Assembly: GCF_900156285.1 (NCBI RefSeq)
Contig: NZ_FTNC01000002.1
Coordinates: forward strand, 1-64,000
Direction of reading: 5' to 3'
From: Halanaerobium kushneri
Lineage (GTDB): Bacteria; Bacillota; Halanaerobiia; Halanaerobiales; Halanaerobiaceae
DNA length: 64,000 nt
Shown here: in pieces, positions 1-64,000 of the stretch
Position numbering within the stretch: the stretch's first letter is position 1
Layout of the letters: the number at the start of each line of letters is the position of its first letter
Translations under genes and position numbers: made by a program
The notes under the pieces: generated by a model
Databases searched by the model: none
What the model saw: the letters and a program-made list of their open reading frames with translations, nothing else
What the model was told of the DNA's origin: nothing

Positions 1-2
1 TC

Positions 3-233
3 ATCAGAGATACAAATGACTGGATAGACCTCTACAAAAAACGGGGAGTTGTTGAACAGACAATTAACTATTTTAAAGATGCCATGGTTACTGGCAATCT
101 AAAAACTCAGAACCTAAAGAGTATTAAAGCAGATGTTTTTCTAGCTGGAATCACTCAGCTTTTAACATTGATCTTAGCTGATAAAATGGGTAAACCAGAA
201 AATATTAAATCTTTAAGATCACTAATTGCTTAG
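3..233 (+). CDS. IS4-type transposase, C-terminal fragment (truncated by window edge)
   Basis: The reading frame enters from the left edge and ends at a TAG at 231-233, giving 76 residues of a transposase C-terminus. It shows the IS4-family signature Y-(2)-R-(3)-E-(6)-K in the segment YKKRGVVEQTINYFK, where the Glu is the last residue of the DDE triad. After it come the hydrophobic helix FLAGITQLLTLILA and a short tail. Only the end is visible, so intactness cannot be judged and the right terminal repeat was not identified. A weak hairpin follows at 261-280. The family call is firm; the exact IS name is not known. Confidence 0.8.
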   Translation: MRDTNDWIDLYKKRGVVEQTINYFKDAMVTGNLKTQNLKSIKADVFLAGITQLLTLILADKMGKPENIKSLRSLIA

Positions 234-260
234 AATTTAAATCTTTTAATATCTTTTTTA

Positions 261-280
261 AAACCTGTATTCATAGGTTT
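261..280 (+). terminator. weak hairpin downstream of the transposase
   Basis: AAACCT and AGGTTT pair across an 8-nt loop and are followed by ATTTTGT. It lies 28 bp after the transposase stop. It could end the transposase transcript, but the stem is short and AT-rich. Confidence 0.3.
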
Positions 281-469
281 ATTTTGTCATGTTTAATTTT
301 ATTAGAACATTTTCTTATTCAATTTTTTTAAATCTAAAAATTGAACTAAACCCATCACTTACAGTTTTTCACTATTTTCTTTGCCTATTTTGCAAACACC
401 TAATTTTCAATTCTACCTATTATTATAATATATTTAGCTTAAAATGACAAAAACTACACTAAAATTCGA

Positions 470-496
470 AAAACCACCCCGGGGAAGGGTGGTTTT
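470..496 (-). terminator. Rho-independent terminator, probably bidirectional
   Basis: AAAACCACCC (470-479) pairs with GGGTGGTTTT (487-496) around a 7-nt loop. Read on the minus strand the stem runs into TTTTTC, so it would end the transcript of the small genes at 608-927. Read on the plus strand it also has a T run. Apart from this hairpin and the weak one at 261-280, I see nothing in the 234-607 stretch. Confidence 0.7.
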
Positions 497-607
497 AATT
501 ATCATTATATATTTAAGGGTTATATAATTATTTGCTTATTAGTTTTAGTTTTAGTTATTGTTTTTACTTTAAGTTAATGTTCTAGCCTAATCGGCTCTTA
601 TAAATTT

Positions 608-706
608 TTAATAGTTACCTAAGTTTTTAAATGCATTCAGCTTTGCTTGATTCTCATTCGACTCAAGTTGAGCCTCTTTCATAAATTTGAACATGTTATT
701 AAACAT
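608..706 (-). CDS. small protein, 32 aa, member C of a local small-protein family
   Basis: This reading frame runs from an ATG at 706 to a TAA at 608. It encodes 32 residues beginning MFNNMFKFMKEAQ and ending NLGNY. The start sits 9 nt after GAAAGGA, and the leader TATAAGAAAGGATGATT closely resembles the leaders of the two other small genes at 799-927 and 2273-2398. The N-terminus has the same hydrophobic and basic rhythm (M-F/L-x-x-x-F-K/T-F), while the EGRRIE core of the other two is not present. It lies 92 bp downstream of the 799-927 gene on the same strand, before a good terminator at 470-496, so the two probably share a transcript. No known family is recognised. Coding status rests on the leader, the start context and the partial similarity. 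Confidence 0.55.
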   Translation of the reverse strand: MFNNMFKFMKEAQLESNENQAKLNAFKNLGNY

Positions 707-798
707 ATGCAATCATCCTTTCTTATAAAGTTATATTAGTTATAATCTGATTGACTTAACTTTTATTAAAAAAATTATTTGCTATTAATGAAACAATT

Positions 799-927
799 TT
801 AGTACTGATTCAATTGAGCACAAGAATCATGTCTGAGCTGCTTTTCTTTAACTGTGCGAATATTGCTCTCGATTCTTCTACCCTCACTATTACTTGCTTT
901 AATGAATGTGAATAAAGAATTCAACAT
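799..927 (-). CDS. small protein, 42 aa, member A of a local small-protein family
   Basis: An ATG at 927 opens a 42-residue frame ending in TAA at 799. It begins MLNSLFTFIKAS, continues with SEGRRIESNIRTVKEK and ends LNQY. The leader AAGAAAGGGTGATTTGATA is an excellent match to the 16S tail and is nearly the same as that of the gene at 2273-2398. The two proteins share an EGRRIE-[SN]-N-[IL]-R-x-VK core, an amphipathic N-terminus and a C-terminal QY. A strong promoter (1009-1036) and a palindrome (972-988) lie upstream in the same order as for the sister gene. Function is unknown. A basic amphipathic helix could bind membrane, RNA or a protein partner, but nothing here decides that. Confidence 0.65.
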   Translation of the reverse strand: MLNSLFTFIKASNSEGRRIESNIRTVKEKQLRHDSCAQLNQY

Positions 928-971
928 TATCAAATCACCCTTTCTTATAGTCTTATTATTGTAAATTAATT

Positions 972-988
972 ATAAGTGATTTACTTAT
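972..988 (-). promoter_or_regulatory. palindrome at the transcript start of small gene A
   Basis: ATAAGTGATTTACTTAT is an inverted repeat of ATAAGT and ACTTAT with a 5-nt centre. It lies about 20 bp downstream of the -10 box, at or just after the expected transcription start. A close copy occupies the same place before the small gene at 2273-2398 (2433-2450). It may be an operator or a 5' hairpin in the RNA. Confidence 0.5.
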
Positions 989-1008
989 ATATTTTTTATC
1001 TTAATTAC

Positions 1009-1036
1009 ATTATACAACTTTTAAATCTCCTGTCAA
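1009..1036 (-). promoter_or_regulatory. sigma-A type promoter of small genes A and C
   Basis: On the minus strand a perfect TTGACA (1031-1036) and a perfect TATAAT (1009-1014) are separated by 16 bp. The promoter of the sister gene at 2273-2398 has the same two boxes and the same 16-bp spacer. Confidence 0.7.
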
Positions 1037-1077
1037 GTATTTTATCAAAGTCTAAATTTACAGACTTTTTCTCAATC

Positions 1078-2061
1078 TTACCAAAGATGATGTACACTAT
1101 CTCTGATATACTCATCATAAATTTCGTCTACTCTTTCCATTACCTCATCCGAAAGATCTTCAGCTTCAGAGGCAGCAGCATTATCTTGTACCTGCCATGG
1201 TTTTTTTCCACCCGGAATTACACAGCTAACCGCATCGTTCATCAGGATCCACTTAAGAGCAAACTGGGCCATCGTTAGTCCCTCTGGCTTAATTTTTTCT
1301 AACTCTTCTACTGCCTTTAAACCAAGTTCGAAATCCACTCCGGAAAAAGTTTCTCCTTTATCAAAAGCTTCGCCATGACGATTATAGTTGCGGTGATCAT
1401 CTTCAGCAAAAGTTGAGTCTTTGGAAAATTTACCGGTCAGCAGTCCACTCGCCAGTGGAACTCTACAAATAACTCCTACATCTTTTTCTTTAGCTTTATC
1501 CAAAAATTCATCACCCGGCTTATGTCTAAACATATTATAGATGATCTGAACAGTAGCCAGATTTTCATATTCTAAAGCTTTCATTGCTTCTTCTACCTTT
1601 TCAACACTCACACCATAGTTTTTAATTTTACCAGCCGCAACCATTTCTTCTAAAGCCTCAAATACCTCTTCCTGAGAATAAACTTCTGTTGGCGGGCAAT
1701 GGAGCTGCAGCAAATCAATTGTTTCCACATCTAAATTCTTAAGGCTGCGATCCACAAATTTATTTAAATTTTCCTTATTATAGCCCTCAGCAACATGGGG
1801 ATCCAGTCTTCTTCCTGCTTTGGTGGCTATATGTATCTTCTTATCAGTTTCTTTTCTTAATTTAGCCATCAGGCGTTCACTTCGTCCATCTCCATAAACA
1901 TCTGCTGTATCAAAAAAATTGATACCCTGATTTACAGCTTCTCTTAAAGCAGCCATGGACTGTTCGTCTTCTACATCACCCCAGGAACCACCAATTGCCC
2001 AGCCACCAAAAGAAACTTCCGAAACTTCAAAACCTGTTTTGCCTAATTTCCTATATTTCAT
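1078..2061 (-). CDS. aldo/keto reductase
   Basis: The 327-residue protein is a single-domain aldo/keto reductase that would reduce aldehydes or ketones with NAD(P)H in the cytoplasm. The catalytic tetrad is visible: Asp51 and Tyr56 in DTADVYG, Lys81 in ATKAG, and His121 in LQLHCPP. The length is normal for the family. The C-terminal part VIPGGKKPWQVQDN is the usual cofactor-phosphate region of the bacterial subgroup. The start has GGAGG seven bases upstream. A likely promoter lies at 2131-2159, so it is probably transcribed alone. It sits between two loci of the small-protein family. The physiological substrate cannot be told from the sequence. Confidence 0.9.
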   Translation of the reverse strand: MKYRKLGKTGFEVSEVSFGGWAIGGSWGDVEDEQSMAALREAVNQGINFFDTADVYGDGRSERLMAKLRKETDKKIHIATKAGRRLDPHVAEGYNKENLNKFVDRSLKNLDVETIDLLQLHCPPTEVYSQEEVFEALEEMVAAGKIKNYGVSVEKVEEAMKALEYENLATVQIIYNMFRHKPGDEFLDKAKEKDVGVICRVPLASGLLTGKFSKDSTFAEDDHRNYNRHGEAFDKGETFSGVDFELGLKAVEELEKIKPEGLTMAQFALKWILMNDAVSCVIPGGKKPWQVQDNAAASEAEDLSDEVMERVDEIYDEYIRDSVHHLW

Positions 2062-2130
2062 TAATACTACCTCCCTCTTTAAAATAAAAACAAAAAATAA
2101 GTTTTTTTAAGTTTTAAATTATCTAAATTT

Positions 2131-2159
2131 ATTATAGCATTTATCTTAATATATTTAAA
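2131..2159 (-). promoter_or_regulatory. candidate promoter of the aldo/keto reductase
   Basis: On the minus strand TTTAAA (2154-2159) and a perfect TATAAT (2131-2136) are 17 bp apart, about 70 bp before the start codon. The -35 box is weak. Confidence 0.45.
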
Positions 2160-2175
2160 GATGAAAATATACTAA

Positions 2176-2218
2176 ATAAAAAAAGAACACTCCCTTTATA
2201 AAAAAGAAAGTGTCCTTT
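2176..2218 (-). terminator. terminator of small gene B
   Basis: On the minus strand AAAGGACACTTTC pairs imperfectly with GGGAGTGTTCTTT and runs into a T-rich tract. It lies about 55 bp after the stop of the small gene at 2273-2398 and before the promoter of the aldo/keto reductase. Confidence 0.6.
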
Positions 2219-2272
2219 AAGTCTGATAATAATTATTATATTTAACTTCTATTTTCATTATAATCTTATAAA

Positions 2273-2398
2273 CTAATACTGCATAAAAGTACTGGTGTCC
2301 TGATTGTCATACTGATTCTTTACTTGCCTGAGGTTATTTTCAATCCTTCTCCCCTCAGTACTGACTTCATTAAAAAATTTAATTACTCTTTTTAGCAT
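2273..2398 (-). CDS. small protein, 41 aa, member B of a local small-protein family
   Basis: The frame starts with an ATG at 2398 and ends with TAG at 2273. The 41-residue product begins MLKRVIKFFNEVS, continues TEGRRIENNLRQVKNQ and ends FMQY. The leader GACTATAAGAAAGGGTGATTAATA matches that of the gene at 799-927 nearly base for base. The gene has its own strong promoter (2465-2492), a palindrome at the transcript start (2433-2450) and a terminator (2176-2218), so it is a free-standing transcription unit. Protein similarity to member A is clear in the EGRRIE core while the surrounding residues differ, which suggests selection on a protein. No known family is recognised. Confidence 0.65.
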   Translation of the reverse strand: MLKRVIKFFNEVSTEGRRIENNLRQVKNQYDNQDTSTFMQY

Positions 2399-2432
2399 TA
2401 TTAATCACCCTTTCTTATAGTCTTGTGTTCTT

Positions 2433-2450
2433 AATAAGTGATTTCTTATT
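2433..2450 (-). promoter_or_regulatory. palindrome at the transcript start of small gene B
   Basis: AATAAGTGATTTCTTATT is an inverted repeat of AATAAG and CTTATT with a 6-nt centre. It lies 14 bp downstream of the -10 box. It shares AAGTGATTT with the copy at 972-988. Candidate operator or RNA hairpin. Confidence 0.5.
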
Positions 2451-2464
2451 ATTATTATAATTAT

Positions 2465-2492
2465 ATTATACATCAATAATACTCACTGTCAA
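2465..2492 (-). promoter_or_regulatory. sigma-A type promoter of small gene B
   Basis: TTGACA (2487-2492) and TATAAT (2465-2470) on the minus strand are separated by 16 bp. Both boxes are perfect consensus. Confidence 0.7.
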
Positions 2493-2585
2493 GAATAATT
2501 ACTAATAAAAATAAATTGTAGTTTGGATTACATATTTTATTTTAACTTTAAAGATAATAAATTCTCTCTTATTTAAATCGTTCTA

Positions 2586-4364
2586 TTATATCACTCTATT
2601 ATACTGAGCCATATAAAGATCATGATAATGGCCCTGTCTGGCCATTAATTCTTCGTGACTGCCGGTTTCGATTATTTCCCCAGCTTCTAAAACCATAATC
2701 CGATCAGCATTACGAATAGTCGACAAACGGTGGGCAATTACAAAAGAAGTTCTTCCTTTTAATACTGCCTGGGTTGCTTTTTGAATTAATATCTCAGTCT
2801 GTGTATCAATACTTGAGGTTGCCTCGTCTAAAATCAGTATCTTTGGATCTGACAAAATTGTTCGAGCAAATGATATTAACTGCCGCTGGCCAACTGATAA
2901 TCGGGAACCACGCTCATTGACTTCAGTATCATAGCCATTTTCCATTTCTCGAATAAAAGAATCTGCATAAACCATTTTTGCAGCTTCTTCTATATCTTCT
3001 CTGGTTGCCTCGAGATTTCCATAGCGAATATTATCTGCTATTGAGCCTGAGAAAATAAAAGTATCCTGCATCATAACTCCAATCTGTTTTCTTAAAGAAG
3101 CAATTTTAACACCCTGAATATCAATATCATCAATTAAAATATCCCCCTTATCAATATCATAAAAACGGGTCATTAAATTAATTATTGTGCTTTTCCCGGC
3201 ACCGGTGGCGCCAACAAAGGCAATAGTTTCTCCAGGCTGAACCTCAAAATTCATGTCTTTTAAAATAATCTCTCCATCTTCTTCATAACTAAAACTAACA
3301 TTTTTAAATTCAACTTTACCATCAATTTCAGGCATTACTTTAGCTTCTGGAAGATCAACAATATCAGGGTCTGTATCCAGCACATCAAAAATTCTTTCCG
3401 CAGCTGAGTTAGCAACCAGAACCTGATTATAAAAGTTACTAATATTAATAATTGGCTGCCATAAACGCCAGATATACTGAAGTAATGCTACTAAAGTACC
3501 AATGGTAACCAGACCGGCATTTAAATCTCTGATTCCAACTAAATACATTATAATAACACTGGCAGTATTAATCAAAAGTACTATTGGAAAAATACCGTGT
3601 GACATCATAACTGTCTTCATCCAGTTACTTACGTAGTCATTCTGTAGGTCTTTAAAAATATTGCTGTTTTTTTCTTCCCGGACAAAGGCTTGAGTAATCT
3701 TCATTCCAGTTAAACTCTCATGTATATAGGCATTCATATTTGATCGCTTTTTTTGTACACGACGCCAACCAATCCGAATTTTTTTCTTCAGCAGAAAAAT
3801 AAGGAAAATAAGAATTGGCATTACTGTTATTGAAATTAGAGTTAGCCGCAGGTTAAGATTTAGCATGATTAGCAAGATTGCTAGAAAACGAAATGTGTCT
3901 GTAATAATATTAATCAGACCATTTTCTAAAAGATTCTGGAGTGAATTAACATTATTCATTACCCTTACAATAATTTTTCCAGCGGGAATAGAATCAAAAT
4001 AACTAAAGGACAGATTCTGGATATGTTGAAAAAGATCCTGCCTAATATTCCTAACTACCTGATGTCCTACCTTACTCATAATTAAAACTCTAAAGCGAAC
4101 AGCAAAACCATTAACTGCAAGTAAGCCCATAAAAATCAAACTGATAATTGTTAGTCCTCTATAATCACCTGCTAAAATATAATTATCAATTGCAATCTTG
4201 GTTAAATAAGGACCTAAAAGATCAGCAAAGGCAGCCATGGCCATTAAAAATAGTGATAGAGCAACTCGATACTTATATGGTTTTAAATAAGCAAGAACTC
4301 TTTTTATATTATTAGGATCAAGATTTTCCATCTTTTCATCTTCAAAATACCTGTTATAGGCCAT
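2586..4364 (-). CDS. heterodimeric ABC exporter subunit, consensus ATPase half
   Basis: The 592-residue half-transporter has a membrane domain (about residues 25-330, six helices) followed by an ATPase domain. Walker A is GATGAGKST (385-393), Walker B with the catalytic Glu is DE at 513-514, and the switch His is 545. The signature is LSVGQ (489-493) instead of LSGGQ. In heterodimeric exporters of the BmrCD or TM287/288 kind, one subunit carries the altered signature and the other the altered Walker B, which is exactly what this gene and the one before it show. The start codon follows the stop of the upstream gene without a gap. It is probably a multidrug or lipid-type exporter; the substrate is unknown. 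Confidence 0.9.
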   Translation of the reverse strand: MAYNRYFEDEKMENLDPNNIKRVLAYLKPYKYRVALSLFLMAMAAFADLLGPYLTKIAIDNYILAGDYRGLTIISLIFMGLLAVNGFAVRFRVLIMSKVGHQVVRNIRQDLFQHIQNLSFSYFDSIPAGKIIVRVMNNVNSLQNLLENGLINIITDTFRFLAILLIMLNLNLRLTLISITVMPILIFLIFLLKKKIRIGWRRVQKKRSNMNAYIHESLTGMKITQAFVREEKNSNIFKDLQNDYVSNWMKTVMMSHGIFPIVLLINTASVIIMYLVGIRDLNAGLVTIGTLVALLQYIWRLWQPIINISNFYNQVLVANSAAERIFDVLDTDPDIVDLPEAKVMPEIDGKVEFKNVSFSYEEDGEIILKDMNFEVQPGETIAFVGATGAGKSTIINLMTRFYDIDKGDILIDDIDIQGVKIASLRKQIGVMMQDTFIFSGSIADNIRYGNLEATREDIEEAAKMVYADSFIREMENGYDTEVNERGSRLSVGQRQLISFARTILSDPKILILDEATSSIDTQTEILIQKATQAVLKGRTSFVIAHRLSTIRNADRIMVLEAGEIIETGSHEELMARQGHYHDLYMAQYNRVI

Positions 4365-6122
4365 TTACTTTACCCACCTCTCTTCAATCTCTTTTTCGTC
4401 AATAACCTCTTTATACTGCTCCTTAAACATTGTATAATATTGTCCTTTGTTTTTTATTAATTCCTCATGAGTTCCTCTTTCAATAATTTCTCCATGATCC
4501 AGAATCAATATTTGATCTGCATTGCGAACTGAAGAAATTCGGTGAGCTATTAAAAAAAGAGTACTGCGCTGATCCATAGCCTCCAGAGCCTGCTGAATCT
4601 GATGTTCGGTTTCCATATCAACAGCAGAAGTTGCATCATCTAAAATTAAAATTGGACTTTCTTCTACTATTGCTCTGGCAATTGAAACTCTCTGTTTTTG
4701 ACCGCCAGAAAGTCCCATACCTCTTTCCCCAATGACCTCCTCAAAACCAGATTCCATTTCTTCAATAAAATTACGGGCACTGCTGATATCTGCTGCTCTT
4801 TTTATTTTCTCTAAATCAAGCCCTGGCTGACCATAAGCAATATTACTGGCGATTGTTTCAGAAAAAAGAAAAACATCTTGCATAACAATGCTAACCTGTG
4901 ATCTTAAATCCCGCAGATCATAATCCCTGTTATCTATGCCGTCAATTAGAACCTGACCATCTGTAGGTTCATAATAGCGGGGGATTAAATTTATTAAAGA
5001 AGATTTACCACTACCGGTTGCACCCATAACCGCAATAGTTTCTCCTGGTTCAGCATGAAAGGATACATTTTTTAAAATGTCCTCATCTCCATAACTTAAA
5101 GAAACATTTTTAAACTCTATCTCTCCTTTAACTCTATCAATATGGACTGCTTTTTTCTTGTTTTTAATTTCTGGCTCTGTCTCTAAAATATTAAATATTC
5201 TCTCGGCAGAAGCACTGGTCCGGGAAAACATATTTACAATATGACCTATCATCCGCATCGGCATAATTAACATCCAGAGATAAGAATTAAACTGCATCCA
5301 AATTCCAAGTGTAATCTCACCTTCGATTACTAAACGTCCGCCATAAAACAGGAGCAAAACTGTACTCATTCCACCTAAAAACTCCATAATCGGAAAATAT
5401 TTTGACCATATTTTAGCTGCATTATAATTTTTAGTAAAATAATTGTTATTTTCTTCATCAAATTTTTCCATCTCATAACACTGCTGATGAAATGCTTTTA
5501 CAATTCTTATCCCTGAAATATTCTCCTGAACTGTAGAGTTAAGATCAGAATACTGACGTCTTACCTGCCTGAAAATTGGTTTGATTCGTACCCCCAGTCT
5601 GTAAGCGAAAAAACCGATTAGCGGACTTAAAGCAAGTGAAACCAGAGAAAGCTTTAAACTTTCTGGAATTAAAACTGCCATTACAAAAACTATATAAAAT
5701 ATAGCTCTAGTAAACTGAATCATCCCATCAGCAAAAAGCATTCTTACCGCTTCCATATCTCCTGTCATTCGAGACATCAATTCTCCTGTACGGTTATTAT
5801 TGAAAAAATTAAAAGAAAGTCTCTGTAAATGATCATAAAGATCCTGTTTCAAGTCCCGCAGTAAATTTTGGGATAGACTCTCTGTAAAAAATCTCTGGAT
5901 CATAATTGCGGCTGCTCTTAAAAAATTCGCAGCTATATAAGTCACCAGAAAAGTAAATAAAAGTTCCATCTGCTGACCATTAATTACATCATCAATTATT
6001 CTTCTATTTAAGTAACCAGGAATCATCGAAAAAATTACATTTAATATAATAAAAAATAATCCCCCAAAAAAGAATAATTTATATTTTTTAACATAGATCC
6101 ATAATTTCTTTAATTCTCTCAT
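4365..6122 (-). CDS. heterodimeric ABC exporter subunit, degenerate ATPase half
   Basis: This 585-residue half-transporter has six predicted membrane helices (about 15-310) and an ATPase domain with Walker A GATGSGKSS (367-375) and signature LSGGQ (471-475). The residue after the Walker B aspartate is Asp496 (ILILDDATSA) where the catalytic Glu is expected. This is the mark of the subunit that forms the non-hydrolysing site in heterodimeric exporters. Its partner is the adjacent gene at 2586-4364. An AGGAGA ribosome site precedes the ATG at 6122. The gap to the esterase at 6163-7122 is only 40 bp, so the three genes are probably one operon. Confidence 0.9.
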   Translation of the reverse strand: MRELKKLWIYVKKYKLFFFGGLFFIILNVIFSMIPGYLNRRIIDDVINGQQMELLFTFLVTYIAANFLRAAAIMIQRFFTESLSQNLLRDLKQDLYDHLQRLSFNFFNNNRTGELMSRMTGDMEAVRMLFADGMIQFTRAIFYIVFVMAVLIPESLKLSLVSLALSPLIGFFAYRLGVRIKPIFRQVRRQYSDLNSTVQENISGIRIVKAFHQQCYEMEKFDEENNNYFTKNYNAAKIWSKYFPIMEFLGGMSTVLLLFYGGRLVIEGEITLGIWMQFNSYLWMLIMPMRMIGHIVNMFSRTSASAERIFNILETEPEIKNKKKAVHIDRVKGEIEFKNVSLSYGDEDILKNVSFHAEPGETIAVMGATGSGKSSLINLIPRYYEPTDGQVLIDGIDNRDYDLRDLRSQVSIVMQDVFLFSETIASNIAYGQPGLDLEKIKRAADISSARNFIEEMESGFEEVIGERGMGLSGGQKQRVSIARAIVEESPILILDDATSAVDMETEHQIQQALEAMDQRSTLFLIAHRISSVRNADQILILDHGEIIERGTHEELIKNKGQYYTMFKEQYKEVIDEKEIEERWVK

Positions 6123-6162
6123 TTTTATATCTCTCCTAAAGACAAATTATGTTTTATTACAA

Positions 6163-7122
6163 TTATAAGTCATTAAAAAATTGATAGTGTCTGTCTCTAA
6201 TACCTGGCAGATCCTCATGACCAAAATCTGGATAAATAATTATATCTTTTTTACATTTTAATTTATTATAAATGGCAAATTGAGTCGAAGGAGGGCAAAC
6301 TGGATCAGCAATTGCTGTTGTCATTAAAACTTCTGCTTTGATTCTTGCTGCTAAATTCTGAACATCGATATAAGATAGTTTATTAAAAATATCTTTTTCT
6401 TTATTATGTAAAGGGTCATATTTTCTAAAGAAATCTTTTATCTCCGCATAAGCACTGTTATCAATATCTAATTGATTTACCCTTTTATAGTCACTCAAAA
6501 AGGGATAAACTGGAGCAGCTTTTTTAATTCGAGGTTCTAAAGCAGCACAGGCAACTGTTAAAGCTCCTCCCTGAGAATAACCAAAAACTCCAACTCTATT
6601 TTGATCAACACTATCCATTTCCATTACAATTCCTGCCAGCTGAGCAGCATCTAAAAATACATTGCGGTAATATAACTTTTCTGCTTTATCAGCCAGACCT
6701 CTGATAATATGACCATTACGAGTGTTGCCGCTTACTCCCCCGCGATCTTCTGAATAACCTGCATTCTGGCCGCGGCAGTCCATACCAAAATAAGAATATC
6801 CTCTGGCAGCAAACTGTAACTTATCAGCCCAGTCTTCAATTTTACAGCCATAACCATGGAATTCTATTACTGCTGGATGTTTTTCTTTAATTTTTTTAGG
6901 TTTTATGTATTTAACGTGAATTCTGGCATCTTTAACTCCAGTAAAATATAAGTCATAACACTCAGCAAAATCAGTCTGGAAATCTGAATGCTTAATTTTT
7001 AGCTCCGGGTCAAGGTTCTTCATTTCAGCCAGAGCCTCTTCCCAGTACTGATCAAAGTCATCAGCTTTTGGACTGGAACCACTGTATTTTTTCATTTCAT
7101 CCAAAGACATTTCAAAAAGCAT
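6163..7122 (-). CDS. CE7 family acetyl esterase (acetyl xylan esterase / cephalosporin C deacetylase type)
   Basis: The 319-residue alpha/beta hydrolase has all three CE7 hallmarks: RGQ (117-119), GYSQG (181-185) with nucleophile Ser183, and HE (302-303). Asp273 completes the triad. These enzymes remove acetyl groups from xylo-oligosaccharides and similar small acetylated sugars, usually inside the cell, and no signal peptide is seen here. The length is that of the family. The neighbouring operon degrades mannosides, whose natural polymers are often acetylated, so deacetylation of imported oligosaccharides is a fair inference. The start at 7122 has AAGGAGAG upstream. A candidate promoter lies at 7229-7257. 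Confidence 0.9.
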   Translation of the reverse strand: MLFEMSLDEMKKYSGSSPKADDFDQYWEEALAEMKNLDPELKIKHSDFQTDFAECYDLYFTGVKDARIHVKYIKPKKIKEKHPAVIEFHGYGCKIEDWADKLQFAARGYSYFGMDCRGQNAGYSEDRGGVSGNTRNGHIIRGLADKAEKLYYRNVFLDAAQLAGIVMEMDSVDQNRVGVFGYSQGGALTVACAALEPRIKKAAPVYPFLSDYKRVNQLDIDNSAYAEIKDFFRKYDPLHNKEKDIFNKLSYIDVQNLAARIKAEVLMTTAIADPVCPPSTQFAIYNKLKCKKDIIIYPDFGHEDLPGIRDRHYQFFNDL

Positions 7123-7228
7123 ATTTATCTCTCCTTTTTAATAATTGTTAAATTAATTTAATAACTACTAAATATTTTTGTAAAATTTTTATAACTTTAT
7201 TTAATTAATGAATTAATTTCTATCTCTT

Positions 7229-7257
7229 AAGTTATCACTTTAAATTTAAAGTTGCAA
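7229..7257 (-). promoter_or_regulatory. candidate promoter with a palindrome in its spacer
   Basis: On the minus strand TTGCAA (7252-7257) and TAACTT (7229-7234) are 17 bp apart. The spacer contains the perfect 14-bp palindrome CTTTAAATTTAAAG (7238-7251), a possible repressor site. It would drive the esterase and exporter genes. Confidence 0.35.
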
Positions 7258-7293
7258 GTATATTTTGAAATTAATTTGTCTAAAATATAAGAT

Positions 7294-7327
7294 GGGATAA
7301 CAGGACCCTGATCAAGCCTGTTATCCC
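7294..7327 (-). terminator. hairpin ending the mannoside operon
   Basis: GGGATAACAGG (7294-7304) pairs perfectly with CCTGTTATCCC (7317-7327). It begins 8 bp after the stop of the GH130 gene. The following T tract is weak on the minus strand, so it may also act as an RNA-stabilising 3' end. Confidence 0.6.
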
Positions 7328-7334
7328 TGGATTT

Positions 7335-8537
7335 TTAACTGTTAATTATTTTAAGATTTTTCTCAATTAATTTTTTTCTAGTCTGAACTGAAGCTGCAGA
7401 ACGAAGTTTGTCTTCTGGAGTGTTTTTTACATAATCAAGCAGACGATTTACTGATGACTCTGCAACATGAATTCTGGTATCAGAAGAAGCATAGTAAATT
7501 AATACCCTTCCATTATCTTCTCTGATAACTCCATTAACAAAAACTACATTTGAGACATCCCCAACCCTTTCTTCCCCATGAGGAGCAATTAAATAGCCTC
7601 CAGGGTTATAAATCACCTTTGTCGGCTTATCTAAATCTGTCATAAAGGCATAGATAACATAACGCAGTCCAGCTGCTGTATTGCGGACTCCATGCGCAAT
7701 ATGCAGCCATCCCTCATCAGTCTTAATTGGAGCATCTCCCTGACCATTTTTGGCTTCCTTAATTGTATGATAGAATTTTTTGTCGATAATTTCTTCTTTT
7801 GTAATCTCAGGATTTTCAATATCTTCTACCAGTCCCCAGCCTATTCCACCACCAGAGCCTGTACTGATAAATCCATCCTGAGGACGGGTATAAAATGCAT
7901 ATTTTCCATCAACAAATTCTGGATGTAAAACTACATTCCGCTGCTGTGGTGAAGGAGTTTTTAAATCCGGAAGTCTTTCCCACTCCTTTAAATCCTTTGT
8001 TCTTACTATACCGGCCTGGGCTTCCGCAGCTGTTGTATCTCCTGGCTCAGCCTCAGGATCTTTTCTTTCAGTACAGAAAATACCATAAACCCAGCCATCT
8101 TCGTGTTTAACCAGACGCATATCATAAACATTAATATCCGGTCTTTCAGTTTCGGGTATTTCAACAGGATAATCCCAGAACTCAAAATTATCAATGCCAT
8201 TATCACTTTCGACAATTGCAAAGAAAGATTTGCGATCTTTACCCTCAGTTCTGACCATTAAATAATACTTATCGTTTAATTTTATTGCTCCCGGATTAAA
8301 GGTTGCATTAATTCCCTGTCTCTCCATTAAAAAGGGATTGCTTTTGTAATTAAGATCATAACGCCAGTAGATGGGGGTATGCTCAGCAGTTAGAACTGGA
8401 TATTTGTAGCGGTAAAAAATCCCATTACCCGGCTCAATTCGTTCATTTTCTCTCTCGACTAAATTACTTCTTTCTCTTTTCAACAAGCGCAGTCTAGTCT
8501 GAAATTCATCCTCTGTCAGTTTTTTCATTAAATCCAT
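7335..8537 (-). CDS. GH130 phosphorylase, probable 4-O-beta-D-mannosyl-D-glucose phosphorylase
   Basis: The 400-residue protein is a five-bladed beta-propeller GH130 phosphorylase. It would split a beta-mannoside with phosphate to give mannose 1-phosphate. Sequence marks of the mannosylglucose phosphorylase subgroup include [25 protein letters not shown] with the likely general acid Asp139, and the C-terminal [14 protein letters not shown]. The upstream neighbour is a cellobiose-2-epimerase type enzyme (8559-9755). Together they would turn mannobiose into mannosylglucose and then into mannose 1-phosphate plus glucose, a known pathway in mannan-degrading bacteria. The gene is the last of the operon and ends at a strong hairpin. 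The exact disaccharide specificity is inferred. Confidence 0.88.
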
Positions 8538-8558
8538 TTGTTATCACCTCATTAATTT

Positions 8559-9755
8559 TTAAGAAAGAATTTGTTTGATCCGATTGATACTTTCGAAACA
8601 GGCCCTGCTGCTGTGATAGGGTGACTTCCAGGCGTTGATTTTTGGTTTGGTAGAAGGCTTTCCCTGCTCATCAACCAGCCAGAACCAGCCTCCATTTTCT
8701 TTGTCAACTAGCCTTTCAATAATATAATTCCAGTTTTTAACTGCTGCTTTAATAAATTTTTCTTCTCCACTCAGCTGATAGGCATTAATGAAACCAACAA
8801 CAGCTTCTGCCTGCGGCCACCAGTGGCGGTCGCTGTCAAGTTTTCCAGCCTCAAATTCATAATAAATACTTCCATCTGCAGCAGTGCCATTTTTAAGAAC
8901 TGCTGCTGCCATTTTTAAAGCAATATCTTCAGTGATTTCTAGAAGCACCTGTTCTCCCAGTACCTCTGCAGCTTCATAAATCAGCCAGCTTCCTTCTATA
9001 TCATGACCATAGGAGATTATATCTGATTTTGAGCTCCAGTCCTGATCAAAAAATAGTTTAAAGTGATATTCTTTTTGATCAACAATCTTATTTATAGTTA
9101 CTTTAATTAATTCTTCCAGTTTCTGCTTCAGTTCAGGATCAGGCCAGACCCGGTAGAGATTTGTATAAGCCTCCAGAATATGCAGGTGAGTATTCATGGA
9201 TTTAGCTGTATTTAGATCTTTTTTACTTAAGCTCATATCTGCTGTTGGTGACCAGTCTCTACTAAAAGCCTCAAAGTAACCACCATATTCTGGGTCATAA
9301 CTCTTATTTTCAATCTGGGCAAAAATATCAACCGCTTTTTTTAAAGCTTCTTCTTTTTCAGCAGCCCGGTAATATTCGCTAAAAGCATAGATACAGAAAG
9401 CCTGACCGTAAATTTGCTTTTTAGCTTGCTTAACTTCTCCTTTATAATTTAGAAGCCAGTAAAAGCCGCCAAACTTTTGATCTTCAAAGTTTTTTATCAA
9501 ATAATCATAGGCTCTTTCTGCCATTTCCAAATATTCAGGATCTTTGTCCTCCCGATAGGCATTGGCAAAACTCCAGAGGATTCTGCTGTTTAAAATTAAA
9601 GACTTATCTGCCTTTTTATTTACCAGCTCAGAGTCTGCTTCTCCATAAAAACCACCATTTTCCTTATCTATAGAATTTTCCAGCCAGAATTGAAGTAAAT
9701 TATCTTTTTCTTCAATAACTGAATCAGCAAATTCCTCTAATAAATTCTTCTTCAT
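8559..9755 (-). CDS. cellobiose 2-epimerase / N-acylglucosamine 2-epimerase family
   Basis: This protein of about 398 residues has the (alpha/alpha)6-barrel repeats of the family, with recurrent ENGGF[YW] and GGFYW motifs and the histidines of SYGHDIEGSW and DRHWWPQAEA. Family members epimerise the reducing-end sugar of cellobiose or mannobiose. Next to a GH130 phosphorylase and a beta-mannosidase, mannobiose to mannosylglucose is the likely reaction. I chose the ATG at 9755, which has GGGGTTGAT upstream. An in-frame TTG eight codons earlier lacks a good site. Its 5' end overlaps a 23-codon frame with an excellent ribosome site (9724-9795) that looks like a relic of another gene. Confidence 0.87.
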   Translation of the reverse strand: MKKNLLEEFADSVIEEKDNLLQFWLENSIDKENGGFYGEADSELVNKKADKSLILNSRILWSFANAYREDKDPEYLEMAERAYDYLIKNFEDQKFGGFYWLLNYKGEVKQAKKQIYGQAFCIYAFSEYYRAAEKEEALKKAVDIFAQIENKSYDPEYGGYFEAFSRDWSPTADMSLSKKDLNTAKSMNTHLHILEAYTNLYRVWPDPELKQKLEELIKVTINKIVDQKEYHFKLFFDQDWSSKSDIISYGHDIEGSWLIYEAAEVLGEQVLLEITEDIALKMAAAVLKNGTAADGSIYYEFEAGKLDSDRHWWPQAEAVVGFINAYQLSGEEKFIKAAVKNWNYIIERLVDKENGGWFWLVDEQGKPSTKPKINAWKSPYHSSRACFESINRIKQILS

Positions 9756-9795
9756 TTTTATCAACCCCTGTATTACCAAATTCTGTGTACTGCAT
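9724..9795 (-). pseudogene. possible relic of an aldo/keto reductase 5' end
   Basis: An ATG at 9795, seven bases after GGAGG, opens a 23-codon frame. Its first residues, MQYTEFGNTGVD, look like the conserved start of aldo/keto reductases (compare MKYRKLGKTGFEVS in the gene at 1078-2061). After that the frame runs out of phase into the start of the epimerase gene and stops at TGA 9724-9726. A deletion that removed most of a reductase gene and left its translation start would give this picture. It could instead act as a leader peptide coupled to the epimerase, or be chance. Confidence 0.35.
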
Positions 9796-9828
9796 GCTTA
9801 TTCCTCCATTTTATTGAATATTTAAAAG

Positions 9829-9867
9829 GTTGAATTACTAAGCTCAATAAGCCTTAATAATTCAACC
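9829..9867 (-). terminator. intercistronic hairpin between mannosidase and epimerase
   Basis: GGTTGAATTA (9829-9838) pairs perfectly with TAATTCAACC (9858-9867), and TTTTAAAT follows on the minus strand. It lies 36 bp after the beta-mannosidase stop. It could be a partial terminator or an mRNA stabiliser inside the operon. Confidence 0.55.
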
Positions 9868-9902
9868 CTCTAATACTAAATTTGCTGATTTATTCGTATT
9901 TA

Positions 9903-12386
9903 TTAATAAGTATCAATTAATGATCTGACAGTCAGTTTAGTTTGGAACTCTTCAGCTCTCAGATCCTGATCTATTTCTGCAATTATCTCTACCTCTCTGC
10001 CAGGATAGAGGTGGAAGAAATTATCAGAAAGCTTTAAGTCACTTTCCTCTAACTCCAGCCAGGTCCAGAGGGCAGTCTTATCTGCTTTCAATTTGAGCCA
10101 GTATTTGCCCGCTTCCAGACGCTTAACTTCAGTCTTAATATTCGGCTCCTGCAGCTGCATGTGTTTTGGTCTGGCAAAAGAAACAAAATTATCAGCAGCT
10201 ATCTCTCCGTCAATTTCTAGCTCCAACCAGAACATTAAATTTCTGGCACCATACTCTTCAACATAGTCCTGAAGTTCAAGAGTTCTCAGATGCTGATTAC
10301 CTGCAGCCTTAATTTCTGCTGCAAATGAATTTTCTAAAATCAGCTGACCACTGACATCTCTTAACTGCCAATTAACCTGACCCTGAAGGTCTTCAAATTT
10401 ATCACTTGTAACGTGAATCTCAACTGTCGAATCATCTAAATTTTCAATACCAGATATCAGCAGGGGCGCATAAAACCTTTTGGCCATATAATGCAGAGCT
10501 TTCCAGCGGCCGTGATAGTCGAGTGAGGACCAGCTTGCTACCGGCCAGTTGTCATTTAGCTGCCAGTAGAGAGTTCCCATGCCACGGGGCATATTGCGGC
10601 GCCAATTTTCTACTGCATATTTAATTCCCAGCCCCTGCAGTATCTGACTGGTCCAGAGAACATTATCAAAGCCCACCGGCAGGCGGAACCAGTCCAGCAT
10701 ATAATGCATTATTGTTGAGTTGCCAATGCCGCTGCGCTGGTGGTGTTCCATAACATAGGAAGTTATATTACGATCCTCTTCTTCAGTGTAGCCATAGACT
10801 GTTTTTGGTTCAGGAAATGACTGAAAACCAAATTCACTGTTAAAGCGGTGCTCACAGCTTCTGTACCATTCAAATGGTTTTTTACCGTGCCAGACATCCC
10901 AGAGGTGGGCATCTCCCCAGTCGGGATTATTAAAATCGTTGCGGTCTCCTTCTGGACTGTGAGGACTTCCAGGCCAGTAATCAGTCTGGGGATCATGGTC
11001 GGCCACAACTTCCGGCAGCAGGTCATCAAATAACTTTTTATAATCATCCCAGGGCATGGTAATTTTTTCACTGTCCCACTCATCAGCTGCTATCCCCTGC
11101 TCAATTTCGTTGTTGCCACACCAGAGCGCCAGAGAAGCATGGTGGCGGATTCTTTTTACATTTTCTTCTGCTTCAATTTTAACATTTTCCATAAAATCAT
11201 CATCAAAACTGGGGTAGGTTCCGCAGGCAAAGATAAAGTCCTGCCAGACAGTTAGACCAAGTTCATCACAAATTTCATAAAAGTCATCACTCTCATAAAG
11301 GCCCCCTCCCCAAACTCGAAGCATATTCATATTTGCTGCAGCTGCAGATTCTAAAAGCTCTCTGTAATCCTTTCTTTTAACTCGGGAAACAAAGGCATCT
11401 GCAGGTATCCAGTTAGCACCTTTGGCAAAAAAGTCTCTACCATTGGCTCTAAATTTAAATGACTGACCCCACTGATCATCCTCAGTAATTAATTCTAATT
11501 CTCTCAGCCCAATTTTTTTCCGAATTGAATCCAGTCTCTGACCGCCACTGTCAAATATTGAAATTTCCAGTTCATAAAGCGGCTGTTCTCCCATTCCGTT
11601 GGGCCACCAGAGCTCAGGCTCCTCAACCTCAAATTCAATTTTTGCTTTTTCACCTTTAATTTCAAATTTGTTTTTATAAACATTTTTATCTGCCAGTGAA
11701 AACTTTACTTCAATATTTAAATCTTCAGCTGCAACTTTTTCTGTCTGCAGATCAAGCGCCAGTTCTACACTACCGCTTTCCAGATGCTGCTGTTCAACTT
11801 TTAGTTCCTCAATTCTGGCTTTTTCAAGGGCAATCAGCTCAATATCTTTCCAGATCCCCATTGTAACCAGCATCGGTCCCCAGTCCCAGCCAAAGTTGCT
11901 TGGCTGTTTGCGCAGCCAGCCCCCTCCATGTAGACGATGATCACCAACACTCCAGGCTGGAATATGAAACTCCTTATCTTTTTCTTTTAAGTAAGGCAGA
12001 GGTGAATTAAAGTGAACTCTAATTGTATTTTCTCCCTCTTTTAGATACTGTTTAATTTCAAATTCCCAGTTTCTATACATATTATTTGTTTCGGCAATCT
12101 TTTGCTGATTAATATAAATTTCAGCCAGAGTATCAAGACCTTGAGCATTAAGCATAATTTTCTCCGACTCCAGAAATTCCTGATCCAGCTTAAATTTTCT
12201 GCTGTAATCCCAGTTGCTCTCACCAATCCACATTAATTTTTCTTCATTATTTCTATAAAATGGATCATCAATCTTATCTGCATTGATTAAATCAGTATGC
12301 ACACAACCTGGAACTTCTGCCTCAATCTCATTCTGTTCAGTACTATTTTTTAAATACCATTTTCCATTTAAAGATAACTTTTTCAT
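9903..12386 (-). CDS. GH2 beta-mannosidase
   Basis: The 827-residue enzyme would release mannose from the non-reducing end of beta-manno-oligosaccharides in the cytoplasm, as no signal peptide is present. The N-terminal jelly-roll domain begins at once (LNGKWYLKN) and contains WGPMLVTMGIW near residue 170. The barrel holds the acid/base Glu427 in WCGNNEIEQ and the nucleophile Glu518 in NSEFGFQSFP. The segments LRVWGGGLYE and YWQLNDNWPV are typical of beta-mannosidases within GH2. The length is normal. It stands between the chemoreceptor (12424) and the epimerase (8559) in the mannoside operon. Confidence in beta-mannosidase over other GH2 activities is high. Confidence 0.93.
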   Translation of the reverse strand: MKKLSLNGKWYLKNSTEQNEIEAEVPGCVHTDLINADKIDDPFYRNNEEKLMWIGESNWDYSRKFKLDQEFLESEKIMLNAQGLDTLAEIYINQQKIAETNNMYRNWEFEIKQYLKEGENTIRVHFNSPLPYLKEKDKEFHIPAWSVGDHRLHGGGWLRKQPSNFGWDWGPMLVTMGIWKDIELIALEKARIEELKVEQQHLESGSVELALDLQTEKVAAEDLNIEVKFSLADKNVYKNKFEIKGEKAKIEFEVEEPELWWPNGMGEQPLYELEISIFDSGGQRLDSIRKKIGLRELELITEDDQWGQSFKFRANGRDFFAKGANWIPADAFVSRVKRKDYRELLESAAAANMNMLRVWGGGLYESDDFYEICDELGLTVWQDFIFACGTYPSFDDDFMENVKIEAEENVKRIRHHASLALWCGNNEIEQGIAADEWDSEKITMPWDDYKKLFDDLLPEVVADHDPQTDYWPGSPHSPEGDRNDFNNPDWGDAHLWDVWHGKKPFEWYRSCEHRFNSEFGFQSFPEPKTVYGYTEEEDRNITSYVMEHHQRSGIGNSTIMHYMLDWFRLPVGFDNVLWTSQILQGLGIKYAVENWRRNMPRGMGTLYWQLNDNWPVASWSSLDYHGRWKALHYMAKRFYAPLLISGIENLDDSTVEIHVTSDKFEDLQGQVNWQLRDVSGQLILENSFAAEIKAAGNQHLRTLELQDYVEEYGARNLMFWLELEIDGEIAADNFVSFARPKHMQLQEPNIKTEVKRLEAGKYWLKLKADKTALWTWLELEESDLKLSDNFFHLYPGREVEIIAEIDQDLRAEEFQTKLTVRSLIDTY

Positions 12387-12423
12387 CTTCTCACCTCTTT
12401 ATAGTTTAAAAGACACTAAACAA

Positions 12424-14520
12424 TTATTCAATATTAAAATCATTAATATTTTTTAACAAATTCTCAGACATTGATTTTAATTCTACTGCAGTGCTTAATA
12501 TTTCATCTGTAGATGCTGCCTGTTCTTCAGTTGAAGCAGAAATCTGCTCTGAACTAGAAGCAAAATCTCGAGTTACCTTGGCAATATCATTAATTGCATT
12601 TTCTACATTTTCGCTTTCTTCTCGCATAGAACTGATTCTTTTTACAACATTGTTGATTGACCCGCCGAGATTATTAGACACTTTTCTAATTTCCTTAAAA
12701 ATGCTGCTTGTCTCTTCAATACTGTCTACACTTGCCTCCACCAGTTCTTCGTTCTGATCCATAGAATTAACTGCCTTATTAACTCCAAGTTGAATCTTTT
12801 CGATTAATTTTGATATTTTTTCTGTGGCACCTGCAGATTCTTCCGCCAGTGATCTAATTTCATCCGCAACCACAGAAAATCCTCGGCCAGCTTCTCCAGC
12901 CCTTGCAGCCTCAATAGCAGCATTTAAAGCTAATAGATTGGTTTGATTAGAAATATCATTAATTAAGACCACAATATCACCGATTTCTTCGGACATCCTA
13001 CCCAAATTTTGAATTAATTCTGCTACCTCTTTCGTCTCCTGACTTAAGTCATTAATATTATTAATTGAACTTGATACACTCTGGTTACCCTCTTCAATAC
13101 TGGATAAAACCTCATCTGCTCCGGCTTCAATTTCCTCTGCATTTTTGTTAACCTCTTTAATTTCTTTATTTAAACGCTGCACATTATTATTACTTTCTTC
13201 AATCTGAGCCAGCTGTTCTTCCGATCCAGCTGAAAGATTCTCTACAGCCAACCCTACATCTTCTGCCCCCTGATTAACTTCTCTACTGTTCTGATCCATT
13301 TTTTCGGCAGAACTATTTAAACTTTCTGCCTGCTGATTAATATCAACTACCAATTTACTTAATTCTTCCAGCATTTCATTAAATATACCGGCCATAATTC
13401 CAATTTCATCTTTTCGCTTGAGAGCATTTTTATTCATTTTGACCTGGTCTCGCAGATCACCATTTTTCATCTTTCTAAATGATTCCATAAAAGAAGAAAG
13501 TGGTTTTAACTGCCAGCTGATAAAAAAGACCGTGATTATCAGAGCAAGAACTAAAAAGACACCAGAAACTGTCCAGATTGTTCTGCCCAGTCTATCTACA
13601 GGGGCAAGCATCTGCTCAGTAGGAATTTCTACTGCCAGAGCTAAATTTTTTGTTATCTGATTTTTGAGTAAATAATAACCTCCAACTTCTTTCGAATTAA
13701 CAGAATTTTGCTCTGTTACATTATCTATAAACCAGTCATTATCTACCTGAGAAGCAAAAAGTTCTCTTTCTTGAGCTCTAATGATCTGTCCGTCTGAATT
13801 AATCAATTTATAGTTTTCAGCATTTTCAACATTTAGGCTTTGCAGTTCAGAATAAACTATTTCAGGATTTAAAGCAAGAACTATATAGGCAGTAACTGTT
13901 TCACCATCATCAGCATAAATGGGAGAATTATAAAGTAAATAATTTTGCTTATTTTCTTTATGAATGGTTCCAAAACTTATATTTTTATATAAATTTTGAT
14001 TCAATTTTTCTTTTAGGTAATGATCATGATCCTCTAAAGCCTGCGCTGAATAGGCTCTAGAATCCGAAATTACTGTCCCATCTGCCATTACTAGATAGGC
14101 GTACTCAATATTTTCAAAATTATTTCTAACTGATCTTAAGGCACCTGCGGTTGAGTACTGCATTCCCATAAAAGAATCTATATTAGCAGCAAATTCCTCT
14201 CTGGCTCCAGCATCTGCCTCACCGCCGGGATAAAGTCCCTCCATTAAGGCAAAGTAACCGTTAAAACTACTGTTAGACTTAATAGTATCAATCTGCCTGT
14301 CAAGTGTTTTCAACATCGCTTTTACATTGGTTTGATAGGACGAAGCGACCAGATTAATATTTTCATCAATTTGATTTCGTACGATTTCGGAAGCAGAATT
14401 AAAAGTCAAATAACTTATTGCTCCCAGTACCAGCAGTAAAATTAAGATAATAATAGCGGAAATCTTCCATTTCAATGAATTAAAAAAAGATAAATTTTTA
14501 TTTTGCTTTTGAGCAGACAT
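12424..14520 (-). CDS. methyl-accepting chemotaxis protein with an extracytoplasmic sensor domain
   Basis: The 698-residue protein has an N-terminal membrane helix (about 17-38), a sensor region of about 270 residues that looks like a Cache domain, a second helix (about 318-340), a HAMP linker and a long signalling coiled coil. The highly conserved hairpin tip carries [19 protein letters not shown] and [15 protein letters not shown], where CheA and CheW bind. It sits inside the carbohydrate operon between GH1 and the beta-mannosidase. That suggests a receptor that senses the sugar, or a binding protein loaded with it, so that movement and use are expressed together. The ligand itself is not known. 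The gene follows an unusually structured 160-bp intergenic region. Confidence 0.92.
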
Positions 14521-14551
14521 CTTTTTTTCCTCCTGCTTTCAATTTTTAAAT

Positions 14552-14637
14552 CAATAAAGCTTAAAGCAGCCAGAAGATTTATAAAACTGGTATAGGGGAA
14601 CCAGCTTATTTACTTAAGCAGCTTTAAGCTTTAATTG
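14552..14637 (-). promoter_or_regulatory. structured intergenic element before the chemoreceptor gene
   Basis: Outer arms CAATAAAGCTTAAAGC (14552-14567) and GCTTTAAGCTTTAATTG (14621-14637) are nearly perfect inverted copies. Between them an inner hairpin CTGGT (14587-14591) / ACCAG (14600-14604) fits. In the GH1-chemoreceptor transcript this would fold into a long forked stem. I considered known riboswitches and found no match. It may be a processing site, an attenuator or a small repeat element. Confidence 0.5.
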
Positions 14638-14683
14638 AAAATTAATTAAATAAAATATTTAATCATCATTTGTAAATTAATCT

Positions 14684-16036
14684 CTATTTATTTTTCAGTC
14701 CATTATTTTCAATTACATCTTTTAATAATCTGGCGCTATCTTTTAGAATTCGTTTCTGATGATTATCATAATCAATATAAATTATTCCAAATCGCTTATT
14801 ATAACCGTAGGCCCACTCAAAGTTATCCATCAGAGACCAGACATAATAACCAGCCAAATTAACTCCAGCTTCAAGTGCCTGATGAGCAGCTTTAAAATGC
14901 TCCTTTAAATAATTTACTCGTTTTGGGTCATGAACACTGCCATCTTCTGCAATCTGATCATCATAAGCAGCTCCATTTTCAGTTATAAAGATAGGTCCCT
15001 TAGTATATTCCCGATCAAGCCTTTTTAAAAGATCAGTTAAACCTTTAGGATATACTTCCCAGTTCATCTCAGTATATTCAGCTTCTGGTTTAATAGTTTT
15101 AAAGTTATAAAATTCATCTTCATCATATTTTACAACAGCTCGAGAATAATAATTTATTCCCAGAAAATCGATCTCTCTGCTGATTATATCCAGATCTCCT
15201 GCTTTTACTTCAAAAGGTTGATCAAATTTATTCTGATAAAGATCCATTAATTTTTCTGGATACTTCCCCTTAAATACAGGATCTAAAAACCAGCGATTAT
15301 TAAAAGCATCACAGTAATCAGCTGCAATCTGATCTTTTTTACTATCACTATTTGGATATACATGATTTAAATTGAGAGTGATTCCAAGCTCACCATCAAT
15401 ACCACTTTCTCTAAAACTTTGAGCAGCCAGACCGTGGGAAAGTAGAACATTATGTGCTACCTGAAGTGCTTTTTGAAGTTCCTGATTACCTGGAGCATGT
15501 TCTCCCCACAGATTGGCCACCATCGAAACTACCATCGGCTCATTATGAGTGATCCAGCGCGGAATTAGATCTCCCAGCTCCCTATACATAATCTGAGCAT
15601 ACTGATCAAAATATTTAGCAGTATCTCTGTTTTCCCAACCACCATTATCCTGTAATTTCTGAGGTAAGTCCCAGTGATAAAGGGTCGCGGCCGGTTTGAT
15701 TCCGGCTTCTAATAATTCTTCAACAAGATTTTTGTAAAAATCAATTCCTTTTTGATTAATTTTACCATTACCAGCAGGCAAAATTCTGGGCCAGGAAATA
15801 GAGAACCTGTAAGTATCCAGACCAATTTTTTGCATAAGTTTAATATCTTCCTGATAACGATGATAGTGGTCACAGGCCAGATCACCTGTATCGTTATTTG
15901 CTATATTTCCTTTTTGATGGGTAAATCTATCCCAGATAGATTCACCTTTACCATCTTCATTATAAGCTCCTTCAATCTGATAGGATGCTGTTGCAGCACC
16001 CCACTCAAAATTTTCGGGAAAGACTATTTCTGCCAT
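14684..16036 (-). CDS. GH1 beta-glucosidase / beta-glycosidase
   Basis: The enzyme of 450 residues is a full-length family 1 glycoside hydrolase with no signal peptide. It opens with FPENFEWGAATASYQIEG. The acid/base Glu166 is in THNEP and the nucleophile Glu353 in ITENG, and these spacings are standard. GH1 enzymes of this type cleave cellobiose and other beta-glucosides, and some also act on beta-mannosides. Here it would process imported gluco- and manno-oligosaccharides. I chose the ATG at 16036, which has AGAGGAGG nine bases upstream. An in-frame TTG seven codons earlier has no site. It is 55 bp from the transporter gene before it and belongs to the same operon. Confidence 0.93.
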   Translation of the reverse strand: MAEIVFPENFEWGAATASYQIEGAYNEDGKGESIWDRFTHQKGNIANNDTGDLACDHYHRYQEDIKLMQKIGLDTYRFSISWPRILPAGNGKINQKGIDFYKNLVEELLEAGIKPAATLYHWDLPQKLQDNGGWENRDTAKYFDQYAQIMYRELGDLIPRWITHNEPMVVSMVANLWGEHAPGNQELQKALQVAHNVLLSHGLAAQSFRESGIDGELGITLNLNHVYPNSDSKKDQIAADYCDAFNNRWFLDPVFKGKYPEKLMDLYQNKFDQPFEVKAGDLDIISREIDFLGINYYSRAVVKYDEDEFYNFKTIKPEAEYTEMNWEVYPKGLTDLLKRLDREYTKGPIFITENGAAYDDQIAEDGSVHDPKRVNYLKEHFKAAHQALEAGVNLAGYYVWSLMDNFEWAYGYNKRFGIIYIDYDNHQKRILKDSARLLKDVIENNGLKNK

Positions 16037-16091
16037 CCAAAAGCCTCCTCTATCCAAATCTAATCATCAAAATCTTATTACAAAAGTAATA

Positions 16092-17015
16092 CTATTTATC
16101 ACTGAATAAAACACTGTGTTCTTCTTCTATTTCAACAAATCCTTTACCCTGATTTTCTTGATAGAATTCCTTAACATCCTGTACAACCTGTTCTGGTAGA
16201 AATTCTTCATCCGGATCCCAGCGCTCACCTATTTCGGGAACTGCTTCAAATAACATCTGAGTATAGGGATGAGTTGCATTTTCATAAACTTTTTTGGTAT
16301 CTCCTCTTTCTACCAGTCTTCCTTTATACATAATTAATGAGTGATCGGAAATATAATAACCAAGGTTTAAATCATGGGTGATAAAAATAACTGCCATACC
16401 ATGTTTCTTGCAGGATTCTACCAGTAAATTTAAAACACCAATTCTGGTTGATGCATCAAGCATACTAATTAACTCATCTGCTATTAGTACATCTACATCC
16501 ATCAGTAAAGCTCTAGCAATCAGTAATCTCTGCAGCTGACCTCCACTTAACTGATGCGGAAATTTTCCCAGAGTCCGATCAGGATTTAAGTTAACATCAA
16601 AAAGTGCCTCTCTAATCGCCTGATCTTTGTCTTCATAATCTAAATCAAAAGAATCAAAAATCAAATCAAAAACTCTATCCACTCTGTATAAGGGATTAAA
16701 AGTTGCAAATGGATCCTGAAAAATCCCCTGAACCCGACGATAATACTGTTTAGTTTCTTCTTTTTCTTTGATCTCAGAAATATCTTTACCATTATATATT
16801 ATCTTTCCCTCACTGGGATTTATTAGCTTCAAAATTAATTTTCCAACGGTTGTCTTTCCACTACCGCTTTCTCCAATTAAAGAAATAATTTTTCCTTTTT
16901 CAATGTCGAATGATATATCTTTGGCAGCCACAGTATATTCTGGATTTAAAATTCCACTTTTAAAGACTTTGGTTAAACCCTGTACTGACATTACAACATC
17001 TTTATTTTTAGCCAT
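16092..17015 (-). CDS. Opp/Dpp-family ABC transporter ATP-binding protein (OppF type)
   Basis: The protein of 307 residues has Walker A GESGSGKTT, Q-loop GIFQDPFATFNP, signature LSGGQLQRL and Walker B VDVLIADELIS, followed by FITHDL. It is one of the two ATPases that power the adjacent permeases. Its start overlaps the end of the other ATPase gene by 8 bp. I chose the ATG at 17015, preceded by AGGAAGTG. The family is named for peptides, but such transporters carry manno- and cello-oligosaccharides in Thermotoga and relatives. The surrounding hydrolases make that the likely cargo. Confidence 0.9.
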   Translation of the reverse strand: MAKNKDVVMSVQGLTKVFKSGILNPEYTVAAKDISFDIEKGKIISLIGESGSGKTTVGKLILKLINPSEGKIIYNGKDISEIKEKEETKQYYRRVQGIFQDPFATFNPLYRVDRVFDLIFDSFDLDYEDKDQAIREALFDVNLNPDRTLGKFPHQLSGGQLQRLLIARALLMDVDVLIADELISMLDASTRIGVLNLLVESCKKHGMAVIFITHDLNLGYYISDHSLIMYKGRLVERGDTKKVYENATHPYTQMLFEAVPEIGERWDPDEEFLPEQVVQDVKEFYQENQGKGFVEIEEEHSVLFSDK

Positions 17016-17994
17016 TGAGATCACTTCCTAACTCTTTCCATCTCCAGCAGGATACAAAATGATCCTCTGCAACCTTTTCTCTTTCAGGTGTTTCTTCACA
17101 TTTATCAATTGCATAAGGACAGCGATGTCTAAAACGACAGCCCTCTTCAATATTTAATAAATGAGGAGGTGTCCCTTCAATTCCAGATAACCTCTTGTCT
17201 TTATATTGGATACCTACTTTAGGTAATGAATCAATTAAAGCTCTGGTATAAGGATGACGAGGATTATCGACAATTTCATCTGTCGGACCAATCTCAGCAA
17301 AATTACCTGCATACATAATCATAATCCGATCAGCAATCTGATAGAGAATAGATAAATCATGAGTAATAAAAATTGAAGATTTAATAATTCCTAAATCCCG
17401 CAGGTTGGCAAGCATTGTTGCCACAAAACGCTGAGAACTTACATCCAGTGCTGAGGTGATTTCATCAGCAATTAAAAATTCTGGATCTAAAATTGTAGAG
17501 ATAACCATGATGACTCTCTGCTTCATCCCACCTGATAACTCAATTGAATATCTATTTAATACTGATTCATCAAGATTTACCAGATCCAGTCTTTCTTTTA
17601 CTTTATCAAAGAATTCTTTATCTGTTTTTATGCCATGCTGCCTGGCCAAATCTGCTATATAGGTCTTAATTTTTTTGGTAGGAGAAAAAGCATCCAGAGC
17701 ATACTGTGGAATTAAAGAAATTGTTCTAAGACGAAGCTCCTTAAATTCCTCTTCACTCATCTGCATAATTTTATTACCCACCAGATCAACTTCGCCAGAA
17801 ATATATTTAAGAGGCTTTTTTCTCGAAATAAAAGTACTGGCGAGAGTACTTTTTCCACAGCCTGACTCACCAGCCAAGCCAAGTATTTCTCCTTTTTTTA
17901 GATTAAAAGTTACATTATCTACTGCTTTAACCTGACCTTTTAAAATATCATAATATGCTTTTAAATTTTTAACTTCTAATATATTCTCGCTCAT
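17008..17994 (-). CDS. Opp/Dpp-family ABC transporter ATP-binding protein (OppD type)
   Basis: The 328-residue ATPase shows Walker A GESGCGKST, signature LSGGMKQRV and Walker B EFLIADEITSALD. It ends with the C-terminal oligopeptide/dipeptide domain containing CRFRHRCPYA, a cysteine-rich stretch that in some relatives holds an iron-sulfur cluster. It pairs with the OppF-type ATPase at 16092-17015. The gap to the permease gene is 3 bp. The likely cargo is beta-linked oligosaccharides, judged from the operon. Confidence 0.9.
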   Translation of the reverse strand: MSENILEVKNLKAYYDILKGQVKAVDNVTFNLKKGEILGLAGESGCGKSTLASTFISRKKPLKYISGEVDLVGNKIMQMSEEEFKELRLRTISLIPQYALDAFSPTKKIKTYIADLARQHGIKTDKEFFDKVKERLDLVNLDESVLNRYSIELSGGMKQRVIMVISTILDPEFLIADEITSALDVSSQRFVATMLANLRDLGIIKSSIFITHDLSILYQIADRIMIMYAGNFAEIGPTDEIVDNPRHPYTRALIDSLPKVGIQYKDKRLSGIEGTPPHLLNIEEGCRFRHRCPYAIDKCEETPEREKVAEDHFVSCWRWKELGSDLNG

Positions 17995-17997
17995 AGC

Positions 17998-18861
17998 TTA
18001 CATCTCCCTCAAACGTGGGTTAAAGGCTGCATCTAATCCTGTATTGATAAAGTATAAAGCTGTAATTAGAATTGTTAAAATCAAACCAGGAATTATTGCC
18101 CACCACCACATACCAAGTTGTATACCATTCCAGTTAACCGCATTCTGCATCACAAGACCTAAAGAAATACCCTTTGTTGGTCCTAATCCCAGAAACTCCA
18201 GCTGAACTGTTGCCAACATGGTACCATTAAACTGCTGAATAAATACCATGAATACATAGGAAAACATATTGGAAGCAATATCTTCTCTTAAAATCCTGCC
18301 AACACTAATTGAAGAAATCCTGGATAGAGACACATATTCTTGATTTTTTAAAGAAAGGGTCTGAGATCTAACCGCTCTTGCTGTCCAGGGCCAGGCTGTT
18401 GAAGCAACAATCACTGCCATAACAAATGTCCCCCGTACTTCCAGAAATGCTGCAATTACAATTAAAAGTGCAAGCTGTGGCATCACTACAAAAATATTGG
18501 TTAACATCATTAAAAGCTCATCAAAAATTGTTCCACCATAATAACCAGCAACAAAACCAATTATACAGCCGATTAAAGTTGCAATACTACCAGCTATAGC
18601 CCCCACTAAAAGAGTTGAGCGCAGACCATTAACCGTCCGAGTAAATACATCCTTACCATCAATAGTCGTACCAAAGAAATGCTCTGAGGAAGGGGGTAAA
18701 TAACCCTGTCCGGCATATTCATCATATTCATATTGAGCAATCATTGGGCCAAATGCTGCCAGCAAAAAAACAAAGGCTACAATAGTTAAACCAAAAATAA
18801 CTTTTTTATTTGTTAAAGCATAATATAAATTTTCATGTTTTGCCCAGAAATCTTTTGCCAT
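17998..18861 (-). CDS. Opp/Dpp-family ABC transporter permease (OppC type)
   Basis: The 287-residue membrane protein has an N-terminal helix (about 18-38) followed by the TM core. The loop that contacts the ATPase (LSLKNQEYVSLSRISS) and the typical QLEFLGLGP segment are present. The order OppB, OppC, OppD, OppF and the 3-bp gaps show one operon. It forms the channel with the OppB-type subunit. Confidence 0.9.
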   Translation of the reverse strand: MAKDFWAKHENLYYALTNKKVIFGLTIVAFVFLLAAFGPMIAQYEYDEYAGQGYLPPSSEHFFGTTIDGKDVFTRTVNGLRSTLLVGAIAGSIATLIGCIIGFVAGYYGGTIFDELLMMLTNIFVVMPQLALLIVIAAFLEVRGTFVMAVIVASTAWPWTARAVRSQTLSLKNQEYVSLSRISSISVGRILREDIASNMFSYVFMVFIQQFNGTMLATVQLEFLGLGPTKGISLGLVMQNAVNWNGIQLGMWWWAIIPGLILTILITALYFINTGLDAAFNPRLREM

Positions 18862-18864
18862 AAC

Positions 18865-19854
18865 CTAAACCTCCTCAGTAAATGAAAGTCTAACTCTTGG
18901 ATCAATGAACATATATACTATATCTACTATAAAATTCGCTGCTAAAACCATGGTTACAATTGTTAAAAATACTCCCTGCATTAAAAAATAATCCTGGTTT
19001 TGTACTGCATCAAGCATCATTCTACCGAGACCGGGATAATTAAATACCACCTGAACTGTTATTGCGCCACCAACAATTCGACCAATTCTTAAAGCCAGAC
19101 CTGTAACCTGTGGTAAAACACCATTACGAAAGCCATAACGCCTGATCAATTTTTTAGAGGCACCCAGAGTCTCCATATACTTAGAATAATTTGAACTTTT
19201 TTCGTACATGATCATATTGCGCATTCCAATTGCCCAGCCACCGAGCTGAACCAGAAACATAGTAAAAAACGGCAAAAACCAGTGATGTAAAAAATCAGCT
19301 ATAAAATTCCAGGTAAAAGCAGGTGAGGCCGTCGAACTGTAGGCTCCACTAATTGGGAACCAGCCAATAACCACCCCAAAGAAAAATACTACAATCCCGG
19401 CCATCCAAAAATATGGTGAGGAAGCTAAAAAATAAAAGAATGGCATTGAAGCATTATCGACTTTTTTATCTGTCCCGGAATAAGCACCCAGTTTATTACC
19501 AACAATCCAGCTTAATATAATTGCAGGAAACAGAACTGCCAGATCATAGACAATAGCTCTTTTTATAATATCTATTACTGGTGTTGGAAACTGAATAATT
19601 GAAATTCCGAAATCAAGCGTAAAAACTGATTTCCAAAAATTAAGATATTGTTCCCAGAGAGGCTGATCTAAATTAAAAAGCAGGGTAAGTTGATCCTGCA
19701 AAATTTCACGTCCGCCCTCCATACCGGAAAAACGTGACAAAAGTGATTGGATTGGATCCCCAGGCATCATTCTGGGAATTATAAAATTAATTGTTACTGC
19801 CAGAATAAATGTAATAATATAGATAATTAATTTTTTCCGCAAATATTTACCCAT
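18865..19854 (-). CDS. Opp/Dpp-family ABC transporter permease (OppB type)
   Basis: The 329-residue protein begins with a membrane helix and PRMMPGDPI, as OppB/DppB proteins do, and has about six helices. The ATPase-contact loop TLGASKKLIRRYGFRNGVLP and the following GGAITVQVVFNYPGLG are characteristic. A hairpin at 19878-19907 separates it from the solute-binding protein gene before it. Confidence 0.9.
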   Translation of the reverse strand: MGKYLRKKLIIYIITFILAVTINFIIPRMMPGDPIQSLLSRFSGMEGGREILQDQLTLLFNLDQPLWEQYLNFWKSVFTLDFGISIIQFPTPVIDIIKRAIVYDLAVLFPAIILSWIVGNKLGAYSGTDKKVDNASMPFFYFLASSPYFWMAGIVVFFFGVVIGWFPISGAYSSTASPAFTWNFIADFLHHWFLPFFTMFLVQLGGWAIGMRNMIMYEKSSNYSKYMETLGASKKLIRRYGFRNGVLPQVTGLALRIGRIVGGAITVQVVFNYPGLGRMMLDAVQNQDYFLMQGVFLTIVTMVLAANFIVDIVYMFIDPRVRLSFTEEV

Positions 19855-19877
19855 CTTTTGCTGCTCCTTTCTAAATA

Positions 19878-19907
19878 ACAGGCCCGATAAAAAATTATCG
19901 GACCTGT
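19878..19907 (-). terminator. intercistronic hairpin after the solute-binding protein gene
   Basis: ACAGGCCCGATAA pairs with TTATCGGACCTGT around a short A/T loop, 30 bp after the stop at 19938. Such hairpins commonly keep the binding-protein message more abundant than the permease message. Confidence 0.55.
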
Positions 19908-19937
19908 ATTAATAACTCAATTCAATTGTTTTGACTT

Positions 19938-21617
19938 TTACTCTGCTGGTTCCAGCCCGATTAAGGTATGAATCATACCTAACTGATAAGCATTACCCCA
20001 ACTTACTGGAACACCATAAGGATCATCCTCATTTGGCCAGTTTGTCCAGTTGTTTGTTGTCTGCTGAGCCCAGAGACCATTATGCCAGAGAGGTACTGTT
20101 GGCATTTCTTCTAAAAGAATTCTCTGAATCTCAGAAGCAATTTCCTGTTTTTCAGTTTCATTCTTTGTCATGTTAAATTTATCAATTAAATCAAAGAGTT
20201 TAGGGTTATCATAAGCACCCCAGTTACCATTACTGATTGTTTCGCCATGAATACTCTCGTTTGCTACACCATCCCAGTAATCAAATGGATTTGAAGAAAG
20301 AGTTGTATTGAAGTTAGCAATTAACATGTCGAAATCTTTATTAAAGCGCTTGTTATCAAATAGTGAGGAATCAGGGAAGTTAGGTGTAATATTTACCCCA
20401 ATTTCTTCAGCATTCTGAGAAATAACTCTGACAGCTGACATCCAGTCTGTCCAGCCACTGGGAACTATAATGCTTAATTCGAGTGGGTCACCATTAGGCA
20501 TATCTCTCCAGCCATCACCATCTGCATCAACATAACCTGCATCATTTAATAAGGCTTTGGCTTTGGTAGTATTATACTCAAAACCATATTCATCTACTAC
20601 ATTTTCATCCAGATATTTTAACCAACCTTCTCCAAATAAACCTGTTGGATTGGCAGGCTTTACCAGGCCACCATATACACGGTCAACAATTGCCTGCTGA
20701 TCTACCATATAGGCCATTGCTCTTCTAAACTGAACATCATCCATTGGTTTTCTGGTTGTGTTCATATACATATTAGCTGTGTTCCAGGAAAGCATATATG
20801 GCTCTCCATCATACCAGGTTTTTAAACCAAACTGATCTTTAACTTTCTGAACACCAGGGATAAAGTTATTACTTAAGTCAAGTTCGCCTTTCATTAACAT
20901 TCCCATAACAACATTGTTGCTCTGATTAACTAAATCAACAAGATATTTAGGTTTAGGCTGACCGAATACATCATTACCCCACCAGTCATCATTTCTTTCC
21001 CAGACCATTCTGTCCTGACCTGCTTCTCTGGCCATATATGGACCAGTACCAACAGGATCTTTCATTGTTCTGGTAATTAATTCGTCAGATGGAATTTCAC
21101 TCCAGATATGTTCTGGAATAATGTAACGCTGATATAATTCAGAATCCCATTCTGCATAATGTGGTTCACTGAAGGTAAATCTAACTGTATAATTATCTTC
21201 TGCCTCTACAGATTCCATCCAGTCCCAGACAGGTGAATACATTATAGAGTTATCTTTTGCAAGTTCATAAGTAAAGACAACATCTTCTGCATTAAATTCT
21301 TCACCATCTGTCCAATTAATACCTTCTCTTAAATTAAGAACATATTCATTGTCGGAAACCCATTCTCCACTTTCAGCCAACCAGGGCTGATATTCGTTTT
21401 CAAGTGGGTTATAAGAAAACATTGTCTCATAAACTAAGCCACCTGTACCTGGAGTAGGGTTAGGAATTAGAACATTCCAGGTTGATGGAGGTCCCCACAT
21501 TGCTCCAGAAACAACTAAGGTCTCTTCTCTAGGAAGATCCTGAGCCAGAGACATACCTCCAACTAGAAATAGAAAAGCCAGAGTTAGAATTAAAACCTTC
21601 TTACCAACATTCATCAT
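19938..21617 (-). CDS. family 5 extracellular solute-binding protein, probable beta-oligosaccharide binder
   Basis: The 559-residue protein starts with a Sec signal peptide (basic VGKK, hydrophobic VLILTLAFLFLVGGM, cleavage near SLA-QD). It continues as a family 5 binding protein, with EPHYAEW, DPVGTGPYM and the C-terminal ILLEEMPTVPLWHN. No lipobox Cys is present, so anchoring is not obvious. It is the first gene of the transporter operon. Relatives of this size next to mannan-degrading enzymes bind manno- or cello-oligosaccharides. The substrate here is inferred from the GH1, GH2, GH130 and epimerase genes downstream. A good promoter lies at 21819-21847. Confidence 0.9.
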   Translation of the reverse strand: MMNVGKKVLILTLAFLFLVGGMSLAQDLPREETLVVSGAMWGPPSTWNVLIPNPTPGTGGLVYETMFSYNPLENEYQPWLAESGEWVSDNEYVLNLREGINWTDGEEFNAEDVVFTYELAKDNSIMYSPVWDWMESVEAEDNYTVRFTFSEPHYAEWDSELYQRYIIPEHIWSEIPSDELITRTMKDPVGTGPYMAREAGQDRMVWERNDDWWGNDVFGQPKPKYLVDLVNQSNNVVMGMLMKGELDLSNNFIPGVQKVKDQFGLKTWYDGEPYMLSWNTANMYMNTTRKPMDDVQFRRAMAYMVDQQAIVDRVYGGLVKPANPTGLFGEGWLKYLDENVVDEYGFEYNTTKAKALLNDAGYVDADGDGWRDMPNGDPLELSIIVPSGWTDWMSAVRVISQNAEEIGVNITPNFPDSSLFDNKRFNKDFDMLIANFNTTLSSNPFDYWDGVANESIHGETISNGNWGAYDNPKLFDLIDKFNMTKNETEKQEIASEIQRILLEEMPTVPLWHNGLWAQQTTNNWTNWPNEDDPYGVPVSWGNAYQLGMIHTLIGLEPAE

Positions 21618-21656
21618 TAATAAACACCCCTTTAAATTATTTTGTAATGCAAAATG

Positions 21657-21705
21657 TCACTCTCTTTTGTCTTAAGGGATTATTAACTTATAAAAGTAAG
21701 AGTGA
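21657..21705 (-). other. inverted repeat in the leader of the mannoside operon
   Basis: TCACTCTCTTTT (from 21657) and AAAAGTAAGAGTGA (ending 21705) form an imperfect 12-14 bp inverted repeat inside the 5' leader of the solute-binding protein message. Function unknown; it may be an mRNA hairpin. Confidence 0.35.
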
Positions 21706-21778
21706 ACAAAATTTTAGCAATTTCACCAATCTTCATTAAATTAACAAATTTTAAAATTTAATATTTGAAGAAAAGGAG

Positions 21779-21834
21779 AAATTTACGCTAAAACTTACTA
21801 AAACGATTTCTTGATTTAATTATAGCGTAAATTT
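21779..21834 (-). promoter_or_regulatory. twin inverted operator copies at the mannoside operon promoter
   Basis: AAATTTACGCTA (21779-21790) and its exact reverse complement TAGCGTAAATTT (21823-21834) are 32 bp apart. The second copy covers the promoter spacer next to the -10 box and the first lies about 30-40 bp downstream. Between them AAAACGATTTC (21800-21810) resembles a LacI-family site. The adjacent divergent LacI gene is the obvious candidate regulator. Confidence 0.5.
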
Positions 21835-21847
21835 GCAGACAATTCAA
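21819..21847 (-). promoter_or_regulatory. promoter of the mannoside uptake and catabolism operon
   Basis: On the minus strand TTGAAT (21842-21847) and a perfect TATAAT (21819-21824) are separated by 17 bp. The start codon is about 200 bp downstream, which leaves a long leader with the inverted repeat at 21657-21705. The remaining AT-rich divergent region to 22109 holds an imperfect palindrome TTTCGT/ACGAAA (21916-21932) and a possible TATACT -10 box for the LacI gene, but no gene. Confidence 0.6.
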
Positions 21848-22109
21848 GCTAATTTTTATTTTTTTTATTTAATTTTCAATGTACAAAAAAATTATTTGAT
21901 TAAAAAACAATATTTTTTCGTTATTTACGAAATAACTTTCTTATATTATAGCATTGTTTTTTCGTTTTTTCAAATAATTTTAAAAAAAGATTCAATTTTA
22001 TTTATTTTTGAACATATGTTATACTATAAGAAAAGTTTTTCGCTTGTTTTGAAAGATTATTACTGCTAAAACATTAAACCTGTAAATTTTTTTGAAAGGA
22101 AGTATCAGT

Positions 22110-23123
22110 ATGAGTATTACAATTAAAGATATTGCGGAAAAAGCTGAAGTTTCTATTTCAACTGTTTCTAAATCACTAAATGATAAAGGAGGGGTCTCTC
22201 CTGTTACCAGACAGAAGATTTTAAACATTGCCAAAGAAATGGGGTATTTTTCTTTCCATTCTCAGGTGAACTTAAAAACGCATAATATTGCTTTTATAAT
22301 GAGCCGCCGTCATATCCCTATCTTTAATAACCCTTTTTACACAAGAGTTATAGCAGGAGTGGAAGTTGAAATAGAAAATTATGATTATAATCTTCTCTTT
22401 TCAACAATTAAGCTTGAAGATCTAAAAAGCAAAGAAATTCCTGCAATAATCAGTCAGAACAAAGTTGATGGACTTATCCTGGCCGGTGCCGATATTAATA
22501 CTGACATGATTAAAGCAATAGAAGAATTGAAATTTCCAACTGTATTAGTTGATAACTATTTGAGTTCCCCTATTATGGACTCAATAGTTTCAGATAATTA
22601 TAATGGAGCTATGCAGGCTGTTAAATATTTAATTAAAATGGGCCATCAAGAAATTGGTTATGCTGGTGGACCCAATTCTCATCCCAGTTTTAATGAAAGA
22701 TATAAAGCCTATAAATTAGAAATGATTGAAAATAATTTAGATATTAATAATAATTTTATTAAAATAAAAGAAGATTTTGGTCAAAATATGGGTAAAGAAC
22801 TTGCCAAATCTTTTTTAAGAGAAAAAGAACTGCCAACAGCTATTTTTGCTGCCAATGATGCAACTGCTATTGGTCTTATTCAGGCTTTTAATAAATATGG
22901 TTTGGAAGTACCAGGAGATATTTCTATAATTGGCTTTGATAATATTGAACTTACTGCTTTTACAACCCCAAAAATATCCACTATTTCGGTGGACAAAGAA
23001 GGAATGGGCCAGGAAGCTGCTCGAAAATTATTTGACCGGATTCAAAATCCAGAAAAAAAATCAACTAAATCAGTTATTCCTACAGAATTAATAGAGAGAG
23101 AATCCGTTAAAAAAATTAAATAA
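22110..23123 (+). CDS. LacI family transcriptional regulator
   Basis: The protein of about 337 residues starts with a LacI helix-turn-helix (TIKDIAEKAEVSISTVSKSLND, quoted in part: IKDIAEKAEVSISTVSK). A hinge helix and a periplasmic-binding-like sugar domain follow, with GLILAGADIN, NDATAIGLIQAF and IIGFDNIEL. I chose the ATG at 22110, which follows AAAGGAAG. It is divergent from the mannoside operon and is the natural candidate for its repressor, with a released oligosaccharide or monosaccharide as inducer. It ends at a strong terminator (23139-23179). Confidence 0.92.
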   Translation: MSITIKDIAEKAEVSISTVSKSLNDKGGVSPVTRQKILNIAKEMGYFSFHSQVNLKTHNIAFIMSRRHIPIFNNPFYTRVIAGVEVEIENYDYNLLFSTIKLEDLKSKEIPAIISQNKVDGLILAGADINTDMIKAIEELKFPTVLVDNYLSSPIMDSIVSDNYNGAMQAVKYLIKMGHQEIGYAGGPNSHPSFNERYKAYKLEMIENNLDINNNFIKIKEDFGQNMGKELAKSFLREKELPTAIFAANDATAIGLIQAFNKYGLEVPGDISIIGFDNIELTAFTTPKISTISVDKEGMGQEAARKLFDRIQNPEKKSTKSVIPTELIERESVKKIK

Positions 23124-23138
23124 ATTTAGGCTTTTTAT

Positions 23139-23179
23139 AATACTGCTGTTAGAAACTTTAATTTTCTGACAGCAGTATT
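23139..23179 (+). terminator. terminator of the LacI regulator gene
   Basis: AATACTGCTGT (23139-23149) pairs perfectly with ACAGCAGTATT (23169-23179). It lies 15 bp after the stop codon. Confidence 0.75.
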
Positions 23180-23210
23180 TGAGTATTTTCAGAAAAATAA
23201 TAATTTTATG

Positions 23211-23239
23211 TTGACTTTTATATCGTAATATCATAATAT
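23211..23239 (+). promoter_or_regulatory. promoter of the Mrp/Mbx-type operon
   Basis: TTGACT (23211-23216) and TAATAT (23234-23239) are 17 bp apart. The leader to the first start codon is about 120 bp. It contains an isolated GGGGGAGG at about 23270 with no open frame behind it. Confidence 0.6.
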
Positions 23240-23363
23240 ATAGATATAAGTTGTCAAAACATTTGCAAAGGGGGAGGTATATTATAAAATATTATTTTTT
23301 TCACTAAATTTATGAAAAAAATCTCATAGTATTTTCATCAACTTTATTAAAGGAGGTTTTCTT

Positions 23364-23858
23364 TTGCAGAATTTAAAAAGATATTTATTCAGCACAACAT
23401 TCTTTTTCCTCTTCTGGCTTGCCTATACTTCATCACTTGAGCAGTCAGAGTTATTAACTGGATTAGTTGTTTCTCTGCTGCTATCACTTTTTACATATCA
23501 GAGTTTTAGCAGAGAAAAAACTCAGAATAATATTATCAGCAGGATATTTGCTTTTATAAAGTATATACCTGTTTTTTTATGGGAAATGCTGAAAGCAAAT
23601 CTTGATGTAGCAAAAAGAGTTATTGATCCTTCTCTACCAATTAATCCAGGAATTGTAGAGATTAAAACCAATCTCAAATCAGACAGGGCCAAATTATTTT
23701 TGGCAAACTCTATTACTTTAACTCCTGGAACTCTGACAGTAGATATAATCGATGACAGTCTTTATATTCACTGGATTGATCTCAGTACTACTGATCCAGC
23801 AGAACAGAAAAAACTAATTTCTGAAAAATTCGAGAATTTATTGGAGGGGGTCTTTTAA
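23364..23858 (+). CDS. mrpE: Mrp-type cation/proton antiporter subunit E
   Basis: The 164-residue protein opens with two or three membrane helices (FFLFWLAYT, LLTGLVVSLLLSLF). It has the conserved soluble C-terminus of MrpE/MnhE, with LANSITLTPGTLTVD and LYIHWID. The start is a TTG at 23364 behind AGGAGG. In Mrp antiporters and in Mbh/Mbx-type complexes this subunit is part of the sodium-translocating membrane module. It is the first gene of a 13-gene operon. Confidence 0.9.
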   Translation: MQNLKRYLFSTTFFFLFWLAYTSSLEQSELLTGLVVSLLLSLFTYQSFSREKTQNNIISRIFAFIKYIPVFLWEMLKANLDVAKRVIDPSLPINPGIVEIKTNLKSDRAKLFLANSITLTPGTLTVDIIDDSLYIHWIDLSTTDPAEQKKLISEKFENLLEGVF

Positions 23859-24106
23859 TGTTAAATTATATCTTCATAATTATTTCTGCTGCAGTTTTGA
23901 TTGCAGTTATTAGAATGCTCAAAGGCCCAACTCCAGCTGATAGAATAGTTTCTTTAGATACAGTAACAACTATAATAAGCTCTCTGCTGGTAGTTCTGGC
24001 ACTATTTTTTAAAAATCATATTTATCTGGATATTTCCTTTGTTTTTGCGGCACTTTCTTTTACAGGAGTAATTGTTATCGCCCGCTATCTTGAAGGGAGA
24101 GGTTAA
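23858..24106 (+). CDS. mrpF: Mrp-type antiporter subunit F
   Basis: This is an 82-residue protein with three membrane helices and the MrpF mark RMLKGPTPADRIVSLDT. Its ATG overlaps the stop of the subunit E gene (TAATG), so the two are translationally coupled. Confidence 0.9.
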   Translation: MLNYIFIIISAAVLIAVIRMLKGPTPADRIVSLDTVTTIISSLLVVLALFFKNHIYLDISFVFAALSFTGVIVIARYLEGRG

Positions 24107-24108
24107 TT

Positions 24109-24471
24109 TTGATTATTATCAATACTTTAGGCTATATTTTAATTTTCTTAGGAACTTTGTTTCTCTTTTTAGGGGCTTTAGGCTTATTGAGAATGCCGGA
24201 TGTTTACAACCGACTTCAGGCAGGAACAAAAGCAACAACTCTAGGAGCTTTATCTACTATTATAGGAGTAGGTATGGTTGAGACTGACTGGTTTTTAAAA
24301 ACATTAATTATTGCTATTTTTATCTTAATGACAAATCCAATTGGCAGTCATGCTATAGCTCGTGCTGCCAGACTGAGCAGAATTGCAGTTGATAAAATAA
24401 CAGCTCAGGATAAATATCAAGAAAATTATTTAAATAAGAAAGGCAGTGATCAGAATGCCTCTAATTTCTAG
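24109..24471 (+). CDS. mrpG: Mrp-type antiporter subunit G
   Basis: This 120-residue membrane protein has the MrpG signature GLLRMPDVYNRLQAGTKATT and TNPIGSHAIARAA. The start is a TTG behind AGGGAGAGG. Its 3' end overlaps the next gene. Confidence 0.9.
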   Translation: MIIINTLGYILIFLGTLFLFLGALGLLRMPDVYNRLQAGTKATTLGALSTIIGVGMVETDWFLKTLIIAIFILMTNPIGSHAIARAARLSRIAVDKITAQDKYQENYLNKKGSDQNASNF

Positions 24472-24697
24472 CTTTTTAATTTTAATTATGCTTATTGCTG
24501 CATTAGCAGCCTTATTTTTTGATAACTTATTAAATTCTATTATAGCTGCCGGTCTGGTCAGCTTAATCGCTTCAGTTCTATTTTATTTTTTAAAAGCACC
24601 TGATGTCGCAATGACAGAGGCAGCAATTGGGGCCGGGTTAACAACAGCAATTTTTGTACTCGCCTTATATAAAACTGAAAGGGGGAAAAGTGAGTGA
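24455..24697 (+). CDS. MbhD-like membrane subunit (DUF4040)
   Basis: This protein of about 80 residues has three helices and the motif FFLKAPDVAMTEAAIGAGLTTAIFV, which corresponds to a segment of MrpA and to stand-alone MbhD in hydrogenase-type complexes. I chose the ATG at 24455; a GTG at 24446 is too close to the ribosome site. It overlaps its neighbours on both sides. A split MrpA-like region of this kind is typical of Mbh/Mbx operons and not of plain Mrp operons. Confidence 0.85.
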   Translation: MPLISSFLILIMLIAALAALFFDNLLNSIIAAGLVSLIASVLFYFLKAPDVAMTEAAIGAGLTTAIFVLALYKTERGKSE

Positions 24698-25455
24698 AGT
24701 TTAGAAACTTTTTGGCCTTAATAATTGTAGCCGTCTTTGCTTTCATTATCTTTCAGGCTTTTACCATTGTTCCGGCAGCTGGAGAAATTACGATAAATAA
24801 ATTTGGACAGGCAGATCTAAGTAATAGAACAGCCAGCCGTTATATAAATAAGAATGTTAATTCTGACAGCAAGAAAGTTATTTATAAGGAAAGTTCTAAT
24901 TTAGAAAGTGGCTCAGCTAATATTGTTACCTCAGTAGTAGCAAACTACAGATCATTTGATACCTTAGGTGAGATCACAGTTTTATTTCTGGCAGCAGCAG
25001 GAATTGCAATTGTGCTTAACTTAGAAAAGAGTGAGAAAAGTAGATTTGCAGCCAAAGAAGCTTCTTTGATTTTAAATACTGGAATTAAAATTATCTTTCC
25101 TCTGCTCTTATTAGCAGGCGCCTATATTTTTATTCACGGCCACTTAAGCCCTGGTGGAGGATTTCAGGGAGGAGCAGTAATAGCAACTGCTTTTTTACTT
25201 AAAATGCTTGCCGATTATAAATTTGAAATTAAAGAAAAAAGCATCACTCTTGTTGAAAGTGCAGCCGGGATAGTATTTGTAGGCCTCGGACTGTATGGAT
25301 TGATAACAAGAGGCTCTTTTTTAGAAAACTTTCTGGCAACTGGCACTGTTGGAGAGCTCTTCAGCGGAGGAACAATTGCAGTTATTTATACAGCCATTGC
25401 CTTTAAAGTAGGAGCAGAATTAACTAATATAGTTAAAAGTCTAATTGAAGCTTAA
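24694..25455 (+). CDS. MbhE-MrpB fusion membrane subunit
   Basis: The 253-residue protein joins an MbhE-like N-terminal part (ending with YRSFDTLGEITVLFLAAAGI, about residues 75-105) to a C-terminal MrpB domain with GAYIFIHGHLSPGGGFQGGA and GTVGELFSGGTI. In Pyrococcus Mbh the two parts are separate genes. The GTG start overlaps the previous stop (GTGA). It is part of the ion-translocating module. Confidence 0.87.
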   Translation: MKFRNFLALIIVAVFAFIIFQAFTIVPAAGEITINKFGQADLSNRTASRYINKNVNSDSKKVIYKESSNLESGSANIVTSVVANYRSFDTLGEITVLFLAAAGIAIVLNLEKSEKSRFAAKEASLILNTGIKIIFPLLLLAGAYIFIHGHLSPGGGFQGGAVIATAFLLKMLADYKFEIKEKSITLVESAAGIVFVGLGLYGLITRGSFLENFLATGTVGELFSGGTIAVIYTAIAFKVGAELTNIVKSLIEA

Positions 25456-25504
25456 TTAACTGCGGCCAAATTTTAAAAAATAAAGTTTAAATTTTATAAA
25501 GGAT

Positions 25505-25879
25505 GTGATTACTTTGCTCAACTTCCTGGAGGAGTGGTCTTTTTTTGGAGGATCAATACTTCTCATTTTAATAGGACTATATGGAGTAATAACCAGAAAG
25601 AACATGATAAAAATTCTGATTTCACTTGCTTTAATGGATACCGGAGTTAACCTGATGCTGGTGGCTCTCGGTTATGTTAAAGCAGCAAATGCACCGATCT
25701 TAAATTCTGTTGTTCAGACAAATACAGCTGCTTTTGTTGATCCAATTCCACAGGCTCTGGTCTTAACTTCAATTGTAATTGGAACAGCTGTGCTCGGTCT
25801 TGGACTTGCACTTGTAATTAAAATATATGATAAATTTTCTACCCTTGATATCTCAAAAATAAGGGGGTTAAAATGGTGA
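25505..25879 (+). CDS. mrpC: Mrp-type antiporter subunit C (NuoK-like)
   Basis: The protein of 121-124 residues has three helices and the MrpC/NuoK pattern GLYGVITRKNMIKILISLALMDTGVN (part). The segment DPIPQALVLTSIVIGTA is conserved in MrpC. GTG at 25505 and TTG at 25514 are both possible starts; the TTG has better spacing from AAAGGATGTGAT. It overlaps the next gene by 7 bp. Confidence 0.9.
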   Translation: MITLLNFLEEWSFFGGSILLILIGLYGVITRKNMIKILISLALMDTGVNLMLVALGYVKAANAPILNSVVQTNTAAFVDPIPQALVLTSIVIGTAVLGLGLALVIKIYDKFSTLDISKIRGLKW

Positions 25880-27324
25880 ACCTTACTTTAATTATAGCAA
25901 TACCACTACTTATGTCTTTTACAATGCCAATTTTTAAAATGCTTAATCAAAAACTGCCAAAGGTTATAGCTCTTTTAACAACAGCCTTTAATCTTTTAGT
26001 TCTGACAGCAAATTTTTCTCAAATTATGGATTCAGCCATAATAATAGAACTTGGCGGCTGGCAGGCTCCTCTGGCAATTAATCTCTATGTAGGACCTCTG
26101 GCCTTATTGGCAGCGTTTTTAATCAACGGTAGTGCCTTTATACTATCAATATATAATTTAACTCAGGATTATAAATTTGATGATAAATTCTACCTTTTAT
26201 TTTTAATGATAACTGCCGGTGCCAGTGGAATGGTGATGACCGGTGATTTATTCAACCTTTTTGTTTTTATTGAAATTACAAGTATTGCTGCCTACAGCTT
26301 AACTGCTTTTGCCGGCAGAGACAGCTACGAAGCCAGCTTTAAATATTTAGTCATCGGGGGAATCGGCTCAGTTTTTATGCTGCTTGGAATAGGATTTACC
26401 TATTCAGCAGTCGGCAGTCTTAACCTGGCTGAAATAGCAGCTTCAGCAGGCCTGATCAACCCGCTTTTACTGCAGATTACAGCACTCTTATTTTTAATCG
26501 GAGTCGGAATTGAGGCAGAATTATTCCCGCTTAACTTCTGGGTGCCTGATCTTTATACTGAAGCTCCAACAGCAGTTAGCGGAATTATGAGTGGAGCAGT
26601 CTCAGCAGCAGGAATCTATGCTTTGGCTAGAATATTTTTCACCCTTTTTCCTGCTCAATCATTTTTAAATTATCTGCTCTATTTAGGGGCCATCACCTTA
26701 ATCTTAGGTGAACTGATAGCCTATCAGCAAAAAAATATTAAAAGAATGCTGGCCTACTCAAGTTTAGCCCAGATGGGATTGATTGTAGCAGTAATCAGTC
26801 TGGGAACTGAGGGAGCCGTTAGAGCTGGACTTTTTCAGCTGGTCAATCATTCAATTTTAAAAATTCTGCTCTTTATCAGTGCTGGAGTTCTAATCTCAGC
26901 AGCAGGCAGTAAAAACATAGACGACTTAGCCGGTCTGGGCAGCAAAAAGAAAACTGCAGCCTTTGGCTTTACCATTGCTGCCATGGGGATACTTGGTGTG
27001 CCATTTTTGAATGGCTTTATCAGTAAGTTTATGATTATCAGCAGCAGTTTAAATGCAGATCAATTTCTGCTGACAGTATTAATACTGCTGGCTGCCGTGA
27101 TAGAAATTGCCTATTATTTAAAAGTAGTACAGAAATTATATTTTGAAGATTTAAAAATTGAAGTTAAAAAAACAGCTGTAATTACTATACCGGTTGTTTT
27201 ACTGACTCTAATGATTTTCGGCCTGGGAATTTATCCCCAGCTAATTGCTGACCCCCTGGAAAAAGCGGCAGCAGAACTTATCAACAATGGTAGTTATATT
27301 ATGACAGTTTTAGGAGGGATGTAA
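25873..27324 (+). CDS. antiporter-like proton-translocating subunit, MrpD/NuoN type (first copy)
   Basis: The 483-residue protein has about 14 membrane helices of the Mrp/Nuo antiporter type. The TM5 glutamate is Glu134 in FNLFVFIEITS. The usual TM7 lysine (KAxxFPLHxW) is replaced by Glu214 in GVGIEAELFPLNFW. The lysine in HSILKILLF is present. AAGGGGGT lies before the ATG. This is the first of two such subunits; having two is a feature of Mbx as opposed to Mbh complexes. Confidence 0.9.
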   Translation: MVNLTLIIAIPLLMSFTMPIFKMLNQKLPKVIALLTTAFNLLVLTANFSQIMDSAIIIELGGWQAPLAINLYVGPLALLAAFLINGSAFILSIYNLTQDYKFDDKFYLLFLMITAGASGMVMTGDLFNLFVFIEITSIAAYSLTAFAGRDSYEASFKYLVIGGIGSVFMLLGIGFTYSAVGSLNLAEIAASAGLINPLLLQITALLFLIGVGIEAELFPLNFWVPDLYTEAPTAVSGIMSGAVSAAGIYALARIFFTLFPAQSFLNYLLYLGAITLILGELIAYQQKNIKRMLAYSSLAQMGLIVAVISLGTEGAVRAGLFQLVNHSILKILLFISAGVLISAAGSKNIDDLAGLGSKKKTAAFGFTIAAMGILGVPFLNGFISKFMIISSSLNADQFLLTVLILLAAVIEIAYYLKVVQKLYFEDLKIEVKKTAVITIPVVLLTLMIFGLGIYPQLIADPLEKAAAELINNGSYIMTVLGGM

Positions 27325-29190
27325 GTGCTGACAAATTATATATTCATCCCGATTGCAGCAGCTTTTATAGCCTATATTTTAAATAAGAGGAATCGAAAAG
27401 CTGGAGCAGTTATTACAGCTTTAGTTTCAGCTTATTTACTTTTAAGTCTGACTGCATTATATGGCAGATGGGATATAACTCAAAGCTTTAATCTTAGTTT
27501 AATGGGATATAAAATTGACTTTTTACTGGCAGTTAATCCGCTTTCCTGGCTCTTCGCAGTCATGACAGCAGCAATTTCGATTTTAATTGCCTTATTTTCT
27601 ATTAACTCACAGGAGAATTTTAAGTTCTCTTCTGTTTTCAACTTAAACTTTCTAATCATAATCGGTAGTATGATTGGAATTGTTTTTGCCCGTGATTTCT
27701 TAACTCTTTTTATTTTCTGGGAGTTAATGACCTGGACTTCCTTTTATCTGATCTCAGCCGGGAAAAAGAAAATGGCAGGAAGAGCAGCCTATAGGTACAT
27801 TATTTTAAGTGCCGGAGCAGCTTATGCATTTTTAATGGCCGCGATTTTTATCTTTCAGCAGACAGGAAGCTTTGCCTTTGACTCTGCAGCTGAATTTTTA
27901 GTGGCTAATTCTCCAGCTCAGTCAATTATGCTGCTTTTAGTTATCAGCTTACCCTTTATAGTCAAAGCCGGTATCTTCCCTCTTCACATCTGGGTTAAGG
28001 ATGCTCATGGTAATGCGCCCAAGGAGTTTTCTCCTTTTCTTTCTGGAATGATGCTTAAAATAGGAATCTATGGAATGATCGTTGTTTTCTATCAGCTTTC
28101 CTTCTTTAAAATAATAGAAAATACTATCGCTTACCGTGGACTGCCGCTTTTAAGTTATTTATTTGCTCTTTTGGGAGCAGTTACAATAATTACAGGAACA
28201 ATACTCGCCATCAGACAGGAAGATATGAAAAAATTAGTAGCTTATTCCTCTATTTCTCAAATGGGCTATATAATTATTGGAATTGCAATCGCAACTCCTT
28301 TAGGATTTAGCGGCTCAATGCTGCATCTAATGAATCACTTAATCTTTAAATCAACTATCTTTCTGGCTCTGGCTGCGGTAATTTACAGAACTGGAACAAC
28401 TAAAATGTATGAGATGGGTGGCCTGATCTTTAGAATGCCGCTGACCTTTGCTGCTTATTTGACAGCAATTATTGCTCTTGCAGGTATTCCACCTACAAAC
28501 GGCTTTATCTCCAAGTGGGTTATCTATCAGGCTTTAATTGAAAAGGGATATCTATTTCTGGCAATTGCTGCCTTTTTCGGCAGTATAGCCTCCTTTATGT
28601 ATGTCTTTAAGCCCTTAAGCACTGTATTTTTAGGTCAGTTAAAACCTCAGCATCAGAATATTAAAGAGGTTCCTCTGTTGATGAAAATACCGATGCTGAT
28701 CCTGATTTTAGTAATCGTTTTATTTGGAGTTTTTCCAGGAATTCAGATGAATATTATCAATCAAATTTCTGGCTATTTAGGTATAGAAACTGTTAACTAT
28801 ACTCTCTACAGTATTCAGGGAGCAAATGGAGCCTGGAATTCTCTTTTAATCTTTAATATCTTCTCAGCTGGATTTATCATAGCACTCTTGCTCTTTAGTT
28901 TTGCTAAAAAATCTAAACTGGTTGGTCTGCTGGACACCTACAGTTCTGGTGAATATATTACAGATGCTGAAAGTTATCATTATGCTTATCAATATTATAG
29001 ACCCTTTGATAGATTATTTGATAATCTAGCAGCTAAAAGTTTAACTGACTTTTATGAAACTTTAACTAAAAACCTGGTTAGAAGTGGTGAGGGCTTAAGA
29101 AGAGCTCTTGCAGCCGGTAAGCTGCAGAACTATGCTCTTTATTCAGTCTTATTATTTGTTATTCTAGCTGCAGTGGGGTGGATAATATGA
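27325..29190 (+). CDS. antiporter-like proton-translocating subunit, NuoL/MrpD type (second copy)
   Basis: The 621-residue protein has the antiporter core with Glu133 (FIFWELMTW) and Lys214 (FIVKAGIFPLHIW). After about residue 490 comes a C-terminal extension ending in helices. The GTG start is adjacent to the stop of the first antiporter-like gene. The segment VKDAHGNAPKEFSPFLSG is typical of hydrogenase-type antiporter subunits. It would carry protons or sodium when the peripheral arm is reduced. Confidence 0.9.
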   Translation: MLTNYIFIPIAAAFIAYILNKRNRKAGAVITALVSAYLLLSLTALYGRWDITQSFNLSLMGYKIDFLLAVNPLSWLFAVMTAAISILIALFSINSQENFKFSSVFNLNFLIIIGSMIGIVFARDFLTLFIFWELMTWTSFYLISAGKKKMAGRAAYRYIILSAGAAYAFLMAAIFIFQQTGSFAFDSAAEFLVANSPAQSIMLLLVISLPFIVKAGIFPLHIWVKDAHGNAPKEFSPFLSGMMLKIGIYGMIVVFYQLSFFKIIENTIAYRGLPLLSYLFALLGAVTIITGTILAIRQEDMKKLVAYSSISQMGYIIIGIAIATPLGFSGSMLHLMNHLIFKSTIFLALAAVIYRTGTTKMYEMGGLIFRMPLTFAAYLTAIIALAGIPPTNGFISKWVIYQALIEKGYLFLAIAAFFGSIASFMYVFKPLSTVFLGQLKPQHQNIKEVPLLMKIPMLILILVIVLFGVFPGIQMNIINQISGYLGIETVNYTLYSIQGANGAWNSLLIFNIFSAGFIIALLLFSFAKKSKLVGLLDTYSSGEYITDAESYHYAYQYYRPFDRLFDNLAAKSLTDFYETLTKNLVRSGEGLRRALAAGKLQNYALYSVLLFVILAAVGWII

Positions 29191-30083
29191 TAGATATAAT
29201 TTATAGAATCGGACATTTTGTTCTAATCACAGTTTTTTCAATGGCTCTTGGACTGCTCTTTATGGGCATTGCCCGTAAAATTGTGGCCAGGATTCAAAAA
29301 AGATATGGTCCTCCTGTTTATCAGCCCTATCTTGATGTTTTAAAGTTATTTGGAAAAGATGCTATAACGCACGGATTTATCTTTGACTTCGGTGCGATTA
29401 TGGCTCTCGGGGGAGTGATTGCAACCTTATTCTTTATTCCCCTTGGCAGCTGGCAGCTCTATTCAATGGAGGGAACTGTAATCCTGGTAATCTATCTTTT
29501 AGCAATTGCTTCTCTCGGAATGGCAATGGGAACTGTTGGTTCTGGTAATCCTCAGGCTTCAGTTGGAATTTCCAGAGCCTTAATGCAGATGTTAGGTTAT
29601 GAACTGCCCTATCTGGTCATTTTATTTGCGCTGATCTATAGATACCAGACATCTTCTGTCTGGGGGCTGATGCAGGCCCAGGCTGGAAGTTTTTTAAACT
29701 GGAATCTCTTTGCCTATCCGCTGATGGCTGCAGTTGCCTTTGTGGTGCTAATTGGAATGATGGGCAAAAAACCCTTTGATTCTATGATTGCTCCATCGGA
29801 GATTGGGTCTGGCCCGGTTGTAGAATCCGGTGGTAAGTATCTCGGTATGCTGCTCTTACAGAAGTCAATCACAATTATTATTGAACTGGCCCTTTATGTC
29901 AACCTCTTTTTAGGAGGGGCGGAAAACATTCTAATCTTCACTTTTAAAATGCTTATAGTCTGGGTTTTAGCAACAATGTTCGGCAGCCTTTTCCCCAGAT
30001 TTAGAATTGAAGATGGAATTAAGTTTTTCTGGAAGTGGCCTTTAGGAATAGCAATTTTACAGGCAATATATATAATTACTTAA
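29187..30083 (+). CDS. NuoH/MbhM-like membrane anchor subunit
   Basis: The protein of about 298 residues has eight helices and the motifs GPPVYQPYLDVLKLFGK and GKKPFDSMIAPSEIGSGP. These form the quinone-site-derived interface in complex I and the anchor of the peripheral arm in hydrogenase-type complexes. The start at 29187 overlaps the previous stop (ATGA). It joins the antiporter module to the electron-transfer arm. Confidence 0.9.
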   Translation: MIDIIYRIGHFVLITVFSMALGLLFMGIARKIVARIQKRYGPPVYQPYLDVLKLFGKDAITHGFIFDFGAIMALGGVIATLFFIPLGSWQLYSMEGTVILVIYLLAIASLGMAMGTVGSGNPQASVGISRALMQMLGYELPYLVILFALIYRYQTSSVWGLMQAQAGSFLNWNLFAYPLMAAVAFVVLIGMMGKKPFDSMIAPSEIGSGPVVESGGKYLGMLLLQKSITIIIELALYVNLFLGGAENILIFTFKMLIVWVLATMFGSLFPRFRIEDGIKFFWKWPLGIAILQAIYIIT

Positions 30084-30098
30084 GCAGGAGGTTTTAAA

Positions 30099-30632
30099 AT
30101 GAATAACAACTTTGTTAAAGGGAGCTGGCAGGAAATTCTTGACTGGGCCCAGAATAAATCGATAAATATGCTTCATTACTGTACCGGCTGTGGTGCTATT
30201 GAACTGCCGCCTACCATGACTTCTCGCTATGATATGAGTCGTTTTGGTATCGGTCCAGCAGCTACTCCGCGCCAGGCAGACTTACTATTAGTAACTGGCT
30301 ACTTAAGCACCAAAACTCTAAGACGCTTAATCTATACCTATGAGCAGATGCAGGCGCCAAAATTTGTGGTCGGCTTTGGCTCCTGCACCATCAATGGTGG
30401 TATGTACTGGGATTCATATAATACAATCAAACAGCTGGATAAATATCTGCCTGTTGAAATGTATATTGCAGGCTGTATGCCGAGACCGGAGGCTATTTTA
30501 GATGGTCTGCTTAAATTGAAGAAAATGATAGCAGACGGTGAGGCAGATGGCTACCAGCGCTATCAGGATAATTTAGAATACTACCATCAGAATCAGGAAG
30601 CCGTTTTAGGGGAGGTGCAGAGAACACAGTGA
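30099..30632 (+). CDS. NuoB/MbhJ-like subunit with the proximal [4Fe-4S] cluster
   Basis: The 177-residue soluble subunit has cysteines in YCTGCGAIE, GFGSCTINGG and AGCMPRPE, which bind the proximal cluster. The CxxC spacing of the first pair is that of group 4 hydrogenases and Mbx, not the tandem CC of complex I. AGGAGG precedes the ATG at 30099. Confidence 0.92.
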   Translation: MNNNFVKGSWQEILDWAQNKSINMLHYCTGCGAIELPPTMTSRYDMSRFGIGPAATPRQADLLLVTGYLSTKTLRRLIYTYEQMQAPKFVVGFGSCTINGGMYWDSYNTIKQLDKYLPVEMYIAGCMPRPEAILDGLLKLKKMIADGEADGYQRYQDNLEYYHQNQEAVLGEVQRTQ

Positions 30633-31126
30633 GAAATGAAAAAGATCTCTTACAGTTAATGAATGCTCATTTTGAACCACTAAAACTGGAAATCAAACGC
30701 AAGCAAAATGTCTCTGTAGAATTTAAAAAAGAGGAACTTATTCAGGCCCTTTCCTTTTTAAAATCTCATTCCTACAGACATCTATCTACAATCAGCTGTG
30801 TTGACTGGCCTGAAGAGGGAGAATTCGAATTAGTCTATCATCTCTTTTCCTATGATGACCTGATCAATATCAGCCTAAAAACTAGAATTAAGCGTGATCC
30901 CGGCATTTTTCAGACCGCAAAGGAAATCTGGCCGGTGGCTGAATTTTACGAAAGAGATATCCACGATTTTTTTGGTGTCAAATTTAAGGGTAATGATAAT
31001 TTAGAAGAATTAATTTTGGAGAACTGGCAGGAGATCCCTCCCATGCGCAAGGACTTTGATACCAGAAAATTTGTTAATGATAAATATGAATGGAGGGATT
31101 ACAATGGACAAAAACACACAGACTGA
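30629..31126 (+). CDS. NuoC/MbhK-like subunit
   Basis: This 165-residue subunit has the family end motif ERDIHDFFGVKFKGN, followed by PPMRKDFD. The GTG start at 30629 overlaps the previous stop. It has no cofactor and helps assemble the arm with the next subunit. Confidence 0.9.
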   Translation: MRNEKDLLQLMNAHFEPLKLEIKRKQNVSVEFKKEELIQALSFLKSHSYRHLSTISCVDWPEEGEFELVYHLFSYDDLINISLKTRIKRDPGIFQTAKEIWPVAEFYERDIHDFFGVKFKGNDNLEELILENWQEIPPMRKDFDTRKFVNDKYEWRDYNGQKHTD

Positions 31127-32213
31127 AATATTTTTTGGACCCAATCACCCCGGAGTACCTGGAAATTACGGAATCAACTATGAATTTGAAGGAGATACAG
31201 TAACTTCTGCCCGGGCCAATGCAGGTCACCTGCACCGCGGTTTTGAAAAACTGATGGAAGAAAGAATATGGATTAAAAATACAGCCTTAGTTCCCCGGAT
31301 TTGTGTTGAAGAACCGGATATCAACGAAATGGTTTATGCCATGGGCTTTGAAGCAATTGGAGAAATTGAAGTTCCCCGCCGGGCTGACTATATCCGTTCA
31401 ATAATTCTGGAACTGGCAAGAATTCAGGGTCACATCTTCTCTATTGGAGGTAATGCAGCTGGAATCGGTCAGTACACAGTCATGCACTGGGGAACCCTTA
31501 CCCGAGATTACCTTCTAGACATTTTTGAAGAAATTACTGGAGCCAGAGTCTACCACATCTATATTCGACCGGGTGGTGTTAGGCAGGATATTGAAGATGA
31601 AACCTTAGATAAAATTCTCGATTTAATGGATGAACTTGAAAATGAACGCTTCCCTGATCTGCAGAAGGCACTTTTTGAAAATCCTAATGCTCAAAAAAGG
31701 TGGCAGGGCAAGGCTGTGATCACTAAAGAAGAGGCTATAGAAATGGGAGCAACCGGGCCTGTCTTAAGAGCCAATGGTGTTCCCCACGACCTCCGCAAAA
31801 TGATGCCCTATGCAGCCTATGATGATGTTGAATTTGAAGTTCCAACAGGTGAAAATGGTGATGCCTGGGATAGAATAAAAATTGCCAGAGATGACATGCT
31901 TCAGAGTATAAAAATTATCAGACAGTTAATCAATAAGATCCCTGATGGACCTGTACAGGCTGATCTTGGAAATGGCTTAAAGTATAAGATTCCTAAAGGT
32001 GATGCCTATGTTAAAATCGAATCCAAGCGCGGTGAATACGGATATTATATGGTCTCTGACGGCAGCTTAAAACCATATCGAGTTCACGTTAGAGGAGCTT
32101 CTACTCCACTCGGCTTATATGGAGTTAGAGAATTTTTACCGGGTACTAGAATAGCTGATGTTCCAGTCTGGGCCAAAAGTCTCGGAATCTGTCCGCCAGA
32201 ATTTGATCGTTAA
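31104..32213 (+). CDS. NuoD/MbhL-like large subunit without the usual nickel ligands
   Basis: The protein of 369 residues is the homologue of complex I subunit D and the hydrogenase large subunit, with HLHRGFEKLM, ARIQGHIFSIGG and GRPGG-like IRPGGVRQD. In active NiFe hydrogenases two CxxC motifs hold the metal. Here the first region reads VPRICVEEPD and the last GICPPEFDR, each with one cysteine. It is therefore not expected to be a normal hydrogenase. The ATG at 31104 has GGAGGGAT before it and lies inside the previous gene. Mbx/Mbs proteins, which act on polysulfide, also have reduced ligand sets. Confidence 0.9.
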   Translation: MDKNTQTEIFFGPNHPGVPGNYGINYEFEGDTVTSARANAGHLHRGFEKLMEERIWIKNTALVPRICVEEPDINEMVYAMGFEAIGEIEVPRRADYIRSIILELARIQGHIFSIGGNAAGIGQYTVMHWGTLTRDYLLDIFEEITGARVYHIYIRPGGVRQDIEDETLDKILDLMDELENERFPDLQKALFENPNAQKRWQGKAVITKEEAIEMGATGPVLRANGVPHDLRKMMPYAAYDDVEFEVPTGENGDAWDRIKIARDDMLQSIKIIRQLINKIPDGPVQADLGNGLKYKIPKGDAYVKIESKRGEYGYYMVSDGSLKPYRVHVRGASTPLGLYGVREFLPGTRIADVPVWAKSLGICPPEFDR

Positions 32214-32329
32214 AGCTGAACTTAAAAATTATAATTACTTTTTAGTGAATCTGTATCAGCTCAAATTGAAATTTATTTTATGAAAATTAACTTTAATTAA
32301 TATAATCGAAGACTAATGAGGTGAAAAAA

Positions 32330-34129
32330 TTGGCTAATGATAAAAAAAGCATCTTCTCTCCTGTAACAGCTTTTAAAAACTTAGTTAAAAAACCGGAAAC
32401 TGTCCGCTATCCGGCAGAATCTAATGATGCAGCTAAAAGATACAGGGGTTTTCATATTAACGATTTAGAAGAATGTATAGGCTGTTCTACCTGCCAGGAA
32501 GTATGTGTCAATGATGCTATCTCAATGGTAGAAATGCTTGATGTACCAGCTGAGGAAGGCCAGCGCAATGAGAGGCCGCAGATTGATTACGGCCGCTGCT
32601 GCTGGTGTGGACTCTGTGTTGATGTCTGTACAACAGGTTCTTTAGAAATGAGCCGTGATTACAGCTATATTGATCTTGATCCTGATACATTTATAGTAAC
32701 ACCAGCTGAAAACGATATTAACCAGGTTGAGCATCCTCTGGGTTATTTAAGAGATCAAAGTTCAGATCTACTTGATTTAAAAAGAATTGAAATGGAAATG
32801 CTGGAGCCTGAAGAAAGAATTGATTCCTTTATAGAAATAGTTGAAGGTTTTTCGAAAGAGCAGGCAGAAAAAGAAGCTTCCCGCTGTGTGGAATGTGAAA
32901 TCTGTACAGAAACCTGTCCGGCTAATATGAACATTCCGCAGTATATCAGGGGTATTTTTGATGATGATCTGGAAGAATCCCTGCAGCAGATTTATGAGGA
33001 TAATCCGCTGCCTGAAGTATGTGGTCGGGTCTGCACCCATAAATGTGAGGGAGTCTGTGCTCTCAGCCACCGTGGTGAGGCAATCTCTATCCGCTGGCTG
33101 AAACGCTATGCAGTTGACAATGTTGATTCTGCAGAGTACAAGCAGGTTTTAGGAACAGAAAAAATTGAACAGAATAATAAAAAAGTTGCGGTTGTTGGTG
33201 CCGGACCGGCCGGCCTTTCTGCTGCTCACTACTTAAGTGTAATGGGTTATCAGATCACTGTTTATGAAAGCAAGGAAAAAGCCGGAGGTATGATGCGCTA
33301 CGGTATTCCAGAATATCGTCTCCCTTATGATGCCCTGGATAAGGATATTGACTATATTGAAAGTCTGGGAGTAAACTTTGTCTTTAATACCAGAGTCGGT
33401 GAAGATATTGAACTTAAAGAATTACACGAAAACTATGATGCAGTATTTGCAGCTACCGGTCTCCATAACGGCCGCAGTACCAGAGTTCCCGGTACTGAAA
33501 ACAATAATGTCTATCAGGCGGTAAACCTGCTGGCAGATATTGCCCGCGGTAAAGAAGTTCCTGTAACTAAAAGACTGGTAGTTATAGGTGGCGGTAATGT
33601 TGCAATGGATATTGCCCGCTCTATGGCCAGAATCCAAAAAGATAAGTACGGAGAAGTAGATATTACTGTTACTTCTCTGGAAACTGAGGATATTATGCCT
33701 GCTGACCAGGAAGAAATCGATGAAGCTCGGGAAGAAGGAATAGTCTTTAAACCCGGTCGGGGACCAAAAGAAATTGAAATTAATGAAGATGGTTCACTGG
33801 CCCACTTATGTACAAACTGCTGTGTTTCTGTTTTTGATGAAGATATGAATTTCAACCCCACTTATGATAACAGTGATATTGAAAATTATGAATGTGATAT
33901 GGTAATCGAGGCTATCGGTCAGGGTGGTGATAACTCTTACATTGATGACCAGTTTGAAATTGAATATGCGGGCCCCAGAATTAAAATTAATGACTACAGC
34001 CAGACTTCAGTTAACTGGCTTTTTGCTGGTGGTGATATTGCCCGGGGGCCAGATGTAATAAATGCTATCAAAACCGGTCATGATGCTGCAGTTGGCATAG
34101 ATAAATACTTAAATGATTCTTTAAAATAA
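32330..34129 (+). CDS. fusion of a 2[4Fe-4S] ferredoxin domain and a GltD/NfnB-like NAD(P)H oxidoreductase
   Basis: The protein of about 599 residues has two CxxCxxCxxxC clusters (ECIGCSTCQEVC and CCWCGLCVDVC, about residues 48-95), like NuoI/MbxN. After it come the Fer4_20 cysteine region (RCVECEICTETC and CGRVCTHKCEGVC), an FAD fold (VAVVGAGPAGLSAA) and an NAD(P)H fold (VVIGGGNVAMDIARS), ending with FAGGDIARGPDVINAIKTG. It gives the complex a place to exchange electrons with NAD(P)H as well as ferredoxin. TTG at 32330 has GAGGTGA five bases upstream; a GTG at 32321 is an alternative. The operon ends at the palindrome at 34168. Confidence 0.9.
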   Translation: MANDKKSIFSPVTAFKNLVKKPETVRYPAESNDAAKRYRGFHINDLEECIGCSTCQEVCVNDAISMVEMLDVPAEEGQRNERPQIDYGRCCWCGLCVDVCTTGSLEMSRDYSYIDLDPDTFIVTPAENDINQVEHPLGYLRDQSSDLLDLKRIEMEMLEPEERIDSFIEIVEGFSKEQAEKEASRCVECEICTETCPANMNIPQYIRGIFDDDLEESLQQIYEDNPLPEVCGRVCTHKCEGVCALSHRGEAISIRWLKRYAVDNVDSAEYKQVLGTEKIEQNNKKVAVVGAGPAGLSAAHYLSVMGYQITVYESKEKAGGMMRYGIPEYRLPYDALDKDIDYIESLGVNFVFNTRVGEDIELKELHENYDAVFAATGLHNGRSTRVPGTENNNVYQAVNLLADIARGKEVPVTKRLVVIGGGNVAMDIARSMARIQKDKYGEVDITVTSLETEDIMPADQEEIDEAREEGIVFKPGRGPKEIEINEDGSLAHLCTNCCVSVFDEDMNFNPTYDNSDIENYECDMVIEAIGQGGDNSYIDDQFEIEYAGPRIKINDYSQTSVNWLFAGGDIARGPDVINAIKTGHDAAVGIDKYLNDSLK

Positions 34130-34167
34130 AAGATATTTATTGCTAATCCATGAGTAATAAATCCAGC

Positions 34168-34197
34168 AGGAGGAAAAATTAATTAATTTTTCCTCCT
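34168..34197. terminator. perfect 30-bp palindrome between convergent operons
   Basis: Two exact 15-base arms, AGGAGGAAAAATTAA and TTAATTTTTCCTCCT, meet without a loop. It lies 38 bp after the Mbx-type operon and before the 3' end of metA on the other strand. It probably ends transcription from both sides. Confidence 0.65.
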
Positions 34198-34278
34198 CTT
34201 ACAATAAACTAAAAAATTATTTTTCCTACAAAATTTAACTCACTTTATATTCTGCAGTTGCTTTTCTTTTTCCAGGAT

Positions 34279-35196
34279 TTATGCCAGTTTACTCAAATCA
34301 AATGGAGTTTCCTGATAGACATAATAATTCAACCAGTTAACAAATAAAAGATTGGCATGACTGCGCCAGCGCATCACTATTTCCTTTTCCGGATCATTAT
34401 CTCTGTAATAATTTTTGGGTGGTGCAATTTTCATTCCTTTATTAATATCTCTTAGATATTCATCCTGCAGGCTTTCGCGATCATATTCCGAATGTCCTGT
34501 AGCAAATACCTGCCTGCCATTTTTACTGGCAACAAGATAAATACCTGATTCCTCAGATTCCGCCAGAATTTCAAGCTCAGATATTTTTTCAATATCCTTC
34601 TTTTTAATTTCTGTATGCCGGGAATGAGGAACATAAAATAAATCATCAAAACCACGCATCAGTTTAACATGTTTTTTAGTCTTATAATGTGGAAAAACTC
34701 CAAACATTTTTTCCTCTAAAGGATATTTGGGTACTCCATAGTGATAATAAAGTCCAGCCTGACTTCCCCAACAAATATGAAAAGTAGAAAAAACATGATG
34801 CAGACTCCAATCCATTATTTTTTGAAGCTCATCCCAGTAATCTACCTCTTCAAATTCCAGAGTTTCTACTGGAGCCCCAGTAATAATCATTCCATCATAT
34901 TTATTGTTTTTTATTTCTTCAAAGGTGTTATAAAATTTAATTAGATGTTCTTCAGATGTATTTTTAGAATTGTGACTGGCCGGATGCATCAGATCAATAT
35001 CAATCTGCAGAGGTGAATTACCTATCAGCCGCAAAATTTGAGTTTCTGTTTTTATTTTAGTCGGCATTAAATTTAAAATTAATATTTTTAGTGATCTAAT
35101 ATCCTGATGAGTTGCCCGAGATTCTTTCATCACAAATATATTTTCATTCTCAAGTGTCTCTACTGCTGGTAATTCATCCTGTATTTTAATTGGCAT
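34279..35196 (-). CDS. metA: homoserine O-acetyltransferase (MetA family)
   Basis: The 305-residue enzyme activates homoserine for methionine synthesis. The nucleophile is Cys142 in HICWGSQAG. The acyl-donor position is Glu111 in [10 protein letters not shown]; family members with Glu111 use acetyl-CoA, while those with Gly111, as in E. coli, use succinyl-CoA. The neighbour metY uses O-acetylhomoserine, which agrees. AGGAGTGA precedes the ATG. It is the second gene after metY, with a 134-bp gap that holds a small hairpin at 35280-35292. Databases often label such proteins succinyltransferase. Confidence 0.92.
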
Positions 35197-35330
35197 TTCT
35201 TCTCACTCCTAGCTTCTCAAAATCTTTTTAGAAATTTTTAATTTACAAGTTCGGAAAAAAGTTCCCCTATTCAATCACTGAGAAACTTTCTCCCGGCACT
35301 TAAAGACAAATATTTAATTTATACTTAACA

Positions 35331-36608
<1,278 letters not shown>

Positions 36609-36693
36609 TTAATTTCCTCCTCTAATTTTCTCTTCTCTAATTAACAATAAAATTGAGTGATCACTCTACTTGCAGCCTGTAAATAAGTCTGTA

Positions 36694-36730
36694 AAAAATA
36701 AAAATCCCACTACCTAAAAGTAGGAGTGGG
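36694..36730 (-). terminator. riboswitch-controlled terminator before metY
   Basis: On the minus strand CCCACTCCTAC pairs with GTAGTGGG around TTTTAG, followed by a run of T. It lies directly after the SAM-I aptamer and is the OFF-state terminator. Confidence 0.85.
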
Positions 36731-36743
36731 TAATTTACTTACT

Positions 36744-36846
36744 CCTTATCTCTCAGGAATCTTCCTGCTGGAATTAGCACCGGGCAGTAGCTAACTGCTG
36801 GTTGCCGGGTTTCAAAGGGCCAGTCCCTCCACCTCTCGCGATAAGT
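36744..36846 (-). ncRNA. SAM-I (S-box) riboswitch aptamer
   Basis: On the minus strand the conserved S-box core is present in order: CTTATC opening P1, GAGAGGTGGAGGGACTGG, CCCTTTGAAACCCGGCAACC, GGTGCTAATTCC, and GAGAGATAAGG closing P1. The terminator hairpin at 36694-36730 follows, then metY. When SAM binds, the aptamer forms and the terminator stops transcription. Confidence 0.95.
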
Positions 36847-36862
36847 TTTATTGTTTTTTATA

Positions 36863-36891
36863 ACTTTAACATAGATAAGTAATTCTGTCAA
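36863..36891 (-). promoter_or_regulatory. promoter of the metY-metA operon
   Basis: On the minus strand a perfect TTGACA (36886-36891) is 17 bp from TAAAGT (36863-36868). Transcription would start just before the riboswitch. Confidence 0.6.
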
Positions 36892-36911
36892 GAAATATTC
36901 TTTCTTTTGTT

Positions 36912-38621
36912 TTATTTAATACTAATCGGTAATTTCCCGCGGGCACTGATTTCTCCTTTTATCAAATCAACAGCAGCTTTCTGGCTGGCCGGACTGTAAT
37001 CATAGGTTGTAATAAATGCCTGAGTTTGATTCAGATATTTATAATCATAGGGGTTACGAAGAGCAAGAACTAAAACATCATATTTTGCAGCTAATTTTTC
37101 TGCGATTCTGGCCTGGTCTCTGTTTACTGCAGCATTATAGGTGCAGACAATAACTAAATCACTGTCAATTATTTTATTATTATTAACAGTAATCGTTTGT
37201 CCCTCTTGTAAAGTTATATTTTCTACCTTATTTAATTCTTCCTGTAAATATTTAAAAAACAAATTTCTTTTTTTATCGTCATCTTCAGCTAAAGAAACTC
37301 GCCCCATTTCAAAGTCAATTACACTGATCTTTTTTGATTCAATATTTTTTAGAGGCAGAACTCCTTCATTTTTAACCACTGTTACTGCATTTTCTGCAAT
37401 TTCTCTGGCAATTTTTTGATGAGCTGCAAAATTAATTTTATTTTCATCTGCTTCTTTAAGCTCTGCCAGACTGATTCTCTTACCCTTTAGGCTTAAAATT
37501 CTCTTTAAAGACTGATTTATTCTCTCTTCGCTAATTCTTCCGTTTTTTACTGCTTTAATCACAGCATTAATTGCCTTTTTTTGTTTTTGGTAACTGTGAG
37601 ATACTAAAACAGTATCACTCCCAGCTTCTATTGTTTTGACAGCTCCTTCTACAGTACCAAAAGTATTGACTATTGCATTCATTTCCATACAATCAGTAAT
37701 AATTAAACCTTTAAAATTAAGTTCTTCCCTCAATAAATCAGTTAAAACAGCCTTAGAAAGAGTTGCCGGTATTCCTTTCTCCTTTTCGATTGTCGGAAAA
37801 TATATATGGGCTGTCATTATACTGTCTACCCCGGCCTCAATTGCCTTTTTAAAAGGATAAAGCTCTACCTCTTCCAGACGACTGCGGGAATGTCTGATTA
37901 CAGGTAAATCCAGATGAGAATCAACTGCTGTATCTCCATGGCCTGGAAAATGTTTAGCTGTTGCAATAACTCCTTTTGACTGCAGCCCTTTAATATAGGA
38001 AGTTCCCAGTTCAGCAACTAATTTAGGATCTTCTCCAAACGAACGAACTCCGATCACTGGATTATCAGGATTATTGTTCACATCAAGATCAGGAGCCAGG
38101 TTAACATTAATCCCTAAATTTTTTAGCTCATCACCTACAGCTTCGCCAGCTAAATAAGCAAATTCTTTATTATTAGCAGCACCAAGAGCCATATTCCCGG
38201 GGAAATGCGTGGCTCCTTTTAATCTAGTAACTGTACCACCTTCCTGATCTGCCGAAATAAAAAGCGGCAGCTTTGCCCCGGAGTTTACTGCCAGTTCCTG
38301 CAGCTGATTTGAAAGTTCTGCAGTCTGAGCTGGGTTCTCTATATTTCTGCTGAAATAAATCACTCCACCAATATGATAATTTTCAATCATATCTTTTATT
38401 TTTGAATCAACCTGCGGTCCTGAAAATCCTATCTGAAAAAGCTGTCCCACCTTTTCTTCCAGAGACATCTCTGCAATTTTAGAATTCATTAAAAAATCTC
38501 CTCCTAATTTTAAGAAATTAAAAATATCGAATTCCTGTTCCTGACTTACTGCTGAAGTAGTAAGAGATGAAAATAATATTATAAATAATAAAATTGTTGA
38601 TAAAATAATTTTATTTCTCAT
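36912..38621 (-). CDS. nagZ: secreted GH3 beta-N-acetylglucosaminidase (NagZ)
   Basis: The 569-residue protein starts with a Sec signal peptide (MRNKIILSTILLFIILFSS). The GH3 barrel carries KHFPGHGDTAVDSHLD, whose Asp-His pair serves as acid/base in NagZ enzymes, and the nucleophile aspartate of IITDCMEMNAI. A second C-terminal domain (about 400-569) is present, as in the exported Bacillus enzyme and unlike the short cytoplasmic E. coli enzyme. It would remove GlcNAc from muropeptides or cell-wall fragments outside the membrane. It is the last gene of the MurNAc operon, 19 bp after murR. Confidence 0.9.
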   Translation of the reverse strand: MRNKIILSTILLFIILFSSLTTSAVSQEQEFDIFNFLKLGGDFLMNSKIAEMSLEEKVGQLFQIGFSGPQVDSKIKDMIENYHIGGVIYFSRNIENPAQTAELSNQLQELAVNSGAKLPLFISADQEGGTVTRLKGATHFPGNMALGAANNKEFAYLAGEAVGDELKNLGINVNLAPDLDVNNNPDNPVIGVRSFGEDPKLVAELGTSYIKGLQSKGVIATAKHFPGHGDTAVDSHLDLPVIRHSRSRLEEVELYPFKKAIEAGVDSIMTAHIYFPTIEKEKGIPATLSKAVLTDLLREELNFKGLIITDCMEMNAIVNTFGTVEGAVKTIEAGSDTVLVSHSYQKQKKAINAVIKAVKNGRISEERINQSLKRILSLKGKRISLAELKEADENKINFAAHQKIAREIAENAVTVVKNEGVLPLKNIESKKISVIDFEMGRVSLAEDDDKKRNLFFKYLQEELNKVENITLQEGQTITVNNNKIIDSDLVIVCTYNAAVNRDQARIAEKLAAKYDVLVLALRNPYDYKYLNQTQAFITTYDYSPASQKAAVDLIKGEISARGKLPISIK

Positions 38622-38640
38622 TTGTAGTTCCTTTCTTCCC

Positions 38641-39495
38641 TTACTTTATTTTAAACTGCTCAACACTTTCCCTGGTATTTCTTAAGTAATCGCTTATTTT
38701 ACTAAAATCATTTTTGGCAAAAGCAACAAATAGGATGTCTACAGCGGTCAACTGAGCTATTCTCGAGGTGATTGCTCCCAACCTAAGATTTTTTTCACTT
38801 CCCGCAACCTGAAGTTTGATGTCTGCTATTTCATTTAATGGATTTTCTCCATATTTACTAATAGATATAGTTTTTGCTCCCCGCTTCTTGGCAGTTTTTA
38901 ATGCCTCATATACTTCGATAGATTGACCACTATATGAGATAGCTATAGCTAAATCGCTACTTTCAATATTAGCAGCCGAAGACAATTGAGCATGAGTATC
39001 TGCATAATAAATAACTGTTTTTTTGACCCGCATTAATTTATACTGTAAATCTTTTGCGACCAGACCGGAAGCACCAATTCCAAAAATATAAATATTATTT
39101 GCATTTTCTATTGCTTTTACTGCTTTTTCAATTTCCTTTACTGAAAGTAAGTTAATGGTATTTTTAATTACTTTATAATTATCATGAGCTATTTTTTCCA
39201 TTATTTCTTCAACCTGGTCATCTACAGCTATATCATCATAAACTTTTACTTTATCATTATTTTCAGTCTCCTGTAAATCTTTAATTAATGCTATTTTAAA
39301 GTCTTGATAGCCCTTGTAATTAATTTTTTTACAGAACCTAACTACTGAAGCCGGACTGCTATCTGCCGCCTGGGCAAGTTGATTAACTGATAATTGGGTT
39401 ACTTTTTCTTTGTTTTTTAAAATATAATTTGCAATTTTTTCCTCAGTAGTGGTAAAATCATTAAACATCTCTTTAATCTTTAATATTACCTTCAT
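38641..39495 (-). CDS. murR: RpiR family regulator with SIS domain (MurR)
   Basis: The 284-residue regulator has an N-terminal HTH_6 domain (SVNQLAQAADSSPASVVRFCKKI, in part) and a C-terminal SIS domain with IFGIGASGLVA and AISYSGQS, which would bind a sugar phosphate such as MurNAc 6-phosphate. Its start overlaps the stop of mupG (TAATG). Twin palindromes at the operon promoter (43064-43112) are of the type RpiR regulators bind, so autorepression is likely. Confidence 0.88.
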   Translation of the reverse strand: MKVILKIKEMFNDFTTTEEKIANYILKNKEKVTQLSVNQLAQAADSSPASVVRFCKKINYKGYQDFKIALIKDLQETENNDKVKVYDDIAVDDQVEEIMEKIAHDNYKVIKNTINLLSVKEIEKAVKAIENANNIYIFGIGASGLVAKDLQYKLMRVKKTVIYYADTHAQLSSAANIESSDLAIAISYSGQSIEVYEALKTAKKRGAKTISISKYGENPLNEIADIKLQVAGSEKNLRLGAITSRIAQLTAVDILFVAFAKNDFSKISDYLRNTRESVEQFKIK

Positions 39496-40541
39496 TATTC
39501 CTCACCTTTAAGTTTAAATTTAAATTTATCTCCTTCTTTTATTTTTTCAATAATCAGGGCAGCTTTTCCTGCATCTGCAACAACATTAATTTTTTTATCA
39601 GCAGGATATTCTTTTTTTAGAATCTGTAAATCACCTTCATACCTTTGATATAAATAGTTATCAATTGTAACTGCATATTTAAATCTTTTAATATTATTAT
39701 GAGCTTTAATTTTCTCCTTTTTATTTTTTCTGGCTGTTTCAGATCTAATAATATATTCTCCAGGATCCTGTCGGTTTTTATGTTCTAAATTTAGCAACCT
39801 CATTTCCTCTTTACTGAGACTGCCAATGATATCTAGAGGGATAATTGTCACTTCGCTGTTAATCGAACTAAAATTCTTTAATTCTTCTTTAGACGCTCTG
39901 CTATCACCTATATATATTTTGTCAATTCCCAACTTTAATAAATCCTGTCCTGCTATAAGTGGAGTTAAAAAACGATGCTTTTCCAGAGTAGGAAGTCCGG
40001 CTTTTATCGGAGGCCTCTTTTTATGATTAGAAGCTACAAAAGCTCCAACTTTAATGTCATATTTTTTTAAAAGATTATTCTTTTTTAATATTAATTCTTC
40101 AGATAAACCCGTTTCTTTCCTGGGATAAAAATTATGACAGGCCTCAAAGTTTTCAGGATTACCTCCCTGAGATATTATTGTTTTTAAATCAGAGTCTGTC
40201 AGAGTACTGGCATTAAGATTAATTCGGTAATCACTATTTTGACTTAGTTCAGCAATTTCCTGATTGTTAAAACCAAAATCTAATCTCAATGCATCAAATT
40301 TAAATTCACTTAAATCCAGATTATTATAATATTTTTTTGAAATATCTGCAGTTAAATTAAAGTCAAGGCGATTGATAGCTGAAATTAATTCTTTAGCTTC
40401 CTTTAAAAAATTATTATTTACCTCGGGAATGTGTAAAGAAAGAAAAATATTTTTAATTCCTAATTTTTTAGCCTCTTCTAGGTAATTAATATTTTCCTCT
40501 AAACTTAAATCTAAACCTGCATAAACTGAAATACCTAACAT
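39495..40541 (-). CDS. mupG: 6-phospho-N-acetylmuramidase (MupG, DUF871 family)
   Basis: The 348-residue protein is a TIM-barrel plus cyclophilin-like C-terminal domain of the DUF871/MupG family, starting LGISVYAGLDLS and containing GASASNHKKRPPI-like VASNHKKRPPIKAGLPTLEKHR. In Staphylococcus aureus MupG splits MurNAc 6-phosphate-GlcNAc inside the cell. The neighbours murQ, murP and murR are the same as there. It is cytoplasmic and follows murP after a hairpin at 40588-40609. Confidence 0.88.
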   Translation of the reverse strand: MLGISVYAGLDLSLEENINYLEEAKKLGIKNIFLSLHIPEVNNNFLKEAKELISAINRLDFNLTADISKKYYNNLDLSEFKFDALRLDFGFNNQEIAELSQNSDYRINLNASTLTDSDLKTIISQGGNPENFEACHNFYPRKETGLSEELILKKNNLLKKYDIKVGAFVASNHKKRPPIKAGLPTLEKHRFLTPLIAGQDLLKLGIDKIYIGDSRASKEELKNFSSINSEVTIIPLDIIGSLSKEEMRLLNLEHKNRQDPGEYIIRSETARKNKKEKIKAHNNIKRFKYAVTIDNYLYQRYEGDLQILKKEYPADKKINVVADAGKAALIIEKIKEGDKFKFKLKGEE

Positions 40542-40587
40542 ATTTTTATGCTCCTTTTATTAAAGATAAAAAATAAAATAATGAAAA

Positions 40588-40609
40588 GCTCCCCGCTAAT
40601 AAGGGGAGC
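40588..40609 (-). terminator. intercistronic hairpin between murP and mupG
   Basis: GCTCCCC and GGGGAGC pair around GCTAATAA, and a T-rich stretch follows on the minus strand. It probably acts as a partial terminator that lowers expression of mupG, murR and nagZ relative to murQ and murP. Confidence 0.65.
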
Positions 40610-40623
40610 CATAAGCTAAATTA

Positions 40624-42048
40624 TTACTTTAACTGAGCAACCTCTTCGTCATTAATAAAGAAATGAGTAACTACAAAGCCACCAATATAGGCAATTACAA
40701 GCCCCATGAAATAACTGAACATTGAACCAGGTTTCATTAGAGGGATTGCTGTAATACCTGAAGGCCCCCAGGCACCTGCCATTACATTCTGTAACATAAC
40801 AAACGCTCCACCAAAACCAGCTCCCAGACCAGCTGTAATAAACGGCTTACCAAGAGGTAAAGTTACACCATAAATTAATGGTTCACCAATCCCCAGTATC
40901 CCTGCCGGTAAAGCACCAGAAATAATCTGCTTTAGTTTTTTATTATCTGTCTTTTTTGCTTTAAGATAAATAGCAATCGCTGCTCCAACCTGACCGGCAC
41001 CAGCCATTGCCAGTACTGGAAATAATGAAACACCACCCATATTTTCAAGCTGAATAGCATACAGAGGTATTAATCCGTGATGAAGACCAAGTAAAACCAT
41101 TGGTAAAAATACTGCAGCAAGTACATAACCAGAAATCACACTGACAAATGGATTTTGAGAAGCTACAAGAAGAGTTAATCCTCCCACCAACCAGTCAGAA
41201 ATAACTCCCGATAAAGGCATAATAATAAAAATCATTGCCAGAGCTATAATGAGCATCGATACAACTGGAGTTACAATTAAGTCTAAAACATCCGGAATCA
41301 TTTTTCTGACCTTTTTTTCTATTAATGAAAGAATATATACTCCAATGATAACTCCAATTATTCCCCCTTTTCCGGTTGTTAAAATTGAATTAAGCGGTAC
41401 TTCTGTGTCATACATTCCAAAAATTTGAGAAATATTAGTAATCTGCCCCATTACTGTTAGAGCTCCTACCATACCGCCAAGACCCTCAGTTGCTCCAAAC
41501 TGTTTGGCAGCATTAATACCCGTAAAAATCGCTAAATAACCGAGGAACGATCCACCAAGTAAAGATAAAAGCAGCTGAATAAAGTTCCAAAAATCAGTAG
41601 TAGCTAAACTTCCTGTATTCTGTAAATTTGTAATCAAACCAGCAAATCCATTAAAAATACCGGCTGCTATAATAGCAGGAATCAGAGGGATGAAAATTTT
41701 ACCTATAGTTTTTAAAGCTCTTTTAAACTTACTCTGTTTTTGCCCTCCTTTTATAGCAGCTTTATTTTTTTCCCAATCTTCTCCAACCTCTAAATTAGAT
41801 GAAATTTTATAATCTCTCTTTAAAATATCCAGACATTTTTTGGCTTTTCCAGGCCCCACAACTATTTGCAGAGTTTCATCTTCAACAACACCCATAACCC
41901 CTTCCACAGATTTTAATTCCTTAACATCAACGACAGAGTCATCTTTGAGATCAACTCGCAATCTTGTCATACAGTTTGTAGCTGCAGCTATGTTCTCTTT
42001 TCCACCCAATTTTTGTACAATTTTTTTAACCAACTCTTGATTATTCAT
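40624..42048 (-). CDS. murP: PTS EIIBC transporter for N-acetylmuramic acid or its disaccharide
   Basis: The 474-residue protein has an N-terminal EIIB domain with the phosphorylated Cys26 in NCMTRLRV, a linker and a membrane EIIC domain of about ten helices (about 120-465), with GIGEPLIYGVTLPL as substrate-binding loop. There is no EIIA domain, as in MurP, so a separate EIIA must serve it. It would import MurNAc or MurNAc-GlcNAc as the 6-phosphate. AAGGAGGAG precedes the ATG. Confidence 0.9.
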   Translation of the reverse strand: MNNQELVKKIVQKLGGKENIAAATNCMTRLRVDLKDDSVVDVKELKSVEGVMGVVEDETLQIVVGPGKAKKCLDILKRDYKISSNLEVGEDWEKNKAAIKGGQKQSKFKRALKTIGKIFIPLIPAIIAAGIFNGFAGLITNLQNTGSLATTDFWNFIQLLLSLLGGSFLGYLAIFTGINAAKQFGATEGLGGMVGALTVMGQITNISQIFGMYDTEVPLNSILTTGKGGIIGVIIGVYILSLIEKKVRKMIPDVLDLIVTPVVSMLIIALAMIFIIMPLSGVISDWLVGGLTLLVASQNPFVSVISGYVLAAVFLPMVLLGLHHGLIPLYAIQLENMGGVSLFPVLAMAGAGQVGAAIAIYLKAKKTDNKKLKQIISGALPAGILGIGEPLIYGVTLPLGKPFITAGLGAGFGGAFVMLQNVMAGAWGPSGITAIPLMKPGSMFSYFMGLVIAYIGGFVVTHFFINDEEVAQLK

Positions 42049-42100
42049 TGTACTCCTCCTTGTGTAATAATATTAAAAACACTAATTCTTATAGTTTAAC

Positions 42101-43009
42101 TCAATGTTTATTATGTTGAATTGCATCAGCTAAATGTCCCTCATACTTTTCTAATTCTTTTTTTGCCTCTTCTTTTTCAAGTCCTGTATTAAGCATCATA
42201 ATCGCCAACTTGACATTATAATCTGTTTTTTCCAAATAATTTTCTGCTTTTTTATAACTCACCTCACTTACTGCCATAATCATATTTTTAGCTCTTTCAG
42301 CCAGTTTATTATTTTTCACCTGAAGATCAACCATATAATTTTTATAAACTTTACCTAATTTTATCATTGTAGCTGTGCTTAACATATTTAAAACCATCTT
42401 CTGAGCAGTACCTGCTTTCATACGAGTCGAACCAGTTACAACTTCAGCTCCTACAACTGGTGCTATAGAAATTTCTGCAATTTCTGCTATTTTTGAACCA
42501 GGATTACAGCTTAAAGCAGCAGTTTTAGCTCCCAGAGAACGAGCATATTCCAGACCACCAATTACATAAGGAGTACTGCCACTTGCAGCAATTCCTACTA
42601 AAAAATCTTTTTTACCAAAGTCAATCTCCTGAAGATGATCTACAGCTTCTTCCTTGCTGTCTTCAGCATTTTCGATTGAATTTCTAATTGCTTTCTCTCC
42701 TCCAGCAATTAAACCCTGAACTAATTTACTGCTTACTCCATAGGTTGGAGGACATTCTGATGCATCCAAAATCCCCAATCTTCCACTTGTACCTGCACCC
42801 ATATAAATTAGTCTACCACCATTTTTTAATGCCCGGGCAATCAAATCAACTGCAGCAGCTATATTATTTTTTTCTTTTTCTACTGCTGCTGCCACTTTTT
42901 TGTCTTCATTATTGATGATTTCTATCATCTTTTCTGTACTGACTCGATCAATATTTTGGGAGTTCTCATTAACTGATTCTGTAACCAGTTCTCCTAAATT
43001 ATTATTCAT
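42101..43009 (-). CDS. murQ: N-acetylmuramic acid 6-phosphate etherase
   Basis: The protein of 302 residues removes D-lactate from MurNAc 6-phosphate to give GlcNAc 6-phosphate. It contains the SIS-domain motifs [20 protein letters not shown] and [11 protein letters not shown], and [18 protein letters not shown] near the C-terminal part, all typical of MurQ. I chose the ATG at 43009, seven bases after GGAGG. It is the first gene of the operon behind the twin operators. Confidence 0.94.
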
Positions 43010-43051
43010 CTTTAAACCTCCATTCAAAATTTTCTTTCTTTTCTTAATAAG

Positions 43052-43080
43052 AGTTTAACACTTTTGAAAATATATTTCAA
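43052..43080 (-). promoter_or_regulatory. promoter of the MurNAc salvage operon
   Basis: On the minus strand TTGAAA (43075-43080) and TAAACT (43052-43057) are 17 bp apart. The -35 box is part of the palindrome at 43064-43080, so a bound repressor would block RNA polymerase. Confidence 0.55.
43064..43080 (-). promoter_or_regulatory. operator copy 1, candidate MurR site
   Basis: TTGAAAATATATTTCAA is a palindrome TTGAAA-N5-TTTCAA. It covers the -35 box and part of the spacer of the murQ promoter. A second copy lies 32 bp upstream, about three helical turns away. Confidence 0.6.
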
Positions 43081-43095
43081 GTAATTTTATATTTT

Positions 43096-43112
43096 ATGAA
43101 AATATATTTCAA
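43096..43112 (-). promoter_or_regulatory. operator copy 2, candidate MurR site
   Basis: ATGAAAATATATTTCAA repeats 16 of the 17 bases of operator copy 1. Its centre is 32 bp from that of copy 1, so two dimers would sit on the same face of the helix. Confidence 0.6.
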
Positions 43113-43141
43113 AAATATTTATTTTAAGCTCTTATTAAATG

Positions 43142-43178
43142 CTAAAACCCCCTATTAATTAAAAATAGAAGGTTTTAG
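43142..43178 (-). terminator. terminator-like hairpin after the yhf-type operon
   Basis: CTAAAACC (43142-43149) pairs with GGTTTTAG (43171-43178), and the stem extends to about 13 pairs with two G-U pairs on the minus strand. It lies 80 bp after the stop of the last yhf-type gene. The T tract is short. Confidence 0.5.
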
Positions 43179-43257
43179 ACGATTATTTATTATTGATAAA
43201 TTAAAAGGCTTGTTAGTCAGTTACTAATAATTTATTTGTAGAATAAAACTGAATATT

Positions 43258-44523
43258 TCAGATAAAGCTTTTACCACTTTCTGGTGCCTTTACCCCCAGA
43301 TAATCTGCAATAGTAGCAGCAATATCAGCCAAACTTTTTCTAGGTTTCAACTCTTCAACTGATATATTTTTTTGATACACCAGTAAGGGGACATTTTCCC
43401 TGGTATGATGACTGTGACCAACATTAGGATCATTACCATGATCAGCTGTAATAATAAAAAGATCATCTTCTCTTAAACTTGCTATTATCTGAGGCAGTTT
43501 TTGATCAACCATTTCCAGAACTTTAGCAAATTTCTTATCTGACTGCTGATGACCTGCAAGGTCAGTTTCCTGGACATTAACGGCTATCAGGCCAGAATCA
43601 GACTCATCCATTTCCTCTTGCATTAGTTCCAGTACTTTTTCAGTTGCTACTGCTGGCAACATTTTCTTTGCTTTCGGACAATAAATTACATCCTGAACCT
43701 TACCAATCAGCCGTACATCTATACCTTCTTCTGCCAGAATTGTAGTTATTTGTTTATTATAATCAATCCCATATCCCAGATGAAGAACTCGATAACCCTC
43801 ACCATAAACTCCCGAGGCCGTAGAATTTACACCTGTAATTTCAGAATTAGCATTTTCAATACTTTCTAATATCTGCCTTAGATCAGTATTCTTTCCTCCT
43901 AGAGCAATTACTCGACTGACCTTAACAGTTTCTCTAACTATTTTCCCTATTTTAAGTATCTCCTTAAAATCAATTTCTTCTAGAGAAGCACTAACATTAT
44001 AGATTTGCCCGTAATCTGCTTCAATATTATCGGCAACAACTACTTTCTGATTAACCAGCAGGTAAGGATGGTCTGGCTCAGGTATTTTAACCTGGTACCC
44101 CTTTTTTTCGAGTGCATACTTTACTTTTTTATGTACTTCTCTAAATGGTTGTATTTTAGGATGAGTTGGACTGGAACCCATTATTTCTTGATGTCCCATA
44201 AAAGTATCGGCACCATCATAACTTAAAGCAGCATAAGTATAAGCCGCCTTAAGATTTTCGATTTCAAATTCTGTATTACCTCTATTATAAGTACTTTCTA
44301 AATTGTTTTTCTGTATTTTTGAACTTTTTGAAGTTAAATGACTCAAATTATGGGCAGCCTGCAGTCCAAACTGGTTAAGATTATTTAAGTTTAAATCCTG
44401 ATTATTTTTTAATACAGTTCCCAGGGTATCAGCAGTCTGATCCTGCAAACGCTGCTGAGCTTCTAGATCATCCATTGCTCCAATCCCAAGTCCATCTAGA
44501 ATTAATAATATTACTCGCTTCAA
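43258..44523 (-). CDS. yhfW: YhfW-like phosphopentomutase-family protein
   Basis: The 421-residue protein belongs to the alkaline phosphatase superfamily, DeoB branch. Metal-binding motifs are visible: LILDGLGIG near the start, ETDLAGHQQ, and ITADHGNDPNVGHSHHTRENVPLLV (in part) near the end. DeoB moves phosphate between C1 and C5 of ribose; the substrate of YhfW is unknown. Its ATG overlaps the previous stop (ATGA). It is the last gene of the operon. The phosphosugar-mutase fold suggests that the pathway handles a phosphorylated intermediate. Confidence 0.85.
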   Translation of the reverse strand: MKRVILLILDGLGIGAMDDLEAQQRLQDQTADTLGTVLKNNQDLNLNNLNQFGLQAAHNLSHLTSKSSKIQKNNLESTYNRGNTEFEIENLKAAYTYAALSYDGADTFMGHQEIMGSSPTHPKIQPFREVHKKVKYALEKKGYQVKIPEPDHPYLLVNQKVVVADNIEADYGQIYNVSASLEEIDFKEILKIGKIVRETVKVSRVIALGGKNTDLRQILESIENANSEITGVNSTASGVYGEGYRVLHLGYGIDYNKQITTILAEEGIDVRLIGKVQDVIYCPKAKKMLPAVATEKVLELMQEEMDESDSGLIAVNVQETDLAGHQQSDKKFAKVLEMVDQKLPQIIASLREDDLFIITADHGNDPNVGHSHHTRENVPLLVYQKNISVEELKPRKSLADIAATIADYLGVKAPESGKSFI

Positions 44524-45716
44524 AATCTGAGACCTCCTTTTTTGTCTATTAACCGGCCCTGACTGCTATATATTCCCTGCAGTTTTAACTTACCATGCTG
44601 GATTCCACTAATAACAGCAACCCGGGATCTGGTTACAAAAATCTGAGTTCTAAAAGCATAAAGAACAGTATCTCCCACTTTTAATTTTTGGTCTATATTT
44701 TCCAATGAGGCATAATAGTCAATCATATCTGCTTCCGGTTGAGAAGCGGGATAAATCCGCCGGCTGTTTTGATCACTAGTGGAAGCAACCAGAGCATTTT
44801 TGAGATGAGAACGACTGTAAAAACCACCACCAAAAGTATAAGCCTGACTTTTTTTAATATGAGATACTTCTGATATATATATCATTGCTGGTTTTTCGCC
44901 ATCATCATGATAGGCATGATAGGGAGTAGTTCCAGTCAACGCATGACCTGGTTCTCCATGAGTTGCTCCAGCATCAGCCAGTATTGGAATTGTACTCTGA
45001 CAGCTGACACTTGGCGTATTTAACTGCTCAATTGTCAGCCCATATTTATCATTTAAAATTTTTGCTGTCTTAATTACCAACTCTAAGTTAGGAGTCGTTT
45101 CAATTTTTTGCTTCTTATAATTAAATAAAAGACAGGGAAAGGCTGTCACTCCTTTAATTTCAACACCTTCCAATTCTATTAAACGAGGAATATACTTCTC
45201 TAAATTTTTAAGATCAAACCCCCCCACTTGACCTTTATAGTTAAAAGAATTCTCACTATAAATTCTGATCATTATTGGTTGTACTCTATTCTGCCTCAGG
45301 GCAATTTTGGAAATCTGTTCTGCTTTCTGCAGACTGTAAACAGTCATAATCTCTGGCTCATAAGCTATCATTTCTTCCAGCATAGAAGTTGGAACCTGAA
45401 CTAAATGTCCTACATTGCCAAGCTGAATTCCTGCTTGCGCTAGAGTTCTGGCCTCCCAGGGATCAACTGCTACTGCTTTTTTGATACCTGCTTCTACTAC
45501 TGCCTGAGCTGCCAGAGGGTTTCTTCCCAGCTGCTTACTCATAAAATAAAGCTTCAAATTATTCTCTGCTGCTGTCTCTGCCATTAAGGCTGAATTAGCC
45601 TGGATCTGATCTAAATCTAATATATATGTATCTGGTTCTAAAATATTATTTTGATGTAAATACAATGCTTTTTCTATTAATTCTGGATTTCTTTTCTGCA
45701 TTTTTTCTAAAAACAT
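44520..45716 (-). CDS. yhfX: YhfX-like PLP enzyme of the alanine racemase fold
   Basis: The 398-residue protein has a fold-type III PLP barrel with the likely PLP lysine Lys61 in YFMSKQLGRNP, where alanine racemases have the same lysine near the N-terminus. It also shows GATHGEPGHALTG and FGGGFYSRSH. The C-terminal beta domain holds the LQGIYSSQGRL segment. It is a member of the YhfX group of the yhf operon, whose reaction is not established. An amino acid racemase or eliminase is plausible. Confidence 0.83.
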   Translation of the reverse strand: MFLEKMQKRNPELIEKALYLHQNNILEPDTYILDLDQIQANSALMAETAAENNLKLYFMSKQLGRNPLAAQAVVEAGIKKAVAVDPWEARTLAQAGIQLGNVGHLVQVPTSMLEEMIAYEPEIMTVYSLQKAEQISKIALRQNRVQPIMIRIYSENSFNYKGQVGGFDLKNLEKYIPRLIELEGVEIKGVTAFPCLLFNYKKQKIETTPNLELVIKTAKILNDKYGLTIEQLNTPSVSCQSTIPILADAGATHGEPGHALTGTTPYHAYHDDGEKPAMIYISEVSHIKKSQAYTFGGGFYSRSHLKNALVASTSDQNSRRIYPASQPEADMIDYYASLENIDQKLKVGDTVLYAFRTQIFVTRSRVAVISGIQHGKLKLQGIYSSQGRLIDKKGGLRF

Positions 45717-45724
45717 AATTATAC

Positions 45725-46828
45725 CTACCTTTTTAAAGAGGATATGGTTTGATTAATAATTCTAATTATGGTATCAGCACCTGCTCGCATCGGATTAATC
45801 CGTACCATAAATTTTTCGGCTTCTGGATTCTGTTTTCGAAAAGTTCCTGAAATTCTATAAAACATAGCTCCAATCTCATAGCGAGATTCTGAACCAACTG
45901 GATAGGGAACTCCACCCTGCTCATTAACTGCTTCTAGAAATTTTTTGGCTATTGGTTTGTCAAATTCTAGAATTACAACTTTTGACTGAGCATTTGCAAT
46001 AAAAGCGTTTTTAACAGCAGCCACTTCTCCCTGCTGCAGTCGCTGATTAAGTTCTTCTACAGTCTGAGCCTGTACAGCAAGACTAACAGGTGTATTGACC
46101 AGTGAACGCAGTGCTGCTAAAGCTTCAGTTCCCTGGACCTGACTGCCACCTGAATAATTAATGGATTCAACTTTATCAAGATATTTTTTGCTACCGACAA
46201 GCAGTCCAATCCCTGGAGGGCCCTGCAGTTTAAATAATGAAAATGTGCTTAAATCAGCACCAGCTTCTACTCCGATCTGATCGACCTTCATTGCAGCATA
46301 ATTATCATCTGTAATAACAGGAGTATCCGGGTATTTAGTCTTTATAATTTCTATAACTTTAGCAAAATCATAACTGTCATCTATTTTCTGCCTACTATGC
46401 TGAACTAATACAGCGGCAAAATCTTTGTCCGGCAGCAGTTTTTGATCAGCTATTTTATTTAAACTGTTAAAATCAAATTTGGTTATCTTTAAATCCATAC
46501 TTTTAAATGTAACTTCTGTTGTTGGATAAATCGGAGCCTGATGAATTAAAACTTCAGCCCCAACCTCCAGATTGGCATTAAAAAAAGAACGAATCGCACC
46601 AGTTCCAGCCCCTCTAACTAAGAGTGCTCTTTCGGCAGCAAAAAAATCTGCCAGTACATTTTCAACCTTAGCTGTAAAACGTGGTTTTTTAAATTCTGGA
46701 TCAAGCCCATAATCTCCCCCATTTAAAAGTTCTCTGCCCTTAAATTCACGCTGAATTGAATCTACCAGTTTATATTGTAATTTGATTGCTTCAGCGATAC
46801 TTAGTGATTTAAGAGGATATATCTGCAT
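45725..46828 (-). CDS. yhfS: YhfS-like PLP-dependent aminotransferase-fold protein
   Basis: The 367-residue protein is a fold-type I PLP enzyme. The PLP lysine is Lys200 in FSLFKLQGPPGIG and the ring-nitrogen aspartate lies in VITDDNYAAM (Asp174 or Asp175). The glycine-rich loop is VRGAGTGAIR. YhfS of E. coli has no established reaction. Two PLP enzymes side by side imply that the pathway substrate is an amino acid or amino sugar. The gap to yhfX is 8 bp. Confidence 0.83.
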   Translation of the reverse strand: MQIYPLKSLSIAEAIKLQYKLVDSIQREFKGRELLNGGDYGLDPEFKKPRFTAKVENVLADFFAAERALLVRGAGTGAIRSFFNANLEVGAEVLIHQAPIYPTTEVTFKSMDLKITKFDFNSLNKIADQKLLPDKDFAAVLVQHSRQKIDDSYDFAKVIEIIKTKYPDTPVITDDNYAAMKVDQIGVEAGADLSTFSLFKLQGPPGIGLLVGSKKYLDKVESINYSGGSQVQGTEALAALRSLVNTPVSLAVQAQTVEELNQRLQQGEVAAVKNAFIANAQSKVVILEFDKPIAKKFLEAVNEQGGVPYPVGSESRYEIGAMFYRISGTFRKQNPEAEKFMVRINPMRAGADTIIRIINQTISSLKR

Positions 46829-46842
46829 ATTAAAACCTCCCT

Positions 46843-47739
46843 TTAAGAAAATAATTTTGCTGGATTATCCCTAATAATTCTATCTATCAAATCTCTGCTT
46901 ACATTTGCTTGCTTAAGTTTTGGAATAAATTCTTCGAAAAGATACTGATAACTGTGACCTCCATTTACACTTAAATGAGAAAGACGAGTAATATCAGTTG
47001 AAAGTAAAATCTGTTCCTCATAGCCAGCTTTAATCAGTTCTTTAATCAACTTAATTCTAAACTCATCACTCTGATATTGAAGCTTACCAATAGTATCAAT
47101 TCCGATAAATACACCTTTTTCTGCCAGCTGCAAAACATAATTAATATCAGCTGCTAAATCTAAATGACTGAGTGCAAGCTTAGATAATTCCGCCCCTGCC
47201 TCTTTTAATATTTTAAGCTGTTCAAAACCACAGCATCCCAGGGTTAGATGAGTAATAATTGGAACTCCAGTTTCTATTTGAGCAAGTGCAGCTGCCTGCA
47301 GTAATTTTTTTTCAGCATCAGTCACCTTCTGACTGGTACCCACCTCACCTATTACTCCAGCCTTAATATTAGTACCATCAATTCCATCCTTAATTTCGCT
47401 GATCATTAGTTCGGCTAACTGCTCTCTATTTTTTTGATAGAAAAAGCCAGGCAGATATGGTTCTTTATAAAAACCGGTACTGGCAATAATGTTAAAATCA
47501 AAAACTGACGCTAAAAACTCCAGTCTGTCTATATCCCTGCCCATTCCGATATTTGTTAATTCGACAATTGTTTTGACACCAGCCTTTTTAACTATTTTTA
47601 AATCTTCAACTAGTTCTTCTCCACCAAGCCTGGCATCCAAGTCCTTTTTTTGATCCGAAAGATCTATAGTTAAGTGTTCATGGTACATGGTAATGCCCAT
47701 TTCGGCTGGAGTTATCTCTTTATTTAAAATATTGATCAA
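46843..47739 (-). CDS. php: phosphotriesterase homology protein (PHP, YhfV)
   Basis: The 298-residue TIM-barrel metal hydrolase belongs to the amidohydrolase superfamily. Ligands are visible: His20 and His22 in YHEHL, Glu132 in GVIGEVGTS where phosphotriesterase has a carboxylated lysine, His164, His192 and Asp249. The Glu bridge is as in E. coli PHP. Relatives act on lactones or phosphorylated sugar lactones. The likely start is a TTG at 47739 behind AGGAG, overlapping the amidase gene by 20 bp. Confidence 0.87.
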   Translation of the reverse strand: MINILNKEITPAEMGITMYHEHLTIDLSDQKKDLDARLGGEELVEDLKIVKKAGVKTIVELTNIGMGRDIDRLEFLASVFDFNIIASTGFYKEPYLPGFFYQKNREQLAELMISEIKDGIDGTNIKAGVIGEVGTSQKVTDAEKKLLQAAALAQIETGVPIITHLTLGCCGFEQLKILKEAGAELSKLALSHLDLAADINYVLQLAEKGVFIGIDTIGKLQYQSDEFRIKLIKELIKAGYEEQILLSTDITRLSHLSVNGGHSYQYLFEEFIPKLKQANVSRDLIDRIIRDNPAKLFS

Positions 47740-48838
47740 AATTATCAGCTCCTAAAAAATTATTTTCTGATTTCCTATAGTTTTCAAGAAAATATCGGGT
47801 AAAAAGCTCCGGTCTTTTATAATTTTTAGCCAGCTTCTCTGCCAGTTTAATGACTTTAAAACCACTTTTAATACCAGGCCTGGCAAGCAAAATTAAAGCA
47901 ACTCCCAATCTATCAGTAGGAATGCTGATCGCTGTAGCATTAACCAGATTAGCAGCTCTCATTAAATATTTACCGCTTTTTTTCTGGCTGAAGTCAGCAA
48001 TTTTAAAACTACCGGCAACCGAATCACCATAGCCATAATAATCAATTGGACCTTCTGCAGTTATGATAATCTCATTTCCCTCATTAAAAGTCTTTTTTAT
48101 AATTTCTATTGCCTTTTTACGCTTTTCACTACCTGCAAGCTTAATCCGATTCACTTGATAATCACTTAACTCAACTTCTATCTCAGCAGTTAAAGCTGCC
48201 ATATCTTCTCCATGCGGTAATATAACAGTTTCCGTTTCCGGTAAAGCAACAGTCAGCTCATCTAAATTTGATTTTTCTGCTAAAGCAAGTTCTTTTTCTG
48301 AAAGTAATTTTTTTAATGCCAGAGTACAGATTTTAAAATCATGGGATATAAAACCAATTCCCGGTCTAAACTCTAAATTATCAGTAGAAATTCGGCTGCA
48401 ATTGCCCTGAATTCCCATTCCTTTAGCCATTAAGGAATAAAGAGAGGTAGCTGCCGCTGGAGCCAGAACTGATCCCCCACCATCTGTACCCAGAGCCAGA
48501 TCATTAATTCCTTCAAGAATATTAAGACAGCCTCCACTGCTGGAACCAGTCATTATCCGCATTGTCAGGGGATTTATTAGCTCAGGATCAACAGCCCTTC
48601 CACCACGAGCCATCTTATCAATTGTATGTAATAGGAAAGTCTGATCCTCAGTTAATTTATCCACTAATTCTTTTGATATTTGTGAGGTGTTTTTTACTCC
48701 CAACAGATAATTGTCATTTTTTGATTTACTCAACTTTTTAAATTTATCCTTAATTTTATGATTATGATAAACCACAGCTTTAGAACTGCTGTGCAGGGCA
48801 TTAATATATTTTTTCTCTAAATCAGACATTTTTTTCAT
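47720..48838 (-). CDS. divergent amidase signature family protein in the yhf-type operon
   Basis: The 372-residue protein has the serine-rich heart of amidase-signature enzymes: TGSSSGG (cis-Ser near 99-101) and, 24 residues later, GTDGGGSV with the nucleophile Ser123. The N-terminal part before this motif is shorter than usual. The lysine of the Ser-cisSer-Lys triad is not certain, with Lys49 in LLGVKNTSQ as the nearest candidate. The length is below the usual 450-500. I know of no amidase in the E. coli yhf operon, so this may add an amide-cleaving step. TAAGGAGT precedes the ATG, and it overlaps php. Confidence 0.75.
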   Translation of the reverse strand: MKKMSDLEKKYINALHSSSKAVVYHNHKIKDKFKKLSKSKNDNYLLGVKNTSQISKELVDKLTEDQTFLLHTIDKMARGGRAVDPELINPLTMRIMTGSSSGGCLNILEGINDLALGTDGGGSVLAPAAATSLYSLMAKGMGIQGNCSRISTDNLEFRPGIGFISHDFKICTLALKKLLSEKELALAEKSNLDELTVALPETETVILPHGEDMAALTAEIEVELSDYQVNRIKLAGSEKRKKAIEIIKKTFNEGNEIIITAEGPIDYYGYGDSVAGSFKIADFSQKKSGKYLMRAANLVNATAISIPTDRLGVALILLARPGIKSGFKVIKLAEKLAKNYKRPELFTRYFLENYRKSENNFLGADNFDQYFK

Positions 48839-48913
48839 TTTTACTCCTTATTTTTAAAGCAGGGGGCATTGAGCCCCCTGAATATTAATTTCTAATTACT
48901 TAAACAAAATAAA

Positions 48914-50188
48914 TTAAAAGCTAATCGAAAGTAGAACAAAGATATTAGCTATAATTCCAACTAAAATAGCTGCTGTTGGACCCACTGCCATTCTTACAAT
49001 TGGCTGATCCCCGATTTCATTTAAAATATATAAACCAGCTACAAAAAGAAAACCAAAGCCAGGTATAATTGCATTAGCTGCGTTCATACCACCAACTAAA
49101 AGAGCTACTTCCAGCAATTTAGACATTGCTGTTCTAATGTTATCACCAGCTTTTTTGATTCCAGGAAACCTATCCAGCAGACCTGCCAGTTTATCTAAGA
49201 ACAGTATTTCTAAAGAAATAATTACTGCACCAGCAATTGCTGCCAGTAGTGGATTTTTAATAAATAAAGCTGCAGCAAAGATAAATGTCATTCCAACCGG
49301 ACTGTAAACACCTGTTGCAATAGCTGTAGTTGCAATTAAAGGTATAAATCCAACTCCACGAGCCAGTGCTGCCAGGGCAGCTTCGTTTAAAGCCCCTTCT
49401 TTCATGAGATTAAGTGAAATTGGATCTCCAGCCAAGATCTGATAGGCAGTTGCTGCCGCCACTAAAGCTCCCATTACAGCCAGCATAGGTAAATTTTTCT
49501 TGATTCTAGCAACTCTTTCACTAAAGACTGAAACCAGATCGCCAACATTGGTATTACTGCTTTTTTCTCTGGTAGCAAAAATGAGTAAGATAAGCATTCC
49601 AGTAATCAGAGCCATACCTTCTGGATTAATACTTACCTCCATTCCAGCCAGCATCAGCGGACTAAAAGTCACAGCCAGCTGTCTAACAAGCCCGGCTGCC
49701 AGTAGATTAAAAACACCTTTTTTTATCCCAAACTGATAGGCAGTAGCTAAAGCAGGAAAAGCAGCAAAAGCTACAACTATCGGATCCCCAACTTTCCCTA
49801 AATCACTCAAAAAGTTAACAGGCATTTTTTCGAAAATATTAACTACAAATTCCAGACCATACATTAATCCCAGCCCGTAAAGAGCACCAACAATACCAGC
49901 AGTGACCATTCCCTTTTTGCCGTCCGGTGCCCAGGTTCCAATAACATCTGTACCGAGTAAAATACTATGTATTAAAAGTATATTAGCTGATAAACTAAAA
50001 GGAATTCCAAATCCAATTACCAGACCAAAACTCATCGCAAACGAAGTCGCCGCCAGATCTCGTTTACTCATTCTTCCTTCAACGTGTTCAGGAATAATTG
50101 GGCGAAGCCCATCATTGAATACTGCAATTCCCTTATTGGTGAGTATTGCTGCCAGTCCTCCCATTAATGCCATCAAAATTGTCTGCAT
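48914..50188 (-). CDS. yhfT: YhfT-like multi-spanning membrane protein, probable transporter
   Basis: This protein of about 424 residues has roughly ten to twelve hydrophobic helices. It starts QTILMALMGGLAAILTNKGIAVFNDG and contains HVEGRMSKRDLAATSF, both typical of the YhfT family. It is the only membrane protein of the operon and so is the likely importer of its substrate. I chose the ATG at 50188, eight bases after GAGGAG; the GTG at 50197 is too close. Confidence 0.83.
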   Translation of the reverse strand: MQTILMALMGGLAAILTNKGIAVFNDGLRPIIPEHVEGRMSKRDLAATSFAMSFGLVIGFGIPFSLSANILLIHSILLGTDVIGTWAPDGKKGMVTAGIVGALYGLGLMYGLEFVVNIFEKMPVNFLSDLGKVGDPIVVAFAAFPALATAYQFGIKKGVFNLLAAGLVRQLAVTFSPLMLAGMEVSINPEGMALITGMLILLIFATREKSSNTNVGDLVSVFSERVARIKKNLPMLAVMGALVAAATAYQILAGDPISLNLMKEGALNEAALAALARGVGFIPLIATTAIATGVYSPVGMTFIFAAALFIKNPLLAAIAGAVIISLEILFLDKLAGLLDRFPGIKKAGDNIRTAMSKLLEVALLVGGMNAANAIIPGFGFLFVAGLYILNEIGDQPIVRMAVGPTAAILVGIIANIFVLLSISF

Positions 50189-50222
50189 CTTATACACTCC
50201 TCGTTTAAATTGATATGTTTAT

Positions 50223-50579
50223 TTAATTCAAAATATTTTTCAATAAAAGTGTTACAGTTTTATCGATATGATCAGCAGTAAATCCAAAGGCTACCTTACC
50301 ATTTTTTACTTCTTCCTTTATTTTTTCAGCTTTAGGACCACGCCCGGGCATAGAGACAGTGGCACATTTTGCATTAGTTAAAATAGCCATTGCCATTCCC
50401 AGCGCTCCTCCACCTCCTGTATGACAGGCACCAAAATAATAGTCAGCATTTCCAGTTTTAATGGCTGTAGCTGCCTGAATATCATCCATAATCTCAACTT
50501 CGACTTTTTCACCAGCTATTTCCTTTATCTTATTTGCTATTTCCTGACGGTCAACCTGACCTCCAACAACAATTTTCAT
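50223..50579 (-). CDS. yhfU: YhfU-like small protein (DUF2620)
   Basis: The 118-residue protein contains GACHTGGGGALGMAMAIL and ATVSMPGRGPKAEKI, conserved in the YhfU/DUF2620 family. The glycine-rich stretch resembles a PTS EIIB-like or nucleotide fold, but the function is unknown. It lies 3 bp after yhfY and 34 bp before yhfT, so it may serve the transporter. Confidence 0.82.
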   Translation of the reverse strand: MKIVVGGQVDRQEIANKIKEIAGEKVEVEIMDDIQAATAIKTGNADYYFGACHTGGGGALGMAMAILTNAKCATVSMPGRGPKAEKIKEEVKNGKVAFGFTADHIDKTVTLLLKNILN

Positions 50580-50582
50580 TTT

Positions 50583-50954
50583 TTATTCCCTCCTTTCCTG
50601 TTTGATTAAATTACAAAAATGTAATGCCAGATAGTTTTTTTCTCCAGAGGGAATTTCAATTTCGGTTTCAGATTCTATTTTTTGGATAAATTCAATACAT
50701 TTAGAATAGTAAACCTCTTTTTTTAATTCTGCTAAGATCGCTTCATCTAAATCTTCAACCTCTTCTCCTCTTTTTATTCTCATCAAGGCCATTGGCAGGT
50801 GAGTTACCAGCATAGCAGCATTTTCACTTGTCATCTCAACTGCAAAATCAGATTCAAATTTTTTTAATAAATTAACAATTTTCACTTTCAATTCCGGCTC
50901 CAGCTGTTTACCCTGTACCAGAATTTCCAGACGCTCATTTAATTTCTGCTCCAT
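50583..50954 (-). CDS. yhfY: YhfY-like stand-alone PRD domain protein
   Basis: The 123-residue protein is a single PTS regulation domain with the conserved histidines in VTHLPMALMR (His51) and ALHFCNLI (His112). PRD domains are normally parts of antiterminators or activators and are phosphorylated by HPr or EIIB. A stand-alone PRD next to YhfZ suggests that it relays PTS state to that regulator. The gap to yhfZ is 10 bp. Confidence 0.82.
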   Translation of the reverse strand: MEQKLNERLEILVQGKQLEPELKVKIVNLLKKFESDFAVEMTSENAAMLVTHLPMALMRIKRGEEVEDLDEAILAELKKEVYYSKCIEFIQKIESETEIEIPSGEKNYLALHFCNLIKQERRE

Positions 50955-50964
50955 TTTTTTCCTC

Positions 50965-51900
50965 CTAATACTCCGGAATTAATTTGTGATCATAAACTTC
51001 TTTTTGAACTTCAATAACTGACTCAGGATTAATAGTTTTGCTTAAAATTCTTTTAATCATTCTGCTGTTTTTATTGACCAAAATAACTGCATTACTAATT
51101 TCTTTATTTTTCTTAATAGAGCTTTGATGCTGCAGATCAGTAAAGTTTATATTATCCAGATTTTTAATTTCATCATAATTCCAGATTGCTGCATCTATTG
51201 TTTTATTTTTAATATGCTCCATAATTTTCATGTAAGTTAATTCTACAAATTCAACTTCTTTATTTTGACATTCAAGTTCTGTCAAAACCTTATGGTCAAT
51301 TGAAGTCGAGTCAAGACCAATTTTCATTCCACTTTCAATTTTTTTGTTTTCTGGACCCGAGAATACTATTACATGTTTGGAAAGGTAGGTTCCCGAACCA
51401 AACTCATATAAAATCTCAAATTGATCATTATCATTATAATTTTTAGCTGCAAATTTAGATAAGACAATGAAATCATATTTGTCGTCTTTTAAGACATTTA
51501 ATCTTTTTTCAGCACCCCTGGTATAGGCAATACTGTAATTAAAATTAGCCGCTTTAAACTGTTTATTTAGGCCAGTTGCCAGACCTTCATAGCGAAGTGA
51601 ATAAGGAAGTGGTAATAATCCCATAATCATCCCTAAATCTGCAATTTCCCAGAGTAACTGATAATCTAAACTAAGAATATAGCTTCCAAGGTGCCCTTTT
51701 GACTCCAGTTCTACTGCCTGATGTTCAGTTAAAAATGAAATAGCTGACTGTACTGTGCCGCGACCGGTGCCATACCGTTCAGCATACCCACTAATTGTAT
51801 CAATTCTTTCACCTACGTTTTTTAAAAAGAAATCTCTGGCCAGCATTGAAGTTATAAAGCCAATTTTTGACATCATCTTACTTTTTATTTCAGAAAACAT
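50965..51900 (-). CDS. yhfZ: YhfZ-like transcriptional regulator
   Basis: The 311-residue protein has a winged-helix N-terminus of the GntR kind (TISGYAERYGTGRGTVQSAISFL, in part). The following domain of about 200 residues is of the periplasmic-binding type, which would hold the inducer. This architecture is that of YhfZ, the proposed regulator of the yhf operon. It is the first gene. A promoter (51978-52006) and a palindrome (51952-51967) lie before it, so autoregulation is likely. Confidence 0.85.
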   Translation of the reverse strand: MFSEIKSKMMSKIGFITSMLARDFFLKNVGERIDTISGYAERYGTGRGTVQSAISFLTEHQAVELESKGHLGSYILSLDYQLLWEIADLGMIMGLLPLPYSLRYEGLATGLNKQFKAANFNYSIAYTRGAEKRLNVLKDDKYDFIVLSKFAAKNYNDNDQFEILYEFGSGTYLSKHVIVFSGPENKKIESGMKIGLDSTSIDHKVLTELECQNKEVEFVELTYMKIMEHIKNKTIDAAIWNYDEIKNLDNINFTDLQHQSSIKKNKEISNAVILVNKNSRMIKRILSKTINPESVIEVQKEVYDHKLIPEY

Positions 51901-51951
51901 AATATACCTCCTTATTAATATACAATTTTCTGTACAATGATATAAAATAAA

Positions 51952-51967
51952 ATACAGTGTACTGTAT
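51952..51967 (-). promoter_or_regulatory. candidate YhfZ operator
   Basis: ATACAGTGTACTGTAT is a palindrome with 7-base arms ATACAGT/ACTGTAT around GT. It lies just downstream of the -10 box at the expected transcription start. An additional half-site CTGTAT is at 51969-51974, and TACAATTTTCTGTA (51921-51934) repeats the half-site pattern. Confidence 0.55.
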
Positions 51968-51977
51968 TCTGTATATT

Positions 51978-52006
51978 AGTGTAGCATAAGATTTTAAATT
52001 TTGCAA
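51978..52006 (-). promoter_or_regulatory. promoter of the yhf-type operon
   Basis: On the minus strand TTGCAA (52001-52006) and TACACT (51978-51983) are 17 bp apart. The boxes are near consensus and the palindrome follows at once. Confidence 0.5.
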
Positions 52007-52029
52007 CTATTAATTTGTTTTTTTAAGCT

Positions 52030-53121
52030 TTATTTGATTTCAATTAAATTATTTAACTTTCTAATTCCCAGCCCTTTCTCGTCTGGAAAACTAATCTGCC
52101 TGCCATTTAAAATTATACCACCTTCAACTGGATCTTCTGCCAAATATAATGGTGCATCTAAATCAAGTCTGGTTATATTCTTCTTAGCTGCTGCCAGATG
52201 AGCTGCTGCAGTAACTGAAACTTTTGCCTCCAACATGCTTCCCAGCATTACTTCAATCCCATAAGCTTCTGCTATTGCATTAATTTTTAATGCATTATAA
52301 ATCCCTCCCGCTTTCATTAATTTAATGTTTATTAAATCACAGGCCTGCATTTTTAATAAATGCAGACAGTCTCTGGCACTAAAGAGACTTTCATCTGCCA
52401 TAATTGGAGTAAGAACGCTGTCTCTGACAAATTTTAAACCCTGATAATCATCTGCCTTAACAGGCTGTTCTATTAACTCAGGCTTTAAGTTTTCTGCTTC
52501 CATTGCTCTAATTATTGAAACTGCTTCTTTTGGCTGCCAGCCCTGATTCGCATCAAGTCTAATTTTAATATTTTTACCAACTGCATTTCTAACTGCTCTA
52601 AATCGGTCTAAATCTTTTTGATAGTCTTTACCCACTTTTAATTTTAATACCTGATATCCATCACTAACTGCCTGGAGTGCCTCAACTTTCATTTGAGCTG
52701 GAGAGTTAACACTAATGGATAAATCAGAATTCAATGAATTTCTATAGCCACCCAGTATTTTATATAGTGGAACATCTAATTTTTGAGCAAAAAGATCATA
52801 AACTGCCATTTCCACAGCCGCTTTTGCACTGTTATTATTTACTGCAGACTCTTCAATTAAAAAATGTATTTTTTCAATATTCCCTATACTTTCTCCAATC
52901 AATTTAGGTCTAATATATTTTTGTATTATTCCGCTAATACTGGAATTTATATCTCCTGTAATTACAGCTGTTGGTGCAGCCTCTCCATATCCAATATCAC
53001 CTGTGTCAGTTTCAATTTCAACTATAATTTCTTCTGCAATTTTTACTGTTCGGAGTGATGTTTTAAATTCTTTTTTTAAAGGAACTTTTAAATAATATAC
53101 TTTTAGATCTTTGATTTTCAT
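52030..53121 (-). CDS. dipeptide epimerase (L-Ala-D/L-Glu epimerase type)
   Basis: The protein of about 363 residues is an enolase-superfamily enzyme of the muconate-lactonizing subgroup. The acid/base lysines are in LKLKVGK and INIKLMKAGG. Metal ligands are in RLDANQGW, LIEQPV and IMADESLF. The C-terminal DLDAP is the DxD motif that in Ala-Glu epimerases holds the amino group of the dipeptide. The usual role is recycling of the murein peptide L-Ala-D-Glu. The ATG at 53121 has AAGGGTGA before it. It is 17 bp after the alcohol dehydrogenase gene, so the two share a transcript. Confidence 0.86.
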   Translation of the reverse strand: MKIKDLKVYYLKVPLKKEFKTSLRTVKIAEEIIVEIETDTGDIGYGEAAPTAVITGDINSSISGIIQKYIRPKLIGESIGNIEKIHFLIEESAVNNNSAKAAVEMAVYDLFAQKLDVPLYKILGGYRNSLNSDLSISVNSPAQMKVEALQAVSDGYQVLKLKVGKDYQKDLDRFRAVRNAVGKNIKIRLDANQGWQPKEAVSIIRAMEAENLKPELIEQPVKADDYQGLKFVRDSVLTPIMADESLFSARDCLHLLKMQACDLINIKLMKAGGIYNALKINAIAEAYGIEVMLGSMLEAKVSVTAAAHLAAAKKNITRLDLDAPLYLAEDPVEGGIILNGRQISFPDEKGLGIRKLNNLIEIK

Positions 53122-53138
53122 TATTTTCACCCTTATTA

Positions 53139-54359
53139 TTAAAATGCATTCTCATAAATTTTTAAAATATCACTTAAATCTGCTTTACGAGGATTGGTGG
53201 CTAATGTAGGGTCATCTAATGCATCTCTAGCCATAGATTTAAAATCATCTTTACTGCCACCAATTTCACTGATAGATGACGGTAAGCCTAAATCAGAAAT
53301 TAGATATTTAATCTCTTTAATTGCCGCTTCTGCTGCTTCTCTTTCTGTCAACCCCTCTATTTTTGCTCCCAGAGAGTGGGCCAGTTCTGACAGCTGTTTT
53401 TTACTAACAAGTTTATTAAATTTTAATACAGCAGGCAGCATTATAGCATTTGCTACTCCATGGGGAATGTTATAGGTTGTTCCCAGCTGATGAGCTGTTG
53501 CATGACAGACTCCCAGACCAACATTGGAAAATGCCATTCCGGCCATTAATGATGCAATGCACATCCTGTGTCTGGCTTCAATATTTTCACCATTACCAAC
53601 CGCCAGCGGTAAATTTTCTACAACATATTTAACAGAGTGATCTGCCAGAGCTCTAGAAATAGTGATTGAATTTTTCGATAAATAAGCCTCTACTGCATGA
53701 ACCAGAACATCAATTCCAGTTGCAGCAGTAATTGAAGCTGGCAGACCGGAAGTTAATTCAGCATCAACTACCGCAATTTTTGGAACCAGATATTTACTGC
53801 TGATAACCATTTTTTTGTTTCTCTTGCTGTCAGTAACAACTGTAGAAACTGAGACTTCACTTCCAGTTCCTGCAGTAGTTGCAATTGCAATCAAAGGCAA
53901 ACCCGGATTTTCAATTTTATCTGCCCCCTCATATTGAGAGATTGGCTCTGGATTATTAAGCATAAAAGAAATTGCCTTTGCTGCATCCAAAGAACTTCCT
54001 CCGCCAATTGCAACAATAAAATCTACATTTTTATCACGGGCTGTCCTTACCCCCTCCATAATTACTTTATCATCAGGATCAGACTGAACCTGATCATAAA
54101 TATGAATTTGAACACCATTTTTTTCTAAGGATCTAACTGTAGAGCTGTGTAAATTAAGGTTAGTTATACCTTTGTCAGTAACTAAAAGAGCCTTATTTCC
54201 TAATTCTACTGCTTCTTTACCAATCTTTCTGACACAACCCGGACCAACTAAAACTTCTTCTGGCATTATAAACTTATAAAAATATCCCAAACCAGCTTCT
54301 TCCATTACCTGATCATAAACCATTTCTTTAATCTGATTTAATTCACTTTGATTTTGCAT
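53139..54359 (-). CDS. iron-containing alcohol dehydrogenase
   Basis: The 406-residue protein is a group III alcohol dehydrogenase. The NAD(P) fold carries AIGGGSSLDAAKA. The metal region has DVLVHAVEAYLSKN and CHATAHQLGTTYNIPHG, with the expected histidines. Family members reduce aldehydes such as lactaldehyde, propionaldehyde or acetaldehyde. The rhamnose locus upstream would make lactaldehyde, so a role there is possible. However, a terminator (54426-54463) separates the two and this gene is paired with the dipeptide epimerase. Confidence 0.88.
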   Translation of the reverse strand: MQNQSELNQIKEMVYDQVMEEAGLGYFYKFIMPEEVLVGPGCVRKIGKEAVELGNKALLVTDKGITNLNLHSSTVRSLEKNGVQIHIYDQVQSDPDDKVIMEGVRTARDKNVDFIVAIGGGSSLDAAKAISFMLNNPEPISQYEGADKIENPGLPLIAIATTAGTGSEVSVSTVVTDSKRNKKMVISSKYLVPKIAVVDAELTSGLPASITAATGIDVLVHAVEAYLSKNSITISRALADHSVKYVVENLPLAVGNGENIEARHRMCIASLMAGMAFSNVGLGVCHATAHQLGTTYNIPHGVANAIMLPAVLKFNKLVSKKQLSELAHSLGAKIEGLTEREAAEAAIKEIKYLISDLGLPSSISEIGGSKDDFKSMARDALDDPTLATNPRKADLSDILKIYENAF

Positions 54360-54376
54360 ACTAAATTCTCCTTATG

Positions 54377-54396
54377 TCCAATTTTGGATTATTATA
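54377..54396 (-). promoter_or_regulatory. possible promoter/operator of the alcohol dehydrogenase gene
   Basis: On the minus strand a perfect TATAAT (54391-54396) is followed by TCCAAAATTGGA (54377-54388), a palindrome of TCCAA/TTGGA. No clear -35 box is seen. Confidence 0.3.
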
Positions 54397-54425
54397 GTTT
54401 AAAAAAATAAAATTTGATTTATTAA

Positions 54426-54463
54426 ATATGCTATCAGCCCTACAATTAGAACTGATAGCATAT
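54426..54463 (-). terminator. terminator of the rhamnose operon
   Basis: ATATGCTATCAG (54426-54437) pairs perfectly with CTGATAGCATAT (54452-54463) around a 14-nt loop. It lies 36 bp after the rhaS stop. Confidence 0.7.
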
Positions 54464-54498
54464 AATTTTCTCAGTTAATACTGATTAAATATTAGTTT

Positions 54499-55500
54499 TT
54501 AATATACATCTTTCCATTCATCAATATTGTCAGCATCAAATTTAAATGGTGCACCTAACATAATTTCTGTTCCGTCTCCAGCTTTAATAACTTCTTTTTG
54601 ACCTAAGTCACCAGCTGTAAATGATTCTCCAACTGCTCCAGTAATATCTTCTTTAACTAATGCTTCAGCTGTCTGGCCGGCAAGATAACCTAAGTCAATT
54701 GGATTCCAGAGATACATCCAGGGGCAGACACCATTTTTAATATATTCTGCCATCTCACTTGGAAGACCTAAACCAGTTAAGTAAACTTCACCAGCAAGAT
54801 CTCTATCAGTTAAAACTTTACCTGCTGCTGCTATACCAACAGTAGTTGGAGCAATGATACCCTTTAGATTAGGATATGATTTTAAAAGTGCTTCTGTTTC
54901 AGATACACTCTTATCTCTTAAGTCATCACCATAAGCAACTTTAACAAGCTCCATATTATCGTACTCAGGTTTTTCTAATTCTTTTTTCATCCAGTCAATC
55001 CAGAGATTTTGATTGGTAGCTTGAGAGGTTGCACTTAAAACAGCTATCTGACCTTCATAACCAATCATTTCTGCAATACCCTGAATTTGAACTCGACCAA
55101 TCTGTTCTGGATCAGCCTGATTTACATGAACCATTCTGCTCTGAGGATTAACAGCTGAATCTAATGACAGCACTTTAATACCTCTATTCATAGCTTTCTG
55201 TAGAGCTGGCTGTAGAGCATCAGGATCATTCGCAGAAATCGCAATTGCATCTACTCTCTGTGTAATTAGCTGTTCAATCATGATAATTTGTGCTTCTACT
55301 GTTGGTTCAGCAGGTGCTTTGTAAATAACTTCTCCACCCACTTCATTAATGGCATCAGAAAAACCATCTCTAACTTTTTCCATAAATGGATTACCTGCAC
55401 TCTTTACAACTAAAGCATATTTACCGCTTTGAGCTGCAGCAGCACCCACCAGAGAAAAAACCATTAACAAGGCCAACATTCCAATAATAACTTTCTTCAT
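54499..55500 (-). CDS. rhaS: rhamnose ABC transporter substrate-binding protein
   Basis: The protein of 333 residues starts with a signal peptide (MKKVIIGMLALLMVFSLVGAAAAQ in part) and is a periplasmic-binding protein of the sugar/AI-2 type, with AISANDPDALQPALQKA and LSLDSAVNPQSR. Position with RhaT, two permeases and the rhamnose enzymes makes rhamnose the likely ligand. I chose the ATG at 55500, seven bases after AAGGAGGAG. A strong hairpin before it (55539-55568) may balance its level. Confidence 0.9.
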   Translation of the reverse strand: MKKVIIGMLALLMVFSLVGAAAAQSGKYALVVKSAGNPFMEKVRDGFSDAINEVGGEVIYKAPAEPTVEAQIIMIEQLITQRVDAIAISANDPDALQPALQKAMNRGIKVLSLDSAVNPQSRMVHVNQADPEQIGRVQIQGIAEMIGYEGQIAVLSATSQATNQNLWIDWMKKELEKPEYDNMELVKVAYGDDLRDKSVSETEALLKSYPNLKGIIAPTTVGIAAAGKVLTDRDLAGEVYLTGLGLPSEMAEYIKNGVCPWMYLWNPIDLGYLAGQTAEALVKEDITGAVGESFTAGDLGQKEVIKAGDGTEIMLGAPFKFDADNIDEWKDVY

Positions 55501-55538
55501 ACACAAACTCCTCCTTTTAATTTTATGTTGATTAAAAT

Positions 55539-55568
55539 ATACCGGGTAGTAAGTGGTTTTCCCGGTAT
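55539..55568 (-). terminator. intercistronic hairpin before rhaS
   Basis: ATACCGGG (55539-55546) pairs perfectly with CCCGGTAT (55561-55568). It lies between the permease stop and the rhaS start. It may be a partial terminator or may protect the rhaS message from decay. Confidence 0.55.
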
Positions 55569-55597
55569 AAAATTAATTACTTAATAAAGTCTATTAT

Positions 55598-56608
55598 TTA
55601 ATCAGATTTATTTCCATAGAGTAAATTGGATACCATAACTGAGAAGATTAGTAAAGCACCAATGATAATCAGAATGACCTGAGATGGTACATTTACAAGT
55701 CCAAGTCCATAGCGTAAAAATCCAATAATAAAGATAGACAATAAAACCCCTATCATCTTACCTTTTCCACCCGAAGTACTTACACCTCCTAAAACAACCA
55801 TCGCAATTACATCTAGCTCATAGCCTGAGGCAATATTAGGTCTGGTGCTTCCCATTTTTGAAGTTAAAAACAGTGCTGCCAGAGCTGCCATAAAACCATT
55901 CAAGGTGAAAACAATAATTTTCATTTTATCTACTTTAACTCCAGAAAATAAACTGGCTACATCATTATTGCCAATTGCATAAACTTTCCTGCCAAATGTT
56001 GTTTTATGTAGTAAAAGATAAAATATTACTGCTGCTACAACAAAAACAATTAAGATAAAGGGGATCAGAGTCTTAATATATCCCCAGCCTAAAAAATTAA
56101 ACCACATTGGAAAACCACCTGAAGCCTGGTCTTCTAGAATAATATAGGCAATTCCTCGATATAAAATCATAGTTGATAGAGTTATTATTACTGCAGAAAG
56201 TTCTTTAAATTTAACAATCAAAATTCCATTAATAAAACCGGCGGTAATTCCAACTAAAAGACAGACACCTATTGCCAGCGGCATTGATAAGCCCGCATTA
56301 TATAAAACCGCCATAATTACCGAAGATAAAGCTACAGTTGAGCCAACAGAAATATCAATATCACCAAAGATAATGACAAATGTCATAGATAGAGCAATAA
56401 ATGCCTTATCCAAAAAAGTCATTGTTGCATCAAGCAGTGTATAGGTATTTAAATAATAAGGAGATAATTGAGCATTCATAATGTGGATAGCAATAAAAAT
56501 TAAAAGCAACAGCCATTCCCACTGGAAAAAGAAATCTTTTAAATTAAACTCTTTTTCCGCTCTAATTTCTCTATTTAAAGCAACTTCATTATCAAAATTA
56601 TTTCCCAT
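55598..56608 (-). CDS. rhaQ: rhamnose ABC transporter permease
   Basis: The 336-residue protein has about nine helices of the RbsC/monosaccharide permease type, with GDIDISVGSTVALSS, VYAIGNNDVASLFSGVKV and VVLGGVSTSGGKGK. It pairs with the permease at 56612-57619, 3 bp upstream. The assignment of the P and Q names between the two is by position only. Confidence 0.88.
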   Translation of the reverse strand: MGNNFDNEVALNREIRAEKEFNLKDFFFQWEWLLLLIFIAIHIMNAQLSPYYLNTYTLLDATMTFLDKAFIALSMTFVIIFGDIDISVGSTVALSSVIMAVLYNAGLSMPLAIGVCLLVGITAGFINGILIVKFKELSAVIITLSTMILYRGIAYIILEDQASGGFPMWFNFLGWGYIKTLIPFILIVFVVAAVIFYLLLHKTTFGRKVYAIGNNDVASLFSGVKVDKMKIIVFTLNGFMAALAALFLTSKMGSTRPNIASGYELDVIAMVVLGGVSTSGGKGKMIGVLLSIFIIGFLRYGLGLVNVPSQVILIIIGALLIFSVMVSNLLYGNKSD

Positions 56609-56611
56609 TGT

Positions 56612-57619
56612 CTAATCTTCCCTCCTTATTTTATTGGAACTTCCTATTCTTCTTTTAATTAAAGCACTAACAATTACTGCAATTAAGATTACTGCACCCT
56701 GAATTGCATTCTGCCAGAATGGTGAAACATTAATCATTGGCAGAGCGTTTTCTAAAATACCGTAGAGTAATACCCCGGAAATCAGACCGGTAACTTTTCC
56801 TTCTCCACCGGCAATACTTATCCCCCCAATTACACAGGCTGCAATAACATTTAATTCATAACCTGCAGCTGTATTACTCTGAGCAGAAGCAAATTTTGAA
56901 ACCCAGAGAACTCCTGAAAGCCCGGCAAGTGAACCCATAATTGAATAAACCATCCAGGTAATCTTAGTAACATCTATACCACTTACCTTTGCAGAATCTG
57001 GACTGCTTCCTACAGCATATATTTTACGTCCGGTACGGGTATAATTAATAAAATAGTAAAAAACAATATAAATAATAACTGCTATTAAAATCAAGTTATT
57101 TATACCAAATATACTGCCGGTTGAAATTGCTTTAAAACTATCAGACATCTGATAGGCACTGACCCATTTTCCCCCACTTATTAAAAATGTTACCCCTCTA
57201 AAAACATTCATCATACCCAGGGTAGCAATAATTGGTAAAATTTTAAATTTGGCTACTAATAGTCCAATAATTGAACCACTGATTAAACCAATTAAGGTAC
57301 CAAGCAATAATGCTGCTATAGGATGGAGACCAGGATATCTTGCCACCAACATTGAAGTCAACATCCCCGATAAAGCCAGGTTAGCTCCAATAGAAAGGTC
57401 AATTCCTCTGGTTATTATAACCATCATCATTCCCACAGCTAAAATTGATAGAATAGCAGTATTTGTTAATAGATCATCTATATTTGACATTGTCAAAAAA
57501 TTGCTGTTGCGAAATTGAACAAATATCGAAAGTATAACTATAAAACCAATCAGGCTGAATTCTCTAATCTGTTGAATTCGTTCCAGACTCATTTTATTTT
57601 CAGAACTTTTTTCAGACAT
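56612..57619 (-). CDS. rhaP: rhamnose ABC transporter permease
   Basis: The 335-residue membrane protein has the monosaccharide-permease motifs TRGIDLSIGANLALSG, YAVGSSPDSAKVSGIDV and CVIGGISIAGGEGK. It follows the ATPase gene after 27 bp and forms the channel with the second permease. Confidence 0.88.
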   Translation of the reverse strand: MSEKSSENKMSLERIQQIREFSLIGFIVILSIFVQFRNSNFLTMSNIDDLLTNTAILSILAVGMMMVIITRGIDLSIGANLALSGMLTSMLVARYPGLHPIAALLLGTLIGLISGSIIGLLVAKFKILPIIATLGMMNVFRGVTFLISGGKWVSAYQMSDSFKAISTGSIFGINNLILIAVIIYIVFYYFINYTRTGRKIYAVGSSPDSAKVSGIDVTKITWMVYSIMGSLAGLSGVLWVSKFASAQSNTAAGYELNVIAACVIGGISIAGGEGKVTGLISGVLLYGILENALPMINVSPFWQNAIQGAVILIAVIVSALIKRRIGSSNKIRRED

Positions 57620-57646
57620 ATGTATTCACCTCTAATATTAAATTTC

Positions 57647-59143
57647 TTATTTCTTTTCTTTCATAGCTGCTTCCAGTATTTTCTCCTGATCTGCTTCTTC
57701 CACATTCATTTTTGCAGTTATTTCGCCATTTCTCATCACCAAAATTCTATCTCCCATCCCCAAAACTTCAGGCATTTCTGACGAAACCATAATTATAGCA
57801 TATCCCTGAGCTGCCAGATCACTCATTATCTCAAAGATTTGTGACTTAGCTCCAACATCTACTCCCTTGGTAGGTTCATCTAAAATAATTACCTTCAAAT
57901 CAGAAGTTAGAAGTTTAGCTACAACTACCTTCTGCTGATTTCCACCAGATAGCTGTTTTGCCAGATCAAAAATTGATCTTGCTTTAACATTGACTTTTTC
58001 TGCCAACTTCTTGGCAATACTCTTTTCTTTTTTTCTATTAATCCAGCCGTTCTTAGAAATTTTATCTAAAGCAGTTAAAGTGATATTTTTATCCAGTTCC
58101 CAGTCCAGTATCAGTCCCTGTTCCTGACGGTCTTCCGGCAGATAACCAATACCTAATTTCATTGCGTCCCGGACTTCATTAATTTTAACTTCTTGATTTT
58201 CAAAATATATTTTGCCACTATCATATTCAGCCAGACCAAAGAGTGATTCGCATAACTCTGTTCTACCTGCTCCTACAAGACCCGTAATAGCCAGAATCTC
58301 TCCTTCTTTTAGTGAAAATGATATATCTTTAAAAAACCCTTTGCGGTTGAGATTTTCAACCCTCATAATTTCCTGACCTATTTCTTTTTCTGTTTTAGGA
58401 AATAACTGATTAATTTCTCTGCCCACCATAGCTTTAATTAAATCTTTATTTGAGACTTCATTTACTCCCCAGGTCCCTATATACTGTGAATCTCTGAGTA
58501 CTGTAACCCGATCAGCCAGACGATACATATCTTCAAAGCGGTGAGAAATAAAAATTATTGAAGTACCTATTTTCTGAAGTTTTTCGGTAATTCTATATAA
58601 ATCTTCACTCTCTGTCTTGGTCAAAGAAGCAGTAGGCTCATCCATAATAATTATTTCTGCATTAGTTGAAATAGCTTTGGCAATCTCTACAATCTGCTGC
58701 TGAGCAACACTTAAAGTACTCATTCTTCGTCTGGGATCAAACTCTGCTCCCAATTCCTGCAGATGTTTTTCAGCTGCTTTATGCATATCTTCCCATAAAA
58801 TTCTTTTAGTACTGGAATCAATCTTTTCATGCCCCATAAAAATGTTTTCAGTAACACTTAAATGAGGATAACTGGTCGCATGCTGATAAATAGCTGCTAT
58901 CCCCAAATCTTTAGAATCATTTGGGTTTTTAATATTTATTTTTTCTCCATTTAAATAAATTTCTCCCCCGTTTGGCTGATGAACTCCGGTAATTACTTTA
59001 ATAAAAGTGGATTTCCCTGCACCATTTTCTCCCATCAGAGCATGTATTTCTCCAGCTTTTAACTGAAAATTAACATTATCTAAAGCTTTAACTCCCGGAA
59101 AAGTTTTAGTTATATTTTTTAACTCAAGAATATATTTGGACAT
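57647..59143 (-). CDS. rhaT: rhamnose ABC transporter ATP-binding protein
   Basis: The 498-residue protein has two fused ATPase domains as in RbsA. The first has Walker A GENGAGKST, signature-like LSVAQQQIV and EIIIMDEPTASLT. The second has GLVGAGRTE in place of a full Walker A, then LSGGNQQKV and VIILDEPTKGVD. The weakened second Walker A is normal for this family. AAGGAGAGG precedes the ATG. Confidence 0.9.
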   Translation of the reverse strand: MSKYILELKNITKTFPGVKALDNVNFQLKAGEIHALMGENGAGKSTFIKVITGVHQPNGGEIYLNGEKINIKNPNDSKDLGIAAIYQHATSYPHLSVTENIFMGHEKIDSSTKRILWEDMHKAAEKHLQELGAEFDPRRRMSTLSVAQQQIVEIAKAISTNAEIIIMDEPTASLTKTESEDLYRITEKLQKIGTSIIFISHRFEDMYRLADRVTVLRDSQYIGTWGVNEVSNKDLIKAMVGREINQLFPKTEKEIGQEIMRVENLNRKGFFKDISFSLKEGEILAITGLVGAGRTELCESLFGLAEYDSGKIYFENQEVKINEVRDAMKLGIGYLPEDRQEQGLILDWELDKNITLTALDKISKNGWINRKKEKSIAKKLAEKVNVKARSIFDLAKQLSGGNQQKVVVAKLLTSDLKVIILDEPTKGVDVGAKSQIFEIMSDLAAQGYAIIMVSSEMPEVLGMGDRILVMRNGEITAKMNVEEADQEKILEAAMKEKK

Positions 59144-59193
59144 TATTACCTCTCCTTTTAAAAATATTTGTCCAATAAATCATTTAAAAGCAA

Positions 59194-59520
59194 CTACTTT
59201 TTATAAAACATTAAATCCATTGGCTCAATAACCGGTACAAGTTTTCCTTCTTCATTTTCTTCACTTTCGAGTAAATCTTCCATATGATGGTTCCACTTAG
59301 CCACAACTTCGCTTTCAGCCTGAACTTTATCTGCATAATTTTTATCTTCACATTCATAATAGCCAAATAAAACTTTTCCTGAATTCCAGATAGAATAATT
59401 TTTAATCCCTGCTTTATCAAGAACTTCTAACATTTCAGGCCAAATTTCATCGTGCCGTTTTTTATATTCAGCAATTGTATTTTTATCTTTTAAAAATAAT
59501 TTAAAACCAAACCTCTTCAT
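59194..59520 (-). CDS. rhaM: L-rhamnose mutarotase
   Basis: The 108-residue protein starts KRFGFKLFLKD and has KRHDEIWPEML with the conserved His, and IWNSGKVLFGYYEC. It interconverts the alpha and beta anomers of L-rhamnose and so speeds the isomerase step. It lies between rhaA and rhaT. Confidence 0.92.
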   Translation of the reverse strand: MKRFGFKLFLKDKNTIAEYKKRHDEIWPEMLEVLDKAGIKNYSIWNSGKVLFGYYECEDKNYADKVQAESEVVAKWNHHMEDLLESEENEEGKLVPVIEPMDLMFYKK

Positions 59521-59615
59521 TTTAGCACCTCATTTTAAAATTGATATTATTCCAAAAATTTAAATTAGTTTATAATAATTAACTTCTGCAGATGGGATTA
59601 TCTAAGTTTTGAAGG

Positions 59616-59655
59616 AGGAGCAGAGCAAGTTTAATTAAAAACTATATCTGCTCCT
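59616..59655 (-). other. intercistronic hairpin between rhaA and rhaM
   Basis: AGGAGCAGA (59616-59624) pairs with TCTGCTCCT (59647-59655), 13 bp after the rhaA stop. Probably an RNA-processing or partial-termination hairpin inside the operon. Confidence 0.5.
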
Positions 59656-59667
59656 ATAGCATTGGGA

Positions 59668-60936
59668 TTAAACTCTATTATTTAAAGTTTTTTCTTCATA
59701 TTTCCAGATCTGATCAAGATAATCATTACTTACTGGAATATCATTTTGATAGCAGTAATAATTCCAGACTGCCTGCCAGGGATATGTTTTAAATTCTTCT
59801 GTTAAAGCAAGTCTGCTGGTATAATCACCTTCGAGTTCCATTTCTTTAAGTTTTTCAGTTGGCTCCAGCATTGCTTTTAGCAGAGCTTTGAGCATATTTC
59901 TGGTTCCAATTACCCAGGCAGCAACTCTGTTAATACTGGCATCAAAGAAATCAAGACCAATATGAACTCTGTCTTCAAAACCTGGTCTGACAATTTCTTC
60001 TGCAATAGCCTGCAGCTCATCATCTAAAATGATTACATGGTCACTATCCCACCTTACCGGACGGCTGACATGTAATAATATTTCATCTAAAAATGGCATT
60101 ACCGCCGAAATTTTATTAGAAACCACTTCTGTTGGATGATAGTGACCTGCATCCATACATAAAATTGGATCATTCTGCATTGCATAACCAAGATAAAACT
60201 CGTGGGAACCGGCAACATAACTTTCTGAACCAATTCCAAATAATTTGCTCTCTACTGCATCAAGATTATATTTAGGATCAATTTTTTCGGCTGTTATTTC
60301 ATCTAAAGCTTCTTTTAAACGCTTACGTGGTCCAAATCTATCTACTGGATTGTCTTTAAATCCATCTGGAATCCAGATATTTGTAACAGCTGTCTGACCT
60401 AATTCCTTACCAAAATATTCTCCGATTTTTCTAGATCTTTTGCAGTGTTCTATCCAGAAATCTCTAATTTCTTTATCAGGATGAGTTAGAGTAAAACCAT
60501 CATCTGCTTTTTCGTGAGAAAATAGAGTAGGATTAAAATCAAGCCCAATACCTTTTTCTTTTGCCCATTCTACCCAATTTTTAAAATGTTTGGGTTCTAT
60601 TTCGTCACGATCAACAAATTCCCCTTCGTTTTCTAAATAAATTGCATGTAAATTTAATTTATGCTTACCTGGAATTAAGGAGAATGCCTGATCCAGATCA
60701 TTTCTTAATTCTTCTGCTGTTCTGGCCCGACCTGGATAATTACCTGTTGTCTGAATTCCACCGGTCAGTTCTCCCTCTGGATTTTCAAATCCTTTTACAT
60801 CATCTCCCTGCCAGCAGTGCATAGAAATGGAAATTTTAGCCAGTCTATCCATGGCATTTTCTACATCTACTCCCCACTCAGCATAAATATCTTTTGCCAG
60901 TTTATATGAATCCTCAATATATTTCTCATTAAACAT
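59668..60936 (-). CDS. rhaA: L-rhamnose isomerase
   Basis: The 422-residue enzyme converts L-rhamnose to L-rhamnulose. It carries [17 protein letters not shown] near the start and metal-site segments such as [27 protein letters not shown] and [13 protein letters not shown]. The length is that of the family. GAGGTGAT precedes the ATG. Confidence 0.94.
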
Positions 60937-61058
60937 TAAACATCACCTCAAATTAGTTTTGATAATAATTTTTTAATAAAAATCTAAATAATAAATTTTA
61001 GAAAATAAATTTAAATTAACTTTTCATTTTATTTTCATTTATTGCTAAATCTATAAGT

Positions 61059-62489
61059 TTATTCTGGTAAATATTCTTTTAATTCTACAGAATTACGAAC
61101 TATTTCTCTTCCTTCCTCAAGACTAGCAATCTCTCCAAGTGCCATCAGCTGGGTTAAAATATTGCCAATTGCTGTTGCCTCTATCGGTCCGGTCACAACT
61201 CTTCTTTTACTAATGTTGGCAGTATACTGACATAGAATTTCAGCCTGAATACCACCACCAACCATATTTAGAGTTTCAATTTTTTTATCTGTTAGCTTTT
61301 CCAGTTTTTCTATTACCTCTTTATAATTTTGAGCTAAACTTTCGTAAATTCCCCGGGCCATCTCCCCCGGCTCCTCAGGTACTGGCTGTCCGGTCTCTCT
61401 ACAGTAATTTTTAATTGCTTCCGGCATATTATCAGGATTTACAAAATCATGGTGATCCGGATCAAGTGAATATTTAAATGGTTCTGCTGCTTCAGCAGCT
61501 TCGGTAATATCAGAATATGATAAGTTCATACCCCTTCTATCCCAGATTCTTTTGCATTCCTGAATTAACCAGAGGCCAGTAATATTCTTTAAAAATCTCA
61601 CTTTATTTCCTACTCCCAGTTCATTGGTAAAATTAGCAGCCAGACTTTCTTCAGTAATTATTGGCTGATCTAATTCCATTCCCAGTAAGGACCAGGTGCC
61701 ACTGGAGAGATAGGCACTATTTTCATCTTTAAGTGGGGCAGCTGCTACAGCAGAAGCTGTATCATGGCTGCCAACTGCTATCACAGGAAGTTCTCCCCTA
61801 ATTCCACATTCGGCTTTTACTTTTTGCAGTATATCACCAACTTTTTCACCCGGTCTAATTATCTGCTGCATCATACTCTCAGGTAGATTAAGCTTATTAT
61901 AAATTTTTTCTGACCACTTATCTTTTAAAGGATTATAAAGCTGAGACGTTGAAGCTATTGTGTATTCATTAAATTTTTTGCCGGTTAAAAAATAATTTAA
62001 GAGATCAGGAGTAAATAATAAGTCCTCTGCATTATCTATAATCCAGGGACGATTTTTTAAATCTGCAAAAAGTTGAAAAATTGTATTTAACTCCATAAAT
62101 TGAATTCCAGTTTCCCGGTAAATTTCTGCTTTAGAAATTTTTTTAAATACTTCCTCCATTAACCCCTCTGTTCGCTGATCTCGATAATGATAAGGAACTG
62201 ACATTAAGGTCCCGTTTTCATCTAAAAGACCATAATCCACACCCCAGGTATCAATCCCAACCGAGTCAAGTTGATTAGAGGTTTTTTTAATAGCCTTTTT
62301 GATACCTGCTTTTATTTCGTTATACTGTTTTAGGGTATCCCAGTGAAAATCATTATTTAAATAGGTACCACCATTAGAAAATTTATGTAAAACTTCTAAA
62401 TCTATTTTCTGGCCATCAAAACTTCCCAGTATTGTTCTACCACTTGATGCACCCAGGTCACAGGCTAATATTTTTTTGCTTTGCGTCAT
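61059..62489 (-). CDS. rhaB: L-rhamnulokinase
   Basis: The 476-residue FGGY kinase phosphorylates L-rhamnulose at C1. It shows ACDLGASSGRTILG, GIDTWGVDYGLLD, HYRDQRT, GSHDTASAVAAAP and MVGGGIQAEILCQ. The ribosome site AGGTGGTG overlaps the end of the acetate kinase gene 4 bp away. The aldolase rhaD is not in the window and is expected further upstream in the same locus. Confidence 0.94.
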   Translation of the reverse strand: MTQSKKILACDLGASSGRTILGSFDGQKIDLEVLHKFSNGGTYLNNDFHWDTLKQYNEIKAGIKKAIKKTSNQLDSVGIDTWGVDYGLLDENGTLMSVPYHYRDQRTEGLMEEVFKKISKAEIYRETGIQFMELNTIFQLFADLKNRPWIIDNAEDLLFTPDLLNYFLTGKKFNEYTIASTSQLYNPLKDKWSEKIYNKLNLPESMMQQIIRPGEKVGDILQKVKAECGIRGELPVIAVGSHDTASAVAAAPLKDENSAYLSSGTWSLLGMELDQPIITEESLAANFTNELGVGNKVRFLKNITGLWLIQECKRIWDRRGMNLSYSDITEAAEAAEPFKYSLDPDHHDFVNPDNMPEAIKNYCRETGQPVPEEPGEMARGIYESLAQNYKEVIEKLEKLTDKKIETLNMVGGGIQAEILCQYTANISKRRVVTGPIEATAIGNILTQLMALGEIASLEEGREIVRNSVELKEYLPE

Positions 62490-62493
62490 TTAT

Positions 62494-63684
62494 TTACACC
62501 ACCTTGTTGTAGCTTTCTCTGGCAATTACTACTTCTTCATCTGTGTTAACAACTACAATTTTCACTTCAGAATCTTCAGCTGAAATTATTCCTTCCCCTT
62601 TAAGATCCTGATTAGCCTTTTTATCTATTTTTATATTTAGATGTTCCAAATTACTGCAGATTTTTTCTCTTAAGAGCACTGAATTTTCGCCAACTCCACC
62701 GGCAAAAACAACTGCATCCAGGCCTCCCATCACAGCTGTATAAGCACCAAGATATTTTTGAGCCCGGTGAACTGCGGTCTTAATAGCCAGTTCTGCCATT
62801 TTATTACCATCTTCATATGCCTCAACTATTTTTCTGAAATCACTGCTTATCTCGGAAATTCCTTTCCAGCCGCTTTCTTTATTTAAAATTCTGTCCATTT
62901 CATCAACAGAAAGATCTTCCTTTCGCATTAAATAAAGAATAGCTGCCGGATCAACATCACCAGAACGAGTTGACTGAACAAGTCCTTCTAAAGGAGTAAA
63001 ACCTGTACTTACTTCATAAGATTTACCGTCTTTAAAAGCGTTAGCAGTACAGCCGCTTCCGAGCATTAAAGAAAATAGTTTTAAATCATTTTTATCTTTT
63101 TGTAAAATTTCTGCTGCTCTATCAGTCATATAATCAAATGTTATGCCGTGGAAGCCATAACGGCGAACAGAGTATTTTTTGTAATATTTATAAGGTATAG
63201 CATAAGTGCGGACATAATCCGGTATTTCTGCATGAAAAGCATTATCAAAAACTGCAACCATCGGTGTCTCAGGTAAAATTTCTTTAAAAATTTCTATCCC
63301 TTTTAAATTAGGTGGATTATGCAGTGGTGCCAGATCAAAACTATCTCTTATAGTATCCATAACTTTTTGATCAATCATTACAGAACCAGTAAAATTCTCA
63401 CCTGCATGAACCACTCGATGTCCAACTACATCAATTTCCTGGTACTTATTTAAAACTTTAATTTCTGGTTTAATCAGTGTTTCTAAAATATGATTGATTG
63501 CTTCACCGTGATTTTTAATCTCTAAAATCTCTTTAAGACTATCATTATCATAGTTTAAATGAAAAATTGCATCTTTACTGCCCAGCTTTTCTACTTTACC
63601 AGAAGCAATTTCTTCTTCAGCTGGCATTTTTAAAATTTTGAATTTAACTGATGAACCTCCACTATTTAAAACAAAAATTTTCAT
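62494..63684 (-). CDS. atypical acetate/propionate kinase family protein
   Basis: The 396-residue protein belongs to the acetate kinase family and has NSGGSSVKFK, Arg90 and His122 of the active site, His179 in RRYGFHG, Arg240 in TRSGD and NTDEE near the end. Some normally invariant positions differ: HGTSH reads HGITF, and HLGNG reads MLGSG. It lies between a microcompartment shell gene and rhaB. It could turn propionyl or acetyl phosphate from aldehyde oxidation into ATP, but the changes leave the exact substrate open. TAGGAGTGG overlaps the shell gene's stop. Confidence 0.87.
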   Translation of the reverse strand: MKIFVLNSGGSSVKFKILKMPAEEEIASGKVEKLGSKDAIFHLNYDNDSLKEILEIKNHGEAINHILETLIKPEIKVLNKYQEIDVVGHRVVHAGENFTGSVMIDQKVMDTIRDSFDLAPLHNPPNLKGIEIFKEILPETPMVAVFDNAFHAEIPDYVRTYAIPYKYYKKYSVRRYGFHGITFDYMTDRAAEILQKDKNDLKLFSLMLGSGCTANAFKDGKSYEVSTGFTPLEGLVQSTRSGDVDPAAILYLMRKEDLSVDEMDRILNKESGWKGISEISSDFRKIVEAYEDGNKMAELAIKTAVHRAQKYLGAYTAVMGGLDAVVFAGGVGENSVLLREKICSNLEHLNIKIDKKANQDLKGEGIISAEDSEVKIVVVNTDEEVVIARESYNKVV

Positions 63685-63697
63685 ACTAAAACCACTC

Positions 63698-64000
63698 CTA
63701 TAATAACTTATCCATTAGATCTTTATGTACTGAGGGAATAAATGATTTTTTGACAAGCAATCCCTTATCAGCAACATTTTTTGCCGCTGTTTCCAGAGCT
63801 ATTTCTACAGAACCAATATCTCCAGTAAATGTTAATACTGCCTTTCCTCCCATTCCCATTGCTGTTCTGACTTCAAGCAGTCTAATCTGAGCTGTTTTAG
63901 CCGCCAGATCAGCTGCAACAATAGCTGAGGCAACAGAAAAAGTTTCAATTACTCCCAGAGCTTTAACCTCTCCTATCTGAACAGCACCTGTTAAGGCAGG
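63698..64000 (-). CDS. bacterial microcompartment shell protein, C-terminal part (cut by window edge)
   Basis: The last 100 residues of a BMC-domain protein are visible, with ALGVIETFSVASAIVAAD, the conserved LLEVRTAMGMGGKAVLTFTGD and a short C-terminal tail. A preceding PALTGAVQIGE linker suggests that this is the second BMC domain of a tandem (BMC-T, PduT-like) shell protein, but the first domain lies outside the window. Together with the rhamnose genes it points to a compartment in which lactaldehyde or 1,2-propanediol is processed. Confidence 0.9.
   Translation of the reverse strand, partial: PALTGAVQIGEVKALGVIETFSVASAIVAADLAAKTAQIRLLEVRTAMGMGGKAVLTFTGDIGSVEIALETAAKNVADKGLLVKKSFIPSVHKDLMDKLL

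Follow-up and report, generated by a model that had tools for sequence, protein, structure and literature searches.

Three very small genes lie on the minus strand near the start of the 64 kb window, by which we mean the whole stretch of Halanaerobium kushneri DNA that was analysed. Gene A (608-706) encodes 32 amino acids (MFNNMFKFMKEAQLESNENQAKLNAFKNLGNY), gene B (799-927) 42 amino acids (MLNSLFTFIKASNSEGRRIESNIRTVKEKQLRHDSCAQLNQY) and gene C (2273-2398) 41 amino acids (MLKRVIKFFNEVSTEGRRIENNLRQVKNQYDNQDTSTFMQY). All three are ATG frames with the lengths and positions given in an earlier sequence-only reading of this DNA, which had assigned them to three gene-poor gaps; the gaps are two rather than three, since A and B occupy the same one (1-1077) and C another. 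An aldo/keto reductase gene (1078-2061, minus strand) lies between C and B, and two half-size ABC exporter genes, encoding 592 and 585 amino acids (2586-6122, minus strand), are found directly upstream of C. The motif EGRRIE and a final QY are common to B and C, as had been pointed out, and the conserved charged second half of both proteins reads EGxRIExN(L/I)RxVK. The shorter A ends in NLGNY, and its C-terminal AFKNLGNY is nearly invariant across the genus Halanaerobium. All three are genuine genes and belong to a single small-protein family of the class Halanaerobiia, divided into one subfamily with B and C and a more conserved one with A; a chance origin of the frames is excluded by their conservation in other genomes.

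Promoters, terminators and gene order

Perfect TTGACA-N16-TATAAT promoters occur at only two sites in the window, where 0.02 would be expected by chance, and both are located 66-81 nt upstream of one of these genes, C (2465-2492, minus strand) or B (1009-1036, minus strand). The near-identical consensus promoters that the earlier reading had placed before two of the frames are in fact both perfect. The promoter matches 12 of 12 consensus positions before every B, all five Halanaerobium copies of C and every A that stands without B, as against only 9-10 of 12 for the A promoter in genomes with B. In the window A lacks a near-consensus promoter, and the best reading is that it follows B in a B-A transcript, to which the promoter before B would then belong. 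The simplest reading of this arrangement is that a tandem duplication placed B between A and the promoter of A. An imperfect palindrome, GTCTGTAAATTTAGAC (1050-1065, minus strand), is positioned upstream of the -35 box of B and kept in most relatives, has no second copy in the window, and is also found before A in two genomes without B (G011 and G012); it is a possible operator or UP-like element.

Downstream of A, a stem-loop flanked by an A-tract and a T-tract (470-496, minus strand; listed on the plus strand by the scan) was taken as a terminator, and the same hairpin follows A in relatives. The scan also gave an intrinsic terminator after C (2182-2218, minus strand). The arrangement seen in the best-preserved genomes runs ABC exporter 1, ABC exporter 2, C, aldo/keto reductase, B, A and deoD, and the neighbours of A are metA, the aldo/keto reductase gene and deoD. 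The purine-nucleoside-phosphorylase gene deoD comes after A in all eight genomes whose contig extends past A, with a terminator between the two in each of the three inspected and a near-consensus promoter of its own. The position of A before deoD provides the family with a fixed chromosomal home. In the window itself a transposase-like frame with a weak DDE_Tnp_1 match stands at the contig start, and a deoD-like promoter (450-422, minus strand), also within the first 450 nt, has no deoD behind it, so an insertion sequence has probably come between deoD and its promoter.

Relatives and selection

The sequence-only reading depended on the existence of protein-level homologues in other genomes, and these were found. 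Searches were made with one profile of the three proteins and then with separate profiles of A, B and C, which revealed orthologues of A in 11 of the 12 Halanaerobium genomes (E 1e-17 to 1e-20), of B in seven and of C in five, the genomes with family members including H. saccharolyticum, H. congolense, H. salsuginis and H. polyolivorans. C-type relatives extend beyond the genus to two genomes from a different family of the class (G058 and G052, E about 1e-8), where they read MLETMVKLFRKVNDEGMRIEDNLRKAKESYDRENRIFFN and MLNRLFNFLDNVVKEGSRIDSNVKEAKESYEEKNHMFFGN and are each preceded by the same leader. All orthologues keep the ATG start and the reading frame. The comparison of synonymous with non-synonymous change that had been proposed alongside showed mostly synonymous change: variable columns are mostly third codon positions (13/13/27 in A, 16/8/28 in B and 27/18/38 in C), and the pooled pN/pS ratios of 0.28 for A, 0.26 for B and 0.41 for C are approximate, the wider comparisons being close to saturation at synonymous sites. 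Judged from these codon patterns, purifying selection acts on the proteins.

Outside the class nothing convincing was found in 299 sampled genomes of the phylum; partial matches inside long frames were the only candidates for distant relatives there and were taken as chance. A, B and C had no match in Pfam or NCBIfam, nor the relatives in G052 and G058 in Pfam. PHROGs gave no significant match for the family (best E 0.039) and the PDB no sequence relative (best E 0.14, to short coiled-coil peptides). A phage, plasmid or viral origin was rejected, as no match was present in the collections searched. The titles and abstracts of the open-licence papers searched describe no such family, cassette or leader, and the sequences may already be present, unnamed, in small-protein catalogues such as GMSC. 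With conserved proteins and strong promoters and ribosome sites, the small-protein family that had been suggested is borne out; it is previously unnamed and otherwise of a known kind, and it adds a selection-maintained family of proteins below 45 residues in a little-studied halophilic class.

A leader shared with unrelated small proteins

The three genes had been said to share a near-identical leader and a strong ribosome site, and this was borne out: TATAAGAAAGG[AG]TGATT without mismatch has three sites in the 3.2 Mb genome, precisely those before A, B and C. The leader of A with its ribosome site lies at 711-734 (ATAACTTTATAAGAAAGGATGATT), while those of B (933-956, ATAAGACTATAAGAAAGGGTGATT) and C (2403-2426, ACAAGACTATAAGAAAGGGTGATT) combine an ATAAGA array with the ribosome site, all on the minus strand. 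The general design is an ATAAG array with a period of about 8 nt followed by a strong extended ribosome site, which is complementary to the tail of the 16S rRNA. Extended ribosome sites can drive initiation and also protect short mRNAs.

A class-wide search for the leader also gave other very small frames, most of them with strong promoters and terminators. They encode a 30-residue hydrophobic peptide, a zinc-ribbon protein of 50-57 aa and, in G005, G051 and G058, individual amphipathic peptides. In the reverse test, profiles built from the 30-mer and zinc-ribbon proteins picked up further members on protein sequence alone. Among 26 such non-seed members, 17 had at least two ATAAG within 85 nt upstream, as compared with 4 of 147 ordinary genes, many of the members being orthologues and their counts therefore not independent. 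A strict ATAAG array precedes 17 of 25 copies of A, B and C and none of the 147 control genes; the genome-wide frequency of the leader was estimated from the pattern search and these controls. The element is absent from the small-protein members of G026, G028 and family f7. It is not confined to tiny genes either, since the gene for a HAD-like phosphatase of ordinary length (272 aa; L168, G000:C45:82419) also has an ATAAG-array leader.

The hydrophobic peptides of 30 amino acids, for example MKNVMKKSAGAGAAVGAISAYGAFLVQMWT, are spread over seven Halanaerobium genomes (L181, L182, L183, L185, L191, L162, L196 and L198) and are likewise preceded by a leader of this type; the single member tested had no Pfam match. 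The zinc-ribbon protein, of about 37-57 amino acids with the pattern CxxC...NWS...YCxKCSG, is present in 26 of the 59 genomes of the class (L179, L180, L188, L171, L173, L189 and L205-L229), including that of the window (G000:C25:22708-22815). Many of its genes stand behind an ATAAG-array leader, and one member matched DUF7577. A further ATAAG-array leader, in G016:C10 (L184, 610 onward), precedes a 28-residue putative transmembrane peptide, MRDFLISAVMVGIVIIPQLAELYFSKNN.

Pairing of the ribosome site exceeded that of shuffled leaders in B (0.72 vs 0.59) and slightly in C, and was not clearly above it in the cassettes of A, the hydrophobic peptide and the zinc ribbon; a hairpin masking the ribosome site was accordingly set aside as a general mechanism. 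A riboswitch or other known RNA was rejected in the absence of an Rfam match. It is possible, if rather doubtful, that the ATAAG array and extended ribosome site together constitute a class-wide mark of very small, unrelated proteins, serving as the site of an RNA-binding protein or as a ribosome standby or mRNA-stabilising site and defining one post-transcriptional regulon. The leader offers a sequence handle for small-protein genes that length filters miss and raises the question of why one 5' element should stand before unrelated tiny proteins. It is the part of the finding that could prove to be more than a new small-protein family.

Gene C and the ABC exporter

The exporter half encoded just upstream of C was searched for in the 59 genomes of the class, and matches of at least 66% identity were found in exactly the same seven genomes as C-type genes, five of these seven belonging to one genus, Halanaerobium, and two to family f11 (G058 and G052). 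G058 has both the exporter and a C-type gene, and its congeners G056 and G057 have neither. C is located directly behind the exporter in the five Halanaerobium copies and in G058, and in G052 the C-type gene lies about 42 kb from the nearest exporter gene. Exporter homologues of 58-60% identity are found in G002-G004, G006 and G009, with no detectable C in these genomes, in four of which the DNA downstream of the exporter was read; C as part of a universal exporter operon is thereby ruled out. In three of them, of another genus (G004, G003 and G002; L144, L145 and L146), a different aldo/keto reductase gene comes straight after the related ABC pair, which gives the impression of a long-standing association of exporter and reductase. 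Neither A nor B tracks the exporter: A, or A and B, persist without it in G010, G011, G012, G014 and G020, and G014 for one has both A and B and no such exporter.

The exporter has ABC_membrane and ABC_tran domains, with no peptidase domain (C39) seen, and falls below the NCBIfam cut-offs among the models listed. Its neighbours include genes for the degradation of sugar polymers, one for an acetyl xylan esterase in the window and, in G058, one for an arabinofuranosidase, for which reason its substrate may be unrelated to the peptide.

Discussion

The earlier claim of an amphipathic N-terminus holds strongly for C and moderately for B, and poorly for A. In each of the six C-type proteins tested, the helical hydrophobic moment of residues 1-28 surpassed 99.7% or more of the shuffles, and B also differed from shuffles (p 0.002-0.016), while residues 1-18 of A were mostly unremarkable (p 0.03-0.56). 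AlphaFold2 with small family alignments predicted a single helix in both C (residues 2-38; residues 1-30 have a pLDDT of about 90) and A (residues 2-30, mean pLDDT 75), single-helix predictions that come easily for peptides of 32-41 residues and say little. The proteins have a net charge near zero, a strongly charged second half and no long hydrophobic stretch, and C has no transmembrane stretch.

The explanation we favour, tentatively and with confidence somewhat short of even, is that these are abundant single-helix peripheral membrane proteins and that C serves the exporter. Each gene would be part of a high-output cassette of consensus promoter, ATAAG-array leader with extended ribosome site, a frame of 32-42 codons and terminator, and to judge by these signals the short mRNA would be efficiently translated. 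A single alpha helix is predicted for every one of the proteins. Its amphipathic N-terminal third would rest against the cytoplasmic membrane from the inside, as predicted for B and C in particular, and its charged second half (AFKNLGNY for A, EGxRIExN(L/I)RxVK for B and C) would bind a membrane-protein partner, which for C would be the neighbouring ABC exporter; for this gene, then, there is a clear partner hypothesis. A, with one fixed location in almost every Halanaerobium genome, would represent the ancestral, housekeeping form, and B and C duplicates with a specialised partner. Membrane location, partner and abundance are here inferred, and the membrane claim is weak for A, the most conserved member, as A is only weakly amphipathic.

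That weak amphipathicity, together with the near-zero net charge and charged second half, would suit cytosolic helical adaptors of a soluble enzyme or regulator, in which the hydrophobic N-terminal face binds protein and not membrane. Sda and MciZ are small regulators that act in this manner, and the differing C-terminal halves of A and of B and C are as expected for different partners. We nevertheless regard such adaptors as somewhat unlikely, given that C and B show the pattern of a membrane-surface helix and that C tracks a membrane transporter. The same transporter could be taken to indicate secreted peptides, be it a leaderless bacteriocin or a surfactant or signal resembling phenol-soluble modulins, with C exported by the adjacent ABC pair; the amphipathic start, several paralogues and strong promoters are all in keeping with this. 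Such a role is improbable, since A occupies a fixed site in nearly the whole genus and is subject to purifying selection, unlike most strain-specific bacteriocins, since A or A and B persist in five genomes without the exporter, and since nothing resembling an immunity gene was recognised next to A. Nor was a C39 peptidase domain seen in the transporter, which has sugar-polymer-degrading genes among its neighbours.

Two further readings are far less probable. The conserved leader and terminator, the position of A before deoD wherever the contig reaches and the capacity of the B leader to pair with its own ribosome site could suggest a regulatory leader or small RNA, the frames being short leader peptides that control the next gene. 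This is very improbable in view of the terminators that split A and C from the following genes, the near-consensus promoter that deoD has for itself, the conserved amino acids, ribosome-site pairing not clearly above shuffled in the A, hydrophobic and zinc-ribbon cassettes, and the lack of an Rfam match. Small size, tandem paralogues and strong promoters are also features of type I toxins or other selfish peptides, which we consider least probable of all: the proteins have no long hydrophobic stretch, the scan gave no near-consensus antisense promoter opposite the A, B and C frames, the family is absent from the phage, plasmid and viral collections searched, and its chromosomal site is fixed.

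Among known systems, phenol-soluble modulins and leaderless bacteriocins are short amphipathic peptides without signal sequence, often occurring as paralogues and exported by ABC transporters. The present family resembles them in its short, amphipathic, signal-less peptides, its several paralogues and the ABC exporter beside C, and differs from them in the housekeeping-like distribution of A, its mixed charge and the lack of a dedicated exporter for A and B. In the case of AcrZ, a transmembrane helix on the RND pump AcrB, a very small protein likewise accompanies a specific exporter; C differs in that it lacks a transmembrane stretch and is tied to the ABC pair only by genomic evidence. SpoVM and others are small membrane-surface proteins of Firmicutes, each a short single amphipathic helix with a lipid-facing side and no signal peptide. 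No Pfam or NCBIfam relation ties the family to them, no sporulation gene was recognised beside A, B or C, and A is weakly amphipathic, whereas C and B, as predicted, share with SpoVM the short single amphipathic helix that carries no signal peptide.
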